From: Halomonas sp. KAO
Lineage (GTDB): Bacteria; Pseudomonadota; Gammaproteobacteria; Pseudomonadales; Halomonadaceae
Assembly: GCF_015595025.1 (NCBI RefSeq)
Contig: NZ_JADNRL010000024.1
Location: 43,499-107,498, forward strand
Length of the DNA: 64,000 nt
Reading direction: 5' to 3'
The notes under the pieces were generated by a model that was given only the letters and a program-made list of their open reading frames with translations, did not search any database and was not told the origin of the DNA. The translations under genes and the position numbers were made by a program. Every line of letters begins with the position of its first letter. Positions within the stretch are counted from its first letter, which is position 1. Shown piece after piece: positions 1-64,000 of the stretch.

Positions 1-2
1 AG

Positions 3-464
3 TCCACCGGCCTGATTGGAGAATCCCTGGACAATTTTGCCGATGCGGCGGTGTACGGGCTTGCCCTTTATGCGGTTGGACATAGCGTGAAAATGCAGGT
101 ACGTGCCGCGCATCTTGCTGGTGTACTGCAACTGATCTTGGCTGTGGGCGTGCTCGTAGAGGTGGTGAGACGCTTTGTATTCGGTAGTGAGCCTGAATCG
201 CTGGTGATGATGGCTATCGCATTCGTCGCATTGATTGCCAATACCAGTTGTCTGCTGCTCATATCCAAACATCGGGAAGGCGGGGCGCACATGAAGGCAA
301 GCTGGATATTCTCGGCCAACGACGTGGTGATCAACCTGGGGGTCATCACCGCCGGCGCCCTGGTCGCGTGGACCGGTTCCAATTATCCGGATCTGATTAT
401 CGGCACCATCGCGGGGGGCATTGTACTTAACGGTGCCAGACGCATTTTGGCGTTGAAGGGTTAA
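3..464 (+). CDS. Cation diffusion facilitator family transporter, 5' end outside window
   Basis: The reading frame is open from the window edge, so the gene starts upstream; about 153 residues are visible. The segment has several hydrophobic helices and the pattern STGLIGESLDNFADA, followed by a GNALY-like membrane stretch, which resembles the metal-efflux CDF/CzcD-like transporters that accompany lspA on metal-resistance mobile elements. Such proteins export divalent cations across the inner membrane. The next gene, a truncated lspA, begins 4 bases after its stop, so the two look co-transcribed. The order czcD-like then lspA is known from ISPpu12-type ISL3 elements and from pbr-type modules. 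Substrate cannot be decided from sequence. The family call is moderately sure; the element assignment is inferred from memory of that gene pair. Confidence 0.7.
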   Translation, partial: STGLIGESLDNFADAAVYGLALYAVGHSVKMQVRAAHLAGVLQLILAVGVLVEVVRRFVFGSEPESLVMMAIAFVALIANTSCLLLISKHREGGAHMKASWIFSANDVVINLGVITAGALVAWTGSNYPDLIIGTIAGGIVLNGARRILALKG

Positions 465-467
465 ATA

Positions 468-710
468 ATGCTCATTATTGGCAAAAAGCTCTCGCCGTAT
501 GCCCTATTGTCCATATCGGGCCTGCTGGCAGCGTCTGATCAGGCTGTAAAGTGGCTGGTGCAGCAATCAATGGCCTATGGCGAGTATGTTTCGGTGACCC
601 CGTTCTTTAACTGGGTGCACCTATGGAACACCGGTGCCGCATTCAGTCTTTTTGCGAATGGTGGAGGCTGGCAGCGCTACTTTTTTAGGGTATACGGATT
701 TAATGGTTGA
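468..710 (+). pseudogene. lspA: Truncated signal peptidase II (lspA fragment)
   Basis: LspA cleaves prolipoprotein signal peptides in the inner membrane. The first ~72 codons are recognisable: an N-terminal membrane helix, the ASDQAVKWLV segment with the conserved Asp-Gln, and the FFNWVHLWNTGAAFSLF motif. Homology stops at base 687, after GGGWQRYFF. The frame then runs into the left arm of a 28-bp inverted repeat and terminates there at 708-710. Full-length LspA is about 160-170 residues and needs a second catalytic Asp near its C-terminus, so this copy should be inactive. It was probably part of a mobile metal-resistance cassette with the preceding transporter and was cut by insertion or deletion at the palindrome. 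Confidence 0.8.
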
Positions 711-751
711 TGGGGCACCTTCACCCCATCAATCATTAAATCCGTATACCC
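688..751. mobile_element. 64-bp palindromic mini-element (28-bp inverted repeats, 8-nt spacer)
   Basis: The left arm at 688-715 (beginning GGGTATACGGATTTAATGG) and the right arm at 724-751 are reverse complements over 28 bases with one mismatch; they are separated by 8 bases. It sits exactly where lspA homology ends and about 30 bases before ccmF. The arms look like terminal inverted repeats of an insertion sequence, and the neighbouring transporter-lspA pair suggests an ISL3/ISPpu12-type element, but no transposase is present. No target duplication is visible (680-687 and 752-759 differ). It may be a MITE-like remnant or a deletion scar; it could also act as a terminator or a translational block for downstream ccmF. 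Confidence 0.65.
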
Positions 752-780
752 GAAATCACGCGACTCAAGACGGAATCACC

Positions 781-2769
781 ATGCTCGTCAAAATCATTCC
801 TGAACTCGGTCTCTTCGCGCTGATCATGGCGCTGGGCCTGGCGTTTATACAGGCGCTGGCTCCGTTAGCGGGTGTCACGCTCCGCCGCCCACTCTGGATG
901 GCCTTCGCCGAGCCCATGGCATGGGGGCAGTTCGCCTTCTTGCTGGTGGCCTATGCCAGCCTGACCGCGAGCTTCCTGCTCGATGATTTCAGTGTGTCCT
1001 ATGTGGCCAACAACTCCAACTCGATGCTGCCGTGGTATTACAAGCTCACGGCGGTGTGGGGGGGACACGAAGGCTCGGTGCTGCTATGGAGCCTGATCCT
1101 CAGCGGCTGGGGCTTCGCCGTCAGCCTGTTCTCGCGCAACCTGCCGCGTGACATGCTGGCCCGTGTCTTGGGGGTCATGGGCATGGTCAGCACCGGATTC
1201 TTGCTGTTCATCCTGATCACGTCGAGCCCTTTTGAACGTCTGCTGCCGGGAGTGCCTCAGGACGGCGCCGATCTCAACCCGCTGCTACAGGACGTCGGGC
1301 TGATCCTCCATCCCCCCATGCTCTATATGGGCTATGTGGGCTTCTCGGTAGCTTTCGCCTTTGCCATCGCTGCCTTGCTGGGAGGGCGGCTCGATGCCGC
1401 CTGGACACGCTGGGTGCGGCCCTGGACCAATATTGCTTGGGCCTTCCTCACCATGGGCATCGCGCTGGGTAGTTGGTGGGCCTACTACGAGCTGGGGTGG
1501 GGCGGCTGGTGGTTTTGGGACCCGGTGGAGAACGCCTCGTTCCTGCCCTGGCTGACCGGGACGGCGCTCATCCATTCGCTGGCGGTCACGGAAAAGCGTG
1601 GCACCTTCAAGAGCTGGACCGCCCTGCTGGCGATCTTTACCTTTTCGCTGTCGCTGCTGGGCACCTTCCTGGTGCGCTCCGGGGTGCTGACGTCGGTGCA
1701 TGCCTTCGCCAATGACCCGTCACGGGGCATCTTCATTCTGGCACTGCTGGGGTTCACGGTGGGCGCTTCCTTGCTGATCTTTGCCCTGCGTGCGCCGCGG
1801 ATGAGCGGCAATGTGGGCTTCGGTTGGTTGTCTCGAGATGCGCTGTTGCTGATCAACAATATCCTCTTGGTCGTCATGACCGTGACCGTTTTGCTGGGCA
1901 CGGTCTACCCGCTGATTCTCGATGCCCTGGGGCTGGGCAAGATCAGCGTCGGCCCACCGTACTTTAATACGCTATTCGTGCCGCTGACCGTGCTGCTGTG
2001 CGCCTTCATGGGGCTAGGCCCCGTGGCGCGCTGGAAGCAGATGGCGGGGCGCGAGTTGATGCGCCGACTACTTTGGTCCGGCATCGCCGCGCTGATCACG
2101 GCGGCGGCGGTGCCGTTCCTCTACGGCGGAGAATGGAACGCCGCCGTGGCGCTGGGGCTGGTCATGGCCCTGTGGGTCGTGCTGGCGTTGATCCGTGACC
2201 TGTTCGACAAGACCCGCCATGCCTCCTCACCCCTGGCCGGCTTGCGCAAGCTGTCGCTGGCGCATTGGGGCATGGTAGTCGGCCATCTGGGCATGGCCAT
2301 CACCATCGTGGGCGTGGCCATGGTGTCGAACTATGCCATCGAGCGTAACGTACGTCTTGCCGTGGGGGAGCGTGTCGAGATAGGCGGTTACAGCTTCACC
2401 ATGACCGACCTGAGCGAGCGCCGCGGTCCCAATTTCCTGGCCGATACGGCAACCCTTGAGGTGACACGTGATGGCCAGCATGTCACCACCCTACGGCCCG
2501 AGAAGCGATTGTATATTGCCCGCGGTCAGCCCATGACCGACGTCGCCCTGCGCCCTGGGCTGCTGCAGGACATTTACGTGGCGCTGGGCGAAGACTTGGG
2601 TGACGGTGCCTGGGCCATGCGAATCCAGATCAAGCCGTTCGTACGCTGGCTCTGGCTGGGGGCGTTGTTGATGGCCACTGGCGGTCTGCTGGCGGTGGCG
2701 GACCGTCGCTATCGGCGTCAGCGCTCAGTGCCAGCTGACTCCACTCTCCTCCGTGAGGTCCATACATGA
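781..2769 (+). CDS. ccmF: Cytochrome c heme lyase subunit CcmF (copy 1)
   Basis: Multi-pass inner-membrane protein of 662 residues that, with CcmH and CcmI, attaches heme from holo-CcmE to apocytochrome c in the periplasm. The tryptophan-rich WWD motif GWGGWWFWDPVENAS is at about residues 238-252, and the family signatures NNSNSMLPWYYKL and HPPMLYMGYVG are present. I chose ATG 781 because it aligns with the start of the second CcmF in this window (30848); the in-frame upstream part reads through the palindrome and is not CcmF-like. Its stop overlaps the ccmG start by 4 bases. This copy heads a partial operon (ccmFGHI) lacking ccmABCDE, and no native promoter is visible, so expression probably depends on upstream or mobile-element sequence. 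Confidence 0.93.
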   Translation: MLVKIIPELGLFALIMALGLAFIQALAPLAGVTLRRPLWMAFAEPMAWGQFAFLLVAYASLTASFLLDDFSVSYVANNSNSMLPWYYKLTAVWGGHEGSVLLWSLILSGWGFAVSLFSRNLPRDMLARVLGVMGMVSTGFLLFILITSSPFERLLPGVPQDGADLNPLLQDVGLILHPPMLYMGYVGFSVAFAFAIAALLGGRLDAAWTRWVRPWTNIAWAFLTMGIALGSWWAYYELGWGGWWFWDPVENASFLPWLTGTALIHSLAVTEKRGTFKSWTALLAIFTFSLSLLGTFLVRSGVLTSVHAFANDPSRGIFILALLGFTVGASLLIFALRAPRMSGNVGFGWLSRDALLLINNILLVVMTVTVLLGTVYPLILDALGLGKISVGPPYFNTLFVPLTVLLCAFMGLGPVARWKQMAGRELMRRLLWSGIAALITAAAVPFLYGGEWNAAVALGLVMALWVVLALIRDLFDKTRHASSPLAGLRKLSLAHWGMVVGHLGMAITIVGVAMVSNYAIERNVRLAVGERVEIGGYSFTMTDLSERRGPNFLADTATLEVTRDGQHVTTLRPEKRLYIARGQPMTDVALRPGLLQDIYVALGEDLGDGAWAMRIQIKPFVRWLWLGALLMATGGLLAVADRRYRRQRSVPADSTLLREVHT

Positions 2770-3290
2770 AACGGCGACTGTTACTGCTTTTCCCCTTGCT
2801 GGTTTTCCTGGGACTGGGTTTCTTTCTCTACCGAGGCTTGGCCATGGATCCCAGTGCCCGCAATTCGGCACTGCTAGCCCAGCAGTTTCCTGCCTTTTCC
2901 CTCTCGACACTGAAGGATCCTGGTGCCCGGGTCGATGAGTCGCTGTTGCACGGGCAGGTCACGCTGGTCAATGTCTGGGCCGAGTGGTGCCCGACCTGCA
3001 AGGAGGAAATGCCCCAGCTGCTGACACTCGCTGAGCGCGGCGTGCGCTTGGTCGGCATCAACTACAAGGACACCCGCGTCAAGGGGCGGGAGTTTCTCGA
3101 CGAGTTCGGCGACCCGTTCGAAGTCAATATCTTCGATCCGGATGGCGATCTGGGGTTCGAGCTCGGCGTCTACGGTGTGCCGGAGACCTTCCTCGTCGAT
3201 GCCGAGGGCATCATTCGCTATAAGCACACGGGCTATATCACTCCCGAGGATGTCGAACGTGTCGTGCAGGAGGTGGGCAAATGGCGTTGA
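2766..3290 (+). CDS. ccmG: Thiol:disulfide interchange protein CcmG/DsbE (copy 1)
   Basis: Membrane-anchored periplasmic thioredoxin-like protein of 174 residues that keeps the heme-binding cysteines of apocytochrome c reduced. An N-terminal membrane anchor covers about residues 4-22. The active site WCPTC has Cys75 and Cys78, matching the usual CcmG motif, and the YGVPETFLVD segment with the cis-proline follows. It overlaps ccmF by 4 bases and ccmH by 10 bases, so the block is translated as a tight operon. The second copy at 32851 has WCPEC instead, so the two differ at an active-site position. Confidence 0.93.
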   Translation: MKRRLLLLFPLLVFLGLGFFLYRGLAMDPSARNSALLAQQFPAFSLSTLKDPGARVDESLLHGQVTLVNVWAEWCPTCKEEMPQLLTLAERGVRLVGINYKDTRVKGREFLDEFGDPFEVNIFDPDGDLGFELGVYGVPETFLVDAEGIIRYKHTGYITPEDVERVVQEVGKWR

Positions 3291-3757
3291 TGACCCGGGC
3301 CGGCCTGCTGTTGCTCTTGTTGATAACGTCGGTCCCTGTGCTGGCGGATTCGGCTATCGAGGTGCGTGACTTCGAGAGGCCAGTAATGGCCGAGCGCTAT
3401 CGTGATCTTACTGCCTCATTGCGCTGCCCCAAATGCGATGCCCAGGCCATCGACAGCTCGGATTCCCCGGTGGCTGCCGACATGCGCGAACGCGTTGCAG
3501 ATTTGTTACGCGAAGGGCGATCCGATAAAGAAATCCTCGATTACATGGTCGCACGCTTCGGCGAATTCGTGCTTTATAACCCGCGACTCGACGAGCGTAC
3601 CTGGTTGCTATGGGGATTGCCGTTCGTGCTGGTGATGATCGGGGGGGTTATCGTGGCGGTCTTCGTCCGCAAACGAAAGCATGCCCAGGTTCGAGCGCTC
3701 AGCGCCGAGGAGCGCGAGTACCTCAATGCCCTGTTTAACCGCGAGGGGAGCGAATGA
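3281..3757 (+). CDS. ccmH: Cytochrome c maturation protein CcmH, variant motif (copy 1)
   Basis: Periplasmic thioredoxin-fold protein (158 residues) with an N-terminal signal or anchor (residues 5-22) and a C-terminal membrane helix (about 108-130). It reduces or holds apocytochrome c for heme ligation. The family motif LRCxxCQNQ is present as LRCPKCDAQ, with Cys49 and Cys52 retained but the Gln-Asn of QNQ replaced by Asp-Ala. The second copy at 33375 has the canonical form LRCPTCQNQ. The gene overlaps ccmG and ccmI by 10 and 4 bases. The cysteine pair suggests it could still be redox active; the QNQ change is unusual and may reflect relaxed or shifted function. Confidence 0.9.
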   Translation: MALMTRAGLLLLLLITSVPVLADSAIEVRDFERPVMAERYRDLTASLRCPKCDAQAIDSSDSPVAADMRERVADLLREGRSDKEILDYMVARFGEFVLYNPRLDERTWLLWGLPFVLVMIGGVIVAVFVRKRKHAQVRALSAEEREYLNALFNREGSE

Positions 3758-5001
3758 ATCTGCTCTGGTTGGGCATCGCCCTGTTACTGTTGCCTGCCCT
3801 GTGGCTCGTGATCCTGCCGCTGAGACGGACCCGCCCGCTGCACGATGCTCAGCAGGCCTTCGAAACCAAGCAGCGCACCGATGCCCAGAACGTGGCGGTC
3901 TATCGTCAGCGCCTGGCCTCGCTGGAAACGGCCCATGCACGCGGCGAGCTCGACACCGCGCGAGTCGAGGAGGGTCGGCTGGAGCTCGAACGCAGCCTGC
4001 TCGAGGATACCCAGGTACGCCGACGCACACCGCTCAAATCCCCCCAGGCCGGACGGTTGTTGGTGCCGCTGGTGATGGTGGCGTTGGTGGTGGCCAGTCT
4101 GCTCTGGTATCAACGGGAAGGCGCCGAGGGCGATCTGGCACTGTATGCCGTGCATCAGGAGGTGCGCAACTCGCCTGACGGCTCGCTGGCGATGCTGATC
4201 GAGCGGCTCGAGGAGCAGGCCAAGCGACAGCCGGACAATCCCAAGGTGTGGATGTCGCTGTTTCCGCTGTACCGGGACAGCAATCGGGGACGTGATGCCA
4301 TCGCCGCGCTTGAGCGCCTGATTGAGCTGGAGGGTCGACAGCCTTCCCTGCTGGCGCAATTGGCACAGATCCAATTCTTCGTCGCCAATCGCTCGATGAC
4401 CGAGGAGGTCCAGGCACTGGTCGACGAGACCCTAGACAAGGATCCGCGTCAGCCGACGGTGCTCGGCATGCTGGGCATCCATGCCTTCGATCGCGCCCGC
4501 TATGAAGAGGCTATCGATTACTGGCGACGCGCGATCGCCGGCTTCGACGACCCCGGCTCGGCGGAAGCGCTGCGGGAGGGCATTGCCGTGGCACAACAGC
4601 GCCTGGACGCCTCGTCCGACCAGGTCGATGCCCATCAGGCCGCGCAGGACGGCGCGTCGCTCGCGGTCAGGGTCGGCCTCGCCGAAGCGCTCCGCGAGTG
4701 GGCCGCGCCGGGCGACACGGTGTTCGTCGTCGCCCGCGACGTGGCCGGCGAACTGCCGCCGCTGGCCATCGAGCGGGCCACGGTCGCCGACCTACCGCTC
4801 GAGGTGACACTCGACGACGACGATGCCATGGCGCCCCAAGCACGGCTCTCCCAGATTGCCGAGCTGCGCCTGACGGTGCGCGTCTCCGCATCGGACGAGG
4901 CCACCCCGCAGCCAGGCGACCTGATCGGCGAGGCGGGGCCGGTGACACTCGGCGAGGCCGACTCGCCGATCGACGTCACCATCGATCGCATCGTTGACTA
5001 G
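3754..5001 (+). CDS. ccmI: Cytochrome c biogenesis protein CcmI (copy 1)
   Basis: Apocytochrome c chaperone of 415 residues. It has two N-terminal membrane helices (about residues 3-22 and 94-112) flanking a coiled cytoplasmic loop, then a periplasmic TPR-containing domain (about 130-290) and a C-terminal domain ending in a beta-rich segment. The second copy (33854, 416 residues) aligns along the whole length, including the motif VARDVAGELPPLAI near the C-terminus. It closes the partial ccmFGHI operon and is followed by a 64-base gap before lgt. Start ATG 3754 overlaps the ccmH stop by 4 bases. Confidence 0.9.
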   Translation: MNLLWLGIALLLLPALWLVILPLRRTRPLHDAQQAFETKQRTDAQNVAVYRQRLASLETAHARGELDTARVEEGRLELERSLLEDTQVRRRTPLKSPQAGRLLVPLVMVALVVASLLWYQREGAEGDLALYAVHQEVRNSPDGSLAMLIERLEEQAKRQPDNPKVWMSLFPLYRDSNRGRDAIAALERLIELEGRQPSLLAQLAQIQFFVANRSMTEEVQALVDETLDKDPRQPTVLGMLGIHAFDRARYEEAIDYWRRAIAGFDDPGSAEALREGIAVAQQRLDASSDQVDAHQAAQDGASLAVRVGLAEALREWAAPGDTVFVVARDVAGELPPLAIERATVADLPLEVTLDDDDAMAPQARLSQIAELRLTVRVSASDEATPQPGDLIGEAGPVTLGEADSPIDVTIDRIVD

Positions 5002-5065
5002 CCAGGCTGATCGTAAACGCAGTCTCGGCAACGCGACTTGGCTGTCAGAGCATTAAGGAAGAACC

Positions 5066-5878
5066 ATGCTGCAATATCCGCAGATCGATCCCGTGGCCAT
5101 CTCCCTGGGGCCCGTGCAGATTCACTGGTATGGCCTGATGTATGTGGTCGGGCTGGCCGCCGCCTGGTGGCTAGGGCGTCGTCGAGCCCATCGCCTGGGT
5201 TTGAGTCACGATGATATCGGCGATCTGATTTTTTACGCTGCCGTGGGGATCATCTTGGGTGGCCGCCTGGGCTATGCGCTGTTCTACGGGCTCGAGCAAC
5301 TTCTTGCCAACCCCTTGTGGCTCTTCAGGGTCTGGGACGGGGGCATGAGCTTCCATGGCGGCCTTGCCGGTGTGCTCATCGCCGCCCTGCTGTTTGCCCG
5401 CAAGCATCGCCTGGCTTTTTTCCAGCTGACCGATTTCATCGCCCCGCTGGTGCCGATCGGCCTGGGCGCCGGGCGCCTCGGCAACTTCATCAATCACGAG
5501 TTACCGGGACGTATCAGTGACGTTCCCTGGGCCATGGTCTTCCCCCCCATGATGGGGCTGGGGCCGGAGCCGCGGCACCCTTCAGCGCTTTATGAGTTCG
5601 CCCTGGAAGGCGTGGTGCTGTTTGTCATGCTGTGGTGGCTGTCGCGCCGACCGCGCCAGCGGGGCCTCATCTCCGGGCTGTTCCTGGTGCTGTATGGCGC
5701 CTTCCGCTTCACCGTGGAGTTCGTGCGCCTGCCCGATCCTCACCTAGGGTTCGTCGCCTTCGGCTGGCTGACCATGGGGCAGCTGTTGACCCTGCCGATG
5801 CTCATCGCGGGGCTGGCCCTGGTTGTCTGGTCAATGCGTCAGCCAGTGGATAGGGGGAAAACGGCGGCGGCCTCATGA
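5066..5878 (+). CDS. lgt: Prolipoprotein diacylglyceryl transferase Lgt
   Basis: Polytopic inner-membrane enzyme of 270 residues that transfers diacylglycerol from phosphatidylglycerol to the lipobox cysteine of prolipoproteins, the first step of lipoprotein maturation. The Lgt signature [18 protein letters not shown] lies at about residues 131-149, preceded by the [10 protein letters not shown] segment, and the length is normal. Lgt is usually essential and normally sits elsewhere (for example near thyA), so its position behind a duplicated ccm block and beside a broken dsbD suggests transfer as part of the accessory region; whether another lgt exists cannot be seen here. The gene looks intact, and its stop overlaps the start of the dsbD fragment by 4 bases. 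Confidence 0.95.
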
Positions 5879-6110
5879 ACACGGCCTTCACCTTTCTGCT
5901 GGTGCTGCTGTTCGTCGCCACACCGGTAGCGGCCCGTGGAGAGTTTCCCGCGGGCAGTGGCAAGAGCTCCCCCTTCGGTACCTCGGCTCAACGGGAATTC
6001 CTGGCGGCTAAAGAAGCCTTCCGGGCCAGCGCCTGGCGAGACGATAGGAGGCTCTACGTCGGTTTCGTCATTGCCGAGGACTATTACCTCCACCGCCATC
6101 GGTTTGCGAT
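5875..6110 (+). pseudogene. dsbD: 5' fragment of thiol:disulfide reductase DsbD (N-terminal domain only)
   Basis: The first ~78 codons encode a signal peptide (cleavage after about residue 20, VAA-RGE) and the start of the DsbD N-terminal periplasmic domain, including the pattern LYVGFVIAEDYYLHRHRF, which matches the DsbD strand with the 'YYLYR' motif. Homology then stops; the rest of the ~600-residue protein (CXXC cysteines, membrane domain, thioredoxin domain) is missing. In the original frame reading continues to 6345 with low-quality sequence. DsbD feeds electrons to CcmG, so its remnant beside ccmFGHI is functionally consistent with the block having once been a cytochrome c maturation module. 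Confidence 0.75.
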
Positions 6111-6290
6111 GGCCACACCCTGCAGGTGGATATCTACCGCCTGGAAGAGGAGGTCGACTGGCTGCTGGAAGTCGTCAATGAGGAGGGCACCTCCCATGTA
6201 TGGGACGACCGCTTCGCTACTGACCAGGCTGCCCTGGACGCGGTGCATGAGGCGATCGACGAGGAAGGCATCGCTGCTTTTCTGGACTGA
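6102..6290 (+). pseudogene. 3' fragment of an unidentified small acidic protein
   Basis: In a frame different from the dsbD fragment, bases 6102-6290 read as an acidic, helix-forming C-terminus containing GHTLQVDIYRLEEEVDWLL and ending EEGIAAFLD. There is no start codon with a ribosome binding site. It begins where dsbD homology ends, so it looks like the 3' end of another gene joined to dsbD by a deletion or recombination. I do not recognise the family. The codon use is like the high-GC chromosome rather than the lower-GC island that follows. Confidence 0.45.
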
Positions 6291-6376
6291 TGCTGGTACC
6301 CGTAAGGGAGCAACAGTAGTCCGCGTCGGGCATGGGCTACCCTGAAAGCCACACCATCCGCTAGGTTAGCCTCCCC

Positions 6377-7030
6377 ATGACACAGCCCTCACACCCTCCC
6401 AAAGACCCGCTCGCCCGTATCTTTGCCTACCGGGCCATCGACCTCCGTGACCGCTTCCCACAGCCCTTGGAGAGCTTCCGAGAGGCGCTTGAATGCCTGC
6501 AAAGCGACCGTTCCTACATGGCGGCTATGAGCGGGGAGATCATCGCCTACCTGCGCGGCGGTTACGCCCTGACCATTCCGGACGAGTTCTTCATCTGCCG
6601 TAGCGGTGAGATCGACGCCACTCTCGTGCCGCCTGAAGAGAATGACGCGGTGTGCGCGAAAGTTGAGGCGTGGCTGCGAGAAATGCTCACCCGACCCGAT
6701 GTCGACACCACCAAGGCTGTTCCCGCGGAGGAGCGGCCTTACTCCCTCGATCAACTACTGGCACAGTGCGATCTTCAGGCTCCACCCCCTGATGAGTTAC
6801 AAGCTTGGCAGGACACACCCGATGTTGGACGCGAAATTCTGGAGGCACCTACTGAGAGAGATATCTGGCAAGCCGCCGAGCGATTGTTTGAAAGTCGAGA
6901 AGGTGCCGAACGCTGGATGACGAGCCCAGAAATTGCTCTTGGAAGTCGCACTCCGGCAGATGTGATGGTGGAAGATTCTCAGCAAATTTACGACCTTATC
7001 ATGCGACTGGAGTACGGGGTCTATACATGA
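6377..7030 (+). CDS. Composite antitoxin-like protein (MazE-type C-tail plus DUF2384/ParS domain)
   Basis: The 217-residue product has three parts. Residues 1-115 are unrecognised. Residues ~120-155 (SLDQLLAQCDLQAPPPDEL, then W and VGREI) match the toxin-binding tail of MazE/ChpS-type antitoxins. Residues ~160-217 (AAERLFESREGAERWMTSP, then LGSRTPADVM and LEYGVYT) match the C-terminal DUF2384 domain of ParS/MbcA/Xre antitoxins, whose partners are RES-domain toxins. No MazF-like or RES toxin follows; only a 250-base gap. The composition drops in GC across the C-terminal third. It may be a fused remnant of two antitoxins joined by deletion, or an orphan antitoxin. The start at 6377 lacks a strong ribosome binding site. 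Domain calls are from motif memory. Confidence 0.6.
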   Translation: MTQPSHPPKDPLARIFAYRAIDLRDRFPQPLESFREALECLQSDRSYMAAMSGEIIAYLRGGYALTIPDEFFICRSGEIDATLVPPEENDAVCAKVEAWLREMLTRPDVDTTKAVPAEERPYSLDQLLAQCDLQAPPPDELQAWQDTPDVGREILEAPTERDIWQAAERLFESREGAERWMTSPEIALGSRTPADVMVEDSQQIYDLIMRLEYGVYT

Positions 7031-7280
7031 ATGAAAGACCGCTATCGACCCAAAGCGGACTTTCCGACAAAGTAAGCATCCGCGCTCGGTTGTGTTATGA
7101 AGCATGTACTATGATTGGCGTTATAGTACAAAATGATAATTAATTTTAAGGATCTTCAGTAGGTAAGAGAGGAGTTGGCAAACGGCATAATATTGTTGAG
7201 TGCGCGTTGAAGTGGAATATCGAGCCCGCGGTCTGATACCTGTAGAAATATTAGCAATAAATTAGCAATAAGGGGTTGGA
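7031..7280. other. AT-rich gap without a recognisable gene
   Basis: Between the composite antitoxin and the beta-flower gene I see no plausible coding sequence beyond a 38-codon frame starting at 7027. No RES or MazF toxin relic is recognisable. The element GGCGTTATAG near 7122 resembles the right half of an attC core, but I could not find a matching left half, so I do not call a site. Just before the next gene, 7250-7270 has a duplicated ATTAGCAATAA and the AAGGGG ribosome binding site. Confidence 0.4.
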
Positions 7281-7649
7281 ATGTTACTGCCATTGTTCGA
7301 TAAAAATTGTGATCTCGTTGCTTGGATAAAACCAAACGAGCATATTTTTGGAGCCAACATGGAGTGGGTGGCCTTTATATCAAATGGTCATGCTTGGTCA
7401 TCGAGGTCTGGTAATTGGCTTGGCCCTGTCTCAGGGCTTCTGTGTAAGGATACATCCGGCAAGCCCGTCCTTTGGAATCCCAATGAAAGAGTCACCGGTA
7501 CGGCAAAACCGGCTAAGCCCGCTAAAGCTGCAAAGGCTGCCAAGCCTGCAAAACCAGCTAAACCGGCCAAGCCAGCAAAACCAGCTAGGCCTGCGACTCC
7601 GGCGGGCGGTTGGTCCTCCGAAAGCTATTTTGCATGGTCTGGACAATAG
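7281..7649 (+). CDS. 4-fold beta-flower protein with Lys-Pro-Ala repeat tail
   Basis: The 122-residue protein starts with four short beta-strand repeats (LPLFDKNCDLVAWI, HIFGANMEWVAFI, GHAWSSRSGNWLGPV, LLCKDTSGKPVLWN), a pattern I recognise from small '4-fold beta flower' proteins of unknown function. Residues ~74-108 are a low-complexity basic tail of KPA/KAA repeats, and the last 14 residues return to ordered sequence (GGWSSESYFAWSG). The DNA of the tail is itself repetitive. The ribosome binding site AAGGGG sits 6-8 bases upstream of ATG 7281. Its stop codon is followed at once by an attC-like site, so it looks like an integron gene cassette. It precedes the Gabija pair, but a role in defence is not shown. 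Confidence 0.65.
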   Translation: MLLPLFDKNCDLVAWIKPNEHIFGANMEWVAFISNGHAWSSRSGNWLGPVSGLLCKDTSGKPVLWNPNERVTGTAKPAKPAKAAKAAKPAKPAKPAKPAKPARPATPAGGWSSESYFAWSGQ

Positions 7650-7708
7650 CTCTAACAAAAAGCTCAGTTGCGACGCGAAAAGCGGCGCGCTTTAGCTTGG
7701 CGTTATAT
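7650..7708 (+). repeat. attC-like integron recombination site
   Basis: Directly after the beta-flower stop codon the sequence runs from TAAC (7653-7656) to GTTA (7702-7705). The outer TAAC/GTTA boxes pair, the inner AAGCT (from 7660) pairs with AGCTT (7693-7697), and a GC-rich centre (GCGACGCG opposite GCGGCGCGC) pairs with an unpaired base in one arm. This imperfect palindrome with boxes like R''/L''/L'/R' and extrahelical bases is the attC layout. The site is short (about 55 bases) and no integrase gene is in the window. The variable bases of the outer core boxes deviate from consensus. Confidence 0.6.
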
Positions 7709-7903
7709 GGCACTGCCTGTTTGTCATTTTCTATCCAAATCGCTCGAGCGGAAGCCTCAGCAGACAATAAAAAGATCTAGTAATGGAAGAAAATCATTCA
7801 ATGGCTTCGTCAACACATCAGACTTGAAGATCAAGGTGGCTATAGATTTTTCTACAATCTATAGTGAAAATAGGGGTGTTGGGCTTCATATGTGGGGGAA
7901 CGG

Positions 7904-10102
7904 ATGTTTTTGAGTGCGATCAGGATAAAAAATTACCGCAGACTGTCGGATGTGACAATCGATCTGGATAACGAAATTTCGATTTTTGTGGGTTCGAATA
8001 ACAGCGGCAAGACATCTGTCGCACATGCGATGCATTTCTTCACCGGTGGTTCAAAAGACCGTTTTCGCTTTCATGATATCAGCGCATGTAGTTGGGGCGA
8101 TATTAACGCTTTTGAAGCAGGGCAGGAAGGTGCTTCGCTTCCCGTCTTGTCAGTTGACTTTTGGTTTGAGGTCGATCAGTCAGACCTCCATCGTGTTATT
8201 GATCTGCTTCCTAACCTTGATTGGCAGGGATCGAAAGTCGGCGTTCGTATCGCGTTCGCACCGCAAAGCGAAGATGAAACTTTGGCTCGCTTCCGCGAAC
8301 GGCATGCGCAGGCACAAGAAGCTGTTGAGGGTGCGGGGGCACCTGACGACGAAGAAAACTATGTTGCCCCGCCGCGATCGCTGCGCGAGTTTCTCGAAGA
8401 AAATATTCAGAAAGAATATGAATTCAAATACTTTGTCCTCGATGAATCTAAGTTCAATAATGATTTTGAGCCTAACGTAGACTACGAACCTCAAGAGCTG
8501 CTGCGTGACCAAGGTAGAACAGGGAGGGATATAGTCAACTCTCTGATTAAGATTGACTTTCTACACGCCCAGCGTCATCTGTCAGACAGCGAGGGAGGCA
8601 GCCGCTCGGAGGAACTTTCCCGACATCTTAGTCGCTATTACCAACGAAATCTGGAGCGCCGTGGTGAGGACCACAACGCGATCAGAGCACTCGCAGAATC
8701 CGAGGCCTTGCTGAACCAGCATCTTGAACAAGTGTTTACTGGTACTCTTCAGCGTCTCGGCCAACTTGGATATCCAGGGCTGGCCAATCCACGCCTGATT
8801 ATTAAGTCGGCGCTTAATCCGGCTACAGTTATGAATAGCCAAGATGGCACCCATGTTCACTATGCCCTAAACGATGACGGGCTTACGCTTCCCGATAAAT
8901 ACAACGGCCTTGGCTTCAAGAACCTCATCTACATGGTCGTCGAACTTCTTGATCTCCATGCGCAATGGTTTGCAACGGAAGAAAAGCGTCCACCTCTTCA
9001 TCTAGTGTTTGTCGAAGAACCAGAAGCCCATTTGCATGCCCAGTTGCAGCAAGTGTTCGTCAACAAGATCTTGGAGATTCTGGCGGAAGAAGGTGACGAG
9101 CCTGATGGATTCCACACACAGCTTGTTTTGACGACCCACTCGCCTCACATTCTCTACGAGCGCGGCTTTCAGCCTATTCGTTATTTCCGTCGCGAGGGCA
9201 CGGGCATTGAGCAATCGTCCAAGGTCCTTAATCTGTCGGCATTCTATCGGGCGACGGGAAACCCTAGCCGAGATTTTCTGGAGCGGTATTTAAAGCTAAT
9301 GCACTGCGATATATTTTTCGCTGACGCGGCCGTTCTCGTTGAAGGCAACGTCGAGCGGCTGGTCATGCCGCAGATGATAGAGAAAGCGGCACCGGGCCTA
9401 CGGTCCTGTTACCTTAGCGTACTCGAAATCGGTGGCGCTTACGCACACTTGTTCCGCACGCTCATTGAATTCCTCGGTATCACAACGCTCGTCGTTACTG
9501 ATTTAGACAGTGTGAGGGGACCGGTTGATGAGGATGATGGCGTCGAGCCGGTGGAAGAGGGCGATGCCGGTGAGGGCGAGGCTACTCCAGGCAGCACTTG
9601 CACGCCGGAAACTCTAGACGCGGTGACATCTAACCAAATGCTTGCGCAGTGGCTGCCCGGTAGAAACAGGATCGACGATCTTCTGGACGCTGATGCTGCG
9701 TCCAAGACAATAGCAGCAGATGAATTCGGATTGGGCGCTATCCGCGTCACCTATCCCTGCACCGTCAATCTCGAGCGCGACGGCGAACAGATAGAGCGAG
9801 CCGGTCGTACACTCGAAGTCGCCTTTGCATTCGATAATCTGGATTGGACGCAGGATGCCGCCAATCGGGAACTGAGACTCCGGGTACAAGCACCGAAAAA
9901 TCTGGAAGATCTCGCGCAGAAGCTTCACAACAAAGTACATGGCTCAAACTACAAGAAAACCGACTTCGCGCTCGCACTGCTATCCAAGCACCCGGATAGT
10001 TGGAAGGTCCCTCGTTATATAGCCGAAGGCTTAACTTGGCTCGAAACCACCTTGGGCGTGACAGCGGAAGAACATGACCAACAAAAAGGTGGCGCCGTAT
10101 GA
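7904..10102 (+). CDS. gajA: Gabija anti-phage protein GajA (OLD-family ATPase/TOPRIM nuclease)
   Basis: The product is 732 residues from ATG 7904, chosen over an upstream GTG because GGGGGA lies 4-5 bases before it. The N-terminal ABC-type ATPase has Walker A GSNNSGKTS at residues 30-38 and a Walker B region LHLVFVEEPEAHLHA at about 363-377. The C-terminal TOPRIM domain shows EGNVE near residue 480 and DLD at 533-535, the metal-binding acids of OLD nucleases. An acidic insertion (about 538-560) follows. Class 2 OLD proteins paired with a UvrD-like helicase form the Gabija system, in which GajA nicks DNA when nucleotide pools fall. It overlaps gajB by 4 bases. It is longer than the usual ~580-residue GajA. 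Confidence 0.85.
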   Translation: MFLSAIRIKNYRRLSDVTIDLDNEISIFVGSNNSGKTSVAHAMHFFTGGSKDRFRFHDISACSWGDINAFEAGQEGASLPVLSVDFWFEVDQSDLHRVIDLLPNLDWQGSKVGVRIAFAPQSEDETLARFRERHAQAQEAVEGAGAPDDEENYVAPPRSLREFLEENIQKEYEFKYFVLDESKFNNDFEPNVDYEPQELLRDQGRTGRDIVNSLIKIDFLHAQRHLSDSEGGSRSEELSRHLSRYYQRNLERRGEDHNAIRALAESEALLNQHLEQVFTGTLQRLGQLGYPGLANPRLIIKSALNPATVMNSQDGTHVHYALNDDGLTLPDKYNGLGFKNLIYMVVELLDLHAQWFATEEKRPPLHLVFVEEPEAHLHAQLQQVFVNKILEILAEEGDEPDGFHTQLVLTTHSPHILYERGFQPIRYFRREGTGIEQSSKVLNLSAFYRATGNPSRDFLERYLKLMHCDIFFADAAVLVEGNVERLVMPQMIEKAAPGLRSCYLSVLEIGGAYAHLFRTLIEFLGITTLVVTDLDSVRGPVDEDDGVEPVEEGDAGEGEATPGSTCTPETLDAVTSNQMLAQWLPGRNRIDDLLDADAASKTIAADEFGLGAIRVTYPCTVNLERDGEQIERAGRTLEVAFAFDNLDWTQDAANRELRLRVQAPKNLEDLAQKLHNKVHGSNYKKTDFALALLSKHPDSWKVPRYIAEGLTWLETTLGVTAEEHDQQKGGAV

Positions 10103-11982
10103 CAAACCGCATCGGAAAACCCAATACAGCAACCGACATGGCACTTCACGAGCGGCTTGCGGGTGACAGCAATCGGCATTTCGTGATGGTTGCGGGGGCC
10201 GGTTCGGGAAAGACAACATCGCTGGTTAAAGCCCTTGCTCAGATCGAGTGTACTCAAGGTCCTTCCCTCCGCCGAAAAGGGCAACAAGTCGCTTGTATAA
10301 CCTATACCGAAGTGGCCGTAGATGAAATTCGCGGTGACGTCGGGAACGACGAACTATTCCACATCTCCACAATCCACAGCTTTCTCTGGACACTCATCAA
10401 GCCGTTTCAAAACAATCTCCAGGAATGGGTCAGTAACCGGTTGCAGGAGAAGATTGCCGAAGAGCAAGAGAAGATCGACAAACCGCGTACGAGAGAAGCC
10501 ACGAAAATTCGTGCAGCAGAACTCATCGAGCGCTATAGGCGTCAGCTTACAGAGATCAGTTCTGTAAAAAGTTTCCGGTACGGGACTGGTAGCGACTATT
10601 CAAATGGTGTTCTAGGTCACAGCGATATCCTGAAGATAGGACCCGAGTTTATTGCAGGTCATGCACTGATGCAGGCCGTTTTGGCACGGCGCTTTCCGGT
10701 CATCTTTGTCGATGAAAGTCAGGACACTGATCCGGCTTTTGTGGATTCCCTTGTCCAAGTGGCACGTGCTTTTCCGTTAGGTTTTTGCCTTGGTTTCTTC
10801 GGCGATCCCGTGCAAAAGATTTACATGCAAGGTGCTGGTTCCATTCCGGCCGAAGAGGGATGGGAAACGCTGGAGAAGCCCGAGAATTTCAGATGCCCTA
10901 AAGCAGTGCTCCGCGTCATCAACCGAATCAGGGCAGAAGATGACCGGCTTGAGCAAACGCGAGGACGCCGCATTTCGGTGGGCGATGGAGATGTTTCCGT
11001 CGAAGGATCTGCCAGAGTATTGATACTACCTGCCGATGATCTGCGACACGAGCGGCTGCAGGAAGCACGTCGCTGGCTGTCCGACCAGGATGGTGATGAT
11101 GGCTGGCTGAAGGAAGATGACGAGGAAGCGCTGCGGCTCCTAGTGTTGGTCCATCGGATGGCGTCAACCCGGCTAGGTTTTCCGAACCTCTATAGTGCCC
11201 TCAATGACAAATCTCCGGAAGAGCTCAGCACCGGCTTGATTGACGGAACGGCATGGGTAGTGCGTCCCCTCCTATCTTACATCTTGCCATTGGTCCTTGC
11301 GCGGCACGAAGGGCGGGAATTCGAGATCATGCGCCTGCTTCGGAAACATTGCCCTCGCTTACAGCCCGATGCTCTGGCCGCTGTTGACACTGCGGGACTG
11401 CTGAATGGTCTGCGAGAACAGCTCGGCGGGCTGGTGGCAATGTTAGAAGCCGATAGCGGCATGCGCATCGGTGATGTCATGCGATTAATTAGAGATAGCA
11501 ATTTGGCAGCGCTCGATGAGCGTTACATTGAGCTGATCAATATCTACGCTGAATCACCTGAAACGGTTCCCGATCCGGCGACAGACAATGCTGCGCTTCG
11601 TTTCATGCAATGTGACGTTTCTGAGCTGTGGGGTTACCGTAAATATATCGAGAAGATGTCTCCCTTTTCAACTCAGCAAGGCATCAAGGGAGCCGAATTC
11701 GATAAGGTTATCGTTGTAGTTGACGATCAGGAGGGGCGAACAAATACGTTCTCCTACGGCAAGTATTTCGGCGTAACGGAACTTTCAGATACAGATTACG
11801 CGAACATTGCTTCCGGTAAAGACTCTGTCATCGATCGAACCCGGCGCTTATTCTATGTTTGCTGCTCGCGGGCACTGTCCGACCTTGCCGTAGTGGTATT
11901 TACCGATGACACAGCACGGATGCGTGACGTATTGCTCAAGAGGGAATTCTTTGATCCCGAATGCGTCCAAGTCTTAGACTAA
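10099..11982 (+). CDS. gajB: Gabija anti-phage protein GajB (UvrD-like SF1 helicase)
   Basis: SF1A helicase-like protein of 627 residues. Walker A is AGAGSGKTTS at residues 32-41, motif II is VDESQDTDP with Asp at residue 205, a PCRA/UvrD-like motif III (GFFGDPVQKIY) follows, and the C-terminal motifs include SPFSTQQGIKGAEFDKVIVV (motif V region) and RRLFYVCCSRAL (motif VI). GajB associates with GajA in the Gabija complex. It starts 4 bases before the gajA stop, so the two are translationally coupled. Downstream is a strong hairpin. Typical GajB is about 500 residues, so this one is somewhat long, as is its GajA partner. Confidence 0.85.
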   Translation: MTNRIGKPNTATDMALHERLAGDSNRHFVMVAGAGSGKTTSLVKALAQIECTQGPSLRRKGQQVACITYTEVAVDEIRGDVGNDELFHISTIHSFLWTLIKPFQNNLQEWVSNRLQEKIAEEQEKIDKPRTREATKIRAAELIERYRRQLTEISSVKSFRYGTGSDYSNGVLGHSDILKIGPEFIAGHALMQAVLARRFPVIFVDESQDTDPAFVDSLVQVARAFPLGFCLGFFGDPVQKIYMQGAGSIPAEEGWETLEKPENFRCPKAVLRVINRIRAEDDRLEQTRGRRISVGDGDVSVEGSARVLILPADDLRHERLQEARRWLSDQDGDDGWLKEDDEEALRLLVLVHRMASTRLGFPNLYSALNDKSPEELSTGLIDGTAWVVRPLLSYILPLVLARHEGREFEIMRLLRKHCPRLQPDALAAVDTAGLLNGLREQLGGLVAMLEADSGMRIGDVMRLIRDSNLAALDERYIELINIYAESPETVPDPATDNAALRFMQCDVSELWGYRKYIEKMSPFSTQQGIKGAEFDKVIVVVDDQEGRTNTFSYGKYFGVTELSDTDYANIASGKDSVIDRTRRLFYVCCSRALSDLAVVVFTDDTARMRDVLLKREFFDPECVQVLD

Positions 11983-12066
11983 TTTCTATGGCAGAAAGTC
12001 AGCTTTCTATCTACCAACAGATCAGCTTTTCGAAAGCCTTCCCGGAGCAAATGATCATAGATTCAA

Positions 12067-12120
12067 GGGCCGCTTTTGGCCGAAAGCGGCCCTGCCAACC
12101 ACATCTTTAGATGGGCAGGG
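12067..12120. terminator. Two stacked hairpins between gajB and the convergent MvaT-like gene
   Basis: GGGCCGCTTT at 12067-12076 pairs with AAAGCGGCCC at 12083-12092. A second hairpin pairs CCCTGCC (starting 12090) with GGGCAGGG (ending near 12121). The two convergent genes end on either side, so this is a likely bidirectional terminator. T-tracts are weak on the plus strand. Confidence 0.6.
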
Positions 12121-12128
12121 CATGATCT

Positions 12129-12500
12129 TTAATCCTCTGTTCTGACCAGCCATCCTTCAACGGTGTCCGAACCGTATTCGTCTTTCCAGGCTTTTAGTGT
12201 TTTCTGGTTGCCGCCGCGTGTCTCTACGACTTCACCAGTATTAGGGTTTTTATAGATCTTCAGCTTGCGTTTGGCGCGACCCGTGCTCGTGGTGCTGGAG
12301 GGTCTGGCCGCTGTCTGTTGTGGGTCAAGCAGCTTGATGACATCTGCAGCCGACTTGTCAAATTCTCGCATGAGAGCTTCCAGCTTATCCTTGAACTGGA
12401 GCTCAGCCTTGAGGCGGTCGTCGTTCTTGAGCCTATCCAGCTCTTCCTGAAGCTGTTTTAGCTGCTGTTCCTTCTGCATGTAGGAAGCTAGTATGGACAT
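12129..12500 (-). CDS. MvaT/H-NS-family xenogeneic silencer
   Basis: The 123-residue protein has an N-terminal coiled coil (about residues 5-60, rich in EEQLKQLQEELDRLK-type heptads) for oligomerisation, a linker, and a C-terminal DNA-binding region with KIYKNPNTGEVVETRGGN and TLKAWKDEYG, close to the pattern of Pseudomonas MvaT/MvaU. Such proteins bind AT-rich DNA and silence acquired genes. It sits in the low-GC accessory region between Gabija and the helicase locus, where a silencer would have local targets. ATG 12500 is preceded by GAAGGTC on its strand. Whether it acts on these genes is inference. Confidence 0.85.
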   Translation of the reverse strand: MSILASYMQKEQQLKQLQEELDRLKNDDRLKAELQFKDKLEALMREFDKSAADVIKLLDPQQTAARPSSTTSTGRAKRKLKIYKNPNTGEVVETRGGNQKTLKAWKDEYGSDTVEGWLVRTED

Positions 12501-12733
12501 GTGACCTTCTGTTCGGGTGGATAGCTACAACTATGGGGAATAGTCAAGAATAAATCAAGCCATAATGGTGTCCCTGTCAAGATCAGAAATGATTCGCCGA
12601 GACGACCCCGCTTCATGCGGCTTCTATGCTCGATGAGCCTGAATCACTGGAGTATGACGCGTTGCGATTAATGCAGGCATTGACTTACTGTCTCACTTTT
12701 TAGGTGTGAGAAGAGAGCGTATGGCAGTAAAGC

Positions 12734-12961
12734 TCAGCTGTAGAGCTCTGTGGCCGCAGGAAGAAGAGTGGCTGGGTCACAGGCCAGCACTGTGGCGATA
12801 CGGTAAAGCTTCTCTACAGTGATGTTGACCTCCCCTCGTTCAATTCGGCCTACGTAGCTCCTATCTATGCCACTCAGCAGTGCTAAGTCATCCTGAGATA
12901 GACCGCGCGCCTTCCTGCGGTGTCGAATCCGCTCCCCTATTGCTTTCGCCAGATGGTCCAT
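12734..12961 (-). CDS. XRE-family transcriptional regulator
   Basis: A 75-residue Cro/C1-type helix-turn-helix protein consisting almost only of the DNA-binding domain: RIRHRRKARGLSQDDLALLSGIDRSYVGRIERG, followed by a dimerisation-like helix. It is transcribed away from the winged-helix/helicase operon that starts at 13063, so the 100-base space between is a shared promoter region. A perfect 10-bp palindrome lies immediately upstream of its start and contains its GAGG ribosome binding site. By analogy with small XRE proteins beside restriction and defence loci, it probably represses both directions; this is inferred. Confidence 0.8.
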   Translation of the reverse strand: MDHLAKAIGERIRHRRKARGLSQDDLALLSGIDRSYVGRIERGEVNITVEKLYRIATVLACDPATLLPAATELYS

Positions 12962-12962
12962 G

Positions 12963-12988
12963 GCCGCCTCAAAATCTCTTGAGGCGGC
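12963..12988. promoter_or_regulatory. Perfect palindrome at the XRE start (operator or RNA hairpin)
   Basis: GCCGCCTCAA (12963-12972) and its exact reverse complement (12979-12988) flank a 6-base loop. The palindrome abuts the XRE start codon, and its 5'-proximal arm on the minus strand includes the GAGG that would serve as ribosome binding site. It could be an autoregulatory XRE operator, a hairpin that hides the ribosome binding site, or both. No experimental basis. Confidence 0.55.
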
Positions 12989-13062
12989 ACTATCATGCGT
13001 TTGCGGACCGTCAGGCCACGGATTATAATCCGCATTTTACTCTTTTCCCCCGGACCTCCCAT

Positions 13063-13648
13063 GAAGCCCAACACGTTCACCCTCGACAAACGGCTGTATG
13101 AGCTCCTTCAGGAGGAAGGGCTTGATCGGTTCACCACGCAGGACCTCCGGGATGCCTTCGCGTCCAGGCTGGAGGAGGGTTCGTTCCAGCTGAAGGATGT
13201 GCGGAGGTATGTGTATGAGCAGATACGCCGCATGCTGCGCGTGGGCTGGCTCGTGCTAGACGATGAGCGCAAGAGCCGCGGGCAGGTCTATCATCGTCTT
13301 CCCATGCCAGAAAAATTGCGGTTAAACTTAATTAGTAATGGCTTTGAGGCAAGCTTCACGCCCAGCAAGACCAAGAAGCGGACGTCCGCCGAGGCTACGC
13401 CTACCTCAGCCCCAAACCGTCCTGAGTCAGAGGTCTACCAGCGACTAGAAACGACGCTCAAGGAGGTCCGCCTGGATCTTCTCGCCTCAATGGGGGAGGC
13501 CGAGCGTTACAAGCAGCTGCTTAGCGACATGCCATACCTGCGAGCCCATGTGGAAAGTGAGTATCAAGAAGCGAAGGACCAAAGTTCTCGCCTGCTGGGC
13601 CACCTGCGTGCGGTGGAGAAGACGATTTCTGCATTGTCCTCGCCATGA
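13063..13648 (+). CDS. Uncharacterised winged-helix/coiled-coil protein partnered with SF2 helicase
   Basis: ATG 13063 gives a 194-residue protein; longer in-frame starts exist upstream but run into the divergent promoter. Residues ~10-80 look like a winged helix-turn-helix (KRLYELLQEEGLDRFTTQDL, then VYEQIRRMLRVGWLVLDD and a basic wing with GQVYHRLP). Residues ~120-190 are predicted coiled coil (EVYQRLETTLKEVRLDLLAS and following heptads). I do not recognise the family. Its stop overlaps the helicase start (ATGA), so the two are translationally coupled and probably interact or act together. Lower GC than the chromosome and next to Gabija, hence a candidate defence gene by association only. 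Confidence 0.7.
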
Positions 13649-15039
13649 AGTTGCCGCGACTCAGGCTGTGGCAGCAGCGCTGCATTGACGCGGCGCTGCA
13701 TCACTTTGCTACCACACCACACTTTTTGTGTCAGGCAACTCCAGGCGCTGGCAAGACACGATTGGCAGCAGAACTTGCACGCTGTCTCTTTGAGAATAAT
13801 CAGATAGATCTAGTTCTTTGCTTTGCGCCCTCATGCCAGGTTGTAGAAGGTTTTCGCCAAACCTTTTCAGAAGTACTGGATAAGCGGCTTGATGGCTTGG
13901 TCGGTGCCGTTGGGGGTGCTTATACCTACCAGGCTATGGATTATAGGGATGAGTCCTTCTGGCAGCTTCTCAATGACTTTCGTGCTTTTGTCGTGTTTGA
14001 CGAAATACACCACTGTGCTGGACATGATCCTTTGCTAAGTAATGCCTGGGGTCAGAAAATCCTTCAGAGAGTTCAGGACCGCGCCGCCTACACATTGGCA
14101 CTTTCGGGGACTCCATGGCGTTCTGATGACCTACCCATCGCACTAGCACGCTATTCATCACCAGAAGGTGAGTTGATCTGCGACTTTAGATACGGCCTAC
14201 GAGAGTCCGTCAATGATAATGTGTGTCGCTCGCCGCGCATTGTGCTTCTTGACCATCAAGAGGTTAAGCTAACCGAAGAGATTAGGGACGAGAGCACTGC
14301 CAGGCTCTTTCCAAGCATTGCTGCATTGCTCGGAGATTCCCCAATCACCTACGAGGACCTCCTTCGCCATGATGATGTGGTGCATCAGATACTGGGGCTG
14401 GCTTGTGAGAGGTTAGATGAGGTGCGGCAACAAAAGCCGGATGCGGCAGGCTTGGTCGTGGCAACCGATATTGAGCATGCCCATCAGGTAGCTTTATCCT
14501 TAGAGGCCAGAGGAGAGGCTTGCCATGTTGTCACTAATAGGACTCCTGGCGCGCAGCAAGTGATCAACTTCTTTCGACACAGTGATTGCCGCTGGATTGT
14601 GGCAGTTGGTATGGTTAGCGAGGGAACGGATATTCCTCGACTTCAAGTATGCTGCTACCTCAGTCGAATTCGTACGGAGCTGCATTATCGCCAAGTGTTA
14701 GGGAGAGTCTTGAGGAGGAGTGGCGCGGAGGACGAAAATGCATGGTTGTTTATGTTGGCTGAGCCGGTTCTTAGACGCTTTGCCGAGCGTGTTGCACAAG
14801 ATTTGCCGAACGATAATTTGGTTTTTAAGAAGGAGGAGATGACCTTCGTTAACAATGAAGATGCAAATTGGGTTGGAGGTGAAGGTGGTCACTTGAGTGG
14901 CGTGCTTGATGGAGTTGTGGCTGCTTTCGGAGAATGCGGTGAGTTAAGTAAAGATAAAGAGTTTTATTCTTCGGTTGAGCCGGTTTATCATTTGAGTTTC
15001 TCGGGGAAGTATCGCGAAGAGTTGTTGAGATTTCTTTAG
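13645..15039 (+). CDS. SF2 DEAD/DEAH-family helicase of an uncharacterised two-gene locus
   Basis: A 464-residue superfamily 2 ATPase. Motif I is ATPGAGKT (residues 31-38), motif II DEIH (119-122), motif III-like LSGTPW (about 153-158), motif V region VGMVSEGTDIPRLQ and motif VI QVLGRVLRRSG (350-360). The core resembles the helicase half of Type I/III restriction (HsdR/Res-like) and other DNA-translocating defence proteins but carries no visible nuclease domain. The C-terminal ~70 residues are unassigned. It is coupled to the winged-helix/coiled-coil gene and controlled by a nearby XRE gene. GC falls toward its 3' end. Function unknown; anti-phage defence is a reasonable inference from the neighbourhood. 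Confidence 0.8.
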   Translation: MKLPRLRLWQQRCIDAALHHFATTPHFLCQATPGAGKTRLAAELARCLFENNQIDLVLCFAPSCQVVEGFRQTFSEVLDKRLDGLVGAVGGAYTYQAMDYRDESFWQLLNDFRAFVVFDEIHHCAGHDPLLSNAWGQKILQRVQDRAAYTLALSGTPWRSDDLPIALARYSSPEGELICDFRYGLRESVNDNVCRSPRIVLLDHQEVKLTEEIRDESTARLFPSIAALLGDSPITYEDLLRHDDVVHQILGLACERLDEVRQQKPDAAGLVVATDIEHAHQVALSLEARGEACHVVTNRTPGAQQVINFFRHSDCRWIVAVGMVSEGTDIPRLQVCCYLSRIRTELHYRQVLGRVLRRSGAEDENAWLFMLAEPVLRRFAERVAQDLPNDNLVFKKEEMTFVNNEDANWVGGEGGHLSGVLDGVVAAFGECGELSKDKEFYSSVEPVYHLSFSGKYREELLRFL

Positions 15040-15073
15040 GTTTTGAGGGCTTGTTTCTTGATTTTCTTTGAAT

Positions 15074-15108
15074 AGCTTGCTTTTCTGGTGAGCAAGCTTT
15101 TTGGTTTT
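15074..15108 (+). terminator. Intrinsic terminator after the helicase locus
   Basis: AGCTTGC (15074-15080) pairs with GCAAGCT (15092-15098), followed by TTTTTGGTTTT. It lies 35 bases after the helicase stop. Confidence 0.75.
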
Positions 15109-15235
15109 AAATTAATTTTTTCGGCTGTGTTTGTTGTTTGTTTGATCATTTTGATTGTGCTCTGCTATCCTTCGGTCAATATGGCGTAAAAGTGCGGGGC
15201 TCACATGATTCATCAGCAGGTTCACCAAGCCGCTA

Positions 15236-15304
15236 CACCAAGGTTGCCACATGGCGTGCTTGGTGGTTGGCCTGAGGGGCGAAGGGGCTGGCCTGGAGGG
15301 CGAA
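15236..15304. repeat. Hairpin and short direct repeat beside the recA breakpoint
   Basis: CACCAAG (15236-15242) pairs with CTTGGTG (15259-15265), with an inner GCCA/TGGC stem. Immediately after, GGCCTGAGGGGCGAA (15269-15283) recurs as GGCCTGGAGGGCGAA (15290-15304) with a 21-base period. The features lie in the ~140 bases of non-recA DNA fused to recA. They could be recombinase-related or accidental. Confidence 0.4.
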
Positions 15305-15342
15305 CCGAATCCGAGGAAATCCATGAGTCCCTATTTATCTTC

Positions 15343-16212
15343 GGCCCGGAGTCCTCGGGCAAGACCACCCTGACGCTCTCGGTGATCGCCCAGGCCCAGA
15401 AGCAGGGCAAGACCTGCGCCTTTATCGACGCCGAGCATGCCCTTGACCCCAGCTATGCCGAAAAGCTGGGCGTCAACCTGGATGATCTGCTGGTTTCCCA
15501 GCCCGATACCGGCGAGCAGGCCCTTGAAATCTGCGACATGCTGGTGCGCTCCGGTGGTGTCGACGTGATCATCATCGACTCGGTGGCGGCGCTGACCCCC
15601 CGCGCCGAGATCGAGGGCGAGATGGGCGACTCCCATGTCGGTCTGCAGGCGCGCCTGATGTCCCAGGCGCTGCGCAAGATCACCGGCAATATCAAGAACG
15701 CCAACTGCATGGTGGTGTTCATCAACCAGATCCGCATGAAGATCGGCGTGATGTTCGGTAGCCCCGAGACCACCACCGGCGGCAATGCGCTCAAGTTCTA
15801 CTCCAGTGTGCGTCTGGATATCCGGCGTACCGGCTCGGTCAAGCAGGGCGACGAGGTGACCGGCAACGAGACCCGGGTCAAGGTGGTCAAGAACAAGGTG
15901 GCGCCCCCGTTCCGCCAGGCCGAGTTCCAGATCCTCTATGGCAAGGGGATCTACCATGCCGGAGAGGTGGTCGATCTCGGCGTGCAGTGCAAGCTGGTCG
16001 ACAAGGCCGGTGCCTGGTACAGCTACCAGGGCAACAAGATTGGCCAGGGCAAGGCCAATGCCGCCCAGTTCCTCGAGGATAACCCGGCGGTGATGGAGGA
16101 GATCGAGAGCCAGATTCGTGCTCAGCTGCTTGCCACGGCAGAGCCCGCCAAGGAGGAGGGCGATGAGGTCGCCTTGCCGGCCGATGGCGATCAGGGCAGC
16201 GATCGGCTGTAA
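15343..16212 (+). pseudogene. recA: 5'-truncated recA (starts at Walker A)
   Basis: RecA promotes homologous pairing and LexA self-cleavage. Homology to RecA begins exactly at GPESSGKTT (Walker A) and then runs to a normal acidic C-terminus, through [10 protein letters not shown], the L1/L2 regions and [16 protein letters not shown]. The N-terminal ~65 residues (oligomerisation helix and first core strand) are absent. The same frame is open upstream to 15205, but those ~46 codons are unrelated (rich in Gly, Arg, Pro) and have no good ribosome binding site. The promoter and LexA box expected for recA are also gone. Upstream DNA has another composition, so this marks the junction of accessory region and chromosome. 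The product should not be a working RecA; another copy may exist elsewhere, or the junction may be an assembly error. Confidence 0.85.
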
Positions 16213-16215
16213 GCC

Positions 16216-16692
16216 ATGTTCGAGCGCAGCGCTGGTGACTCCACGCCCCGAGACGATGCGCTCCGCCTGCTGGCTCGCCGCGAATACTCTCGCGCCGAGC
16301 TGGCAGAGCGGTTGGCGGCCAGGGGGCATGCGCCGGCAGACATCGACGAGTGTCTCGACGAACTTGCCGCGCAGGGGTTGCAGTCGGATACCCGTTTCGC
16401 CGAGAGCTTCCTGCGCTCGCGCCTCTTCCGTGGGCAGGGGCCCGTGAAGATCCGTCTGGAGATGGCGCGTCGAGGCCTCGACCCGGAGGAGGTGCGAGAG
16501 GCCTTCGCGGCGGGTGAGGTGGACTGGCAGGCCCTGGCCTGTGAGACGCTCTCGCGGCGCTTCCCCGGTCCCGGTGACTCCCCCCGGGAGCGCGCCCGCC
16601 GCGAGCGCTTTCTGGCGGGACGCGGCTTCGACTTCGACCAGGTGCGCCACGCCCTGGCACACGCCTGGAGCGCCGACCCTGACGATGCCTAG
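16216..16692 (+). CDS. recX: Regulatory protein RecX
   Basis: Small helical protein of 158 residues that binds RecA filaments and limits their growth. It shows the three tandem three-helix modules typical of RecX, with ARREYSRAELAERLAARGH, LRSRLFRGQGPVKIRLEMARRGLD and RRERFLAGRGFDFDQVRHAL as recognisable segments. It starts 4 bases after the recA stop and was presumably co-transcribed with it; with the recA promoter lost, its expression is uncertain. Downstream is the alaS promoter. Confidence 0.93.
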   Translation: MFERSAGDSTPRDDALRLLARREYSRAELAERLAARGHAPADIDECLDELAAQGLQSDTRFAESFLRSRLFRGQGPVKIRLEMARRGLDPEEVREAFAAGEVDWQALACETLSRRFPGPGDSPRERARRERFLAGRGFDFDQVRHALAHAWSADPDDA

Positions 16693-16762
16693 CTCAGGCT
16701 CGCTGTGCACCCGTTCCTTCGCCGCCGACGCGGCTGCCCCTTCAGTCCCTTGACGACTGCGC

Positions 16763-16768
16763 TATAAT
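16763..16768 (+). promoter_or_regulatory. Candidate -10 box for alaS
   Basis: A perfect TATAAT stands in GCGCTATAATGA about 130 bases before the alaS start. The -35 region about 17 bases upstream (CCTTCAG) is weak. The same GCGCTATAAT context recurs ahead of guaB. Confidence 0.5.
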
Positions 16769-16897
16769 GACCCCCTTTGCGAACGCCCCGGGTGGCATCC
16801 CGTGGTAGTGCGATGTGCCCCGTTCAGGCTCGTCGCGGTGCCCGTCTCGAGCCAGCGTCGCCCGCCGGGTCCTCCCGTTCATCGCCACGGATACCCC

Positions 16898-19510
16898 ATG
16901 AAAAGCGCAGACATCAGACAGGCCTTTCTGAGTTACTTCGAGGCGCACGGCCACAGCGTCGTGCCTTCCAGCTCTCTGGTTCCCGGCAACGACCCGACCC
17001 TGCTGTTCACCAATGCGGGCATGGTGCCCTTCAAGGACGTCTTCCTGGGTCGCGATCCGCGCCCCTATGTGCGCGCGACATCCTCCCAGCGCTGTGTGCG
17101 TGCCGGGGGCAAGCACAACGATCTCGATAACGTCGGCTATACCGCTCGCCATCACACCTTCTTCGAGATGCTGGGCAACTTCAGCTTCGGCGACTACTTC
17201 AAGCGCGATGCCATCCGCTTCGCCTGGGAGTTCCTGACCGAGACTCTGGGGCTGCCGAAGGAGAAGCTGTGGGTCACGGTGCACGTCAGCGATGACGAGG
17301 CCGAGCGCATCTGGAAGGAGGAGGTCGGCATCGACCCCGAGCGCTTCTCCAGGCTCGATGAGGACAACTTCTGGCAGATGGGCGACACCGGCCCCTGTGG
17401 GCCGAGCTCCGAGATCTTCTTCGATCACGGTCCCGAGGTGTGGGGTGGCCCTCCCGGTAGCCCCGAGGAGGATGGCGATCGCTATATCGAGATCTGGAAC
17501 CTGGTGTTCATGCAGTTCGACCGCGATGCCGAGGGCAACATGCACCCGCTGCCCAAGCCCTCCATCGATACCGGCATGGGGCTGGAGCGCATCGCCGCGG
17601 TGATGCAGGGAGTGCACTCCAACTACGAGATCGACCTGTTCCAGAACCTGCTGGCGGCGGCGGCGCGACATACCGGGCATGCGGATACCCGCAACCCCTC
17701 GCTGCGGGTGATCGCCGATCATATCCGCTCCTGCGCCTTCCTGATCGCCGACGGCGTGCTGCCCTCCAACGAGGGGCGGGGCTATGTGCTGCGCCGTATC
17801 ATTCGGCGCGCCATCCGCCACGGCCACAAACTGGGCGCCCAGGGCAACTTCTTCCACCGGCTGGTGGGGGCGCTGGATGCCGAGATGGGCGAGGCCTATC
17901 CCGAGCTGCGCGAGGCGCGCCCCCAGATCGAGCGGGTGCTGCTCAAGGAGGAGGAGCAGTTCGCCCGCACACTGGAGCATGGCATGGGCCTGCTCGAGGA
18001 GGCGCTGGCCGGCCTCGACGGCGAGGTGCTGCCCGGCGAGACGGTATTCAAGCTGTATGACACCTATGGCTTCCCCTTCGATCTAACCGCCGATGTCTGC
18101 CGCGAGCGTGGCGTGACCCTCGATGAGGTCGGTTTCGAACGTGCGCTTGCGGCCCAGCGCGAGCGTGCCCGAGCGGCCAGTCAGTTCGGCGCCGACTATG
18201 GCGGCACCCTGGAACTGGAGGGCGAGACCGCCTTTACCGGTTACGAGCGTCTCGAGGATCACGCCACCGTCAGCGCGCTGGCCGACCGCGAGGGCAATGC
18301 CCTGGAGCGGCTCACCCCGGAGCACAAGGCGGTGGTGGTGCTGGATCGTACCCCCTTCTATGGCGAGTCCGGTGGCCAGGTGGGCGATACCGGCTATCTG
18401 CATCTCGACGGCGGTGGTCGCTTCCTGGTGGAGGATACCCAGAAGCAGGGTGATCACCATCTGCACCACGGCGTGCTGCTCGAGGGCGTGCTGGCCCTAG
18501 GGGACAGGGTGCGCCCGGTGGTGGATGCCGGCCTGCGCACCGCCACGGTGCGTAACCACTCCGCCACCCACCTGATGCACAAGGCGCTGCGCATGGTGCT
18601 GGGCGATCATGTGGCCCAGAAGGGGTCGCTGGTCACCCCGGAGCGCCTGCGCTTCGATTTCAGCCATTTCGAGCCGATGACCGCCGACCAGCTTGCCGAG
18701 GTGGAGCGCCTGGTCAACGAGCAGGTCCTGGCCAATGCCCCGACCCGCGTCGAACAGATGACCCTTGACGAGGCCAAGGCCAGGGGAGCGGCGGCACTCT
18801 TCGAGGCCAAGTACGCCGACAGCGTACGGGTGCTGACCATCGGTGCCGACGACTTCTCCATCGAGCTGTGCGGCGGCACCCATGTGGCGCGCAGCGGCGA
18901 TATCGGCTGCTTCCATATCGTCAGTGAGCAGGGCATCGCCTCCGGCGTGCGCCGCATCGAGGCGATCACCGGCGAAGGGGCACTGGCCTGGTTCCATGAG
19001 CAGGAGGCCCGGCTCAACCGCATCGGCGAACGGCTCAAGGCCAAGCCCGAGCAGGTCGAGGAGCGCGTGGCGTCACTGGTGGAGCGCAATCGCGGCCTGG
19101 AGAAGGAGCTCGAGCGGCTCAAGGCCAAGCTGGCCAGCGCCGCCGGCAGCGACCTGATTGCCGAGGCGAGCGAGGTGGCCGGGGTCAAGGTCCTGGCCAG
19201 GTCCCTCGAGGGCGTCTCCGGCAAGGAGCTGCGTGGAATGCTCGACCAGCTCAAGAACAAGCTCGGTTCCGGCATCATCGTGCTGGGAGTGGGCGATGAG
19301 GCCGCCGGCAAGGTGAGCCTGATCGCCGGGGTCACCGACGACCTCACCGGTCGCATCAAGGCCGGGGAGCTGGTCAATCACGTGGCCGGCCAGGTGGGCG
19401 GCAAGGGCGGTGGGCGAGCCGATATGGCCCAGGCGGGCGGCAGCGACGTCGCTGCCCTGCCGGGGGCCCTGGAGGATGTTCCCGCCTGGGTCGAAGAGCG
19501 CCTGAAATAG
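16898..19510 (+). CDS. alaS: Alanyl-tRNA synthetase
   Basis: Class II synthetase of 870 residues that charges tRNA-Ala and edits mischarged serine and glycine. ATG 16898 begins [19 protein letters not shown], the usual AlaS N-terminus; the frame is open further upstream but has no AlaS homology there. The catalytic region includes [11 protein letters not shown] and the motif [13 protein letters not shown]; the editing domain has the zinc motif HSATHLMH and ELCGGTHV; a coiled coil and the C-Ala domain follow. The neighbourhood recX-alaS-lysC-csrA is standard for gammaproteobacteria. A terminator-like hairpin separates it from lysC. Confidence 0.97.
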
Positions 19511-19517
19511 GATATGA

Positions 19518-19551
19518 CAGGGCCGGTTGCCGTGAGGCGCCGGCCCTGTTT
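19518..19551 (+). terminator. Hairpin after alaS
   Basis: CAGGGCCGG (19518-19526) pairs perfectly with CCGGCCCTG (19540-19548), followed by a short TTT. The T-tract is weak, so read-through into lysC is possible. Confidence 0.6.
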
Positions 19552-19612
19552 GCAAGGAGTCACCTTTCACTCACCCGGGCGCCCGCGCCCGACGCACGAG
19601 GGAAAATTGCAG

Positions 19613-20866
19613 ATGGCACTATACGTACAGAAATTCGGCGGTACCTCGGTGGGCTCCGTGGAGCGCATCAAGGCCGTGGCCGAGAAGGTCAAAGGCTTCC
19701 GTGACAACGGCCACCAGGTCGTGGTGGTGGTGTCGGCGATGAGTGGCGAGACCAATCGCCTGATCGGCATGGCCAACGAGATCAATGACGAGCCCACTCC
19801 GCGAGAGATGGACATGCTGGTCTCCACCGGTGAGCAGGTCACCATCTCGCTGCTGGCCATGGCCCTGCACAAGCTGGGGGTGCCGGCGACCTCCTATACC
19901 GGTTCTCAGGTGGGCATCCAGACCGATAGCGCCCACACCAAGGCGCGGATCCAGCGCATCGAGACCGATGAGCTGCAGGCCGATCTGGATGATGGTCAGG
20001 TGGTCGTGGTAGCGGGCTTCCAGGGCGTCGACGAGGAGGGCAATATCACCACCCTCGGTCGCGGCGGCTCCGACACCACCGGTGTGGCCCTGGCCGCGGC
20101 GCTGAAGGCCGATGAGTGCCAGATCTATACCGATGTCGACGGTGTCTACACCACCGACCCCCGCGTCTGCAGCAAGGCCCAGCGCCTCGAGCGCATCACC
20201 GTCGAGGAGATGCTGGAGCTGGCCAGCCTCGGCTCCAAGGTGCTGCAGATTCGCGCCGTCGAATTCGCCGGCAAGTACAATGTTCCGCTGCGCGTGCTGT
20301 CCAGTTTCCAGGACGGCCCCGGCACCCTGATCGTTGCAGACTCCGACCAAGAAGAGGACTCCATGGAAGAACCGCTGATCTCCGGTATCGCCTTCACTGC
20401 CAGCGAGGCCAAGCTGACGCTGCTCAACACCCCGGACGTGCCGGGCGTGGCATCGCGCATCCTCGGGCCCATCGCCGGCGCCAATATCGAAGTCGACATG
20501 ATCGTGCAGAACGTGGCCCCGGCCGGCGACTACACCGACTTCACCTTTACCGTGGCCAAGGGGGACTACAAGCAGACCCTCAAGATCCTCAACGAGCAGG
20601 TGCTGCCCGACCTGGGCGAGGGCGAGGTCAAGAGTGACGACAATATCGCCAAGGTCTCGCTGGTGGGCGTTGGCATGCGCTCCCATGCCGGTGTGGCCTC
20701 CAAGATGTTCCGCGTGCTTGCCGAGGAGAGCATCAATATCCGCATGGTCTCGACCTCCGAGATCAAGATCTCCGTGGTGATCGACGAGAAGCAGATGGAG
20801 CTCGCCGTCCGCGCCCTGCACAAGGCCTTCGGCCTCGACAAGGCCGATATCGAGAACGAGGAATAA
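19613..20866 (+). CDS. lysC: Aspartate kinase
   Basis: Phosphorylates aspartate as the first step to lysine, threonine, methionine and diaminopimelate. ATG 19613 gives 417 residues beginning [19 protein letters not shown], with the kinase signature KFGGTSV and the segment [11 protein letters not shown]. Two ACT regulatory domains lie at about 265-400 ([40 protein letters not shown]), indicating feedback control by end-product amino acids. An internal in-frame ATG at 20362 in the motif EEDSMEEP precedes the ACT domains, so a shorter regulatory beta subunit is possible as in some bacterial LysC proteins. Confidence 0.95.
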
Positions 20867-20906
20867 GCCGACCCCCTCGGGGGGTAGATTACCTTCTACG
20901 CTGGTA

Positions 20907-20941
20907 GGGAGCCCCGCTGCATCTCGCGGTGGGGTTCCCTT
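20907..20941 (+). terminator. Hairpin after lysC
   Basis: GGGAGCCCC pairs with GGGGTTCCC across a ~14-base loop, 40 bases after lysC. The T-tract (TTCAA) is poor, so it could be a terminator or an RNA element in the csrA leader. Confidence 0.4.
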
Positions 20942-21074
20942 CAACGGGGGCTTGGTGTTTCATGGGCCGCCGTGTTGGTCATGGAAGGCGTTCTGCCACA
21001 TACTGAGACGGTGTGATGCCGTCGGCCAGCACCCCGTTGCCAGCCAGAGAACAAGTCTGAGAAGGAGATCAGCC

Positions 21075-21272
21075 ATGCTCATCCTGACCCGCCGTGTCGG
21101 CGAGACCCTGATGATCGGTGATGACATCACCGTGACGGTGCTGGGCGTGAAGGGTAACCAGGTCCGTATCGGTGTGAATGCACCCAAGGATGTGGCAGTC
21201 CATCGCGAGGAGATCTACCAGCGCATTCAGCGTGAGAGGAGCGACGAGGAAGGCTCTGACCACGAGGTGTAG
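21075..21272 (+). CDS. csrA: Carbon storage regulator CsrA
   Basis: RNA-binding dimer of 65 residues that binds GGA motifs in leaders of mRNAs and alters translation and stability. ATG 21075 is preceded by AGAAGGAGA and starts [17 protein letters not shown], the canonical CsrA N-terminus; [21 protein letters not shown] follows. The C-terminal tail is short and acidic. It lies in the usual place between lysC and the tRNA-Ser/tRNA-Arg cluster. Its own activity may be set by small RNAs; a candidate RNA with GGA-loop hairpins is at 52660-53141. Confidence 0.97.
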
Positions 21273-21356
21273 TGCGCAGGGGGCGGTTAATAAAAAAACC
21301 GCCGGGGTGCTGGACAAACTCCTTCGGAAACGGTAAGATATGCGCCGTGTCGTTAG

Positions 21357-21449
21357 GGAGAGGTGGCCGAGTGGCTGAAGGCGCTCCCCTGCTAAGGGAG
21401 TAAGGGGTTTATAGCCTCTTCGAGGGTTCGAATCCCTCCCTCTCCGCCA
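21357..21449 (+). tRNA. tRNA-Ser (anticodon GCT)
   Basis: The acceptor stem GGAGAGG pairs with CCTCTCC, the anticodon loop is CTGCTAA (GCT), there is a long variable arm as in class II tRNAs, the T-loop is GGTTCGAATCC and CCA is encoded at the 3' end. Confidence 0.97.
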
Positions 21450-21470
21450 TAACGATACCGTGAAGCATCA

Positions 21471-21547
21471 GCGCCCGTAGCTCAGCTGGATAGAGTACCT
21501 GACTACGAATCAGGTGGTCGGAGGTTCGAATCCTCCCGGGCGCGCCA
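21471..21547 (+). tRNA. tRNA-Arg (anticodon ACG), copy 1
   Basis: Acceptor GCGCCCG pairs with CGGGCGC, anticodon loop CTACGAA (ACG, expected to be edited to ICG), T-loop GGTTCGAATCC, encoded CCA. Identical to the second copy 50 bases downstream. Confidence 0.97.
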
Positions 21548-21596
21548 GCTTTACACGCAGCAGGTGATGGCGGTCACCGTGACAACACCGCACTAA

Positions 21597-21673
21597 GCGC
21601 CCGTAGCTCAGCTGGATAGAGTACCTGACTACGAATCAGGTGGTCGGAGGTTCGAATCCTCCCGGGCGCGCCA
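21597..21673 (+). tRNA. tRNA-Arg (anticodon ACG), copy 2
   Basis: Same 77-base sequence as the copy at 21471-21547, with encoded CCA. A terminator follows within 10 bases, so the three tRNAs probably form one transcript. Confidence 0.97.
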
Positions 21674-21679
21674 GATACC

Positions 21680-21717
21680 GACCCGTCCTCTCGCAGGGCG
21701 GGTCTTCTGTTTTGTTT
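21680..21717 (+). terminator. Intrinsic terminator of the tRNA cluster
   Basis: GACCCGTCC (21680-21688) pairs with GGGCGGGTC (21696-21704, one G-U pair), followed by TTCTGTTTTGTTT. Confidence 0.85.
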
Positions 21718-21973
21718 ATGATGTTTTCTCGCTAGCCGGACCGGCCGTACCCACGATGGGCGCCGGCTCCGCGATCGTTTGAGGCGCCGTCGCCATTGCG
21801 ACGTGCGCCTCTTTTTTTGCCTTCCTCAGCGTCTTTCTTTCCTGCAATAGTGCCTTTGTTTCCTCGGTTAATGCCTTTCTTTCCTGAGATAGTGTCTGTC
21901 TATCCTGCAGTGGCGTCAGCTTGCCCCGCCGCCGCGCCTGCCAGGCTTGGAGCAGGGTTGGCTGGCTCCGCAC
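21716..21973 (-). CDS. Possible small heptad-repeat protein overlapping the dusC 3' end
   Basis: An 85-codon frame on the dusC strand, in a different frame and overlapping its last 74 bases. It encodes a charged helix built from five heptads such as LQDRQTL, SQERKAL, TEETKAL and LQERKTL, then an Ala/Pro-rich tail. The DNA underneath is a 21-bp tandem repeat, so the open frame may be a by-product of the repeat. No ribosome binding site is evident at ATG 21973. I do not recognise a family. It may equally be non-coding. Confidence 0.3.
   Translation of the reverse strand: MRSQPTLLQAWQARRRGKLTPLQDRQTLSQERKALTEETKALLQERKTLRKAKKEAHVAMATAPQTIAEPAPIVGTAGPASEKTS
21806..21910. repeat. 21-bp tandem repeat, five units
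   Basis: On the minus strand five 21-base units follow one another at 21890-21910, 21869-21889, 21848-21868, 21827-21847 and 21806-21826, sharing a core CAGGAAAGAAAGGCACTA; the first and last units are more diverged. The purine-rich strand is unlike the surrounding GC-rich chromosome. It spans the dusC stop codon. Confidence 0.75.
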
Positions 21974-22964
21974 TGTCTGTCCGCAGTCCCTCGAGCAGTT
22001 CGTCGAGCAGGGTGAGTCGCTTGACTCGCTGAAAACGGCGAGCCGCCTCGGCGTCTGCCCGGCGCATATGATTGAGCCACTGCTTGATCAGCGAGGCCAC
22101 GATGCGTTCGGGAAGGGTCTTGCGCTTGAGGGTCGCGAACTCGTGCAGGATCTCTGCGCGTGCCGCCCAGGGCGTGACTGCCAGCCGCTCACCGGTGAGG
22201 TGCCAGTGGCGAATGCGGGCCGCCAGCCAGGGATCGGCCAGGGCACCACGGCCTAGCATGACATGTCGACAGCCGGAGAGTGTGCGAGCCTTCCAGTAGT
22301 CCTCGAGAGCCCAGATATCACCGTTGGCGATCACCGGAATGGTGAGGTCGCGTCGTATGCGGCCGATCCACTCCCAGTGGGCCGGTGGGCGATAGCCCTC
22401 TTCGCGGGTGCGGCCGTGCACCACCAGGTGCCGGGCGCCACCGGCCTGGGCGGCGCGGCCACAGGCCAGCGCCAGACGGCGGTCGGCGAACCCCAGGCGA
22501 ATCTTGGCGGTCACCGGGATGCGGTGGCCCACCGCCTCGTGGACGGCGGCAACCGCGGCATGCACTCGCCGCGGGTCGCGCAGCAGCGAGGCGCCGCCAT
22601 CATGACGATTGACGAGCTTGGCCGGGCAGCCGAAGTTGAGATCGATGCCGATGGCGCCGAGGCGCAATGCCTGGGCGGCGTTGGCGGCCAGGGCCGCGGG
22701 GTCGGAGCCGAGCAGCTGCAGCTGGACCGGTACGCCCGAGGGGGTCGTCCTGGGGGAGTACTGCAGTTCGGGGCAGTGCTTGTAGAAGACCCGCGGGGGC
22801 AGGCGGGCATCGACCACGCGGACAAACTCGGTGACCACCCAGTCGAAGCCCGGCTGCCGGGTCAGCAGGGCTCGGGTATCGGCGTCGATGACGCCCTCCA
22901 TGGGGGCCAGGCCGAGGCGCCCGGGAGTATCTTGTAGTAAATTAACAACGCTGACTTCCACCAT
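21900..22964 (-). CDS. dusC: tRNA-dihydrouridine(16) synthase DusC
   Basis: FMN-dependent reductase that converts a uridine of the tRNA D-loop to dihydrouridine. ATG 22964 gives 354 residues; a TTG 8 codons upstream is a less likely start. The core has RLGLAPMEGVID, the FMN/tRNA-binding LNFGCPAKLVNRHDGGASLL with the catalytic Cys, ARIRLGF-like TAKIRLGF, VHGRTREEGY and IPVIANGDI. The DusC subgroup is suggested by the sequence around RHDGGASLL and by overall length. The last ~25 residues are an Ala/Pro-rich tail adjoining the 21-bp repeats. It diverges from oadG. Confidence 0.9.
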   Translation of the reverse strand: MVEVSVVNLLQDTPGRLGLAPMEGVIDADTRALLTRQPGFDWVVTEFVRVVDARLPPRVFYKHCPELQYSPRTTPSGVPVQLQLLGSDPAALAANAAQALRLGAIGIDLNFGCPAKLVNRHDGGASLLRDPRRVHAAVAAVHEAVGHRIPVTAKIRLGFADRRLALACGRAAQAGGARHLVVHGRTREEGYRPPAHWEWIGRIRRDLTIPVIANGDIWALEDYWKARTLSGCRHVMLGRGALADPWLAARIRHWHLTGERLAVTPWAARAEILHEFATLKRKTLPERIVASLIKQWLNHMRRADAEAARRFQRVKRLTLLDELLEGLRTDSAEPANPAPSLAGAAAGQADATAG

Positions 22965-23082
22965 GACCCCATTGCAATTTGTCGACAACCTGGCAGGTTA
23001 TACCATTGCAGATTCTACGCAAGCCACCCAGCATGGCGTGACAGCGCCGGTGGTGGCGGACCATTCACAAGGGAGGCGCCCA

Positions 23083-23340
23083 ATGCAGGATATGCAGCTT
23101 CTGGAGGAGGGACTGTCCCTCATGGCCCTGGGCATGGGCTTTGTTTTTGTTTTTCTTACCTTGCTAGTCATTGTGACCACCCTGATGTCGAAGTTTATCG
23201 GTCGCTTCTTCCCCGAGCCCGTGACGCCGGCGGTGCCGTCGACACGCGGCCGCGCAGCCTCACAGGCGAGTCAGGACGAGGATGTCATGGTGGCGATTTC
23301 CGCCGCGGTGCATCGCTATCGCCGCCGCCGTCGTCGCTGA
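23083..23340 (+). CDS. oadG: Oxaloacetate decarboxylase gamma subunit
   Basis: Small membrane subunit (85 residues) with one N-terminal helix (about residues 13-37, ALGMGFVFVFLTLLVIVTTL) that assembles the sodium-pumping oxaloacetate decarboxylase and contributes a zinc site. The ribosome binding site GGGAGG lies 9 bases before ATG 23083. The Pro-rich linker leads to a basic end (YRRRRRR). It heads oadG-oadA-oadB, with 54 bases to oadA. The complex couples oxaloacetate decarboxylation to sodium export, fitting a salt-loving host. Confidence 0.9.
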   Translation: MQDMQLLEEGLSLMALGMGFVFVFLTLLVIVTTLMSKFIGRFFPEPVTPAVPSTRGRAASQASQDEDVMVAISAAVHRYRRRRRR

Positions 23341-23394
23341 CCCCTCCATCTCCGGTTTCTTTCCTACCACCATCCACAACGCCAAGGTCACCCC

Positions 23395-25245
23395 ATGACT
23401 GACAACGCTCGCCCGCTGGGCATTACCGATGTCGTCCTGCGCGACGCCCACCAGTCGCTGTTTGCTACCCGCATGCGCCTGGATGACATGCTTCCCATCG
23501 CCGAGAAGCTCGACCGTGTCGGCTTCTGGTCGCTGGAATCCTGGGGCGGTGCCACCTTCGACGCCTGTATCCGCTACCTCGGCGAGGATCCGTGGGAGCG
23601 GATACGGGCGTTGAAGGCCGCCATGCCCAATACTCCCCAGCAGATGCTGCTGCGTGGCCAGAACCTGCTTGGCTATCGCCATTACGCCGACGATGTGGTC
23701 GATCGCTTCGTCGAGCGCGCCAGGACCAACGGCGTCGATGTCTTCCGGGTCTTCGATGCCATGAACGACCCGCGCAACCTGGAGCGTGCCATTCAGGCGG
23801 TGCGCAAGGTCGAGGGTCACGCCCAGGGCACGCTCTCCTATACAGTGAGCCCGGTACACACCCTGGATGGCTGGGTGGAGCTCGGCAGGACCATCGCCGA
23901 CATGGGTGCCGACTCACTCTGCATCAAGGACATGGCGGGACTGCTCAAGCCCTACGATGCCTATGAGCTGGTCTCCAGGCTCAAGAAGGCCGTGGACCTC
24001 CCCATCCACATGCAGTGTCATGCCACCACGGGCATGTCCACCGCGACCGCCATCAAGGCCGCCGAGGCGGGCATCGACAACGTCGATACCGCCATCTCCT
24101 CGATGTCCATGACCTACGGTCACAGCCCCACCGAATCCGTGGTGGCCATTCTCCAGGGCAGCGAGCGCGACACCGGCCTGGACCTCGAGCTGCTCGAGGA
24201 GATCGCCGCCTATTTCCGCGAGGTGCGCAAGAAGTACGCCGCCTTCGAGGGCTCGCTGAAGGGCATCGATTCACGCATCCTGATCGCCCAGGTGCCGGGC
24301 GGCATGCTCACCAACATGGAGGGCCAGCTCAAGGAGCAGGGGGCCGGCGACAAGCTCGACGACGTCCTCCAGGAGATACCGCGCGTGCGCGAGGACCTGG
24401 GCTTTATCCCGCTGGTGACGCCCACCTCCCAGATCGTCGGCACCCAGGCGGTGATGAACGTGATGATGGGGGGGCGCTACAAGTCGATCTCCAAGGAGGT
24501 CCAGGCGCTGCTCAAGGGCGAGTATGGTGCCGCCCCGGCGCCGTTCGACAAGGAGCTGCAGGCACGCGTGCTGGAAGGGGGCGAGCCGATCACCTGCCGT
24601 CCGGCCGACAACCTGAGTCCCGAGATGGACAGGCTGACCGCCGAGCTCAAGGAGAAGGCCAGGGCCGACGGCATCCGCCTGGCCGAAGGCGAGCGCGAGA
24701 TCGACGACGTGCTGACCTATGCGCTCTTTCCCCAGATCGGCCTGAAGTTCCTCGCCAACCGCGATAACCCCGACGCCTTCGAGCCGGCCCCCCAGGCGCC
24801 AGGCAGTGAGAGCCCCGATGCCGGCGCCAAGCTGCCGGCCGCTTCACGGAAGGGCGGGGCAGAGCCCAAGGCGCCGGCCGCCGGTCCCGAGACCTACACC
24901 GTCAAGGTCAACGGCAAGGCCTACGTGGTCGAGGTCGCCGAAGGCGGCGAGGTCGGGGCCATTCAGGAGCAGGCCGCACCGGCTGCCGCCGCCCCTGCCG
25001 CGAGCGGCGAAGCGTCGCCCGGCGAAGCGTCGCCCGGCGAGACGATCAGTGCCCCCCTGGCCGGCAATATCTTCAAGGTCAACGTGCGTGAGGGTGACAG
25101 CGTCGCCGAAGGGGATGTGGTGATCATCCTCGAGGCGATGAAGATGGAGACCGAGGTGCGTGCCTCAAGCGCCGGCACCGTTTCCGCCGTCAAGGTCGGC
25201 GAGGGCGACAGCGTCGCCGTCGGTGACGTGCTGATCGAGCTCTAA
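23395..25245 (+). CDS. oadA: Oxaloacetate decarboxylase alpha subunit (biotin-containing)
   Basis: Carboxyltransferase of 616 residues that moves CO2 from oxaloacetate to its own biotin. The N-terminal TIM-barrel has [14 protein letters not shown], the metal-binding region MQCHATTGM and CIKDMAG, followed by the conserved PYC/OADA domain, a long Ala/Pro linker (about 460-550) and a biotinyl domain with EAMKMET, where Lys583 is biotinylated. The linker contains a 15-base tandem duplication encoding GEASP twice. Second gene of oadGAB; oadB begins 10 bases after its stop. Confidence 0.95.
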
Positions 25246-25255
25246 GGGTCCTGTC

Positions 25256-26578
25256 ATGGAGAAACTACTGACACTCTGGTACGGCTCGGGGGTCTATAAC
25301 CTGACCCCGGGCCAGGCCGTGATGATTCTGGTCGGCATGTTGCTGCTCTATCTGGCCATCGCCAAGAAATTCGAGCCGCTGCTGCTGGTACCGATCGGCT
25401 TCGGTGGCATTCTGGCCAATATTCCCGAGGCGGGCCTGGCGCTGTCGGCGCTGGACCAGGCCATCGAGGTGGCCAAGCCGGCGGTGCTGGAGCGGATCGC
25501 CGGGGCCCTCGGGGTGGCCCTCGACCCTCAGGCCAGCGCCGAGGCGTGGCGCGAACTCCTCAAGGGGGTGGTCGAGGAGGAGGCCACGGCGGATGCGCTG
25601 CGCGCGGGACGCGATGTGGCGGCCAGTGTCGGCTACGGTGACGGCATGCTCTACAGCTTCTACAGGGTCGCCATCGCCTCCGGTATCGCTCCGCTGATCA
25701 TCTTCATGGGCGTGGGGGCGATGACCGACTTCGGGCCGCTGCTGGCCAATCCGCGTACCCTGTTCCTGGGGGCGGCCGCGCAGTTCGGCATCTTCGCCAC
25801 CCTGTTCGGGGCGGTGGGGCTCTCATCGCTGGGGGTGATGGACTTCTCGCTCAACCAGGCCGCCGCCATCGGCATCATCGGTGGCGCCGACGGCCCCACC
25901 TCGATCTATGTGTCGAGCGTGCTGGCCCCGGAGCTGCTGGGGGCGATCGCCGTGGCGGCCTACGCCTACATGGCACTGGTGCCGCTGATCCAGCCACCGA
26001 TCATGCGGCTGCTGACCAGCCAGAAGGAGCGCGAGATCACCATGACCCAGCTGCGGCCGGTGTCGAAGCGCGAGAAGATCGCCTTCCCCATCGCCATCCT
26101 GCTGCTGGTCGCCTTCTTCCTGCCCGATGCGGCGCCGCTGCTGGGGATGTTCTGCTTCGGTAACCTGATGCGCGAGTGCGGGGTGGTGGAGCGCCTCTCC
26201 GATACGGCACAGAATGCCCTGATCAATATCGTCACCATCATCCTGGGCCTCTCGGTGGGCTCCAAGCTGATGGCCGACAGCTTCCTGGCCGTGGAGACCC
26301 TCGGGATCCTGGCCCTGGGCATCGTGGCCTTCGGAATCGGCACCTGCGCCGGCGTGCTGATGGCCAAGCTGCTAAACGCGGTCAGTCGTGTTCCGATCAA
26401 CCCGCTGATCGGCTCGGCGGGTGTCTCGGCGGTGCCGATGGCGGCCCGGGTCTCCAACAAGGTGGGGCTCGAGGCGAACCCGCACAACTTCCTGCTGATG
26501 CATGCCATGGGGCCCAATGTGGCCGGTGTCATCGGCTCGGCGGTGGCCGCGGGGGTGATGATCAAGTACCTCGGCTGA
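25256..26578 (+). CDS. oadB: Oxaloacetate decarboxylase beta subunit (sodium pump)
   Basis: Polytopic membrane protein of 440 residues that decarboxylates carboxybiotin and exports sodium. Conserved segments include [11 protein letters not shown], the [13 protein letters not shown] region with the Asp used for sodium binding and catalysis, and the C-terminal [16 protein letters not shown] and [20 protein letters not shown] family-typical 60-residue insertion after PAVLERIAG is present. A strong terminator follows directly. Confidence 0.95.
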
Positions 26579-26601
26579 TGATGGCATCGGCCATGCGAGT
26601 G

Positions 26602-26630
26602 AAAGGCGCCTGCGGGCGCCTTTCTTTTTT
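26602..26630 (+). terminator. Intrinsic terminator of oadGAB
   Basis: AAAGGCGCC (26602-26610) pairs with GGCGCCTTT (26615-26623), followed by CTTTTTT. Confidence 0.9.
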
Positions 26631-26678
26631 CTCGAATGCCTTCCCGAACACCTGCCCGACTGTTTTTTCGAGCTCGGG

Positions 26679-27299
26679 TCAATCGTCGGCGAGAATCTCG
26701 AGGTTACCTCGCAGCCGCGAGGACAGCGGGCTCAAGTCGACGTCGACATCACTCGGCCAGCCGACGGTCAGCCAGACACCGTCGGCGGCGTAATCGGCCT
26801 CTTCCACCGGAATATTGCGCTCGGCTAGCCAGCCACGCGCCTCGGCTTCGCCCGAGAAGTCGACCCGGAGCCTCAGGGGTGTACGCTCGACCACTTCGCG
26901 ACGGGGCAGTGCCTCCAGTGCCTGGGAGACCGCCTGGGCGTAGGCTCGGGCCAGTCCGCCGGTGCCTAGCTTGGTGCCGCCGAAGTAGCGGATGACCACG
27001 CAGCCCACCTGGCCCAGCCCGGAGCCCTCGAGTACCTGAAACATGGGGCGCCCGGCGGTTCCGCCGGGTTCGCCATCATCGGAGAAGCCAATGGCCGCCT
27101 GCTCTCCGGGAGGTCCGGCGATAAAGGCGGTGCAGTGGTGGCTGGCGCCGGGGTGGCGCTCGCGCGCCAGTGCAAGCAGCGCCTCGAAGTCGGCGATGGT
27201 CGGGGCATGGCTGAGCCAGGTGATAAAGCGGCTCCTCTCCACCTCCAGTTCGCTCTCCTGCCATTCGCCGCGGGGCAGATCGGGTGCCGGGTAACGCAT
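26679..27299 (-). CDS. yigZ: IMPACT/YigZ family protein
   Basis: A 206-residue protein with an N-terminal UPF0029 (impact) domain: SRFITWLSHAP, GASHHCTAFI, GFSDDGEPGGTAGRPMF and VIRYFGGTKLGTGGL are the family signature. A C-terminal DUF1949-like domain follows. Its biochemical role is unsettled; related proteins are linked to translation and nucleic-acid binding. Its start (27299) touches the stop of the S24 gene upstream on the same strand, so it may ride on that gene's SOS-controlled transcript. Confidence 0.9.
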   Translation of the reverse strand: MRYPAPDLPRGEWQESELEVERSRFITWLSHAPTIADFEALLALARERHPGASHHCTAFIAGPPGEQAAIGFSDDGEPGGTAGRPMFQVLEGSGLGQVGCVVIRYFGGTKLGTGGLARAYAQAVSQALEALPRREVVERTPLRLRVDFSGEAEARGWLAERNIPVEEADYAADGVWLTVGWPSDVDVDLSPLSSRLRGNLEILADD

Positions 27300-27793
27300 C
27301 AGGCGGCCAGCTCGCCCTGACGTACCACGCCCATCACCATCCCCAGCACCTGGATATCGCTGTTCTTCAGGAAGATGGGGGCCATCTGCCGGTTGGCGGG
27401 TTGCAGGCGCACGCCGGACTTTTCGATATAGAGCTTCTTCAGGGTGACCTCCTGATCATTGATCATTACCACCGCGGTCTCGCCATTCTCGGCACTCTCG
27501 CACTGTTCGATAATGATGACATCCCCGTCGAAGATATTGCACTCCACCATGGAGTCTCCGCGTACGCGCAGGGCGTAGGTATTGCGACGTACCATGCGAC
27601 GAGGAACGCGAATATGGCTGACGCTGGGGCAGGCCTCGATGGGCATCCCCGCCGCGACGCTACCCAGCAGGGGGATGTCGACCATTGCCTGGCTCTCGTC
27701 CTGGGAGTCACCGGGAAGGGGGCAAGGCGACCACGCCTCGGCGAGGCGCCGGTTGGGGCGACGTATCATGTACCGCGTGCTGGCCTCGAACAT
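27299..27793 (-). CDS. UmuD/LexA-like S24 peptidase lacking a helix-turn-helix
   Basis: ATG 27793 (preceded by AGGAGA) gives a 164-residue protein. It has no LexA-type DNA-binding domain, only a ~36-residue N-terminal arm and an S24 domain. The self-cleavage bond is Ala48-Gly49 in LLGSVAAGMPIEA; the catalytic pair is Ser81 (RGDSMVE) and Lys119 (VTLKKL). This arrangement matches UmuD-type proteins that RecA filaments cause to self-cleave, but no umuC follows. A LexA box lies 11 bases upstream of the start codon, so it should be part of the SOS regulon. It may be a standalone UmuD or an unrelated S24 regulator. yigZ follows without a gap. Confidence 0.85.
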   Translation of the reverse strand: MFEASTRYMIRRPNRRLAEAWSPCPLPGDSQDESQAMVDIPLLGSVAAGMPIEACPSVSHIRVPRRMVRRNTYALRVRGDSMVECNIFDGDVIIIEQCESAENGETAVVMINDQEVTLKKLYIEKSGVRLQPANRQMAPIFLKNSDIQVLGMVMGVVRQGELAA

Positions 27794-27803
27794 GGTATAT
27801 CTC

Positions 27804-27819
27804 CTGTTGAAACATACAG
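27804..27819 (-). promoter_or_regulatory. LexA (SOS) box
   Basis: The 16-mer CTGTTGAAACATACAG matches the gammaproteobacterial LexA operator CTG-N10-CAG, including the inner CTGT and ACAG, and overlaps the promoter/leader of the S24 gene on the minus strand. Confidence 0.75.
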
Positions 27820-27983
27820 TGCCTAGGGAGCATAGCAGGGACGCTGAATCTGGCAAGGTGGGGGTTCGACGATGCGCTTGATGCACGTCAACTGCGACCG
27901 GCTGCCGCGGTGCCCCTCTCTGGCAGGAAATGGGCTTTACGTGTAGAGTCTCGGGCCAAACTACCCATCCACCGGAGTGTGTC

Positions 27984-28628
27984 TTGACCCTGCGCCTGCA
28001 AGCTAGTGACCTGGCCTGTGAACGGGATGACCGGTGGCTGTTCGAGGGTCTCGACCTCGATATTCGAGGGGGCGAGATCGTGCGCGTGGAGGGCCCCAAC
28101 GGCAGCGGCAAGACCACCCTGCTCAAGATCCTCTCCGGGCAGCTCGCCGACTACCAGGGAGAGCTATTCTGGAACGAGCGTCCGATGCGCCAGGCGCGAC
28201 AGGCCTTTCTCGAGAACCTGCTCTACCTGGGGCATGCCCCGGGCGTGAAGGCGGCCCTGACGCCGCTCGAGAACCTCGCCTGGTACCAGGCGCTGGCCGG
28301 TGAGCCGGTTCAGGAGGCGGCACGACTGGCGGCCCTGGAAGCGGTGGGGCTGGCCGGCTTCGAGGATCTACCCGCCGGCCAGCTCTCCGCCGGGCAACAG
28401 CGCCGGGTGGCGCTGGCCCGGCTGGAGCTGACGCCGCGGCCGCTCTGGGTACTCGATGAACCCTTTACCGCCATCGACCGAGAAGGCGTTGCGGCGCTCG
28501 AGGCTCGTCTCGTGGCACATACCCGCTCGGGCGGGTGTGTGCTGGTGACCACCCATCATGAGCTCAAGGCGTCGCAGCAGCTGCGGCATATTCGTCTCGG
28601 CCGGGGAGGACAGGATGCCGAGCATTGA
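27984..28628 (+). CDS. ccmA: Heme exporter ATP-binding protein CcmA
   Basis: ABC ATPase of 214 residues from TTG 27984 (CGGAG 6-8 bases upstream; no ATG nearby aligns with the family start). Walker A GPNGSGKTT, signature LSAGQQRR and Walker B LWVLDEPFTAID are clear. With CcmB, CcmC and CcmD it drives release of holo-CcmE for heme delivery. First gene of the complete ccmABCDEFGHI operon; ccmB overlaps it by 14 bases. Confidence 0.95.
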   Translation: MTLRLQASDLACERDDRWLFEGLDLDIRGGEIVRVEGPNGSGKTTLLKILSGQLADYQGELFWNERPMRQARQAFLENLLYLGHAPGVKAALTPLENLAWYQALAGEPVQEAARLAALEAVGLAGFEDLPAGQLSAGQQRRVALARLELTPRPLWVLDEPFTAIDREGVAALEARLVAHTRSGGCVLVTTHHELKASQQLRHIRLGRGGQDAEH

Positions 28629-29352
28629 CACGCGTATGAGCGAGGGTCGGCAGGGCAGCGACGGGGAACCTCGCGGCGGTCTGCTGGTCGCAGTCTGGGC
28701 GACACTCAAGCGCGACCTGACCCTGCTGATGCGCCGGCGCAGCGAGGTGCTCAACCCACTGGTGTTCTTCGCCCTGGTGATCACCCTGTTCCCGATCGGC
28801 ATCTCGCCGGACCCGGAGCTGCTGTCGACCATCGCCCCCGGGCTGCTGTGGGTGGCGGCGCTGCTGGCGGCACTGCTGTCTCTGGATAGCCTGTTTCGCA
28901 GCGACTATGAAGATGGCTCCCTCGAGCAGCTGCTGCTGACCCCGCAACCGCTGGCCATGCTGGGGCTCGCCAAGGTGGCGGTACACTGGCTGCTGACCGG
29001 CCTGCCCCTGGCACTGATGGCGCCGCTGCTGGGCATCATGCTGGCACTGCCGTCGGGGAGCTACCTGACCCTGGCATTTTCCCTGGCCCTGGGCACCGCC
29101 AGCCTGAGCCTGATCGGAGCCATCGGCGCGGCACTCACTGTCGGGCTGTCACGCGGTGGGGTGCTGCTGTCGTTGCTGGTGCTGCCACTCTATATCCCGG
29201 TGCTGATCTTCGGCGCCGGGGCCGTGCAGGCGGCGATCATGGGGGATGGCGCCGCGGCGCACCTGGCGATCCTCGGGGCCCTGCTGGCCCTGTCACTGAT
29301 GCTGGCCCCTTGGGCGATCGCGGCCTCGCTGCGCATCAGCATCAACGGTTGA
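28615..29352 (+). CDS. ccmB: Heme exporter membrane protein CcmB
   Basis: Inner-membrane permease-like subunit of 245 residues with six predicted helices. ATG 28615 has GGGGAGGA upstream and overlaps ccmA. Family patterns: NPLVFFALVITLFPIGISP, DYEDGSLEQLLLTPQPL and LPLYIPVLIFGAGAV. The ~25 N-terminal residues before the first helix are polar. It works with CcmA and CcmCD in cytochrome c maturation. Confidence 0.93.
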   Translation: MPSIDTRMSEGRQGSDGEPRGGLLVAVWATLKRDLTLLMRRRSEVLNPLVFFALVITLFPIGISPDPELLSTIAPGLLWVAALLAALLSLDSLFRSDYEDGSLEQLLLTPQPLAMLGLAKVAVHWLLTGLPLALMAPLLGIMLALPSGSYLTLAFSLALGTASLSLIGAIGAALTVGLSRGGVLLSLLVLPLYIPVLIFGAGAVQAAIMGDGAAAHLAILGALLALSLMLAPWAIAASLRISING

Positions 29353-29372
29353 ATGTTCAAGCGAGAGGCGCA

Positions 29373-30122
29373 ATGGGCAAGATCTGGTCCTTTATTCACA
29401 AGCTTGGTTCGCCCAAATGGTTCTACGGTATCAGCGCACGCCTGATGCCGTGGTTCTGGACCGCCGCCGTGGTGCTGATCCTGGCGGGCAGCGTCTGGGG
29501 ACTGGCCTTCGCTCCGCAGGACTATCAGCAGGGCAACAGCTTCCGCATCATCTACGTACACGTGCCGGCGGCCTTCCTGGCCCAGTCGATCTTCGTCAGC
29601 ATGGCGGTGGCGGGGCTGATCTTCATGGTCTGGAAGATCAAGGTCGCCGACATGGCGGCGGCGATGATGGCGCCGCTGGGCGCCGCCATGACCTTTATCG
29701 CGCTGTTCTCCGGGGCGGTGTGGGGCGTGCCCACCTGGGGGACCTGGTGGATGTGGGATGCACGCCTGACCTCGATGCTGATCCTGCTGTTCCTCTACCT
29801 GGGCGTCATCGCCCTGCGTGGCGCCTTCTCCAGTCGTGACAGCGGCTCGCGGGCGGCCTCGGTGCTGGCCATGGTCGGGGTGATCAATATCCCGATCATC
29901 AAGTACTCGGTGGACTGGTGGTACACCCTGCACCAGCCGGCCACCTTCAGCGTGACCTCGCGCCCGGCGATGCCGATGGAGATGTGGGCGCCGCTGTTGA
30001 TCATGGTGCTGGGTTTCTACTGTTTCTTTATCGCCGTCACCCTGATGCGCACGCGCAGCGAGATCCTGCGCCGTGAATCGAACAAGCGCTGGGTGCGCGA
30101 CATCGCCGGAGAGCAGGGCTGA
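29373..30122 (+). CDS. ccmC: Heme handling protein CcmC
   Basis: Six-helix membrane protein of 249 residues that loads heme onto CcmE. The WWD motif WGTWWMWDARLTSML is at about residues 121-135, and two conserved His residues (IIYVHVPAAF; TLHQPATF) flank it as heme ligands. ATG 29373 was chosen after the AGAGGCG ribosome binding site. ccmD overlaps its stop by a base. Confidence 0.95.
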   Translation: MGKIWSFIHKLGSPKWFYGISARLMPWFWTAAVVLILAGSVWGLAFAPQDYQQGNSFRIIYVHVPAAFLAQSIFVSMAVAGLIFMVWKIKVADMAAAMMAPLGAAMTFIALFSGAVWGVPTWGTWWMWDARLTSMLILLFLYLGVIALRGAFSSRDSGSRAASVLAMVGVINIPIIKYSVDWWYTLHQPATFSVTSRPAMPMEMWAPLLIMVLGFYCFFIAVTLMRTRSEILRRESNKRWVRDIAGEQG

Positions 30123-30340
30123 TGGCTTTCGACTCCTTCCAGGACTTTCTCGCCATGGGGGGGCATGCCCCCTATGTATGGGCCAGCTGGGGCGTGACCG
30201 GCGCCCTGCTGATCGGCATCGTGTTGCATGCCAGGGCGGAGCGCCGTCGATTGCTGCGTATGCTCCAGCGTCGCCATCGCCGCCAGGCCGCTACAAACCA
30301 GACTTCACATCGTACGGGGGGAGAACGCCATGAGGCCTAA
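30122..30340 (+). CDS. ccmD: Heme exporter protein CcmD
   Basis: A 72-residue single-helix protein: [18 protein letters not shown] is the family signature, the helix covers about residues 18-38 and a basic cytoplasmic tail ([18 protein letters not shown]) follows. CcmD is needed to release heme-bound CcmE from CcmABC. It starts ATGA-style at the ccmC stop and overlaps ccmE by 11 bases. Confidence 0.92.
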
Positions 30341-30833
30341 ACGCAGGCAGAAGCTCTATCTGTCGCTGGGGTTGATCGCACTGGCGGCAATCGCCGTGGG
30401 GCTGACCCTCTATGCCCTGCGCAGCAATATCAACCTGTTCTTCAGCCCGGTCCAGATCGCCGCCGGAGACGCGCCTCTCGAGCGCCAGATCCGGGCCGGC
30501 GGGATGGTCAAGGAGGGCACCGTGGCCCGGGACCCGGAGAGTCTCGACGTCGAGTTCATGGTGACCGACTACGTCGATGATCTCGAGGTCCGTTACAGCG
30601 GCATTCTTCCCGACCTGTTCCGCGAGGGACAGGGGGTGGTGGTGGTCGGTGAACTGCAACCCGAAGGATGGTTACGCGCCGACCAGGTGCTGGCGCGCCA
30701 CGACGAGAACTATATGCCCCCCGAGGTGGCCCAGGCCCTGGAAGAAGCCGGCTACGCGCCGGAGGACTACCAGGCCAAGGCCGCCGAAATGGGCGCACGA
30801 ATCGACGCCAAGCAGCAAGGCGCCAGCCAGTAA
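30330..30833 (+). CDS. ccmE: Heme chaperone CcmE
   Basis: Periplasmic heme carrier of 167 residues with an N-terminal membrane anchor (about 8-28). The heme is bound covalently by His124 in [13 protein letters not shown], the family motif; the GGMVKEGTV strand and the beta-barrel core are intact. ATG 30330 overlaps the ccmD end. The C-terminus is flexible and charged. ccmF starts 15 bases after the stop. Confidence 0.95.
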
Positions 30834-30847
30834 CGAGCGGAGACCCC

Positions 30848-32854
30848 ATGCAGATCCTGATGATCCCCGAGATCGGCCACTATGCCCTGGTGATCGCCAT
30901 GCTGATGGCCACCGTGCAGGGTGTGCTGCCATTGGCCGGAGCGGCCACCCGCCGCCCGATGTGGATGGCCTACGCTCGCCCCATGGCGGCCGGGCAGCTG
31001 TTGTTCGTGGCCATCGCCTACGCCTGCCTGACGGCCAGCTACATGCTGGACGACTTCAGCGTGGCCAACGTGGCCAACAACTCCAACTCCATGCTGCCCT
31101 GGTACTACAAGCTCAGTGCCGTATGGGGCAACCACGAGGGCTCGGTGCTACTGTGGAGCCTGCTGCTGGCGGCCTGGGGCTATTTCGCCGCACGCTTCTC
31201 CCGCGAGCTGCCTCGCGACATGGTGGCGCGGGTGCTGGGAGTGCTGGGCCTGGTCGGCATGGGCTTCCTGGCCTTCGTGCTGATCACCTCGAACCCCTTC
31301 GAGCGTCTGCTGCCCAACGTGCCGGGCGATGGTGCCGACCTCAACCCGCTGCTCCAGGATATCGGTCTGATCATGCACCCGCCGATGCTCTACATGGGCT
31401 ATGTGGGTTTCTCGGTGGTCTTCGCCTTCGCCATTGCCGCCCTGCTGGGGGGGCGCCTGGATGCCGCCTGGGCACGCTGGGCCCGACCCTGGACCAACCT
31501 CGCCTGGGCCTTTCTGACCGTGGGCATCGCCCTGGGCAGCTGGTGGGCCTACTACGAGCTGGGCTGGGGGGGCTGGTGGTTCTGGGACCCGGTGGAGAAC
31601 GCCTCGCTGCTGCCCTGGCTGACCGGCACGGCGCTGATGCACTCCCTGGCGGTGACCGAGAAGCGTGGCGCCTTCAAGAGCTGGACGCTGCTGCTGGCGA
31701 TCTTCACCTTCTCGCTGTCGCTGCTGGGCACCTTCCTGGTGCGCTCCGGGGTGCTCACCTCGGTGCACGCCTTCGCCAATGACCCCACCCGCGGCCAGTT
31801 CATCCTGATGCTGCTGGGCATCACCGTGGGCCTGTCACTGCTGGTGTTCGCGCTGCGCGCGCCGCGAGTCGGCCACAAGGTGGGCTTCACCTGGCTCTCC
31901 CGGGATGCCCTGCTGCTGATCAACAACATCCTGCTGGTGATCATGACGATCACCGTGCTGATGGGCACCGTCTATCCGCTGCTGCTCGACGCCCTGGATC
32001 TGGGCAAGATCAGCGTCGGCCCTCCCTACTTCAACGCACTCTTCGTGCCGCTGACGCTGGTGCTGGCGCTGTTTATGGGGCTGGGGCCGGTGGCGCGCTG
32101 GAAGCAGACGCCGGTTCGCCTGCTGGTCAGTCGGCTATGGCTCGCCGCCGTGGGGGCCGTGGTGCTGGGAGGCACGCTGCCGCTGCTGTTTGCCGAGCGG
32201 TGGAGCCCGGCGGTCGCCCTGGGCCTGGTGGCGGCGCTGTGGATCGTGCTGCCGATGCTGCGTGATCTGTTCGAGAAGACCCGCAATGCAAGCTCCCTGG
32301 GGGCCGGGCTGAAGAAGCTCTCACTGGCCTATTGGGGCATGCAGTTTGGCCATCTGGGGGTCGCGGTGACTATCGTCGGTGTGGCAGTGGTCTCCAACTA
32401 CAGCACCGAGCAGAACGTGCGCATGGCCCCGGGCGACAGCGTCGAAGTGGCGGGCTACACCTTCACCATGAACGAGCTCTCCCATCGTGAGGGAGCCAAC
32501 TTCGTGGCCGACCGGGCGAATATCTCGGTACAGCGGGAGGGTAGCCGGCGCAGCTTCATGATGAATCCCGAGAAGCGCCTCTATCTGGCGACGCGCATGC
32601 CGATGTCCCAGGTGGCGCTGCGCCCCGGTTTCCTGCGTGACCTCTACGTGGCCATGGGCGAGGACCTGGGAGACGGCAGCTGGGCGCTGAGGGTGCAGTA
32701 CAAGCCCTTTGTTCGCTGGCTGTGGCTGGGAGGGCTGCTGATGGCCTTCGGGGGTGTGCTGGCGGTGGCCGACAAGCGCTATCGCCGACTGGCCACCGCG
32801 CCCGACCCCGAGTCCCGGGCGCTCGACACGATCAGACGGGAGGCCAAGGCATGA
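30848..32854 (+). CDS. ccmF: Cytochrome c heme lyase subunit CcmF (copy 2, native operon)
   Basis: 668 residues from ATG 30848 (GCGGAG 6-9 bases upstream). The WWD motif GWGGWWFWDPVENAS is at about 239-253, with the same NNSNSMLPWYYKL and HPPMLYMGYVG segments as copy 1. The two CcmF proteins are clearly homologous over their full length but diverge most in the linker around residues 420-470 and in the periplasmic C-terminal domain. This copy lies in a complete ccmA-I operon and is the likely resident gene. It overlaps ccmG by 4 bases. Confidence 0.95.
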   Translation: MQILMIPEIGHYALVIAMLMATVQGVLPLAGAATRRPMWMAYARPMAAGQLLFVAIAYACLTASYMLDDFSVANVANNSNSMLPWYYKLSAVWGNHEGSVLLWSLLLAAWGYFAARFSRELPRDMVARVLGVLGLVGMGFLAFVLITSNPFERLLPNVPGDGADLNPLLQDIGLIMHPPMLYMGYVGFSVVFAFAIAALLGGRLDAAWARWARPWTNLAWAFLTVGIALGSWWAYYELGWGGWWFWDPVENASLLPWLTGTALMHSLAVTEKRGAFKSWTLLLAIFTFSLSLLGTFLVRSGVLTSVHAFANDPTRGQFILMLLGITVGLSLLVFALRAPRVGHKVGFTWLSRDALLLINNILLVIMTITVLMGTVYPLLLDALDLGKISVGPPYFNALFVPLTLVLALFMGLGPVARWKQTPVRLLVSRLWLAAVGAVVLGGTLPLLFAERWSPAVALGLVAALWIVLPMLRDLFEKTRNASSLGAGLKKLSLAYWGMQFGHLGVAVTIVGVAVVSNYSTEQNVRMAPGDSVEVAGYTFTMNELSHREGANFVADRANISVQREGSRRSFMMNPEKRLYLATRMPMSQVALRPGFLRDLYVAMGEDLGDGSWALRVQYKPFVRWLWLGGLLMAFGGVLAVADKRYRRLATAPDPESRALDTIRREAKA

Positions 32855-33384
32855 ATCGTCGACTGCTTCTGCTGCTGCCGCTCGCCGGCTTCCTGGCCCT
32901 GGCGGTGTTTCTCTATCAGGGGCTCTCCCTGAACCCCTTCCATCGCGAGTCGGCATTGATGGCGCGTGACTTTCCCGAGTTCGATCTGGCGACCCTCAAG
33001 GCGCCCGAACGCCGGGTCGACCGCGACCTGCTGACCACCGGCGAACTGACCCTGGTCAATGTCTGGGGCGAGTGGTGTCCCGAGTGCAAGCGTGAGATGC
33101 CGCAACTGCTCGACCTCGCCGAGCGCCATGGCATACGCCTGGTCGGCGTCAACTGGAAGGATACCCGAGAGAAGGCGCTGGGCTTTCTCGAGGAGTTCGG
33201 GGATCCCTTCGAGGTCAATATCTTCGATCCCGATAACGAGCTGGCCTTCGAGCTTGGAGTCTACGGTGCCCCCGAGACCTTCCTGGTGGATGGCGACGGG
33301 GTGATTCGCTATCACCACACCGGCTACATCGCGCCCAACGATGTTGCCGAGGCGGTCCTTCCGGAGGTGGAACAATGGCGTTGA
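32851..33384 (+). CDS. ccmG: Thiol:disulfide interchange protein CcmG/DsbE (copy 2)
   Basis: 177 residues with an N-terminal anchor (about 5-25) and a thioredoxin domain. The active site is WCPEC (Cys76, Cys79), where most CcmG proteins, including copy 1, have WCPTC. The downstream YGAPETFLVD loop carries the cis-proline. It reduces apocytochrome c or CcmH in the periplasm. ccmH starts 10 bases before its stop. Confidence 0.93.
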   Translation: MNRRLLLLLPLAGFLALAVFLYQGLSLNPFHRESALMARDFPEFDLATLKAPERRVDRDLLTTGELTLVNVWGEWCPECKREMPQLLDLAERHGIRLVGVNWKDTREKALGFLEEFGDPFEVNIFDPDNELAFELGVYGAPETFLVDGDGVIRYHHTGYIAPNDVAEAVLPEVEQWR

Positions 33385-33857
33385 TGCGAGGTTCGTTGAT
33401 CCTGGCGACAACCCTGGCCCTGCTGCTGGTGGCCGGGCTGGTACAGGCCGCCGCCATCGAGGTGCGCGAGTTTAATGACCCGGTGCTCGAGGAGCGCTAT
33501 CGCGATATCACCGCCTCTCTGCGCTGCCCGACCTGCCAGAACCAGGCGATCAATGACTCCGATGCCCCCGTTGCCGGGGATATGCGCGACCGCGTCTATC
33601 AGCTGCTGATGGATGGGCGGGCCGATTTCGAGATTCGGAGCTATATGGTGGAGCGCTTCGGTGACTATGTGCTCTATAACCCGCGCCTCGAGGGGCGCAC
33701 CTTCCTGTTATGGGGCCTGCCCGCGGTCCTGGGCCTGCTTGGCCTGGTACTGGTGGGCCTGCTGGTGCGCGCCCGTCGCAACGCCTCCAACAGGGCCCTC
33801 TCCGCCGAGGAGCGCGCCCGTCTGGATGCCCTGATCAACCGCGAGAGAATCGAATGA
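33375..33857 (+). CDS. ccmH: Cytochrome c maturation protein CcmH (copy 2)
   Basis: 160 residues: cleavable signal or anchor (5-26), the canonical LRCPTCQNQ motif with Cys51 and Cys54, then a membrane helix near residues 112-132 and a short basic tail. It is part of the CcmFHI heme ligation complex. Overlaps ccmG by 10 and ccmI by 4 bases, the same arrangement as in copy 1. Confidence 0.95.
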   Translation: MALMRGSLILATTLALLLVAGLVQAAAIEVREFNDPVLEERYRDITASLRCPTCQNQAINDSDAPVAGDMRDRVYQLLMDGRADFEIRSYMVERFGDYVLYNPRLEGRTFLLWGLPAVLGLLGLVLVGLLVRARRNASNRALSAEERARLDALINRERIE

Positions 33858-35104
33858 CCCTGCTGTGGATCGCCTTCGCCCTACTGTTGCTGCCGGCCCT
33901 GTGGCTGCTGGTGGCGCCGCTCAAGCGAGCTCGCGCGCTGCACGATGCCCAGCGCGATCATGAGGTCAACGACCGCTCGGCCGAGCAGAACGTGGCCATC
34001 TACCAGCGCCGCCTCGCCTCCCTGGAGGCGGCCCTCGAACGTGGCGATATCGACGAGGCGAGCTACGAGGAGGATCGCCTGGCACTCGAGCGTGGCCTGC
34101 TCGAGGATACCGAGCGCCTCAAGCGCGCCCCGCTCAAGCCGTCGGCCGCCGGTCGCCTGGTGGTACCGCTGGTGATGCTTGGGGTCGTGGTGGCCAGTGT
34201 GCTGTGGTATCAGCAGGAGGGGGCCGAGGGCGACCTGGCGCTGCTTGCGGTGCAGAGGGAGGTCATGACCCATCCCGAGGGCTCGGCGCAGATGCTGGTC
34301 GAGCGTCTCGAGGAGCAGGCCGCCCGTCAGCCGAACAACCCCAATGTCTGGGGCATGCTGTTCCCCCTCTATCGCGACGGCGGCCAGAGCCGGCAGGCCA
34401 TCGAGGCCCTGGAACGGCTGATCGAGATCGAGGGCCGGCAGCCCGCGTTGCTGGCACAGCTGGCCCAGATCGAGTTCTTCGTCGCCGGCCGCCGGCTGAC
34501 CGACCGGGTCCAGTCGCTGGTCGACGAGACCCTGGAGAAGAACTCGAGCGAACCCACGGTGCTCGGCATGCTGGGCATCGAGGCCTTCGATCGCGGTGCC
34601 TACCAGGAAGCCATCGACAACTGGCGGCGCGCCATCGCCGGCATGAACGATCCCGCTACCGGCGAGGCCCTGCGCCAGGGTATTCAGATCGCCCAGCAGC
34701 GCCTCGGTCAGACGCCCGAGGGTGCCCCGCTGGCCGACGCCGAGCCCCAGGGTCCGGGCATCCTCGCCCGAGTGCGCCTGGATGATGAACTCGTCGGCCG
34801 TCTCGACGACACGACCGCGGTGTTCGTGGTGGCCCGGGACATGGCCGGCGAACTGCCGCCACTGGCCGTGGCACGCCTGACGCTGGGTGATCTGCCGGCC
34901 GAGCTGGTGCTCGATCGTCGCCATGCCATGTCGCCCCAGGCCAGTCTTGCACAGGTGGATGAAGCGCGGCTGGTGGTTCGTGTCTCGTCGAGCGGGCAGG
35001 CCACGCCTCAGGCCGGGGACATGTTCGGCGAGCGTACCGGCGTGGCCGTGGAGGAGATCGACGGCGAGCCGGTCGAGGTCGTGATCGATCGCGTCGTCGA
35101 ATGA
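33854..35104 (+). CDS. ccmI: Cytochrome c biogenesis protein CcmI (copy 2)
   Basis: 416 residues with two N-terminal membrane helices, a charged loop, TPR-like repeats (about 130-290, for example PTVLGMLGIEAFDRGAYQEA) and a C-terminal beta domain with VARDMAGELPPLAVAR. It presents the apocytochrome C-terminus to CcmFH. Last gene of the complete ccm operon; smc begins 19 bases later. Confidence 0.93.
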   Translation: MTLLWIAFALLLLPALWLLVAPLKRARALHDAQRDHEVNDRSAEQNVAIYQRRLASLEAALERGDIDEASYEEDRLALERGLLEDTERLKRAPLKPSAAGRLVVPLVMLGVVVASVLWYQQEGAEGDLALLAVQREVMTHPEGSAQMLVERLEEQAARQPNNPNVWGMLFPLYRDGGQSRQAIEALERLIEIEGRQPALLAQLAQIEFFVAGRRLTDRVQSLVDETLEKNSSEPTVLGMLGIEAFDRGAYQEAIDNWRRAIAGMNDPATGEALRQGIQIAQQRLGQTPEGAPLADAEPQGPGILARVRLDDELVGRLDDTTAVFVVARDMAGELPPLAVARLTLGDLPAELVLDRRHAMSPQASLAQVDEARLVVRVSSSGQATPQAGDMFGERTGVAVEEIDGEPVEVVIDRVVE

Positions 35105-35123
35105 GTCGGTGGGGCAGCCGCCG

Positions 35124-38100
35124 ATGCGTCTGACATCGATACGCCTGGTGGGCTTCAAGTCCTTCGTCGATCCGGTCACGGTCCCCTTCGACAGCAACAT
35201 GACCGCCATCGTCGGGCCCAATGGCTGCGGCAAGTCCAATATCATTGACGCCGTGCGCTGGGTGATGGGCGAGTCGTCGGCCAAGACCCTGCGTGGCGAG
35301 TCCATGGCCGATGTCATCTTCAATGGCTCCACCGGCCGCAAGCCGGTGGGACAGGCCGCCATCGAGCTGCACTTCGACAACCGTGACGGGGCCATGGGAG
35401 GCCCCTATGCCCAGTATGCCGAGATCGCGGTTAGGCGCCAGGTGACCCGCGAAGGGCAGTCGAGCTACTTCTTCAACGGCCAGAAGTGCCGGCGCCGGGA
35501 TATTGCCGACCTCTTCCTGGGGACCGGGCTCGGCCCACGCTCCTACGCGATCATCGGCCAGGGCATGATTTCACGGCTGATCGAGGCGCGCCCCGAGGAG
35601 CTGCGCGCCACCCTCGAGGAAGCGGCGGGCATCTCCAAGTACAAGGAGCGGCGCCGCGAGACCGAGAACCGCATGCGGCGCACCCAGGAGAACCTCGAGC
35701 GTCTCGAGGATATCCGGGAGGAGCTCGACAAGCAGCTCGAGCGCCTGAAGCGTCAGGCCGAGGCGGCGCGCCGCTACCAGCAGCTCAAGAATGACGAGCA
35801 TCGCGTCAAGGGCGAGCTGGCCCTGCTGCGCGCACGGGCCCTGCGGGCCAGCCAGGGCGAGGAGGAGAGCCGCGTCGCCGAGCTCGAGACCGCCGTGGAG
35901 CGCGAGGTGCTGGGGCTGCGCCAGTGCGAGACCCGCCTGGAAGAGGCACGGGCCGACCACGATCGCCTCGCTTCCGAACTCGACGCCGAACAGTCGCGAT
36001 TCTTCGAGACCACCACCGCCATTGCCCGCCTGGAGCAGGATCTGGAGCATGGCCGTACCCGTGATGCTCAGCTGGCCCGTGACCTCGAGGCGGCGCGCCG
36101 TGAGCTCGCCGACCTCGACCGCCTCGGCGAGAACGATGGCGAGCGCCTGGTCAGCCTGGATGAGCGCCTGGCGAGCCTTGCTCCCGAGCGGGAAGAGCTC
36201 GCCGAGCGTCTCGAGGAGCTCGAAGCCGCCCTGGAGGAGGCCGAGCCCGAGGCCCAGGAGGCCGACGCTGCCTGGGAGGCGTTCGGCGATCGCTGGCGCG
36301 AACAGAGTCGGGACGCCGAGCGCTGCCAGGATCGACTGCGCGAGCTGGAGTCGCGTCTGGAGGGGCTCGATGCCGACCTGGCGCGACGCCGCCAGCAGCA
36401 GCAGGAGCTGCCCGATCTCCAGGCGTTGACCGCCCAGCGCGATGAGCTCGCCGAACAGCTGGCCGAAATCGAGCTCGAGCGCGAGGCTCTCGAGGGGCGT
36501 CGCGAGGTCCTCGCCGATGCCCGAGAGGTGGCCCGTGAGGCATCGCGCGCCGCAGAAGCCGGTCGCGAGGAGGAGCGCCAGGCGCGCAGCGAGCTGACCG
36601 GTGAGCTGGCCTCGCTGGAGGCGCTGATCGAGGCGGGGCTCGCCGACCATGATGATGCCCTGGAGGCGCATCTCGCCGAACATGGCCTTGGAGAGGCGCC
36701 GCGCCTCGGCGAGTGCCTCACGGTGGCCCCCGGCTGGGAGGCGGTCGCCTCCTGGGTATTGGCCCCCTGGCTGCGCGCCCGGGTCGCCTCCCTCGAGGGG
36801 CGCCTCGAGGCCCTGGTGGCCACACCGGGGGAGCTGGGGTTGATCGACGCGAACGAGCCCCAGGTCGCACCAGAGAGCCTGGCCGCCAAGGTGGAGGGTG
36901 CTGGGGCCGCCGCCCAGTGGTTGGCGGCGGTGCGCTGTGTCGAAAGTCGCGATGAGGCCTGGAGGCGGTGTGATGAGCTGGGGCCAGGGGAGAGCCTGAT
37001 CACCGCCGATGGCCTGTGGCTGGGTCGTGGCTGGGCGCGTCAGCGTGTCAGCGGCGATGGCCCGGATGCCCTGCTGGTGAGCCGGCGTCGACAGGGAGAG
37101 GTCCGCGAGGCGCTCGACCGGGTCGAGGCACGTCTGGCCGATCATGAGGCAAGCCTGACATCGGCCAATGAGCGCGCCGAGCGAACCGAGGCCGATCTCG
37201 AGGCGTGTCGCCAGGCGGAGCGCGACCTCGAACGACGCTATCAGCAGCTCGCCGTCCAGGATAGTGGCCTGAGCAGTCGGCTGGAGCATCTGCAGGGGCG
37301 CTCCGCAGAGCTGGCGGAGGAGCTCGCCGGCCTGGAGGAGTCACGCGAAGAGGCCCGCCTGGCCATCGACGAGGTGCGCGAGCAGTGGCAGGCCGCCATG
37401 GAGCGCCTGGAGGCTGGCGCCGATCACCGTGAGCGGCTGGAGAGAGAGCGCCAGGCGGCACGCGAGCGGTTGGCTAGCCTGCGCGCGCAGCAGCGCCCCC
37501 TGGCCGAACAGTTGCAGCGCCTGGCACTGGAGCAGGAACGCCTGGTGGCCGAGCGAGCCGGCCTGGCCGAGCAACGGGAGCGTGCCGGCGAGAGCCGTCA
37601 ACGACTCCAGGAGCGCCTCGCGGAGCTGGAAGAGGAGCGCGAGATGCTCAGCGAGCCGGAGGAGGAGCGTCGTGAGCGCCTGGAGGAGCTGCTCGACCGC
37701 CGCGAGCGTGAGGAGCGTAGTCTCAATGCGGTGCGCGCGCGTGCCGCCGAGCTGGTCGAGAGGCTGCGCGAGGACGAGCAGGCGCGCCAGTCCCACGAGC
37801 GGGCCCTGGAGGGTATCCGCGAGCGCTTGCAGGAGTCGCGTATGCAGGTTCAGGCGCTGCATCTCAAGGCCGAGGGGCAGGATGAGCAGCTGCGGGAGCT
37901 GGGGCATGACGAGCGCCAGCTGGCCGAGACGCTGGATCCCGCCGCCACCGAGTCTGCCTGGCAGGCACGCCTGGAGCAGCTCGCCGAGCGCATTCGTCGC
38001 CTGGGTGCCATCAACCTGGCGGCCATCGAGGAGTATGACCAGCAGGCCGAGCGCCGCGACTACCTGGAGGCGCAGCACGCCGAGCTGAACGAGGCGCTGG

Positions 38101-38615
38101 AGACCCTCGATCGCGCCATTCGCCGCATCGATCAGGAAACCCGCAGCCGATTCCGCGACACCTTTGAGCGAGTCAATACCGGGCTGCAGTCGCTTTTTCC
38201 CAGAGTCTTCGGTGGCGGGACCGCGTGGTTGACGCTGACCGGTGAGGATTTGCTGGAGACGGGGGTGGCGATCATGGCGCGGCCCCCGGGCAAGAAGAAC
38301 AGCACCATTCATCTGCTGTCGGGGGGGGAAAAGGCGTTGACGGCCCTGTCGCTGGTATTCGCCATCTTCCAGCTCAATCCGGCCCCCTTCTGCATGCTCG
38401 ATGAGGTGGATGCCCCCCTGGACGATGCCAATGTGGGGCGCTATGCCCGGTTGGTGAAGGAGATGTCCGAGAGCGTGCAGTTCATCTACATCACCCACAA
38501 CAAGATTGCCATGGAGGCCGGCGAGAGATTGATGGGAGTGACGATGCAGGAGCCGGGGGTTTCACGACTGGTAGCGGTGGATGTCGAGGAGGCCGCGGCG
38601 CTGGCCGAAGCTTGA
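35124..38615 (+). CDS. smc: Chromosome segregation protein SMC
   Basis: A 1,163-residue SMC ATPase. Walker A GPNGCGKSN at residues 31-39; long coiled coils on both sides of a hinge (about 540-640); C-terminal signature LSGGEKALTALSL and Walker B FCMLDEVDAPLDDAN. The DNA of the coiled coils is biased to Glu, Arg and Leu codons. ATG 35124 is chosen because MRLTSIRLVGFKSF is the family N-terminus. SMC condenses and individualises sister chromosomes. The zipA gene follows after 225 bases, as in related gammaproteobacteria. Confidence 0.95.
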   Translation: MRLTSIRLVGFKSFVDPVTVPFDSNMTAIVGPNGCGKSNIIDAVRWVMGESSAKTLRGESMADVIFNGSTGRKPVGQAAIELHFDNRDGAMGGPYAQYAEIAVRRQVTREGQSSYFFNGQKCRRRDIADLFLGTGLGPRSYAIIGQGMISRLIEARPEELRATLEEAAGISKYKERRRETENRMRRTQENLERLEDIREELDKQLERLKRQAEAARRYQQLKNDEHRVKGELALLRARALRASQGEEESRVAELETAVEREVLGLRQCETRLEEARADHDRLASELDAEQSRFFETTTAIARLEQDLEHGRTRDAQLARDLEAARRELADLDRLGENDGERLVSLDERLASLAPEREELAERLEELEAALEEAEPEAQEADAAWEAFGDRWREQSRDAERCQDRLRELESRLEGLDADLARRRQQQQELPDLQALTAQRDELAEQLAEIELEREALEGRREVLADAREVAREASRAAEAGREEERQARSELTGELASLEALIEAGLADHDDALEAHLAEHGLGEAPRLGECLTVAPGWEAVASWVLAPWLRARVASLEGRLEALVATPGELGLIDANEPQVAPESLAAKVEGAGAAAQWLAAVRCVESRDEAWRRCDELGPGESLITADGLWLGRGWARQRVSGDGPDALLVSRRRQGEVREALDRVEARLADHEASLTSANERAERTEADLEACRQAERDLERRYQQLAVQDSGLSSRLEHLQGRSAELAEELAGLEESREEARLAIDEVREQWQAAMERLEAGADHRERLERERQAARERLASLRAQQRPLAEQLQRLALEQERLVAERAGLAEQRERAGESRQRLQERLAELEEEREMLSEPEEERRERLEELLDRREREERSLNAVRARAAELVERLREDEQARQSHERALEGIRERLQESRMQVQALHLKAEGQDEQLRELGHDERQLAETLDPAATESAWQARLEQLAERIRRLGAINLAAIEEYDQQAERRDYLEAQHAELNEALETLDRAIRRIDQETRSRFRDTFERVNTGLQSLFPRVFGGGTAWLTLTGEDLLETGVAIMARPPGKKNSTIHLLSGGEKALTALSLVFAIFQLNPAPFCMLDEVDAPLDDANVGRYARLVKEMSESVQFIYITHNKIAMEAGERLMGVTMQEPGVSRLVAVDVEEAAALAEA

Positions 38616-38840
38616 GCGCTTGAAGGAAGCGCCGAAAAGGGGTAACAAGGAAGCATCACATGTTGCAGTGCATGGAAGCAGGGAAATCATCGAAAGGCGA
38701 TTGCGTGGGGCCAGTCAAGCTTGTCTTGATATATCACCGATGCTTGACAAATAAAAAAAGTAGCCCCTTTTTCGGCAATCGCGCTATGCTGGTGACGAAC
38801 AAACACTTGGCATGGCGCCCTAGCGAAAGGCTGACGATCC

Positions 38841-40271
38841 ATGGAACTTAGAGAGTGGCTGATCATCCTGGGGTTGGCGCTGGTAACCCTTATCGTGGTG
38901 GATGGAGCGCGACGCCTGCAGCGTCAGCGACGAACCCCACGCCTCGATGAGGTGGCGGAGGACGCCCTCAGCACCGACCCCGACGAAGCGGCCCGCAAGG
39001 CCGAAATCAACTGGGAACTGCCCAATGGAGGGGCGCGAGTCGTCAGGCCCGCGGACTACGGTCATGTGCAGCCCAAACCCAAGCTGGTGCGCCAGGAGCA
39101 TCCTGGCCCGTCGCGTGTGCTTTCCAGCTGGAAGGCTGGTGCCTCTCATGAGAGAGAGTCCGAGGCGGAGATTGCCGAGCCGAGGGCGACGGCAGCCGGC
39201 AGTATCGGCACACAGGGAGACTATCAGACGGAGGAGCGTCTTGAGCCGACGCTTTCCGCGCTGGATGAGACCTCCCAGGGTGCTTCCGCTACCGAAGAGG
39301 GGCGGGCGGATGCCGGCCCCGCTGCCCCCGCCCCGCGTTCCAGAGAGCCTCTGGCTGCCGACCCACAGGATCATGCCGGTGCCGATGATGACGAGCACTA
39401 TCGCCTGGTGGATTTCGACGGCATGGGGGACTCCCTGAAGAGCGGCTCGAAGCGCATGGGGGTCTCGGTGCAGCGCTTCGGTGCCTCGCTGCAGAAGAAC
39501 CTGGCCGAGCGCCGCGAGCAGAAGCGTGCGGAGAGGGCGCGACGCGAGGAGGAGCGCAAGGAAGAGCAGGCTCGCAAGGAAGAGAAGGCACGCAAGCTGG
39601 CCGATGATGCCGAGCACAGGCGTCAGGCCCAGGCAGAAGTGGAGTCTGCCCGTGATGCCGAGCGCCGTCGCCTTGAGGCCGAAGCGAACGATGCGGCGGT
39701 GGTATCCGCCGAGGAGGAGGCGTTCGAGGCATCCCGTCACAGCGACAAGGTGCGTGTCCATCCGGTGCTGGAGAAGGCGCTGCGCCACGATGTGAGTGCG
39801 GAGCATGCCCGACTGACGCTCAGCCAGGCCGAGGAGATCATCGTCATCTCGGTCATGGCCCGAGAGGAGGAGGGGTTCTCCGGTACCGCCCTGCTCGACC
39901 TGATGCTTGCCTGTGGCTTGCGCTACGATCGCGAGATGGGCATCTTCCATCGCTTCGAGACCGAGGACCCCGAGAGCCGTCTGCAGTTCTCCATGGTCAA
40001 TGTGGTCAAGCCCGGAACCTTCCCCATCGAGGCGATCGATGACTTCCGCACGCCGGGCATCACGCTGCTGATGCCGCTGCCGGGAGCCGAGGACAGCGGT
40101 GCCGCCTTCGAGGCGATGGTCGAGACCGCCATGGTCATCGTGCGCCACCTGGGCGGCGAGCTGAAGGACGAGCACCAGAGCGTGATGACCGCCCAGACGG
40201 TGGAGTTCGCCCGACAGCGCGTTCAGGACTTCGTGCGTCGCAACCGCCTGCACCGTTATCAGGTGAATTAA
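38841..40271 (+). CDS. zipA: Cell division protein ZipA
   Basis: Tethers FtsZ to the inner membrane. The 476-residue protein has one N-terminal helix (about residues 7-23), a very long charged and Pro/Ala-rich linker including a basic coiled coil (about 215-275, rich in RREEERKEEQARKEEKARK), and a C-terminal FtsZ-binding domain (about 330-470) with VISVMAREEEGFSGTALLDLMLACGLRYD and GTFPIEAIDDFRTPGITLLMPLPG. It is longer than E. coli ZipA (about 330) because of the linker. A terminator follows, then ligA, the normal order. Confidence 0.93.
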   Translation: MELREWLIILGLALVTLIVVDGARRLQRQRRTPRLDEVAEDALSTDPDEAARKAEINWELPNGGARVVRPADYGHVQPKPKLVRQEHPGPSRVLSSWKAGASHERESEAEIAEPRATAAGSIGTQGDYQTEERLEPTLSALDETSQGASATEEGRADAGPAAPAPRSREPLAADPQDHAGADDDEHYRLVDFDGMGDSLKSGSKRMGVSVQRFGASLQKNLAERREQKRAERARREEERKEEQARKEEKARKLADDAEHRRQAQAEVESARDAERRRLEAEANDAAVVSAEEEAFEASRHSDKVRVHPVLEKALRHDVSAEHARLTLSQAEEIIVISVMAREEEGFSGTALLDLMLACGLRYDREMGIFHRFETEDPESRLQFSMVNVVKPGTFPIEAIDDFRTPGITLLMPLPGAEDSGAAFEAMVETAMVIVRHLGGELKDEHQSVMTAQTVEFARQRVQDFVRRNRLHRYQVN

Positions 40272-40298
40272 CGCCGAGAGGCGCTCGCCGCATGACCG

Positions 40299-40338
40299 AC
40301 AACCCTCGTGAGGTAGGCCCCACGAGGGTTGTTGCTTT
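40299..40338 (+). terminator. Intrinsic terminator after zipA
   Basis: ACAACCCTCGTG (40299-40310) and CACGAGGGTTGT (40321-40332) form a perfect 12-bp stem with a 10-base loop, followed by TGCTTT. Confidence 0.8.
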
Positions 40339-40388
40339 GGTAAGCTAGGCGATCATCTCCGCCTCGCGCGCCGAGGCCCCCGCGATAG

Positions 40389-42742
<2,354 letters not shown>

Positions 42743-42819
42743 TCTCCGACATCTGGGCGATGTGTTGCCTTCCACCGGCGAGAGTCCTGTGACGCCCCGG
42801 CGTTCAAGAGGATGGGCGA

Positions 42820-44835
42820 TCACTTTCCACGAATCAGGTCGCGTATCAGGCGCCGGCCGGGATGTAGATGGTCCGCCAGGGGCTGCTCCAGGGGCAGCGG
42901 CTCGTCGCAGATCCGCGAGGCCAGTAGCTCGGCACATAGCGGAGCGCTGGCCAGGCCGCGGGAGCCGTGGGCGGTGCTGACCCAGAGCCCCGCATGGTGC
43001 CGCCCGAGTGCCTCGGGAATGCGGGTGGCGTCCTTGGCCAGCACGGCATACTCCTCCCGCCAGGCAGCGGCGTCGGGCATGGGCCCGCAGTAGGGGGTCT
43101 TGTCGGGGCTCGCCGCACGCACCCCCACCAGGGCACGGAACCGCTCCGGGGAGAGGTCGGTGCCGGCGTCGCGCAGGGCGGCGACGAAGTGGGGCAGGCC
43201 ACGCTCCAGCTCCTCCAGGTTGGCGCGATGGTCGCCCTCGCGAGGGGTCGTGTCGGTATCGCCGGGGGTGAAGGTGGCGCCGATGTTGAGCACACCCTCC
43301 GCCGCCGGTGGCACATAGCCTCCGGCGCAGACCACGCGCCCCAGCCGGGGTGCCCCTGGGGGCAGCTGGAGCTGGCTGAGTTGCCCGCGAACCGGCTGCA
43401 GGGGAAGAGAAGCGGTCTGCTCGAAGGCGGCGGTTTCCGCGGCGCCGGCGACGATGACCTGGTCGGCCTCGATGGGCTCGCCGTCGCGCATCTCCAGTCT
43501 CCAGCCGGTTTCCCGTCGTCGCAGCGCCGCGACCTCGCCGCGGCGGAAAGTAATGCCTGGCGTTTCCGCCAGGCGTATGCAGAGCTCCATGGGCCTGACC
43601 CAGGCGGCACCGGGGTAGTCCAGGGCCGGGGCATCGACCCTGATGCCGGCGGCGGCGCTGGCTCCCGCGGCGTCCACTCCTCTCACCACGCTCTCGGGGA
43701 GAGGATGGTTGGCCAGGAAGCGCGTCTGGCGCGCCTGCTCCTTGTCGTTCAGGGCCAGCTGCAGCACGCCGCTCGCCCGCCATAGCGACTGCTGCGGGTC
43801 GAGCCAGGCCAGCCAGCGGCGGCTATTCAGCAGCCCGGCCAGATAGGTACGGCTCTGTCGATTGGTGTCGGCGGCCAGCTTGACGTAGAGCGCGCCCTGC
43901 AGATGCGTGGCTTTCAGTTCGGCACGCTCGAGGCGGTCGATCAGGGTCACGGCGATGCCGCGCCTGGCCAGGGCGGCGGCGGCACTGGCGCCGGCGATGC
44001 CGGCACCGATGACCGCGACTCGGCGAGGTGGCCGGGGCGCCGGCGGGGTGAACCAGGGAGTCTGTCGCCGGCGTTCATCGCGGGGGGGCTCGGCGATCTC
44101 GCCGCACAGCATCTCTCGCTTGCGCCCGAAGCCCGGTGCCTTGTGCCAGGTGAAGCCGGCCGCCGCCAGGCCGCGCTTGACCACGCCGGCGCAGCTAAAG
44201 GTGGCGAAGGTGGCCCCCGGTCGGGAGCGAGCCGCCATCGCCTGGAACAGTGCCGGCTGCCACATCTCGGGGTTCTTCGCCGGGGCGAAGCCATCCAGGA
44301 ACCAGGCGTCGACCCGGCCGTCGAGCAGTGACAGCCGCTCGGCGGCATCGCCCAGATGCAGGTCGAGGGTGACGCGCTCATCGAGCCATAGCCGGTGCAC
44401 GCCGGCCACCGGCTCGGGCCACTGCGCCACCAGCCTCTCGCTGCGCTTCGCCAGATCGGGCCAGGCGGCCAGCGCCCGGGCCAGGTCGGCGCGGTCGAGC
44501 GGGAACTTCTCGGTGGACACCAGATGCAGTCGAGCCGCCGGCGCCGCGTGGGCCTCGAAGCAGGCCCAGGCACACAGCATGTTGAGCCCGGTCCCGAAGC
44601 CGGTTTCGCCAATCACGAAGGGGCGCGGCTCCAGCCACTCCCTGAAGCGCTCCGGCAAGCGGTTGCCGGCGACGAAGACATGTTCGGTCTCGGCGCGACC
44701 ATCATGGCGAGAGAAGTAGACATCGTCGAAGGCGGGAGAGTGGGGGGCTGCCTCGCCGCTTGCATCGTTGCGCCAGTCGAGACGGGCGTTATCGAGGGCG
44801 GCGAGAGGCGGCAGGCCATCGGGGGCGGCAGTCAC
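42820..44835 (-). CDS. mnmC: Bifunctional tRNA 5-methylaminomethyl-2-thiouridine protein MnmC
   Basis: Two fused enzymes in 671 residues. The N-terminal methyltransferase (about 1-235) has ETGFGTGLNML and LDGFAPAKNPEMW; the C-terminal FAD oxidase (about 255-665) has VIGAGIAGASAAAALARRG as dinucleotide fold. The oxidase removes the carboxymethyl group from cmnm5(s2)U34 and the methyltransferase adds a methyl. GTG 44835 with CGGAG 6 bases upstream is my start; a TTG 8 codons earlier also fits. No partner gene is adjacent. Confidence 0.92.
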   Translation of the reverse strand: MTAAPDGLPPLAALDNARLDWRNDASGEAAPHSPAFDDVYFSRHDGRAETEHVFVAGNRLPERFREWLEPRPFVIGETGFGTGLNMLCAWACFEAHAAPAARLHLVSTEKFPLDRADLARALAAWPDLAKRSERLVAQWPEPVAGVHRLWLDERVTLDLHLGDAAERLSLLDGRVDAWFLDGFAPAKNPEMWQPALFQAMAARSRPGATFATFSCAGVVKRGLAAAGFTWHKAPGFGRKREMLCGEIAEPPRDERRRQTPWFTPPAPRPPRRVAVIGAGIAGASAAAALARRGIAVTLIDRLERAELKATHLQGALYVKLAADTNRQSRTYLAGLLNSRRWLAWLDPQQSLWRASGVLQLALNDKEQARQTRFLANHPLPESVVRGVDAAGASAAAGIRVDAPALDYPGAAWVRPMELCIRLAETPGITFRRGEVAALRRRETGWRLEMRDGEPIEADQVIVAGAAETAAFEQTASLPLQPVRGQLSQLQLPPGAPRLGRVVCAGGYVPPAAEGVLNIGATFTPGDTDTTPREGDHRANLEELERGLPHFVAALRDAGTDLSPERFRALVGVRAASPDKTPYCGPMPDAAAWREEYAVLAKDATRIPEALGRHHAGLWVSTAHGSRGLASAPLCAELLASRICDEPLPLEQPLADHLHPGRRLIRDLIRGK

Positions 44836-44992
44836 GGGAAGCTCCGGAGACGTGTTCAATATTTGATCGATTGCGCCGCGGAGCCGGTATCAGGGGGCTG
44901 GCGACAGGCATCCGCGGCGTTTCAACAGGGTTGTCCACAGTGGCTGTGCAAAAAACGGCTGTTGATAAGTTGGCTGGTTGAGTGAACCTTCT

Positions 44993-45292
44993 TCAGGGGA
45001 GAACCTTCTTGAAGGGCTTCACCGCCACCCGGGCGTAGACGCCGGCGATCACATACGGGTCGGCATCGGCCCAGGCCTGGGCCGCCTTGAGGCTGTCGAA
45101 CTCGGCGACCACCAGGCTGCCGGAGAAGCCGGCATCGCCCGGGTCTTCGCTGTCGATCGCCGGGTGGGGACCCGCCATGACCAGGCGACCCTCGTCGCGT
45201 AGCGCCTCCAGGCGCGCCAGGTGGTCGGGGCGGGCGGCGAGACGGCGCTCCAGGCTGTTGTCCACATCTTCACTGATGATCGCGTAGAGCAT
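44993..45292 (-). CDS. YciI-like protein
   Basis: 99 residues from ATG 45292. [17 protein letters not shown], then [21 protein letters not shown] and [13 protein letters not shown] are the family pattern of YciI/DGPF-fold proteins, with a conserved His-Asp pair near the active-site cleft. Substrate unknown. It lies next to a PHP-domain gene and yciO, both members of the yci neighbourhood in other gammaproteobacteria, and is divergent from them. Confidence 0.88.
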
Positions 45293-45404
45293 TGGCTGGC
45301 TTCCTTCTATGGGGCGGCAGGATCGGGGGGAGTGGCGCCATTGACCGGCATTGGCCGGAGGCGCACCATGATAGACCATTCTGACAAAGTCGCCGATCGG
45401 CGTC

Positions 45405-46310
45405 ATGCCAATGCCTCCACTTCCCCCGCGCTTCGAGGGCGACCCCGAGCCGCTCCGCATCGACCTGCATATGCACTCCACCGCCTCGGATGGAGCCCTG
45501 TCCCCCATGGACCTGGTGGCGCTCTGTGCCGCCCAGGGCCTGACGCATATGGCGCTGACCGACCATGACACCCTGGATGGCGTGGCCGAGGCGGCCGAGG
45601 CGGCCAGGCGCGAGGGCCTCGTGCTGGTTCCCGGTACCGAGCTCTCCACCCAGTGGCGGGGCATCGGCATCCATGTGGTGGGGCTGCTGCCCGAGGGCGT
45701 GAAGGGGGCGCTGGTCGAGGGGCTCGAGGCCCAGGCCGTGGCTCGCGTGAAGCGCGCCAGGACCATCGCCTCGCGCCTGGAAAGGATTGGCCTCGATGAT
45801 GCCCTGGCCCGGGCACGGGAGCAGGCCGGCAGCGAGCGCCCCCTGGGCCGCCCCGACTTCGCCCGCGCACTGGTCGCGGCGGGAGTGGTGCCCGACGTCG
45901 CGACCGCCTTCAAGAAGTACCTGGGGGCCGGCAAGCCGGGTGACGTCAAGGCGCTGTGGCCGGATATGGCCGAGGCGGTGGGCTGGGTGCTTTCGGCGGG
46001 GGGCGTGGCGGTGCTGGCGCATCCGCTTCGCTACTCCCTGACGCGACGCAAGCGTGGCCTGCTGCTCGACGACTTCAGTGCCGCCGGCGGCCAGGCCGCC
46101 GAGCTGGTCAGTGGCTTCCAGAACCCCGATGTGACCCGCGACCTGTCGCGTCAGCTCCAGGAGCGCGGGCTCTATGCCTCGCTGGGCAGCGACTTTCACT
46201 TCACCGGCGGCCACCTGGCGCCGGGCAGCATGAGCCCGGTGCCGCGCACCGCCACGCTGCCGGTATGGACCCATCCGCGGCTGGCGCCGCGGTTCAATTC
46301 AGGAGCGTGA
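45405..46310 (+). CDS. PHP-domain phosphoesterase (RNase AM/YciV-like)
   Basis: 301 residues. The PHP metal motifs are seen in order: [24 protein letters not shown], and later [10 protein letters not shown] and GSDFHFTGG. This is the 5'-3' exoribonuclease AM / nucleoside bisphosphate phosphatase family, which trims 5' ends of rRNA and short RNAs. The yciO gene follows 2 bases after its stop, the same order as yciV-yciO in E. coli. Confidence 0.9.
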
Positions 46311-46312
46311 CC

Positions 46313-46936
46313 ATGAGCCAGTTCTTCCAGATTCACCCCGAGAACCCCCAGAAGCGTCTGATCGAACAGGCGATCGGCATCATTCGCTCCGGTGGGGTGG
46401 TGGCCTATCCCACCGACTCGGGCTACGCCTTGGGCTGCCACCTGGGCGAGAAGAAGGCCATCGACAGGATCAAGCGGCTGCGTGCCCTGGATGACAAGCA
46501 CAACTTTACCCTGGTGTGTTCCGACCTCTCCGAGATCGGCACCTATGCGAAGGTGGACAACGCCGTCTTTCGACTGCTCAAGGCTCACACTCCCGGTGCC
46601 TACACCTTTATCCTCAATGCGACCACCGAGGTGCCGCGACTGCTGCTGCACCCCAAGCGTCGCTCCATCGGGGTTCGCGTACCGAACCATGCCATTACCT
46701 ACGCCCTGCTCGAGGCGCTCGGCGAGCCGCTGATGAGCGTGACCCTGATCCCGGTGGGCGAGGAGCTGCCGATGACCGATGCCGAAGAGATCCGCGAGCG
46801 CTTCAGCGCCGACCTCGACCTGATCATCGACGGCGGCGCCTGCCATCTGGAGCCCACCAGCGTGGTGGATCTGCGCGAGCTTCCGCCGGTGGTCCTGCGC
46901 GAGGGCCGCGGCGACGTCGCTCCCTTCCGCGAGTAA
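46313..46936 (+). CDS. yciO: YciO, YrdC/Sua5-domain protein
   Basis: 207 residues from ATG 46313. The YrdC fold is shown by GGVVAYPTDSGYALGCHL, the KKAIDRIKRLRALDDKHNFTLVC segment and HPKRRSIGVRVPNH. YciO is a paralogue of the threonylcarbamoyl-AMP synthase TsaC with weak or unknown activity. Co-transcribed with the PHP gene. Confidence 0.88.
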   Translation: MSQFFQIHPENPQKRLIEQAIGIIRSGGVVAYPTDSGYALGCHLGEKKAIDRIKRLRALDDKHNFTLVCSDLSEIGTYAKVDNAVFRLLKAHTPGAYTFILNATTEVPRLLLHPKRRSIGVRVPNHAITYALLEALGEPLMSVTLIPVGEELPMTDAEEIRERFSADLDLIIDGGACHLEPTSVVDLRELPPVVLREGRGDVAPFRE

Positions 46937-46954
46937 TCCCCACGCCCGTGGCGG

Positions 46955-47866
46955 CTAGGCGTCGTTGCCCTTGCCGCCATGCTCCTCCCACCAGGCCTCC
47001 TGCTTCTCCTCGGAGAGCTGTGGGTCGGGGGTGTCCTCGTCGAGCCAGGTACCGCACAGCAGGCAGTACTTGGCGCGCTGCTCGTGGCGGTCATGGCCGC
47101 ACCCCGGACAGGCCTCGTCGGAGTAGCGATCGGCGCGGATCGAGCGGATCACCTCGGCGGAGAAGACCCCGGTGGGTACGGCGATGATCGAGTAGCCGAT
47201 CAGCATCACCATCACCGAGATCGCCTGACCCAGCGGGGTCACCGGCACGATATCGCCGTAGCCCACCGTGGTCAGGGTGACGATGGCCCAGTAGATCGAC
47301 GTGGGAATGCTGGTGAAGCCGGCCTCGGCGGGCTCGATCAGGTAGACGATCGAGGCGAAGATCGAAACCAGCATGAAGACGGTGAACAGGAACAGGAAGA
47401 TCTGATGGCTGCTGCGCTTCAGGGCACCGATCAGCAGGCGTCCCTCGCCGACGAACTCCATCAGCCGCAGCACCCGGAAGATGCGCAGGGTGCGCAGCAG
47501 GCGCACCATCACCAGGGTCTGGACCCCGGGCACGATCAGCGCCAGCCAGGTGGGCAGGATGGCGATCAGGTCGACCACCCCGTAGAAGCTCCTCAGATAC
47601 TGCAGGGGGCGCTCCAGGCAGTAGAGACGTACCGCCAGCTCGAGCGTAAAGGCGATGGTGAACCCCCACTCCAGCCACAGGAACAGGGTGCCGTAGTCGC
47701 TGCGCAGACTCTCGATGCTCTCCAGCATCACCACCAGCACGCTGGTGAGTATCGCCACGATCAGGACGATATCGAAGGCCTTGGCAGGGCGCGTGTCGGA
47801 CTCGAAGATGATCTGGAAGACGCGTTTGCGCAGGCCTTCGTCGGCGGGGCTGGGTAGATGGTTCAC
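46955..47866 (-). CDS. Voltage-gated-type potassium channel with C-terminal zinc ribbon
   Basis: 303 residues from GTG 47866 (AAGGA upstream). It has the six-helix channel layout: S1-S4 with a positively charged S4 (VRLLRTLRIFRVLRLM), a pore loop with selectivity filter TVGYGD and a final helix. After the pore comes CPGCGH, then CLLCGTW, a four-cysteine zinc ribbon about 25 residues long, and an acidic tail. The family carries potassium across the inner membrane; the ribbon is not in the classical KcsA/Kch core and could sense redox state or metal. Confidence 0.88.
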   Translation of the reverse strand: MNHLPSPADEGLRKRVFQIIFESDTRPAKAFDIVLIVAILTSVLVVMLESIESLRSDYGTLFLWLEWGFTIAFTLELAVRLYCLERPLQYLRSFYGVVDLIAILPTWLALIVPGVQTLVMVRLLRTLRIFRVLRLMEFVGEGRLLIGALKRSSHQIFLFLFTVFMLVSIFASIVYLIEPAEAGFTSIPTSIYWAIVTLTTVGYGDIVPVTPLGQAISVMVMLIGYSIIAVPTGVFSAEVIRSIRADRYSDEACPGCGHDRHEQRAKYCLLCGTWLDEDTPDPQLSEEKQEAWWEEHGGKGNDA

Positions 47867-47888
47867 GGGCGATTTCCTTGTGGTGAGT

Positions 47889-48761
47889 TCAGGCCAGGGG
47901 GAGCTGCCCCGACAGGCGGTGTGCCAGCCACAACAGCTGACGGCCGTTATGGGGCGTCAGCCAGGCATCGCTCGCCAGGGCCTTCCCGAGGGAGTCCGCC
48001 GCCGCCGCCTCTCTCGTCGTCGTGTCGCCCAGGGCCGCGAGTCGACGCAGGGCGTCGGCCGCCGCTTCCCGCCAGTCGCCATGGCCGCTGTCGGCGTGGG
48101 CATCCAGTGCCACCACGGCGCGGTGTAGCCAGCAGGCCGGCGAGCCGCCCGGGGGAAGTCGCCACTCGCCCGAGAGCAGGGCCCCGCCCCGGGCCGCCTT
48201 GCTGGTATCCGAGGGGCGTAGGGCCACATGCTCGGCCAGGGCGTCGGCCAGTGACCATAGCGCCGCCGGCTCGCCCTCCACGAGCTCCAGCTCCAGTTCG
48301 CGAATCTCGACATGACGACCCGCCGCGGAAATGTCGCCCTCATCCAGGGCCAGCTCGATACGAGCCCCGCGATGCTCGAGGTGCCAGGTTTCGCGGCGGA
48401 AGTCCGTGGTAAAGCGTGCCTCCAGTCGCCTCAGCACGTCCTCGCCCAGCTCGGCCGGTGGCAGCCCCTCGAGGCCAGCCAGGTCGAGCCCCGGCCCCGG
48501 GACCCGCCACTCCCACTCGCCGCGTCGCGACAGGCCGCCGCCGCCCTCGCCGCGGGTCTTTACCGTCTGCAGCAAACGACCGTCGACCCGGCGCAGGCGA
48601 AGCGCCATGCGCGCCGCTTCCAGCTCCCCCCCGGCGGTGTCGAAGTAGGTATTGCCGAGGCGGGTGGCGCTCGGGGAGGACTCGTTCAGCAGGGGGTGGC
48701 GACGCAGGGCGTCGGGGCCCTCGGGGCCCAGGGCGAGCTTCAGTTCGATCTCTTGACTCAT
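47889..48761 (-). CDS. CYTH-domain inorganic triphosphatase
   Basis: 290 residues. The N-terminal half is a CYTH triphosphate tunnel: QEIELKLALG (the EIExK motif), LGNTYFDTAG, ALRLRRVDGR, TVKTRGEGGG and IELALDEGDI. The C-terminal ~90 residues are helical and lack a clear CHAD His pattern. It hydrolyses tripolyphosphate or a related compound. Single gene between the channel and the DUF47 gene. Confidence 0.85.
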   Translation of the reverse strand: MSQEIELKLALGPEGPDALRRHPLLNESSPSATRLGNTYFDTAGGELEAARMALRLRRVDGRLLQTVKTRGEGGGGLSRRGEWEWRVPGPGLDLAGLEGLPPAELGEDVLRRLEARFTTDFRRETWHLEHRGARIELALDEGDISAAGRHVEIRELELELVEGEPAALWSLADALAEHVALRPSDTSKAARGGALLSGEWRLPPGGSPACWLHRAVVALDAHADSGHGDWREAAADALRRLAALGDTTTREAAAADSLGKALASDAWLTPHNGRQLLWLAHRLSGQLPLA

Positions 48762-48873
48762 GCGTCGACAGCCTCGATCAGGTGGGGATTCTCAAATCGG
48801 ATGAATAGTTCATGACGATGGCGACAGGGGTCACTATACTGTCGCCGCCATTTTCAAGGTTTCGAGATGCCCC

Positions 48874-49554
48874 ATGGTGACATCCAATCCCTTCTCCGCG
48901 ATGTTCGGTCGTTCGCCATTCGAGCCGTTGCTGACCCATATCGTCAAGACGAGCGAATGTGCCGACCAGCTGCTGCCCTTCTTCGAGGCGACCCTCATGG
49001 GTGACTGGGAGTCGGCCGCGGCCCACCGCGAAACGGTGACTCGCCTCGAGCACGAGGCCGATGAGCTCAAGACCGAGCTGCGCCTCAACCTTCCCAACAC
49101 GATGTTCCTGCCGGTATCGCGCTCGGATCTGCTCGACCTGATCAGCGTACAGGACAAGATCGCCAACAAGGTGCGCGATATCACCGGCATCATGCTCGGC
49201 AGGCGCATGCAGGTGCCCGAGGAGCTGGCCCAGCCGATGCGTGACTACATGCAGACGGCCGTGGCCTGTGTGGCCCAGGCGCGCCACGCCCTGGAAGAGC
49301 TCAGGGACCTGCTCGACTCCGGCTTCGGGCGCAATGTCAGCGACGTGATGCAGAAGCTGATCCGGGAGCTGGATCGCCTGGAGCATCAGGCCGATGCCCA
49401 GCAGGTCGCCATCCGCCGCCAGCTGTTCGGCCTCGAGGATCGTCTGCCGCCGGTCGATGTCATGTTCCTCTACACGATCATCGACTGGGTAGGGCAGCTC
49501 TCCGACCGCGCCGAGCGGGTGGGAAGCCGTCTGCAGATCATGACTGCCAATTGA
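48874..49554 (+). CDS. DUF47/TIGR00153 phosphate transport accessory protein
   Basis: 226-residue all-helical PhoU-like protein (UPF0111). Signature regions are FEPLLTHIVKTSECADQLLPFF, HEADELKTELRLNLPNTMFLP and VSRSDLLDLISVQDKIANKVRDI. Proteins of this family lie beside pit-type transporters and modulate them. pitA follows after 74 bases, separated by a hairpin, which supports the functional pairing. Confidence 0.92.
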   Translation: MVTSNPFSAMFGRSPFEPLLTHIVKTSECADQLLPFFEATLMGDWESAAAHRETVTRLEHEADELKTELRLNLPNTMFLPVSRSDLLDLISVQDKIANKVRDITGIMLGRRMQVPEELAQPMRDYMQTAVACVAQARHALEELRDLLDSGFGRNVSDVMQKLIRELDRLEHQADAQQVAIRRQLFGLEDRLPPVDVMFLYTIIDWVGQLSDRAERVGSRLQIMTAN

Positions 49555-49559
49555 GTGCC

Positions 49560-49584
49560 ACGGCCCCGACAATCTCGGGGCCGT
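49560..49584 (+). terminator. Hairpin between the DUF47 gene and pitA
   Basis: ACGGCCCCGA (49560-49569) pairs perfectly with TCGGGGCCGT (49575-49584). The T-tract is short, so it may attenuate rather than stop transcription into pitA. Confidence 0.6.
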
Positions 49585-49628
49585 TGTAAGCACACCATCA
49601 AACGACCGCAACGAGGGGACGTATCCTC

Positions 49629-50894
49629 ATGTCGATCATTGCGCAGCACGGCGAGATCTTCATCATCCTGGCCTGCCTGTTCGGCTTCTTCATGGCCTGG
49701 GGAGTGGGGGCCAACGATGTCGCCAACGCCATGGGCACGTCGGTGGGCTCCCGCGCCATCACCATCAAGCAGGCGATCCTGATCGCCGTCATCTTCGAGT
49801 TTCTCGGCGCCTGGCTGGCCGGCGGCGAAGTGACCAACACCATTCGCAAGGGGATCATCGACCCCGAGCTTCTCCAGGAAGACCCGCAGCTGCTGGTCTA
49901 CGGCATGCTGGCCGCGCTGCTGGCGGCCGCTACCTGGCTGTTGATTGCCTCCATGAAGGGCTGGCCGGTCTCCACGACACACTCCATCGTCGGTGCCATC
50001 GTCGGCTTCTCCGTGGCTGGCCTCGGAGCCGCGGCGGTGGACTGGGCCAGTGTCGGCAAGATCGCCGCCAGCTGGATCGTCTCGCCGCTGCTCGCCGGTA
50101 CCATCGCCTTTACCCTGTTCAAGTCGGTACAGCACCTGATCTTCGAGGCCCGTGACCCCTTCGCCGCCGCCAAGCGCTACGTGCCGATGTATGTCTTCCT
50201 GGTGGGCTTTGCGGTCACCATGGTGACCCTGACCAAGGGGCTCAAGCACGTTGGGCTGGACCTCGATTTCGGCACCAGCCTGCTGCTGGCGATGCTCGCC
50301 GGCCTGTTGTTCGCCGCAATGGGCGTTCTCATGGAGCGGCGTGTGCAGGCCAGTAGTCGCAAGACCGACCACTTCGGCTTCAGCGGGGTCGAGCGGGTGT
50401 TTGGCGTGTTGATGATCTTCACCGCCTGCGCCATGGCCTTCGCCCACGGCTCCAATGATGTGGCCAACGCGGTGGGGCCCCTGGCGGCGGTGATCGGCGT
50501 GGTGAATAGTGGAGGCGAGATCGATGGGGCCGCCCTGGTGCCCTGGTGGGTGCTGGTGCTCGGTGGTGGCGGTATCGTTGTCGGCCTGGTCACCTATGGC
50601 CACAGGGTGATTGCCACCGTGGGTACCGGCATCACCGAGCTTACGCCCAGTCGTGGCTTCGCGGCCACCCTGGCCGCCGCGGTCACCGTGGTGCTGGCGT
50701 CGGGCACCGGCCTGCCGATCTCCACGACCCATACCCTGGTGGGGGCCGTGCTGGGCGTGGGCCTGGCCCGCGGCATGGCGGCCCTCAACCTGCGCGTGAT
50801 CGGCACCATCGCCATGTCGTGGCTGATCACTCTGCCTGCCGGTGCGGGGCTGGCCATCCTGTTCTTCTTCATGTTCAAGGGCATGTTCGGCTAA
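49629..50894 (+). CDS. pitA: Low-affinity inorganic phosphate transporter PitA
   Basis: Polytopic carrier of 421 residues. The two PitA signature repeats are seen: GVGANDVANAMGTSVGSRAIT near the N-terminus and AHGSNDVANAVGPLAAV around residue 275, with STTHSIVGAIVG and STTHTLVGAVLG as further repeats. It imports metal-phosphate with protons, or sodium in salt-adapted forms. Paired with the upstream DUF47 gene. Confidence 0.93.
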   Translation: MSIIAQHGEIFIILACLFGFFMAWGVGANDVANAMGTSVGSRAITIKQAILIAVIFEFLGAWLAGGEVTNTIRKGIIDPELLQEDPQLLVYGMLAALLAAATWLLIASMKGWPVSTTHSIVGAIVGFSVAGLGAAAVDWASVGKIAASWIVSPLLAGTIAFTLFKSVQHLIFEARDPFAAAKRYVPMYVFLVGFAVTMVTLTKGLKHVGLDLDFGTSLLLAMLAGLLFAAMGVLMERRVQASSRKTDHFGFSGVERVFGVLMIFTACAMAFAHGSNDVANAVGPLAAVIGVVNSGGEIDGAALVPWWVLVLGGGGIVVGLVTYGHRVIATVGTGITELTPSRGFAATLAAAVTVVLASGTGLPISTTHTLVGAVLGVGLARGMAALNLRVIGTIAMSWLITLPAGAGLAILFFFMFKGMFG

Positions 50895-50952
50895 CGCATA
50901 CGAGGGGCCGGGGGCCACGAGCCCCAGGCCATCGCCTGCACGGAGCCCCGGG

Positions 50953-50984
50953 CGGCGGTACCACGTTAGTGGTGCCGCCGTTTC
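50953..50984 (+). terminator. Intrinsic terminator after pitA
   Basis: CGGCGGTACCAC (50953-50964) pairs with GTGGTGCCGCCG (50969-50980, one G-U), followed by TTTCC. Confidence 0.75.
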
Positions 50985-51043
50985 CGTTGCTCTGCTATAG
51001 TCGTGGACCCCCCTTTCGATCACCCGCAGCCGGAGAGCGGCTC

Positions 51044-52357
51044 TTGGATAAACGCTTCCCCTTCGTCGACTGGTTTCGCAACTCCTCGCCCTATATCAAT
51101 GCTCATCGCGGACGAACCTTCGTCATTCTGATCGAAGGCGAGGCGATGGCGCGGGGGCGTGGCGAGCAGTTGATCCAGGATCTGGCGCTACTGCATACCC
51201 TGGGGGTACGGCTGGTGGTGGTGTTCGGCATTCGGCCTCAGGTACGCCAGGCCCTGGATGCGGCAGGGATCACGCCAGGGCAGCATCAGGGGCGCTGGGT
51301 TGCCGATGGAGAGGTGATGGCCTGCATCGAGCGAGTGGCCGCCGAGCAGCTGCTGTGGCTGGAGGCGCGCTTCTCGCTGGGCCTGCCCAATACGCCGATG
51401 CATGGTGTGGAACTCTCCGCGATCTCGGGCAACCTGGTGATGGCCAAGCCGCTCGGGGTGCGGGAGGGAGTCGACTTCGATCATAGCGGGGAGGTGCGCC
51501 GGGTGCGTACCCAGGCCATCGAGGGGCTGCTGGAGCAGGGCGCTCTGGTGGTGCTGCCACCACTGGGCTTCTCCAGCACCGGAGAGGTCTTCGACCTCGA
51601 CGCCTCGGATGTGGCCCAGCATGCCGCCATGGCGCTGTCGGCCGACAAGCTGATCCTGCTCGGCGAGGCCAGCGGCCTCTGCGATGCCAGTGGCCAGCTG
51701 CAGCGTCAGCTGACGCCCGCCGAGGCCGGGCCGCTGCTGAGTCAGGCAACCCCCGGCAGCGAGCTCGCCCGTCATCTGGAGGCCGCCTGTCAGGCCGCCC
51801 GCCACGGGGTGGCGCGTACCCACCTGCTCTCTTGGCATGACCATGACGCCCTGCTTGGCGAGCTCTTCACCCGCGACGGGGTCGGCACCATGATCACCCG
51901 GCATCGTTACGAGCAGCTGCGTTCGGCGGAGCTGGCGGATATCGGTGGCCTGCTGGAGCTGCTCGAACCGCTGGAGCAGCGCCGCATGCTGGTGCCCCGC
52001 TCCCGGGAGCGGCTGGAGCACGAGATCGACGATTATCTGGTGATCGAGCGCGACGGCATGATCATCGGTTGTGCCGCCCTGCATCGGTTCGATGATGCCG
52101 AGATGGGCGAGCTGGCCTGCGTGGCGGTTCACGATGACTATCGTGGCGGTGCTCGCGGCGAGCTGCTGCTGGCCGAGCTCGAGCGGCGTGCCAGGCGGCA
52201 GGGCCTGTCGGCGCTGTTTGCCCTCAGCACCCACACCACCCACTGGTTCTTCGAGCACGGCTTTCGTCTGGCCGATCTCGAGGCGCTGCCACCGCTGCGC
52301 CGGGACACCTATAACCACGCCCGCAAGTCCAAGGTGCTGGTCAAGTCTCTCGGCTGA
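51044..52357 (+). CDS. argA: N-acetylglutamate synthase ArgA
   Basis: Catalyses the first step of arginine synthesis. 437 residues from TTG 51044 (CGGAGAG 8-10 bases upstream); the open frame extends upstream without homology. The N-terminal amino-acid-kinase domain (about 15-280, arginine-binding, without kinase activity) has FVILIEGEAMA and LLHTLGVRLVVVFGIRPQV; the C-terminal GNAT domain (about 290-437) has YLVIERDGMIIGCAAL and THTTHWFFEHGF. Feedback inhibition by arginine is expected. A long gene-free stretch follows. Confidence 0.92.
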   Translation: MDKRFPFVDWFRNSSPYINAHRGRTFVILIEGEAMARGRGEQLIQDLALLHTLGVRLVVVFGIRPQVRQALDAAGITPGQHQGRWVADGEVMACIERVAAEQLLWLEARFSLGLPNTPMHGVELSAISGNLVMAKPLGVREGVDFDHSGEVRRVRTQAIEGLLEQGALVVLPPLGFSSTGEVFDLDASDVAQHAAMALSADKLILLGEASGLCDASGQLQRQLTPAEAGPLLSQATPGSELARHLEAACQAARHGVARTHLLSWHDHDALLGELFTRDGVGTMITRHRYEQLRSAELADIGGLLELLEPLEQRRMLVPRSRERLEHEIDDYLVIERDGMIIGCAALHRFDDAEMGELACVAVHDDYRGGARGELLLAELERRARRQGLSALFALSTHTTHWFFEHGFRLADLEALPPLRRDTYNHARKSKVLVKSLG

Positions 52358-52632
52358 GCATGCCGACGTGTTATCGCAACGATCTCGCCTGCCATTCGAC
52401 ATGGTGTGGCAAGCCGTGCCCTGTCGCCGGGAGCTGTCATCGCCTGTGCAGCTGTCGCGACTTGGCGACTCTCTAAGCTATTGATAAGAATGGTTGTTTA
52501 GAGATCTTCTCCGCCTGTGTCTTTTTCTTGCGACATAACTCCGGTCGCAAGCCACCCCGTCACCCGGATTGGAGCACATCTTGAGCATAGGGTGATTTGT
52601 AAGTAGTTGAGTTAATGGTGTTTATTTGTTTC
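52358..52632 (+). promoter_or_regulatory. Upstream regulatory region with two GlrR-type sites
   Basis: No gene is seen here. Two copies of the GlrR recognition pattern TGTC-N10-GACA occur: 52453-52470 (TGTC-N10-GACT) and 52518-52535 (TGTC-N10-GACA, perfect). They are roughly 100 and 165 bases upstream of the sigma-54 promoter at 52633, a usual distance for enhancer-binding proteins. The segment 52600-52632 is AT-rich and could bend, but I could not find a clear IHF site. TGTAAG at 52598 is a half-site of the GacA box without its partner. Confidence 0.6.
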
Positions 52633-52648
52633 TGGCACGCTGTTCGCA
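52633..52648 (+). promoter_or_regulatory. Sigma-54 promoter of the RNA upstream of glrK
   Basis: TGGCACGCTGTTCGCA fits the RpoN consensus TGGCACG-N4-TTGCA with one mismatch (second T of TTGCA is C); GG and GC are at the required spacing. Predicted transcription start is about 52659. No protein start follows in a suitable place. Confidence 0.7.
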
Positions 52649-52658
52649 ACATGTGAAG

Positions 52659-53141
52659 TGAGCGACGGGAGTGGTTCATTACGGCTCGAACCATTTCGAT
52701 CGTGACGGAGGCGGAACGACACTGCCCTGTGCCTCGCCTCCAAAGCGATCAGCGTCTGCTCCTAGCGATGTGTGACTTAGGTTGCGATGAGACGGGTACC
52801 GACATGCTCAGGGATGCGTACCCAAGGGCAAGGATGCCCCGGCATGGATGCCTCTCTCCCCCCTTGCGGGGGATGGAATTGCGCGGTGGCGCCATGGCAC
52901 GAATGGTTTCGACCAGGCCGGGCGACACTGCCAGAAACGAGGCGGGATGGTTGGTCTTCGACGACCTGCCGTCCACATGAGGAGGGCCAGCCCCTGGTGG
53001 CAGATGGCTCGCTCATGGCTTCGAGGGCCTTCCCCGGCCCGTTTGGAAGGGTGGGCGTTGGCTGGACCAGGCTGCCATCGGTGATCCTTCCAGACCCTTC
53101 AGTTCCCTGCGTATTGGGCCGGCTCTGCCGGCCTTTTTTTT
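52659..53141 (+). ncRNA. Candidate sigma-54-dependent small RNA in the glmY position (upstream of glrK)
   Basis: About 480 bases between a sigma-54 promoter and a strong terminator, with no credible protein gene. The transcript would be highly structured: TGGTTC/GAACCA, GGAGGCG (52707-52713) with CGCCTCC (52735-52741), GGGTAC/GTACCC (52794-52823), and the tight hairpins GGGCA-AGGA-TGCCC (52826-52839) and GGCA-TGGA-TGCC (52841-52852), whose loops present GGA. In E. coli the sRNA glmY lies at this place and is activated by GlrR with sigma-54. No primary sequence similarity to GlmY was seen. The 92-codon frame at 52702 has no family resemblance. Function open: mRNA regulation or CsrA binding. 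Confidence 0.55.
53117..53141 (+). terminator. Intrinsic terminator of the RNA upstream of glrK
   Basis: GGCCGGC (53117-53123) pairs with GCCGGCC (53127-53133), followed by eight T. Strong and unrelated to any protein gene on the plus strand. Confidence 0.92.
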
Positions 53142-53207
53142 ATCACTGCATGTCGCGATCGTGAGGGCACGGCGCCCAGGCAAACTCTGGTATCCTGAAG
53201 GTTCGAC

Positions 53208-54752
53208 ATGATGGCAACCCCATCCGCCACCCCGCCCCCTGGTTATCTGCGAAGAACGCTGGACATGGTCACCCGAGTCGCCCGTCGCTGGCGCCCCCGC
53301 TCCCTGCTGCAGCTCGTGCTGATCGCCTTCGTGGTGGTGATGCTGCCGTTGGGCGTGCTGATGTTCCAGGCGGGCCAGGCCCTCTCCGAGCTTACCCGGC
53401 TGGCCGACGTCAGCGCCCGCCAGGCGGTAGAGGAGACGCGGCGCGCCCGGACCCTGGGGGTGTTGGCCCTGGAGATGGAGCGTAGTGCACGGCAGTATGC
53501 CGTCCTGGAGCAGGAGAGCCTGCTGGAGATCTATGCCGCCCGGCTCGAGGAGTATCGCCAACTGCTGGGTCGGCAGCGAGAGCTGCTGCCGGAGGCTCCT
53601 GCCGTGGAGGCGCTGGAGGCGCTTCTCGAACGCCTGAGTGATCTGCCCGGCCTGGAGCTGGCGGCGTTCAAGGAGCGGCTCGACGCCTTCCCGGCACTCG
53701 CCGAGCATACCGAAGCGCTGCGCCAGGCCACCAATCAGCGCATCGATACGCGCATCGATGCCATCCGTGAGGGGGCACGAGGGGTGCAGAGGCAGTTGTG
53801 GTGGCAGACCGGGGCCCTGGTGTCGGCCAGCCTGGTGCTGATGTTGTTGTTCTCATGGCTGATCATTCGTCCGGTGCGTCAGCTGGAACGCCGTATCCTG
53901 GGTATTGGCAGTGGCTCCCGCGAGGCACCACCCCGCCCGGTACAGGGGCCCGCCGAGTTGATTCAGCTGGATGAGCGCCTCGACTGGCTCGCCTCGCGTC
54001 TCGATGAGGTGGAGGTCGAGAAGCAGCGCTTCCTGCGCCATATGTCCCACGAGCTCAAGACCCCGCTGGCCAGCGTGCGTGAAGGGTCGGCGCTGCTGGG
54101 CGACGGGGTGGCCGGCGAGCTGACCCCGCAGCAGCAGGAGATTCTCGAGCTGATCGATGGTAGCGGCCGCGAGCTGCAGCGGTTGATCGAGCAGCTGCTC
54201 GACTACAACCTGCTGCAGCAGAACCGCCGGGTGAAGGTCGAGCGGATCGACGTTGCCACCCTGCTGCACGAGGTGCTGGCCAAACACCGTCTGGCGTTGT
54301 CCAACAAGGGAATGCGGGTCGAGGGCTTCGATGGCCCGGTGGTGTGGCCACTGGATCGTGCCGCGACCGGGCATATCCTCGATAACCTGGTCTCCAATGC
54401 CATCGCCTATGGTGAGGAGGGAGGGGTGCTGGAGATCCGTGCTCGGCAGCGCCGAGATCGCCTTGAGCTGGAGGTGGCCAACAGCGGCGAACCCATTGCC
54501 GAGGCGGATCGCCCGCGGTTGTTCGAGGCCTTCTATCAGGGCAGCACGCGTCGCAAGGGGCCGCTCAAGGGTTCCGGCATCGGGCTCTCGGTAGCGGCGG
54601 ACTGCGCCCGCCTGCAGCAGGGCGAGCTGGCCCTGGTGACAGATCCCCGCCTGGCGGTCTGCTTCCGCCTGACGCTGCCGCACACGGCCCCCTCGAGGGT
54701 TGAAACTACTGACATGCCTGCCGAGTTGGCAGACCCGCAAGCAAGGAGCTGA
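53208..54752 (+). CDS. glrK: Sensor histidine kinase GlrK/QseE
   Basis: 514 residues with two membrane helices (about 37-58 and 205-225) around a periplasmic helical sensor domain, a HAMP-like segment, and the kinase core: H-box RFLRHMSHELKTPLASVREG with phospho-acceptor His281, N-box DNLVSNAIAYG, G-box KGSGIGLSVA. Order and neighbours (lipoprotein, then a sigma-54 response regulator) match E. coli glrK-qseG-glrR, which senses envelope conditions. A separate promoter is likely between the terminator at 53141 and ATG 53208. Confidence 0.9.
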   Translation: MMATPSATPPPGYLRRTLDMVTRVARRWRPRSLLQLVLIAFVVVMLPLGVLMFQAGQALSELTRLADVSARQAVEETRRARTLGVLALEMERSARQYAVLEQESLLEIYAARLEEYRQLLGRQRELLPEAPAVEALEALLERLSDLPGLELAAFKERLDAFPALAEHTEALRQATNQRIDTRIDAIREGARGVQRQLWWQTGALVSASLVLMLLFSWLIIRPVRQLERRILGIGSGSREAPPRPVQGPAELIQLDERLDWLASRLDEVEVEKQRFLRHMSHELKTPLASVREGSALLGDGVAGELTPQQQEILELIDGSGRELQRLIEQLLDYNLLQQNRRVKVERIDVATLLHEVLAKHRLALSNKGMRVEGFDGPVVWPLDRAATGHILDNLVSNAIAYGEEGGVLEIRARQRRDRLELEVANSGEPIAEADRPRLFEAFYQGSTRRKGPLKGSGIGLSVAADCARLQQGELALVTDPRLAVCFRLTLPHTAPSRVETTDMPAELADPQARS

Positions 54753-54756
54753 TGTG

Positions 54757-55326
54757 ATGACGCTGCGTCCCCTGTTGGCCAGTCTACTGGCCATCTGGCT
54801 GGTCGGTTGCGAGATTCTGCCGCGGGGGCTGATGGAGCACTCCACCGAGCCGGCCAGCGTCGTGGAGTCTGTTGCCCACTGCGGGGCCGAACTGCCGAGC
54901 TTCACCGATGAGGCGTGCCTGCTGCGGGAGTGGGTCGACTTCGGGCTGGCGTCGCAGCGCGGTGATCGCGCCTGGCGTGATGCCATGCTCAAGCGCCTGG
55001 AAGGGGAGGAGGCAGAGCGACGCCTGGCTCGCGCCGTGGCACTCTCATGGGGGAACCACCGGCAGTGGGGGCTCGCCTCGGAGCTTTACAAGGCCGACCT
55101 GAGTGCCGCGCCTGTGACCCTGCAGCCGCTGCTGCGCTACTGGCTCAACGAGCTGGAGCGTCGCCGCGCCATGCTCGGGCGACTGAATGCCGCGCGCTCC
55201 TCCCAGGTGGATAGCGAGGCCCGTATCACCGCCCTGGAGGGGGAGAAGGCCGCCCTGACGGAGAAGCTCGAGGCGCTGACCGCCATCGAGCGAAGTATCA
55301 ACCTGCGACAGCAGAACGAAGAGTGA
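54757..55326 (+). CDS. QseG-like outer-membrane lipoprotein
   Basis: 189 residues from ATG 54757. The signal peptide ends in the lipobox LVGC (Cys at about residue 18), so it is a lipoprotein; Lgt and Lsp would process it. The mature part is helical with a C-terminal coiled coil (about 145-185). In enterobacteria QseG bridges GlrK and the envelope. Sequence conservation within the family is low, so the assignment rests mainly on position between glrK and glrR and on the lipobox. Confidence 0.8.
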   Translation: MTLRPLLASLLAIWLVGCEILPRGLMEHSTEPASVVESVAHCGAELPSFTDEACLLREWVDFGLASQRGDRAWRDAMLKRLEGEEAERRLARAVALSWGNHRQWGLASELYKADLSAAPVTLQPLLRYWLNELERRRAMLGRLNAARSSQVDSEARITALEGEKAALTEKLEALTAIERSINLRQQNEE

Positions 55327-55339
55327 TGGAGGCCTCGAT

Positions 55340-56755
<1,416 letters not shown>

Positions 56756-56771
56756 GGCCTCCCGAAACGAC

Positions 56772-56798
56772 TGGCCCCCGCCATGGGGCGGGGGCCAG
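56772..56798. terminator. Bidirectional terminator between glrR and the peroxiredoxin gene
   Basis: TGGCCCCCGCC pairs perfectly with GGCGGGGGCCA across a 3-4-base loop. The genes on both sides converge on it. T-tracts are weak on both strands. Confidence 0.7.
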
Positions 56799-56817
56799 GG
56801 TTCGCATCGTGCTCCGC

Positions 56818-57474
56818 TTACTGCTGGGGAAGCTTGGTGCGACGCAGGTAGGGGAAGACGGTCTCGAACTCGCCGAACTTGGCCTTGGCATCCTCGTCGG
56901 AGACCGTCGGGGGAATGATCACGTCTTCGCCCACGGTCCAGTCCGCCGGGGTGGCCACACCCTTGCCGTTGGCGGTCTGCAGGGCATCCAGGGCACGCAG
57001 TACCTCGGCGAAGTTGCGACCGACGTTCATCGGGTAGGTCATGGAGAGCTTGAGTTGCTTGTCCGGACCGATGATGAACACCGAGCGGACCGTGGCGCTG
57101 TCGGCGGGAGTCCGGCCATCGGGCAGGTAGGCCTCGGCGGGCAGCATGTCGAACAGCTTGGCGACCTTGAGGTCCTCGTCGGCGATGATCGGGAAGCCGA
57201 CATCGCTGCTGGCCAAGCTCTCGATGTCCTTGATCCAGCCCTTGTGGTCCTCCACGCCATCCACCGAGATGCCGATCACCTTGGTATCGCGCTTCTTCCA
57301 CTCATCGCTGAGCTTGGCCACGGCGCTGAACTCGGTGGTGCAGACCGGGGTGAAGTCCTTGGGGTGGGAGAACAGGATGGCCCACTTGCCGTCCAGCCAC
57401 TCGTGGAAGCGGATGGCACCCTGGCTGGTGTCGGCCTCGAAGTCCGGTACGAGGTCATTGATGCGCAGAGACAT
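56818..57474 (-). CDS. 1-Cys peroxiredoxin (Prx6 family)
   Basis: 218 residues from ATG 57474 (AAGGAG upstream). The peroxidatic Cys45 is in HPKDFTPVCTTEF, and the Prx6-type C-terminal arm with YLRRTKLPQ-like ending is present; no resolving cysteine is seen. It reduces hydrogen peroxide and alkyl peroxides. The region upstream (57475-57600) may hold a stress-responsive promoter, but I found no defined OxyR site. Confidence 0.93.
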   Translation of the reverse strand: MSLRINDLVPDFEADTSQGAIRFHEWLDGKWAILFSHPKDFTPVCTTEFSAVAKLSDEWKKRDTKVIGISVDGVEDHKGWIKDIESLASSDVGFPIIADEDLKVAKLFDMLPAEAYLPDGRTPADSATVRSVFIIGPDKQLKLSMTYPMNVGRNFAEVLRALDALQTANGKGVATPADWTVGEDVIIPPTVSDEDAKAKFGEFETVFPYLRRTKLPQQ

Positions 57475-57618
57475 GTGTGACTCCTTGATACATGGTGATG
57501 GAATCCCGCCCATGGCGGGAGTGTCGCAAGAACAGTCGACGAAACGGCATCTGGCCCGGAACGTCAAGACGACTTGCGACTAAGCTTAGATAGCACAGGG
57601 GGTTGTGAGCTCCCTGCG

Positions 57619-58989
57619 CTATTGGTTCGACCGCTTGGCGGCCGGAATATCGGCGTCATCAGGAAGTACCTCGAGCGTCAGGCGTCCCTCCCCCAGGCGG
57701 GCGGTCAGGCGGTCGCCGGGGGCGGCGTCGTCGGCTCGTCGTACCACGCGCGCCTGCTTATCCTCGAGTATCGCATAGCCACGGCCCAGCACCGCCAGGG
57801 GGCTGACGGCATGCAGCTCCCTGGCGACCGCTGTCAGACGCTCGCGATGACGCACCAGCGCCCGCGGCGCCGCTATGCTCAGACGCTGGCTTGCCGCCTC
57901 GAGGCGACGTTCGGCCAGCGCCAGTTGGCGGCCGGGCGGGTGTGCCGTCAGGCGGCGCTTCAGCTGGGCCTGGTGTCGGCTGGCCTCGGTCAGGCGCGCC
58001 TGGAGGGCTCGTGTCAGTCGTCCGGCCAGCTGCGCCAGCGCCTGACGGCGGTGCTCCAGCTTCTCGCCGGGATGGCGCAGTCGCGCCCGCTGGTGATCCA
58101 GGCGCTGACCCTCGGCATCGAGCCGAGACTGGATCGCGCGCACCAGGCGTGCCTGGAGCACCTCCAGACGGTGGGTGAGATCATGGCGATCCGGCACCAG
58201 TCGCGCCGCTCCCGCAGAGGGGGTGGGGGCGCGTGCATCGGCGGCGAAGTCGGCAAGGGTCGCATCCACCTCGTGGCCCACCGCCGACATGATCGGCAGT
58301 CGCGAATGGAAGATCGCCCGGGCCAGATGCTCGTCGTTGAAGGCCCACAGGTCCTCCAGGCTGCCGCCGCCCCGGGTGAGGAGGATGGCGTCGCGGTCCG
58401 GGTCGAGGTTCGCCTGGCGATTGAGCAAACCCAGCGCCGAGATCATTGCCGGCACCGCCTCGCGTCCCTGGACCGCCACCGGAATCAGCGTCACGTTCAC
58501 CATGGGCCAGCGGGCGGCGAGTACCGCCAGTACGTCGCGAATCGCCGCGCCGGTGGGCGAGGTGATGATAAGCAGGTGGCGTGGTGGGCAGGCCAGGGGG
58601 CGGGCATTGGCGAACACGCCTTCGCTGTCGAGGCGTGACTTGAGCCGTTCGTAGGCCGCCAGCAGTTCGCCCAGACCCGCGGCCTGCACCGCTTCCGCGA
58701 TCAGCTGATAGTCGCCTCTGGGCTCGAAGACCGACAGCCGCCCGCGTACCTTGACCCGGTCCCCGTCGCGCATCGGCGCCCCCACGAAGCGTGCACGGCT
58801 CCGAAACAGGGCGCCGCGCAGCTGGGCATGCTCATCCTTGAGGGTAAAGTAGACATGGCCGGAACTGGGACGCGACACCCCGGAGAGCTCGCCCTCGACC
58901 CAGATATCGCCGAAGCGCCCCTCCAGCAGCTGTCGGGCGCTGCGGTTGAGCTCGCTGACGGAGAGGGGCATGTCGGTGGGTAAGGGCAT
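57619..58989 (-). CDS. xseA: Exodeoxyribonuclease VII large subunit
   Basis: 456 residues. The N-terminal OB fold begins MPLSVSELNRSARQLLEGRFGDIWVEGELSG; the central nuclease region has ITSPTGAAIRDVL, LTRGGGSLEDLWAFNDE and SAVGHEVDATLADFAADARAPTPS; a coiled-coil C-terminal part follows. With XseB it degrades single-stranded DNA. xseB is not adjacent. Confidence 0.95.
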   Translation of the reverse strand: MPLPTDMPLSVSELNRSARQLLEGRFGDIWVEGELSGVSRPSSGHVYFTLKDEHAQLRGALFRSRARFVGAPMRDGDRVKVRGRLSVFEPRGDYQLIAEAVQAAGLGELLAAYERLKSRLDSEGVFANARPLACPPRHLLIITSPTGAAIRDVLAVLAARWPMVNVTLIPVAVQGREAVPAMISALGLLNRQANLDPDRDAILLTRGGGSLEDLWAFNDEHLARAIFHSRLPIMSAVGHEVDATLADFAADARAPTPSAGAARLVPDRHDLTHRLEVLQARLVRAIQSRLDAEGQRLDHQRARLRHPGEKLEHRRQALAQLAGRLTRALQARLTEASRHQAQLKRRLTAHPPGRQLALAERRLEAASQRLSIAAPRALVRHRERLTAVARELHAVSPLAVLGRGYAILEDKQARVVRRADDAAPGDRLTARLGEGRLTLEVLPDDADIPAAKRSNQ

Positions 58990-59159
58990 GGCCGGTGCGC
59001 AAGTTGAAGCGATGGCGCCACTCTAGCATGGGTGGGCACCTACAGTATGGCTCGACACATGATGCGGGACAGTGGACTTTGTCCATGCTGGCATCATGCG
59101 TGCGCCGGGAGAATCCGGCACACGCATGATGGGGGGTGGTGCAATCGGGAGTGGCGATA

Positions 59160-59714
59160 TCACTTTTCCTCGGCAGCGTTATCCTTGCTCATGCTGCCAC
59201 CCGCGACACCGCCGGCATGCCAGGCGCTCCTTCCCTCACGGTTCGTGCGGCGCGCCTCGGACTCCTGATCGAACCACTCCTTCTCGTACTCGGGGAACTC
59301 TTCGAGATCTTCCGATTGGGCATCGATGGTGACGCGGTGGGTGACATAGCCATCGCCCCATGTGCCGCCATCGTCGCGCTTGCTCTCTACGCTGATCTTC
59401 TTGATGTCCGCCACTATCTCACGGCCACCCATGCCGAGAACCTCGCCGGTCTCGATCACCAGGGCGCTGATCTTCTGGTCATCGTCGAGCAGGATATCCT
59501 CGACTTCGCCGACGTTTTCCTCAGGGTCGTCGCGCAGGTAGACATCGGCATCCATCAGGTCGTCGGCCGAGTAGAGGCCCTGTGCCTGCATGGAGGCATG
59601 GCTCTGCTGCTGGCCTTCCTCCTTGTTTTCGTGTTTGTCGGCAGATGCCTGGCCACCGAGGGCCAGACTACCGGCAACGGCGGTTACGGCGATGGTGAGT
59701 AGACGCTTGTGCAT
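59160..59714 (-). CDS. Exported PRC-barrel domain protein
   Basis: 184 residues from ATG 59714. A signal peptide (cleavage after ASA, about residue 25) is followed by a charged segment and a PRC-barrel (about 50-115: DLMDADVYLRDDPEENVGEVEDILLD and ALVIETGEVLGMGGREIVADI). The C-terminal 60 residues are acidic then Arg/Gly-rich. PRC-barrel proteins of this periplasmic type appear in salt- and osmotic-stress genes; the specific role is unknown. The csbD-like gene is 54 bases upstream on the same strand, so they may share control. Confidence 0.82.
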   Translation of the reverse strand: MHKRLLTIAVTAVAGSLALGGQASADKHENKEEGQQQSHASMQAQGLYSADDLMDADVYLRDDPEENVGEVEDILLDDDQKISALVIETGEVLGMGGREIVADIKKISVESKRDDGGTWGDGYVTHRVTIDAQSEDLEEFPEYEKEWFDQESEARRTNREGRSAWHAGGVAGGSMSKDNAAEEK

Positions 59715-59768
59715 GATCGTTCTCCTTTCCTGCGGTTGCTGATCGTGCTCGCTCATCTCCAGCACTCG

Positions 59769-59966
59769 TTACAACCCGCGAGCCCAGTCGTCGGCCTGGC
59801 GTTCTGCCTCTTCGCGCTCCAGGCCATAGCGCTGCTGCAGCTTGCCTACCAGTTGGTCACGCTTGCCGGCCACCTGATCGAGTTCATCGTCACTCAACTC
59901 TCCCCAGCTGGCACGCGCCTTGCCTTTGTACTCTTTCCACTTGCCTTCGATCTGGTCCCAGTTCAT
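59769..59966 (-). CDS. CsbD family stress protein
   Basis: 65 residues beginning MNWDQIEGKWKEYKGKARASWG, the CsbD signature, then LSDDELDQVAGKRDQLVGKLQQRYG. General stress protein of unknown mechanism, often salt- or osmotically induced. Leads toward the PRC-barrel gene. Confidence 0.93.
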   Translation of the reverse strand: MNWDQIEGKWKEYKGKARASWGELSDDELDQVAGKRDQLVGKLQQRYGLEREEAERQADDWARGL

Positions 59967-60088
59967 GGCATGGTTCCTTATCCGTGGGTTACGCGATCTT
60001 CAATCTAGATCAGCGTCTCGATGCCGTGAGGAGATATTTGTTTCTTGTTGTGTTAATTCGTAATGCGGTGTCGAGCGCAGGGCCCGCA

Positions 60089-60118
60089 TTGCTCGTGCCT
60101 CGGGCCGGGCGCTATAAT
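60089..60118 (+). promoter_or_regulatory. guaBA promoter
   Basis: TTGCTC (60089-60094) and a perfect TATAAT (60113-60118) with an 18-base spacer, about 50 bases ahead of the guaB start. Confidence 0.65.
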
Positions 60119-60128
60119 AGGCGATTAA

Positions 60129-61637
<1,509 letters not shown>

Positions 61638-61814
61638 AAAGCGCCGCTGGAATGGCGCCATGCGTTGTTTAAAACGGCCTCGGCATGCTCATTGACAGAC
61701 TCGTCAACTCCGCTGCCTCGGCCGTTTTCGCCTAGCCTGACGCTCATCCAGCAACGCTCGCAGGACTTTCTACGTATTTTCAGCCTTGGCCTAGATGCCC
61801 TAGCGGATGCTTTC

Positions 61815-63392
61815 ATGACCGATATTCACGCCCACAAGATCCTGATCCTCGACTTCGGCTCCCAGTACACCCAGCTGATCGCCCGCCGCGTGCGCGAGAT
61901 CGGCGTCTACTCCGAGGTTCGCGCCTTCGATATCAGCGAGGCCGAGATTCGTGAGTACGCCCCCAACGGCATCATCCTCGCCGGCGGACCCGAGTCGGTC
62001 ACCGAGCTGGATTCGCCCCGTGCCCCGCAGTGCGTGTTCGAGATGGGGCTGCCGGTGCTCGGCATCTGCTACGGCATGCAGACCATGGCCGAGCAGCTCG
62101 GTGGTGCCGTCGAGGGCTCCCATGTGCATGAGTTCGGCTATGCGCAGATTCGTCTCGACGCCGAGACGGCGCTGTTTCGCGATATCTCCGACCATATCGA
62201 TGCCGAGACGGGCAAGAACCTGCTCGATGTCTGGATGAGCCACGGTGACAAGGTCTCTCGGGTGCCCGACGAGTTCACCGTGACCGCCTCGACCCCGAGC
62301 TGCCCGATCGCCGCCATGGCCTGGGAGGAGAAGCGCTTCTTCGGGGTGCAGTTCCACCCCGAGGTGACCCACACCCTGCAGGGGCAGCGCATCCTCGAGC
62401 ACTTCGTGGTCGATATCTGCCAGAGCGCGCGCAACTGGACCCCGGCCCAGATCATCGAAGACCAGATCGCCCGGGTGCGCGACCAGGTGGGCGACCGCCA
62501 CGTGCTGCTCGGCCTCTCCGGAGGCGTCGACTCCTCGGTGGTCGCGGCCCTGCTGCACAAGGCCATCGGCGACCAGCTGACCTGCGTGTTCGTCGACAAT
62601 GGCCTGCTGCGCAAGGCCGAGGGTGACCAGGTGATGAAGACCTTCGCCCGCCATATGGGGGTCAAGGTGATTCGCGTGGACGCCGAGGATCAGTTCCTCG
62701 ACAAGCTGAAGGGCGAGGCCGACCCCGAGGCCAAGCGCAAGATCATCGGCAACACCTTCATCGATGTCTTCGACGCCGAGGCCGCCAAGATCGAGGGAGT
62801 CGACTTCCTGGCCCAAGGCACCATCTACCCGGATGTGATCGAGTCCGCCGCCGCCAAGACCGGCAAGGCGCACGTGATCAAGTCGCACCACAACGTGGGT
62901 GGCCTGCCCGAGACCATGAAGCTCAAGCTGGTCGAGCCGCTGCGCGAGCTGTTCAAGGATGAGGTGCGCAAGCTCGGTGTCGAGCTCGGCCTGCCCTACG
63001 ACATGGTCTACCGCCACCCCTTCCCGGGGCCGGGCCTGGGCGTGCGCATCCTCGGCGAGGTGAAGAAGGAGTACGCCGATATCCTGCGCGAGGCCGATGC
63101 CATCTTTATCGAGGAGCTGCACAAGGCCGACTGGTATCACAAGACCAGCCAGGCCTTCGCGGTCTTCCTGCCGGTGAAGTCGGTCGGCGTGGTCGGCGAT
63201 GCCCGTCGCTACGAGTGGGTCATCGCCCTGCGCGCCGTGGAGACCATCGACTTCATGACCGCCCGCTGGGCGCACCTGCCTTACGAGTTGCTGGAGACCG
63301 TCTCCAATCGCATCATCAACGAGATCACCGGCGTCTCTCGCGTCACCTACGACGTGAGCAGCAAGCCGCCGGCGACGATCGAGTGGGAGTGA
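61815..63392 (+). CDS. guaA: GMP synthase (glutamine-hydrolysing) GuaA
   Basis: 525 residues from ATG 61815. Class I glutamine amidotransferase with GICYGMQ (nucleophile Cys) and FHPEV (His); ATP pyrophosphatase domain with the P-loop [10 protein letters not shown]-terminal dimerisation domain. Uses glutamine to turn XMP into GMP. Downstream of guaB in the usual order and followed by a terminator. Confidence 0.97.
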
Positions 63393-63430
63393 TCCCAGCT
63401 ATCTGAGCTTTTCGTAAAACTCTCTCAAGG

Positions 63431-63458
63431 ATCCCGTCTTGTTGGCGGGATTTTTTTT
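63431..63458 (+). terminator. Intrinsic terminator of guaBA
   Basis: ATCCCGTC (63431-63438) pairs with GGCGGGAT (63444-63451, one G-U), followed by eight T. Confidence 0.92.
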
Positions 63459-63650
63459 GAGCTCAGAGCCTAAGTTAGCTGTCTCTACAGTAGTGGTAGC
63501 CACCCGACATGAGGCGCCAAGGGATAGGCCTTTATTGTTGCCTTCTTGTAGCATTTCGCCACGGATAAGCCTTTCCGGCCATCTGGCCACCGCACAACGT
63601 CTTGATGGAGTGGCTACACTGAGAGCTACAGTGATAGCCGGGAGGACGCC

Positions 63651-64000
63651 ATGAGCAATCGCCTGTTACGTGGGTTGATGGCCGGATTCACGGCCACCCT
63701 CGTCATCTCGCTGATCCTGGTGCTGCGCCTGGCGGCGGGCATCATTCCTTGGTACAACCCGATCGAGGTCATGAACCTGGCCGCCCAGGACCTGCTCGGC
63801 ACGCCGGACAGCCGCCTGCTGGCATGGGGCATCCACTTCGCCGTGGGCACGCTGATCTGGGGGCTGTTGTTCGCGCTGCTGGTGCCTTATCTCCCAGGCC
63901 GCACGCCTACCCGGCGCGGCCTGGAGTTTGGCGTGGCGAGCTGGCTGGTGGTGATGCTCACGGTCTTTCCCCTGGCGGGCTCCGGCCTCTTCGGTCTCGG
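63651..64000 (+). CDS. Membrane protein of DUF6789-like type, 3' end outside window
   Basis: ATG 63651, with CGGGAGGA 4-9 bases upstream, opens a frame to the window edge (116 residues seen). Four hydrophobic segments are visible (residues ~5-28, 58-80, 92-112 and the end). MSNRLLRGLMAGFTATLVISLIL and the WGIHFAVGTLIWGLLFALL pattern resemble the DUF6789 family of small integral membrane proteins with unknown function. The gap 63459-63650 shows nothing else. Confidence 0.65.
   Translation, partial: MSNRLLRGLMAGFTATLVISLILVLRLAAGIIPWYNPIEVMNLAAQDLLGTPDSRLLAWGIHFAVGTLIWGLLFALLVPYLPGRTPTRRGLEFGVASWLVVMLTVFPLAGSGLFGL

Follow-up and report, generated by a model that had tools for sequence, protein, structure and literature searches.

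In the place of glmY, many Halomonadaceae apparently carry an undescribed RNA whose loops look built to catch CsrA

Many salt-loving Halomonadaceae apparently carry, in the place of GlmY and behind switch DNA of the GlmY type, another, undescribed regulatory RNA, and its conserved loops seem shaped for the capture of CsrA, a global regulator. The RNA was analyzed in a stretch of 64,000 nucleotides from Halomonas sp. KAO (the window) and in its relatives. It is apparently a real, structured small RNA, widespread in the GlrKR-carrying members of the family, and our best reading is that it titrates CsrA in part. It is probable that the RNA is switched by GlrKR and sigma-54 and captures CsrA, and that its 3′ strand pairs with mRNAs or with a second partner.

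The non-coding interval between argA and glrK-qseG-glrR (53208-56755) holds a predicted RNA gene of ~480 nt (52659-53141; Table 1). The sequence-only reading of this DNA had proposed a GlmY-like arrangement, in which two GlrR sites, an RpoN promoter with one mismatch and a strong terminator surround ~480 bases without a protein gene. Each of these elements was recovered: the GlrR-type site at 52518 is exact and that at 52453 has one mismatch, the promoter was present at 52633-52648, and the terminator was found at 53116-53141. The place is likewise that of glmY, since the order in E. coli K-12 is glmY-glrK-qseG-glrR and sites of the same types lie upstream of glmY. The GlrR product scored over the cut-off of its model (794.9 bits vs 763). 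The QseG-like protein matched PF13942 with an E of 0.0005 and 20.5 bits, below the Pfam cut-off of 27 bits, and among the best 25 of 63 matches listed no NCBIfam model exceeded its cut-off for the glrK product.

Table 1. Positions of the features discussed, in window coordinates.
Feature	Position	Strand	Basis or remark
csrA	21075-21272	+	single match to csrA genome-wide; encodes the proposed ligand
argA	about 51044-52357		exceeds the cut-off of amino-acid N-acetyltransferase models
GlrR-type site, distal, TGTCGCGACTTGGCGACT	52453-52470	+	TGTC-N10-GACT, one mismatch
GlrR-type site, proximal, TGTCTTTTTCTTGCGACA	52518-52535	+	TGTC-N10-GACA, exact
IHF-like site, TAAGTAGTTGAGT	52600-52612	.	one mismatch
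Sigma-54 promoter, TGGCACGCTGTTCGCA	52633-52648	+	one mismatch
Small RNA gene (predicted)	52659-53141	+	start inferred from promoter, end from terminator; conserved upstream of glrK
Conserved 5′ block, two GCGATG copies	52750-52793	+	many invariant columns in 61 sequences
Hairpin 1, GGTAC/GTACC and inner helix	52795-52822	+	stem exchanges A-U/G-C/U-A and C-G/A-U
CsrA-type hairpin 2, GGGC-AAGGAT-GCCC	52826-52839	+	conserved loop
CsrA-type hairpin 3, GGC-ATGGAT-GCC	52841-52852	+	conserved loop
3′ domain helix, CGAGGC (52938-52943) with GCTTCG (53018-53023)	52938-53023	+	97.9% paired, 40 rows
Pseudoknot or kissing pairs, CCTGGT (52993-52998) with ACCAGG (53066-53071)	52993-53071	+	covariation
3′ block, CTTCAGTTCCCTGCGTA, candidate pairing region	53097-53113	+	near-invariant
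Intrinsic terminator	53116-53141	+	sequence, alignment
glrK, sensor kinase	53208-54752	+	HisKA and HATPase_c (Pfam); gene order as in E. coli
qseG-like lipoprotein gene	54760-55326	+	PF13942 match and position
glrR, sigma-54 activator	55340-56755	+	NCBI model NF011695 GlrR

The published QseF (GlrR) consensus is TGTCN10GACA in the accessible text of the source (PMC8745638). With up to one mismatch, this pattern had 20 matches in the window vs 20.3 expected, the proximal site being the only exact one, and the sigma-54 pattern had 4 matches vs 1.9 expected. At these frequencies, which are close to chance, it is conservation alone that gives the GlrR and sigma-54 sites meaning. Other sigma-54-like matches in the window, all on the + strand, are an exact one at 59909-59923 and a pair with one mismatch each, 78 bases apart, at 10682-10696 and 10760-10774.

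Conservation of the switch DNA was scored in 61 aligned sequences, i.e., the window and 60 loci, with L004 excluded. The sigma-54 element, TGGCA[CT][GA]-N4-TNGC[AT], was at the expected place in 59/61. A shorter 5′ part of the RNA accounts for the more upstream position of the element in L032 (TGGCATGCCTATCGCA) and L036 (TGGCATGCCTGTCGCA). Exact TGTC-N10-GACA was found in 20/61 upstream regions, vs 0-1/61 for eight other spacings and 0-2/61 for six control words; when one mismatch was allowed, these values rose to 56/61, 3-26/61 and 1-11/61, respectively, and the higher control counts probably reflect relatedness. Between dyads and promoter lies an IHF-like site. It was present with up to one mismatch in 46/61 upstream regions (6.4 expected) and exactly in 17/61 (0.35 expected), both expectations being taken from mononucleotide shuffles. 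The proposal that GlrKR control is conserved in Halomonadaceae stood for the close relatives, in which sites and promoter are kept rather than lost, and fell short elsewhere. Five of the 61 sequences (L016, a Halomonas anticariensis strain, L021, L027, L032 and L036) have no dyad at up to one mismatch, and in four GlrK-bearing genera (L119, L120, L122 and L123) the patterns used detected no promoter, 3′ block or tandem hairpins in the 1.5 kb upstream. We regard it as nearly certain, judging from this anatomy, that an RNA gene under GlrR/sigma-54 control lies at this locus.

The predicted RNA folds better than its shuffles (z -3.2; 1/100 shuffles). It is hardly credible that the interval is conserved, non-transcribed DNA or hides a small protein gene. 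Frames open for as many as 125 aa do fall wholly or almost wholly within the RNA, and four of them, when searched in translation, matched 17-45 of the 61 loci, but 5-18 of the matches per frame contain stops, either the start or the reading frame fails to be conserved, and the stems carry the compensatory changes described below. When compared with 60 relatives, the start of a 92-aa frame was aligned with a start codon in 3/60, and a 125-aa frame kept its start in 60/60, yet was free of internal stops in only 16/60. No Pfam match was obtained for the two + strand frames tested. No conserved translated frame was found among the frames compared, in line with the view that the ~480 bases hold no protein gene.

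The core of the RNA (52750-52883) has three ANGGA motifs, two of them in tandem hairpins with ANGGAN hexaloops. In the 61-row core alignment, the A and the GGA of the loops of hairpins 2 and 3 are invariant (61/61), the second loop base varies among A, C and T, and the sixth varies among all four bases in hairpin 2 and among A, C and T in hairpin 3. ANGGAN site 1 (52810-52815), on the 3′ side of hairpin 1, shows the same pattern with all four bases at N, the motif being shifted by gap placement in L047 and L051. At least three ANGGA motifs were present in the core of every row, and the whole RNA has 4 ANGGA (median, range 3-7) and 8 GGA. The sequence-only reading had suggested aligning this interval across Halomonadaceae in search of covarying stems, and compensatory changes were indeed found: 98.9% of the cells in the core stems are paired, 34 cells have both sides changed (61 rows), and the covariation score was reached by 0/500 shuffles. 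Of the five measures, that of further pair types was the weakest, with 16/500 shuffles reaching it. The stem of hairpin 3 did not vary in the 61 rows, and hence is uninformative by itself.

Divergent genera rebuild the stems of both hairpins around the same loops. Other stems carry them in L105 (CCAGGC-AAGGAC-GCCTGG and TGGGC-ATGGAT-GCCCA), L116 (CGGC-AAGGAT-GCCG and CTCTCCC-ATGGAT-GGGAGAG) and L106 (AGGC-AAGGAT-GCCT and TGGC-ATGGAC-GCCA); L117 and L118 have GGC-ATGGAC-GTC and CTCTCCC-ATGGAT-GGGAGAG, and L114 has GGT-AAGGAT-ACC and GGC-ATGGAA-GCC. Two ANGGAN hairpins within 40 nt were detected at 59/61 GlrK loci, and elsewhere such pairs numbered at most 3 in 1.376 million positions (both strands counted). 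Both misses are explained, as the contig of L004 starts inside the RNA and the pair of L010 lies outside the slice, though both hairpins are present there. Within the window, the core pair is the only ANGGAN hairpin pair with stems of at least 3 bp.

The CsrA of this genome has 48 of its first 52 residues as in Salmonella CsrA. According to the accessible part of the NMR work on RsmE (PMC7652899), the protein recognizes an ANGGAN hexaloop in which A and GGA are contacted and N is variable. RsmN binds the RsmZ-2 hairpin in the text available from PMC3791407, and the loop of that hairpin, AAGGAU, is the loop of hairpin 2 in the Halomonas RNA. The likeness makes it very likely that the RNA binds CsrA. 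CsrA has been reported to bridge sites 10-63 nt apart, best above 18 nt; the GGA-to-GGA gaps in the core are 17 and 11 nt, inside this range and below its optimum. Accessible accounts give 22 GGA for CsrB and 14 for CsrC, vs 8 in the Halomonas RNA, and with so few ANGGA and GGA per RNA titration may be weak. We lean towards CsrA titration as a main physiological effect of the RNA.

The 3′ domain was aligned in 40 of the 61 sequences, the 21 others being near-duplicates or of odd length. Supported by this alignment are the terminator, a variable hairpin and two helices, CGAAGC/GCTTCG and the crossing CCTGGN/NCCAGG. Pairing in the latter reaches 98.3%, with both sides changed in 27 cells, in two pairs; one of these variable pairs occurs as G-C, G-U, A-U, U-A and U-G, and the other as U-A, C-G, A-U and U-G. 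It may be a kissing interaction, with each strand in a hairpin loop, as judged by eye in rows such as L037. For the whole 3′ structure 97.5% of the cells are paired, vs 93.1% in shuffles (0/500) and at most 49.3% when slid, and further pair types were reached by 52/500 shuffles. The 3′ block, CTTCAGTTCCCTGCGTA, stands directly before the terminator and is exact in 59/61 (not in L010 and L027), and its inner GTTCCCTGCG is present in 61/61. Such conservation far exceeds the needs of a linker, and we incline to the view, drawn from the alignment, that the block serves extra base-pairing or meets a partner.

Could the 3′ block be the main active part, with CsrA binding only stabilizing or tuning a base-pairing RNA, as with McaS? 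The block is the most widely shared part of the RNA, being kept, if shortened, in a paralogue (L107) and also in forms that have no hairpin pair, and the available parts of published work report that McaS and GadY, both base-pairing RNAs of E. coli, bind and antagonize CsrA; in the Halomonas RNA base-pairing is a candidate activity only. A search for the complement of the block in its own genome, with up to 3 mismatches over 17 nt, gave 3 sites besides itself vs 6 for a reversed-pattern control, i.e., no extended complement beyond control, and the target search found none. We presume that McaS and GadY differ from the Halomonas RNA in sequence, location and control. A base-pairing RNA of this kind is a rather unlikely alternative. 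In L134 a complement of the block lies next to where a gene encoded on the other strand begins, by eye one for a penicillin-binding protein; this site was taken as chance.

The GlrK scan gave at least 64 loci, of which L001-L061 are from Halomonadaceae, with 58-96% GlrK identity; L062-L064 were dropped as unrelated kinases (24-28% identity). Among the matches listed, all 61 Halomonadaceae loci have the RNA upstream of glrK (the L004 contig begins inside it). Blastn matches to the RNA were obtained in 107 of 151 genomes of the family, some of them confined to its 3′ end, and a covariance model detected the core in 37 of 40 chosen genomes (none in G015, G022 and G031). Four genomes have no clear GlrK orthologue, namely G010 and G033 (genus g11), G004 (g5) and G024 (g24), and blastn found no match to the RNA in any of them.

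Three genomes of one genus (G019, G091 and G104) carry two full copies of the RNA, and a fourth (G038) gave a partial second covariance-model hit. The genus is inferred to be Modicisalibacter, since the G104 coordinates coincide with L024 (Modicisalibacter coralii). The G091 paralogue (L107) lies away from glrK, next to ureG. It has a terminator and a sigma-54 promoter of its own, an TGTCGCCATTAAGAGACG dyad and the 5′ block, along with two ANGGAN hairpins and a shorter 3′ block. The G019 paralogue (L108), also away from glrK, has the 5′ block and the hairpins; a sigma-54 match and the 3′ block were not found in the stretch scanned. These copies bear on the possibility that the RNA is a long leader of the glrK operon, acting as an attenuator or in autoregulation and having no role in trans. 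Its promoter does point at glrK, which begins 66 nt beyond the terminator, and the accessible account of Proteus mirabilis, with glmY and qseEGF in one transcript, offers a parallel. The strong conserved terminator before glrK argues against it, as do the paralogue with its own promoter beside ureG and the second copies in G019 and G104, and we find a pure leader very improbable.

Arrangements other than the full RNA were also observed. In L109 (1582-2510) a tandem precedes glrK, each of its two units with a sigma-54 promoter, a 3′ block and a terminator, and the second RNA has the 3′ block and one GGAC-GGAT-GTCC hairpin in place of an ANGGAN pair. L121 holds a form of ~150 nt consisting of sigma-54 promoter, 3′ block and terminator only, and L104 the 3′ block alone, with no ANGGAN hairpin or sigma-54 match by the patterns used. 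As short forms keep the 3′ block without the hairpin pair, CsrA binding is probably not the only function of the RNA. L027 matches the 3′ end of the RNA twice.

Like GlmY of Enterobacterales, the Halomonas RNA is non-coding and lies upstream of glrK-qseG-glrR, and by eye E. coli glmY is likewise preceded by two TGTC-N10-GACA sites and TTGGCACAGTTACTGCA. The Halomonas RNA is about 480 nt long vs 184 nt for GlmY, and neither its CsrA-type hairpins nor its 3′ block were seen by eye in the E. coli glmY sequence. The Rfam scan gave no family at threshold, GlmY/GlmZ and CsrB included, and at relaxed E nine weak below-threshold hits to other families, several of them on the terminator. No GlmZ-family match appeared even at E up to 10. 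The earlier failure to see similarity to GlmY is borne out by the covariance scan, and the RNA appears unrelated to GlmY by any test made.

It is quite improbable that the RNA is nevertheless a functional GlmY analogue, a RapZ decoy or competing RNA that tunes glmS and has diverged beyond recognition. Place and control are those of glmY, a rapZ-like gene is present in the genome, and AGCGATGTGTG is common to the 5′ block and the glmS start, with a chance roughly estimated at about 1 in 10; on the other side stand the lack of a GlmZ-family match at E up to 10 and a pairing of the blocks with the glmS start that is no better than in shuffles. GlmZ-like control of glmS was rejected, as duplexes with the glmS start were at least as low in energy in 68/200 shuffles for the 3′ block and in 197/200 for the 5′ block. 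The shared AGCGATGTGTG (window 52764-52774) is identical in sense to the glmS start region (AGCGATGTGTGGAATC, L136).

We return to the reading we favor, a GlrKR-switched RNA that captures CsrA. From the anatomy of the locus we infer a chain from GlrK signal through GlrR, sigma-54 and the RNA to CsrA. An envelope signal would be sensed by GlrK, with QseG, leading to phosphorylation of GlrR; GlrR would bind the upstream dyads while IHF bends the DNA, and the sigma-54 polymerase would make the ~480-nt RNA ending at 53141. The three ANGGA sites of the core, two of them in hexaloop hairpins, would then capture CsrA dimers, so that CsrA-repressed mRNAs are released in vivo, and the near-invariant strand after the folded 3′ domain would probably pair with mRNAs or meet a second partner. 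It is possible, at somewhat less than an even chance, that in Halomonadaceae GlrKR has been rewired from the GlmY/amino-sugar circuit to the Csr regulon, an unrelated modular RNA having come to stand behind the same sigma-54 switch. The modules would be a CsrA-capturing head, a kissing-loop body and a near-invariant pairing tail, and their separate loss or duplication would have given full paralogues and tail-only short forms.

If this is true, a Csr antagonist is under a sigma-54 two-component system instead of GacS/GacA, one conserved input (GlrKR/sigma-54) drives unrelated RNAs in two bacterial groups, and envelope sensing is linked to the control that Csr exerts over metabolism, biofilm and motility. 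The bacteria concerned are used for PHA and ectoine production, and relatives that can be cultured allow the short conserved motifs to be altered singly. For Halomonas anticariensis the table of a review lists, in its accessible part, GacS-GacA, [CsrA] and an sRNA given as 'Unknown' (PMC7366521); L016 is this species, under the newer name Litchfieldella, and it carries the glrK-linked RNA, a concrete candidate for the CsrA-antagonizing RNA so listed. The open PMC library, which leaves out most subscription papers, yielded no description, in PMC12889724, PMC7366521 and PMC13414033 or elsewhere in the records searched, of a CsrA-antagonizing or glrK-linked RNA of Halomonas.

Other Csr and decoy RNAs offer partial parallels. 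RNAs of the CsrB/RsmZ type likewise present ANGGA(N) motifs in hairpin loops, whereas the Halomonas RNA has a sigma-54/GlrR-type promoter, few sites, a structured 3′ domain and the 3′ block. CrcZ of Pseudomonas is a decoy under the control of a sigma-54 activator whose gene is its neighbor, an arrangement like that proposed for the Halomonas RNA, and presumably differs from the latter in motifs and sequence. Its target is Hfq in the available text of PMC4063720, vs the proposed CsrA. With a head like a CsrA decoy and control like that of GlmY, the Halomonas RNA would belong to neither family by the tests made.

In the own genome of the RNA, an exact GacA box was absent and the sole site with one mismatch lies elsewhere, and no GacA-driven Rsm RNA was found. 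Exact GacA boxes were present in 24 of 61 family genomes (56 boxes in sum), and 44 loci were examined further. Among the matches listed, Csr-like hairpins were most evident in genus g11 (L213, L214, L215, L234 and L236), and L222 and L223 (g7) had two each. GacA-driven Csr RNAs may exist in other Halomonadaceae, and hence the glrK-linked RNA need not be the only antagonist of the family. In the g11 loci an exact GacA box is followed by ANGGAN hairpins, e.g., GAGGC-AAGGAT-GCTTC, and they are candidate classical Rsm RNAs; in this genus two genomes searched had no clear GlrK and four had no blastn match to the Halomonas RNA.

Outside the family, 341 genomes of the order gave no convincing match under strict filters with few candidates scored per genome. 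This search was blank for G015, G036 and G050 despite their blastn matches, and so was not exhaustive. Two of the 341 genomes (G156 and G367, E about 0.009) were taken as chance, since neither has the 5′ or the 3′ block. No match to the RNA was found in the phage and plasmid collections, and GlrK relatives at class level (L141-L169, the best 29 of 43 places outside the genome of the window) had no tandem ANGGAN pair upstream. In L147 (480-1060), from another family, two sigma-54 promoters were seen by eye upstream of the GlrK relative. Downstream of each stands a CAGGATG motif that could form part of a hairpin, and the second runs on into a small open frame.
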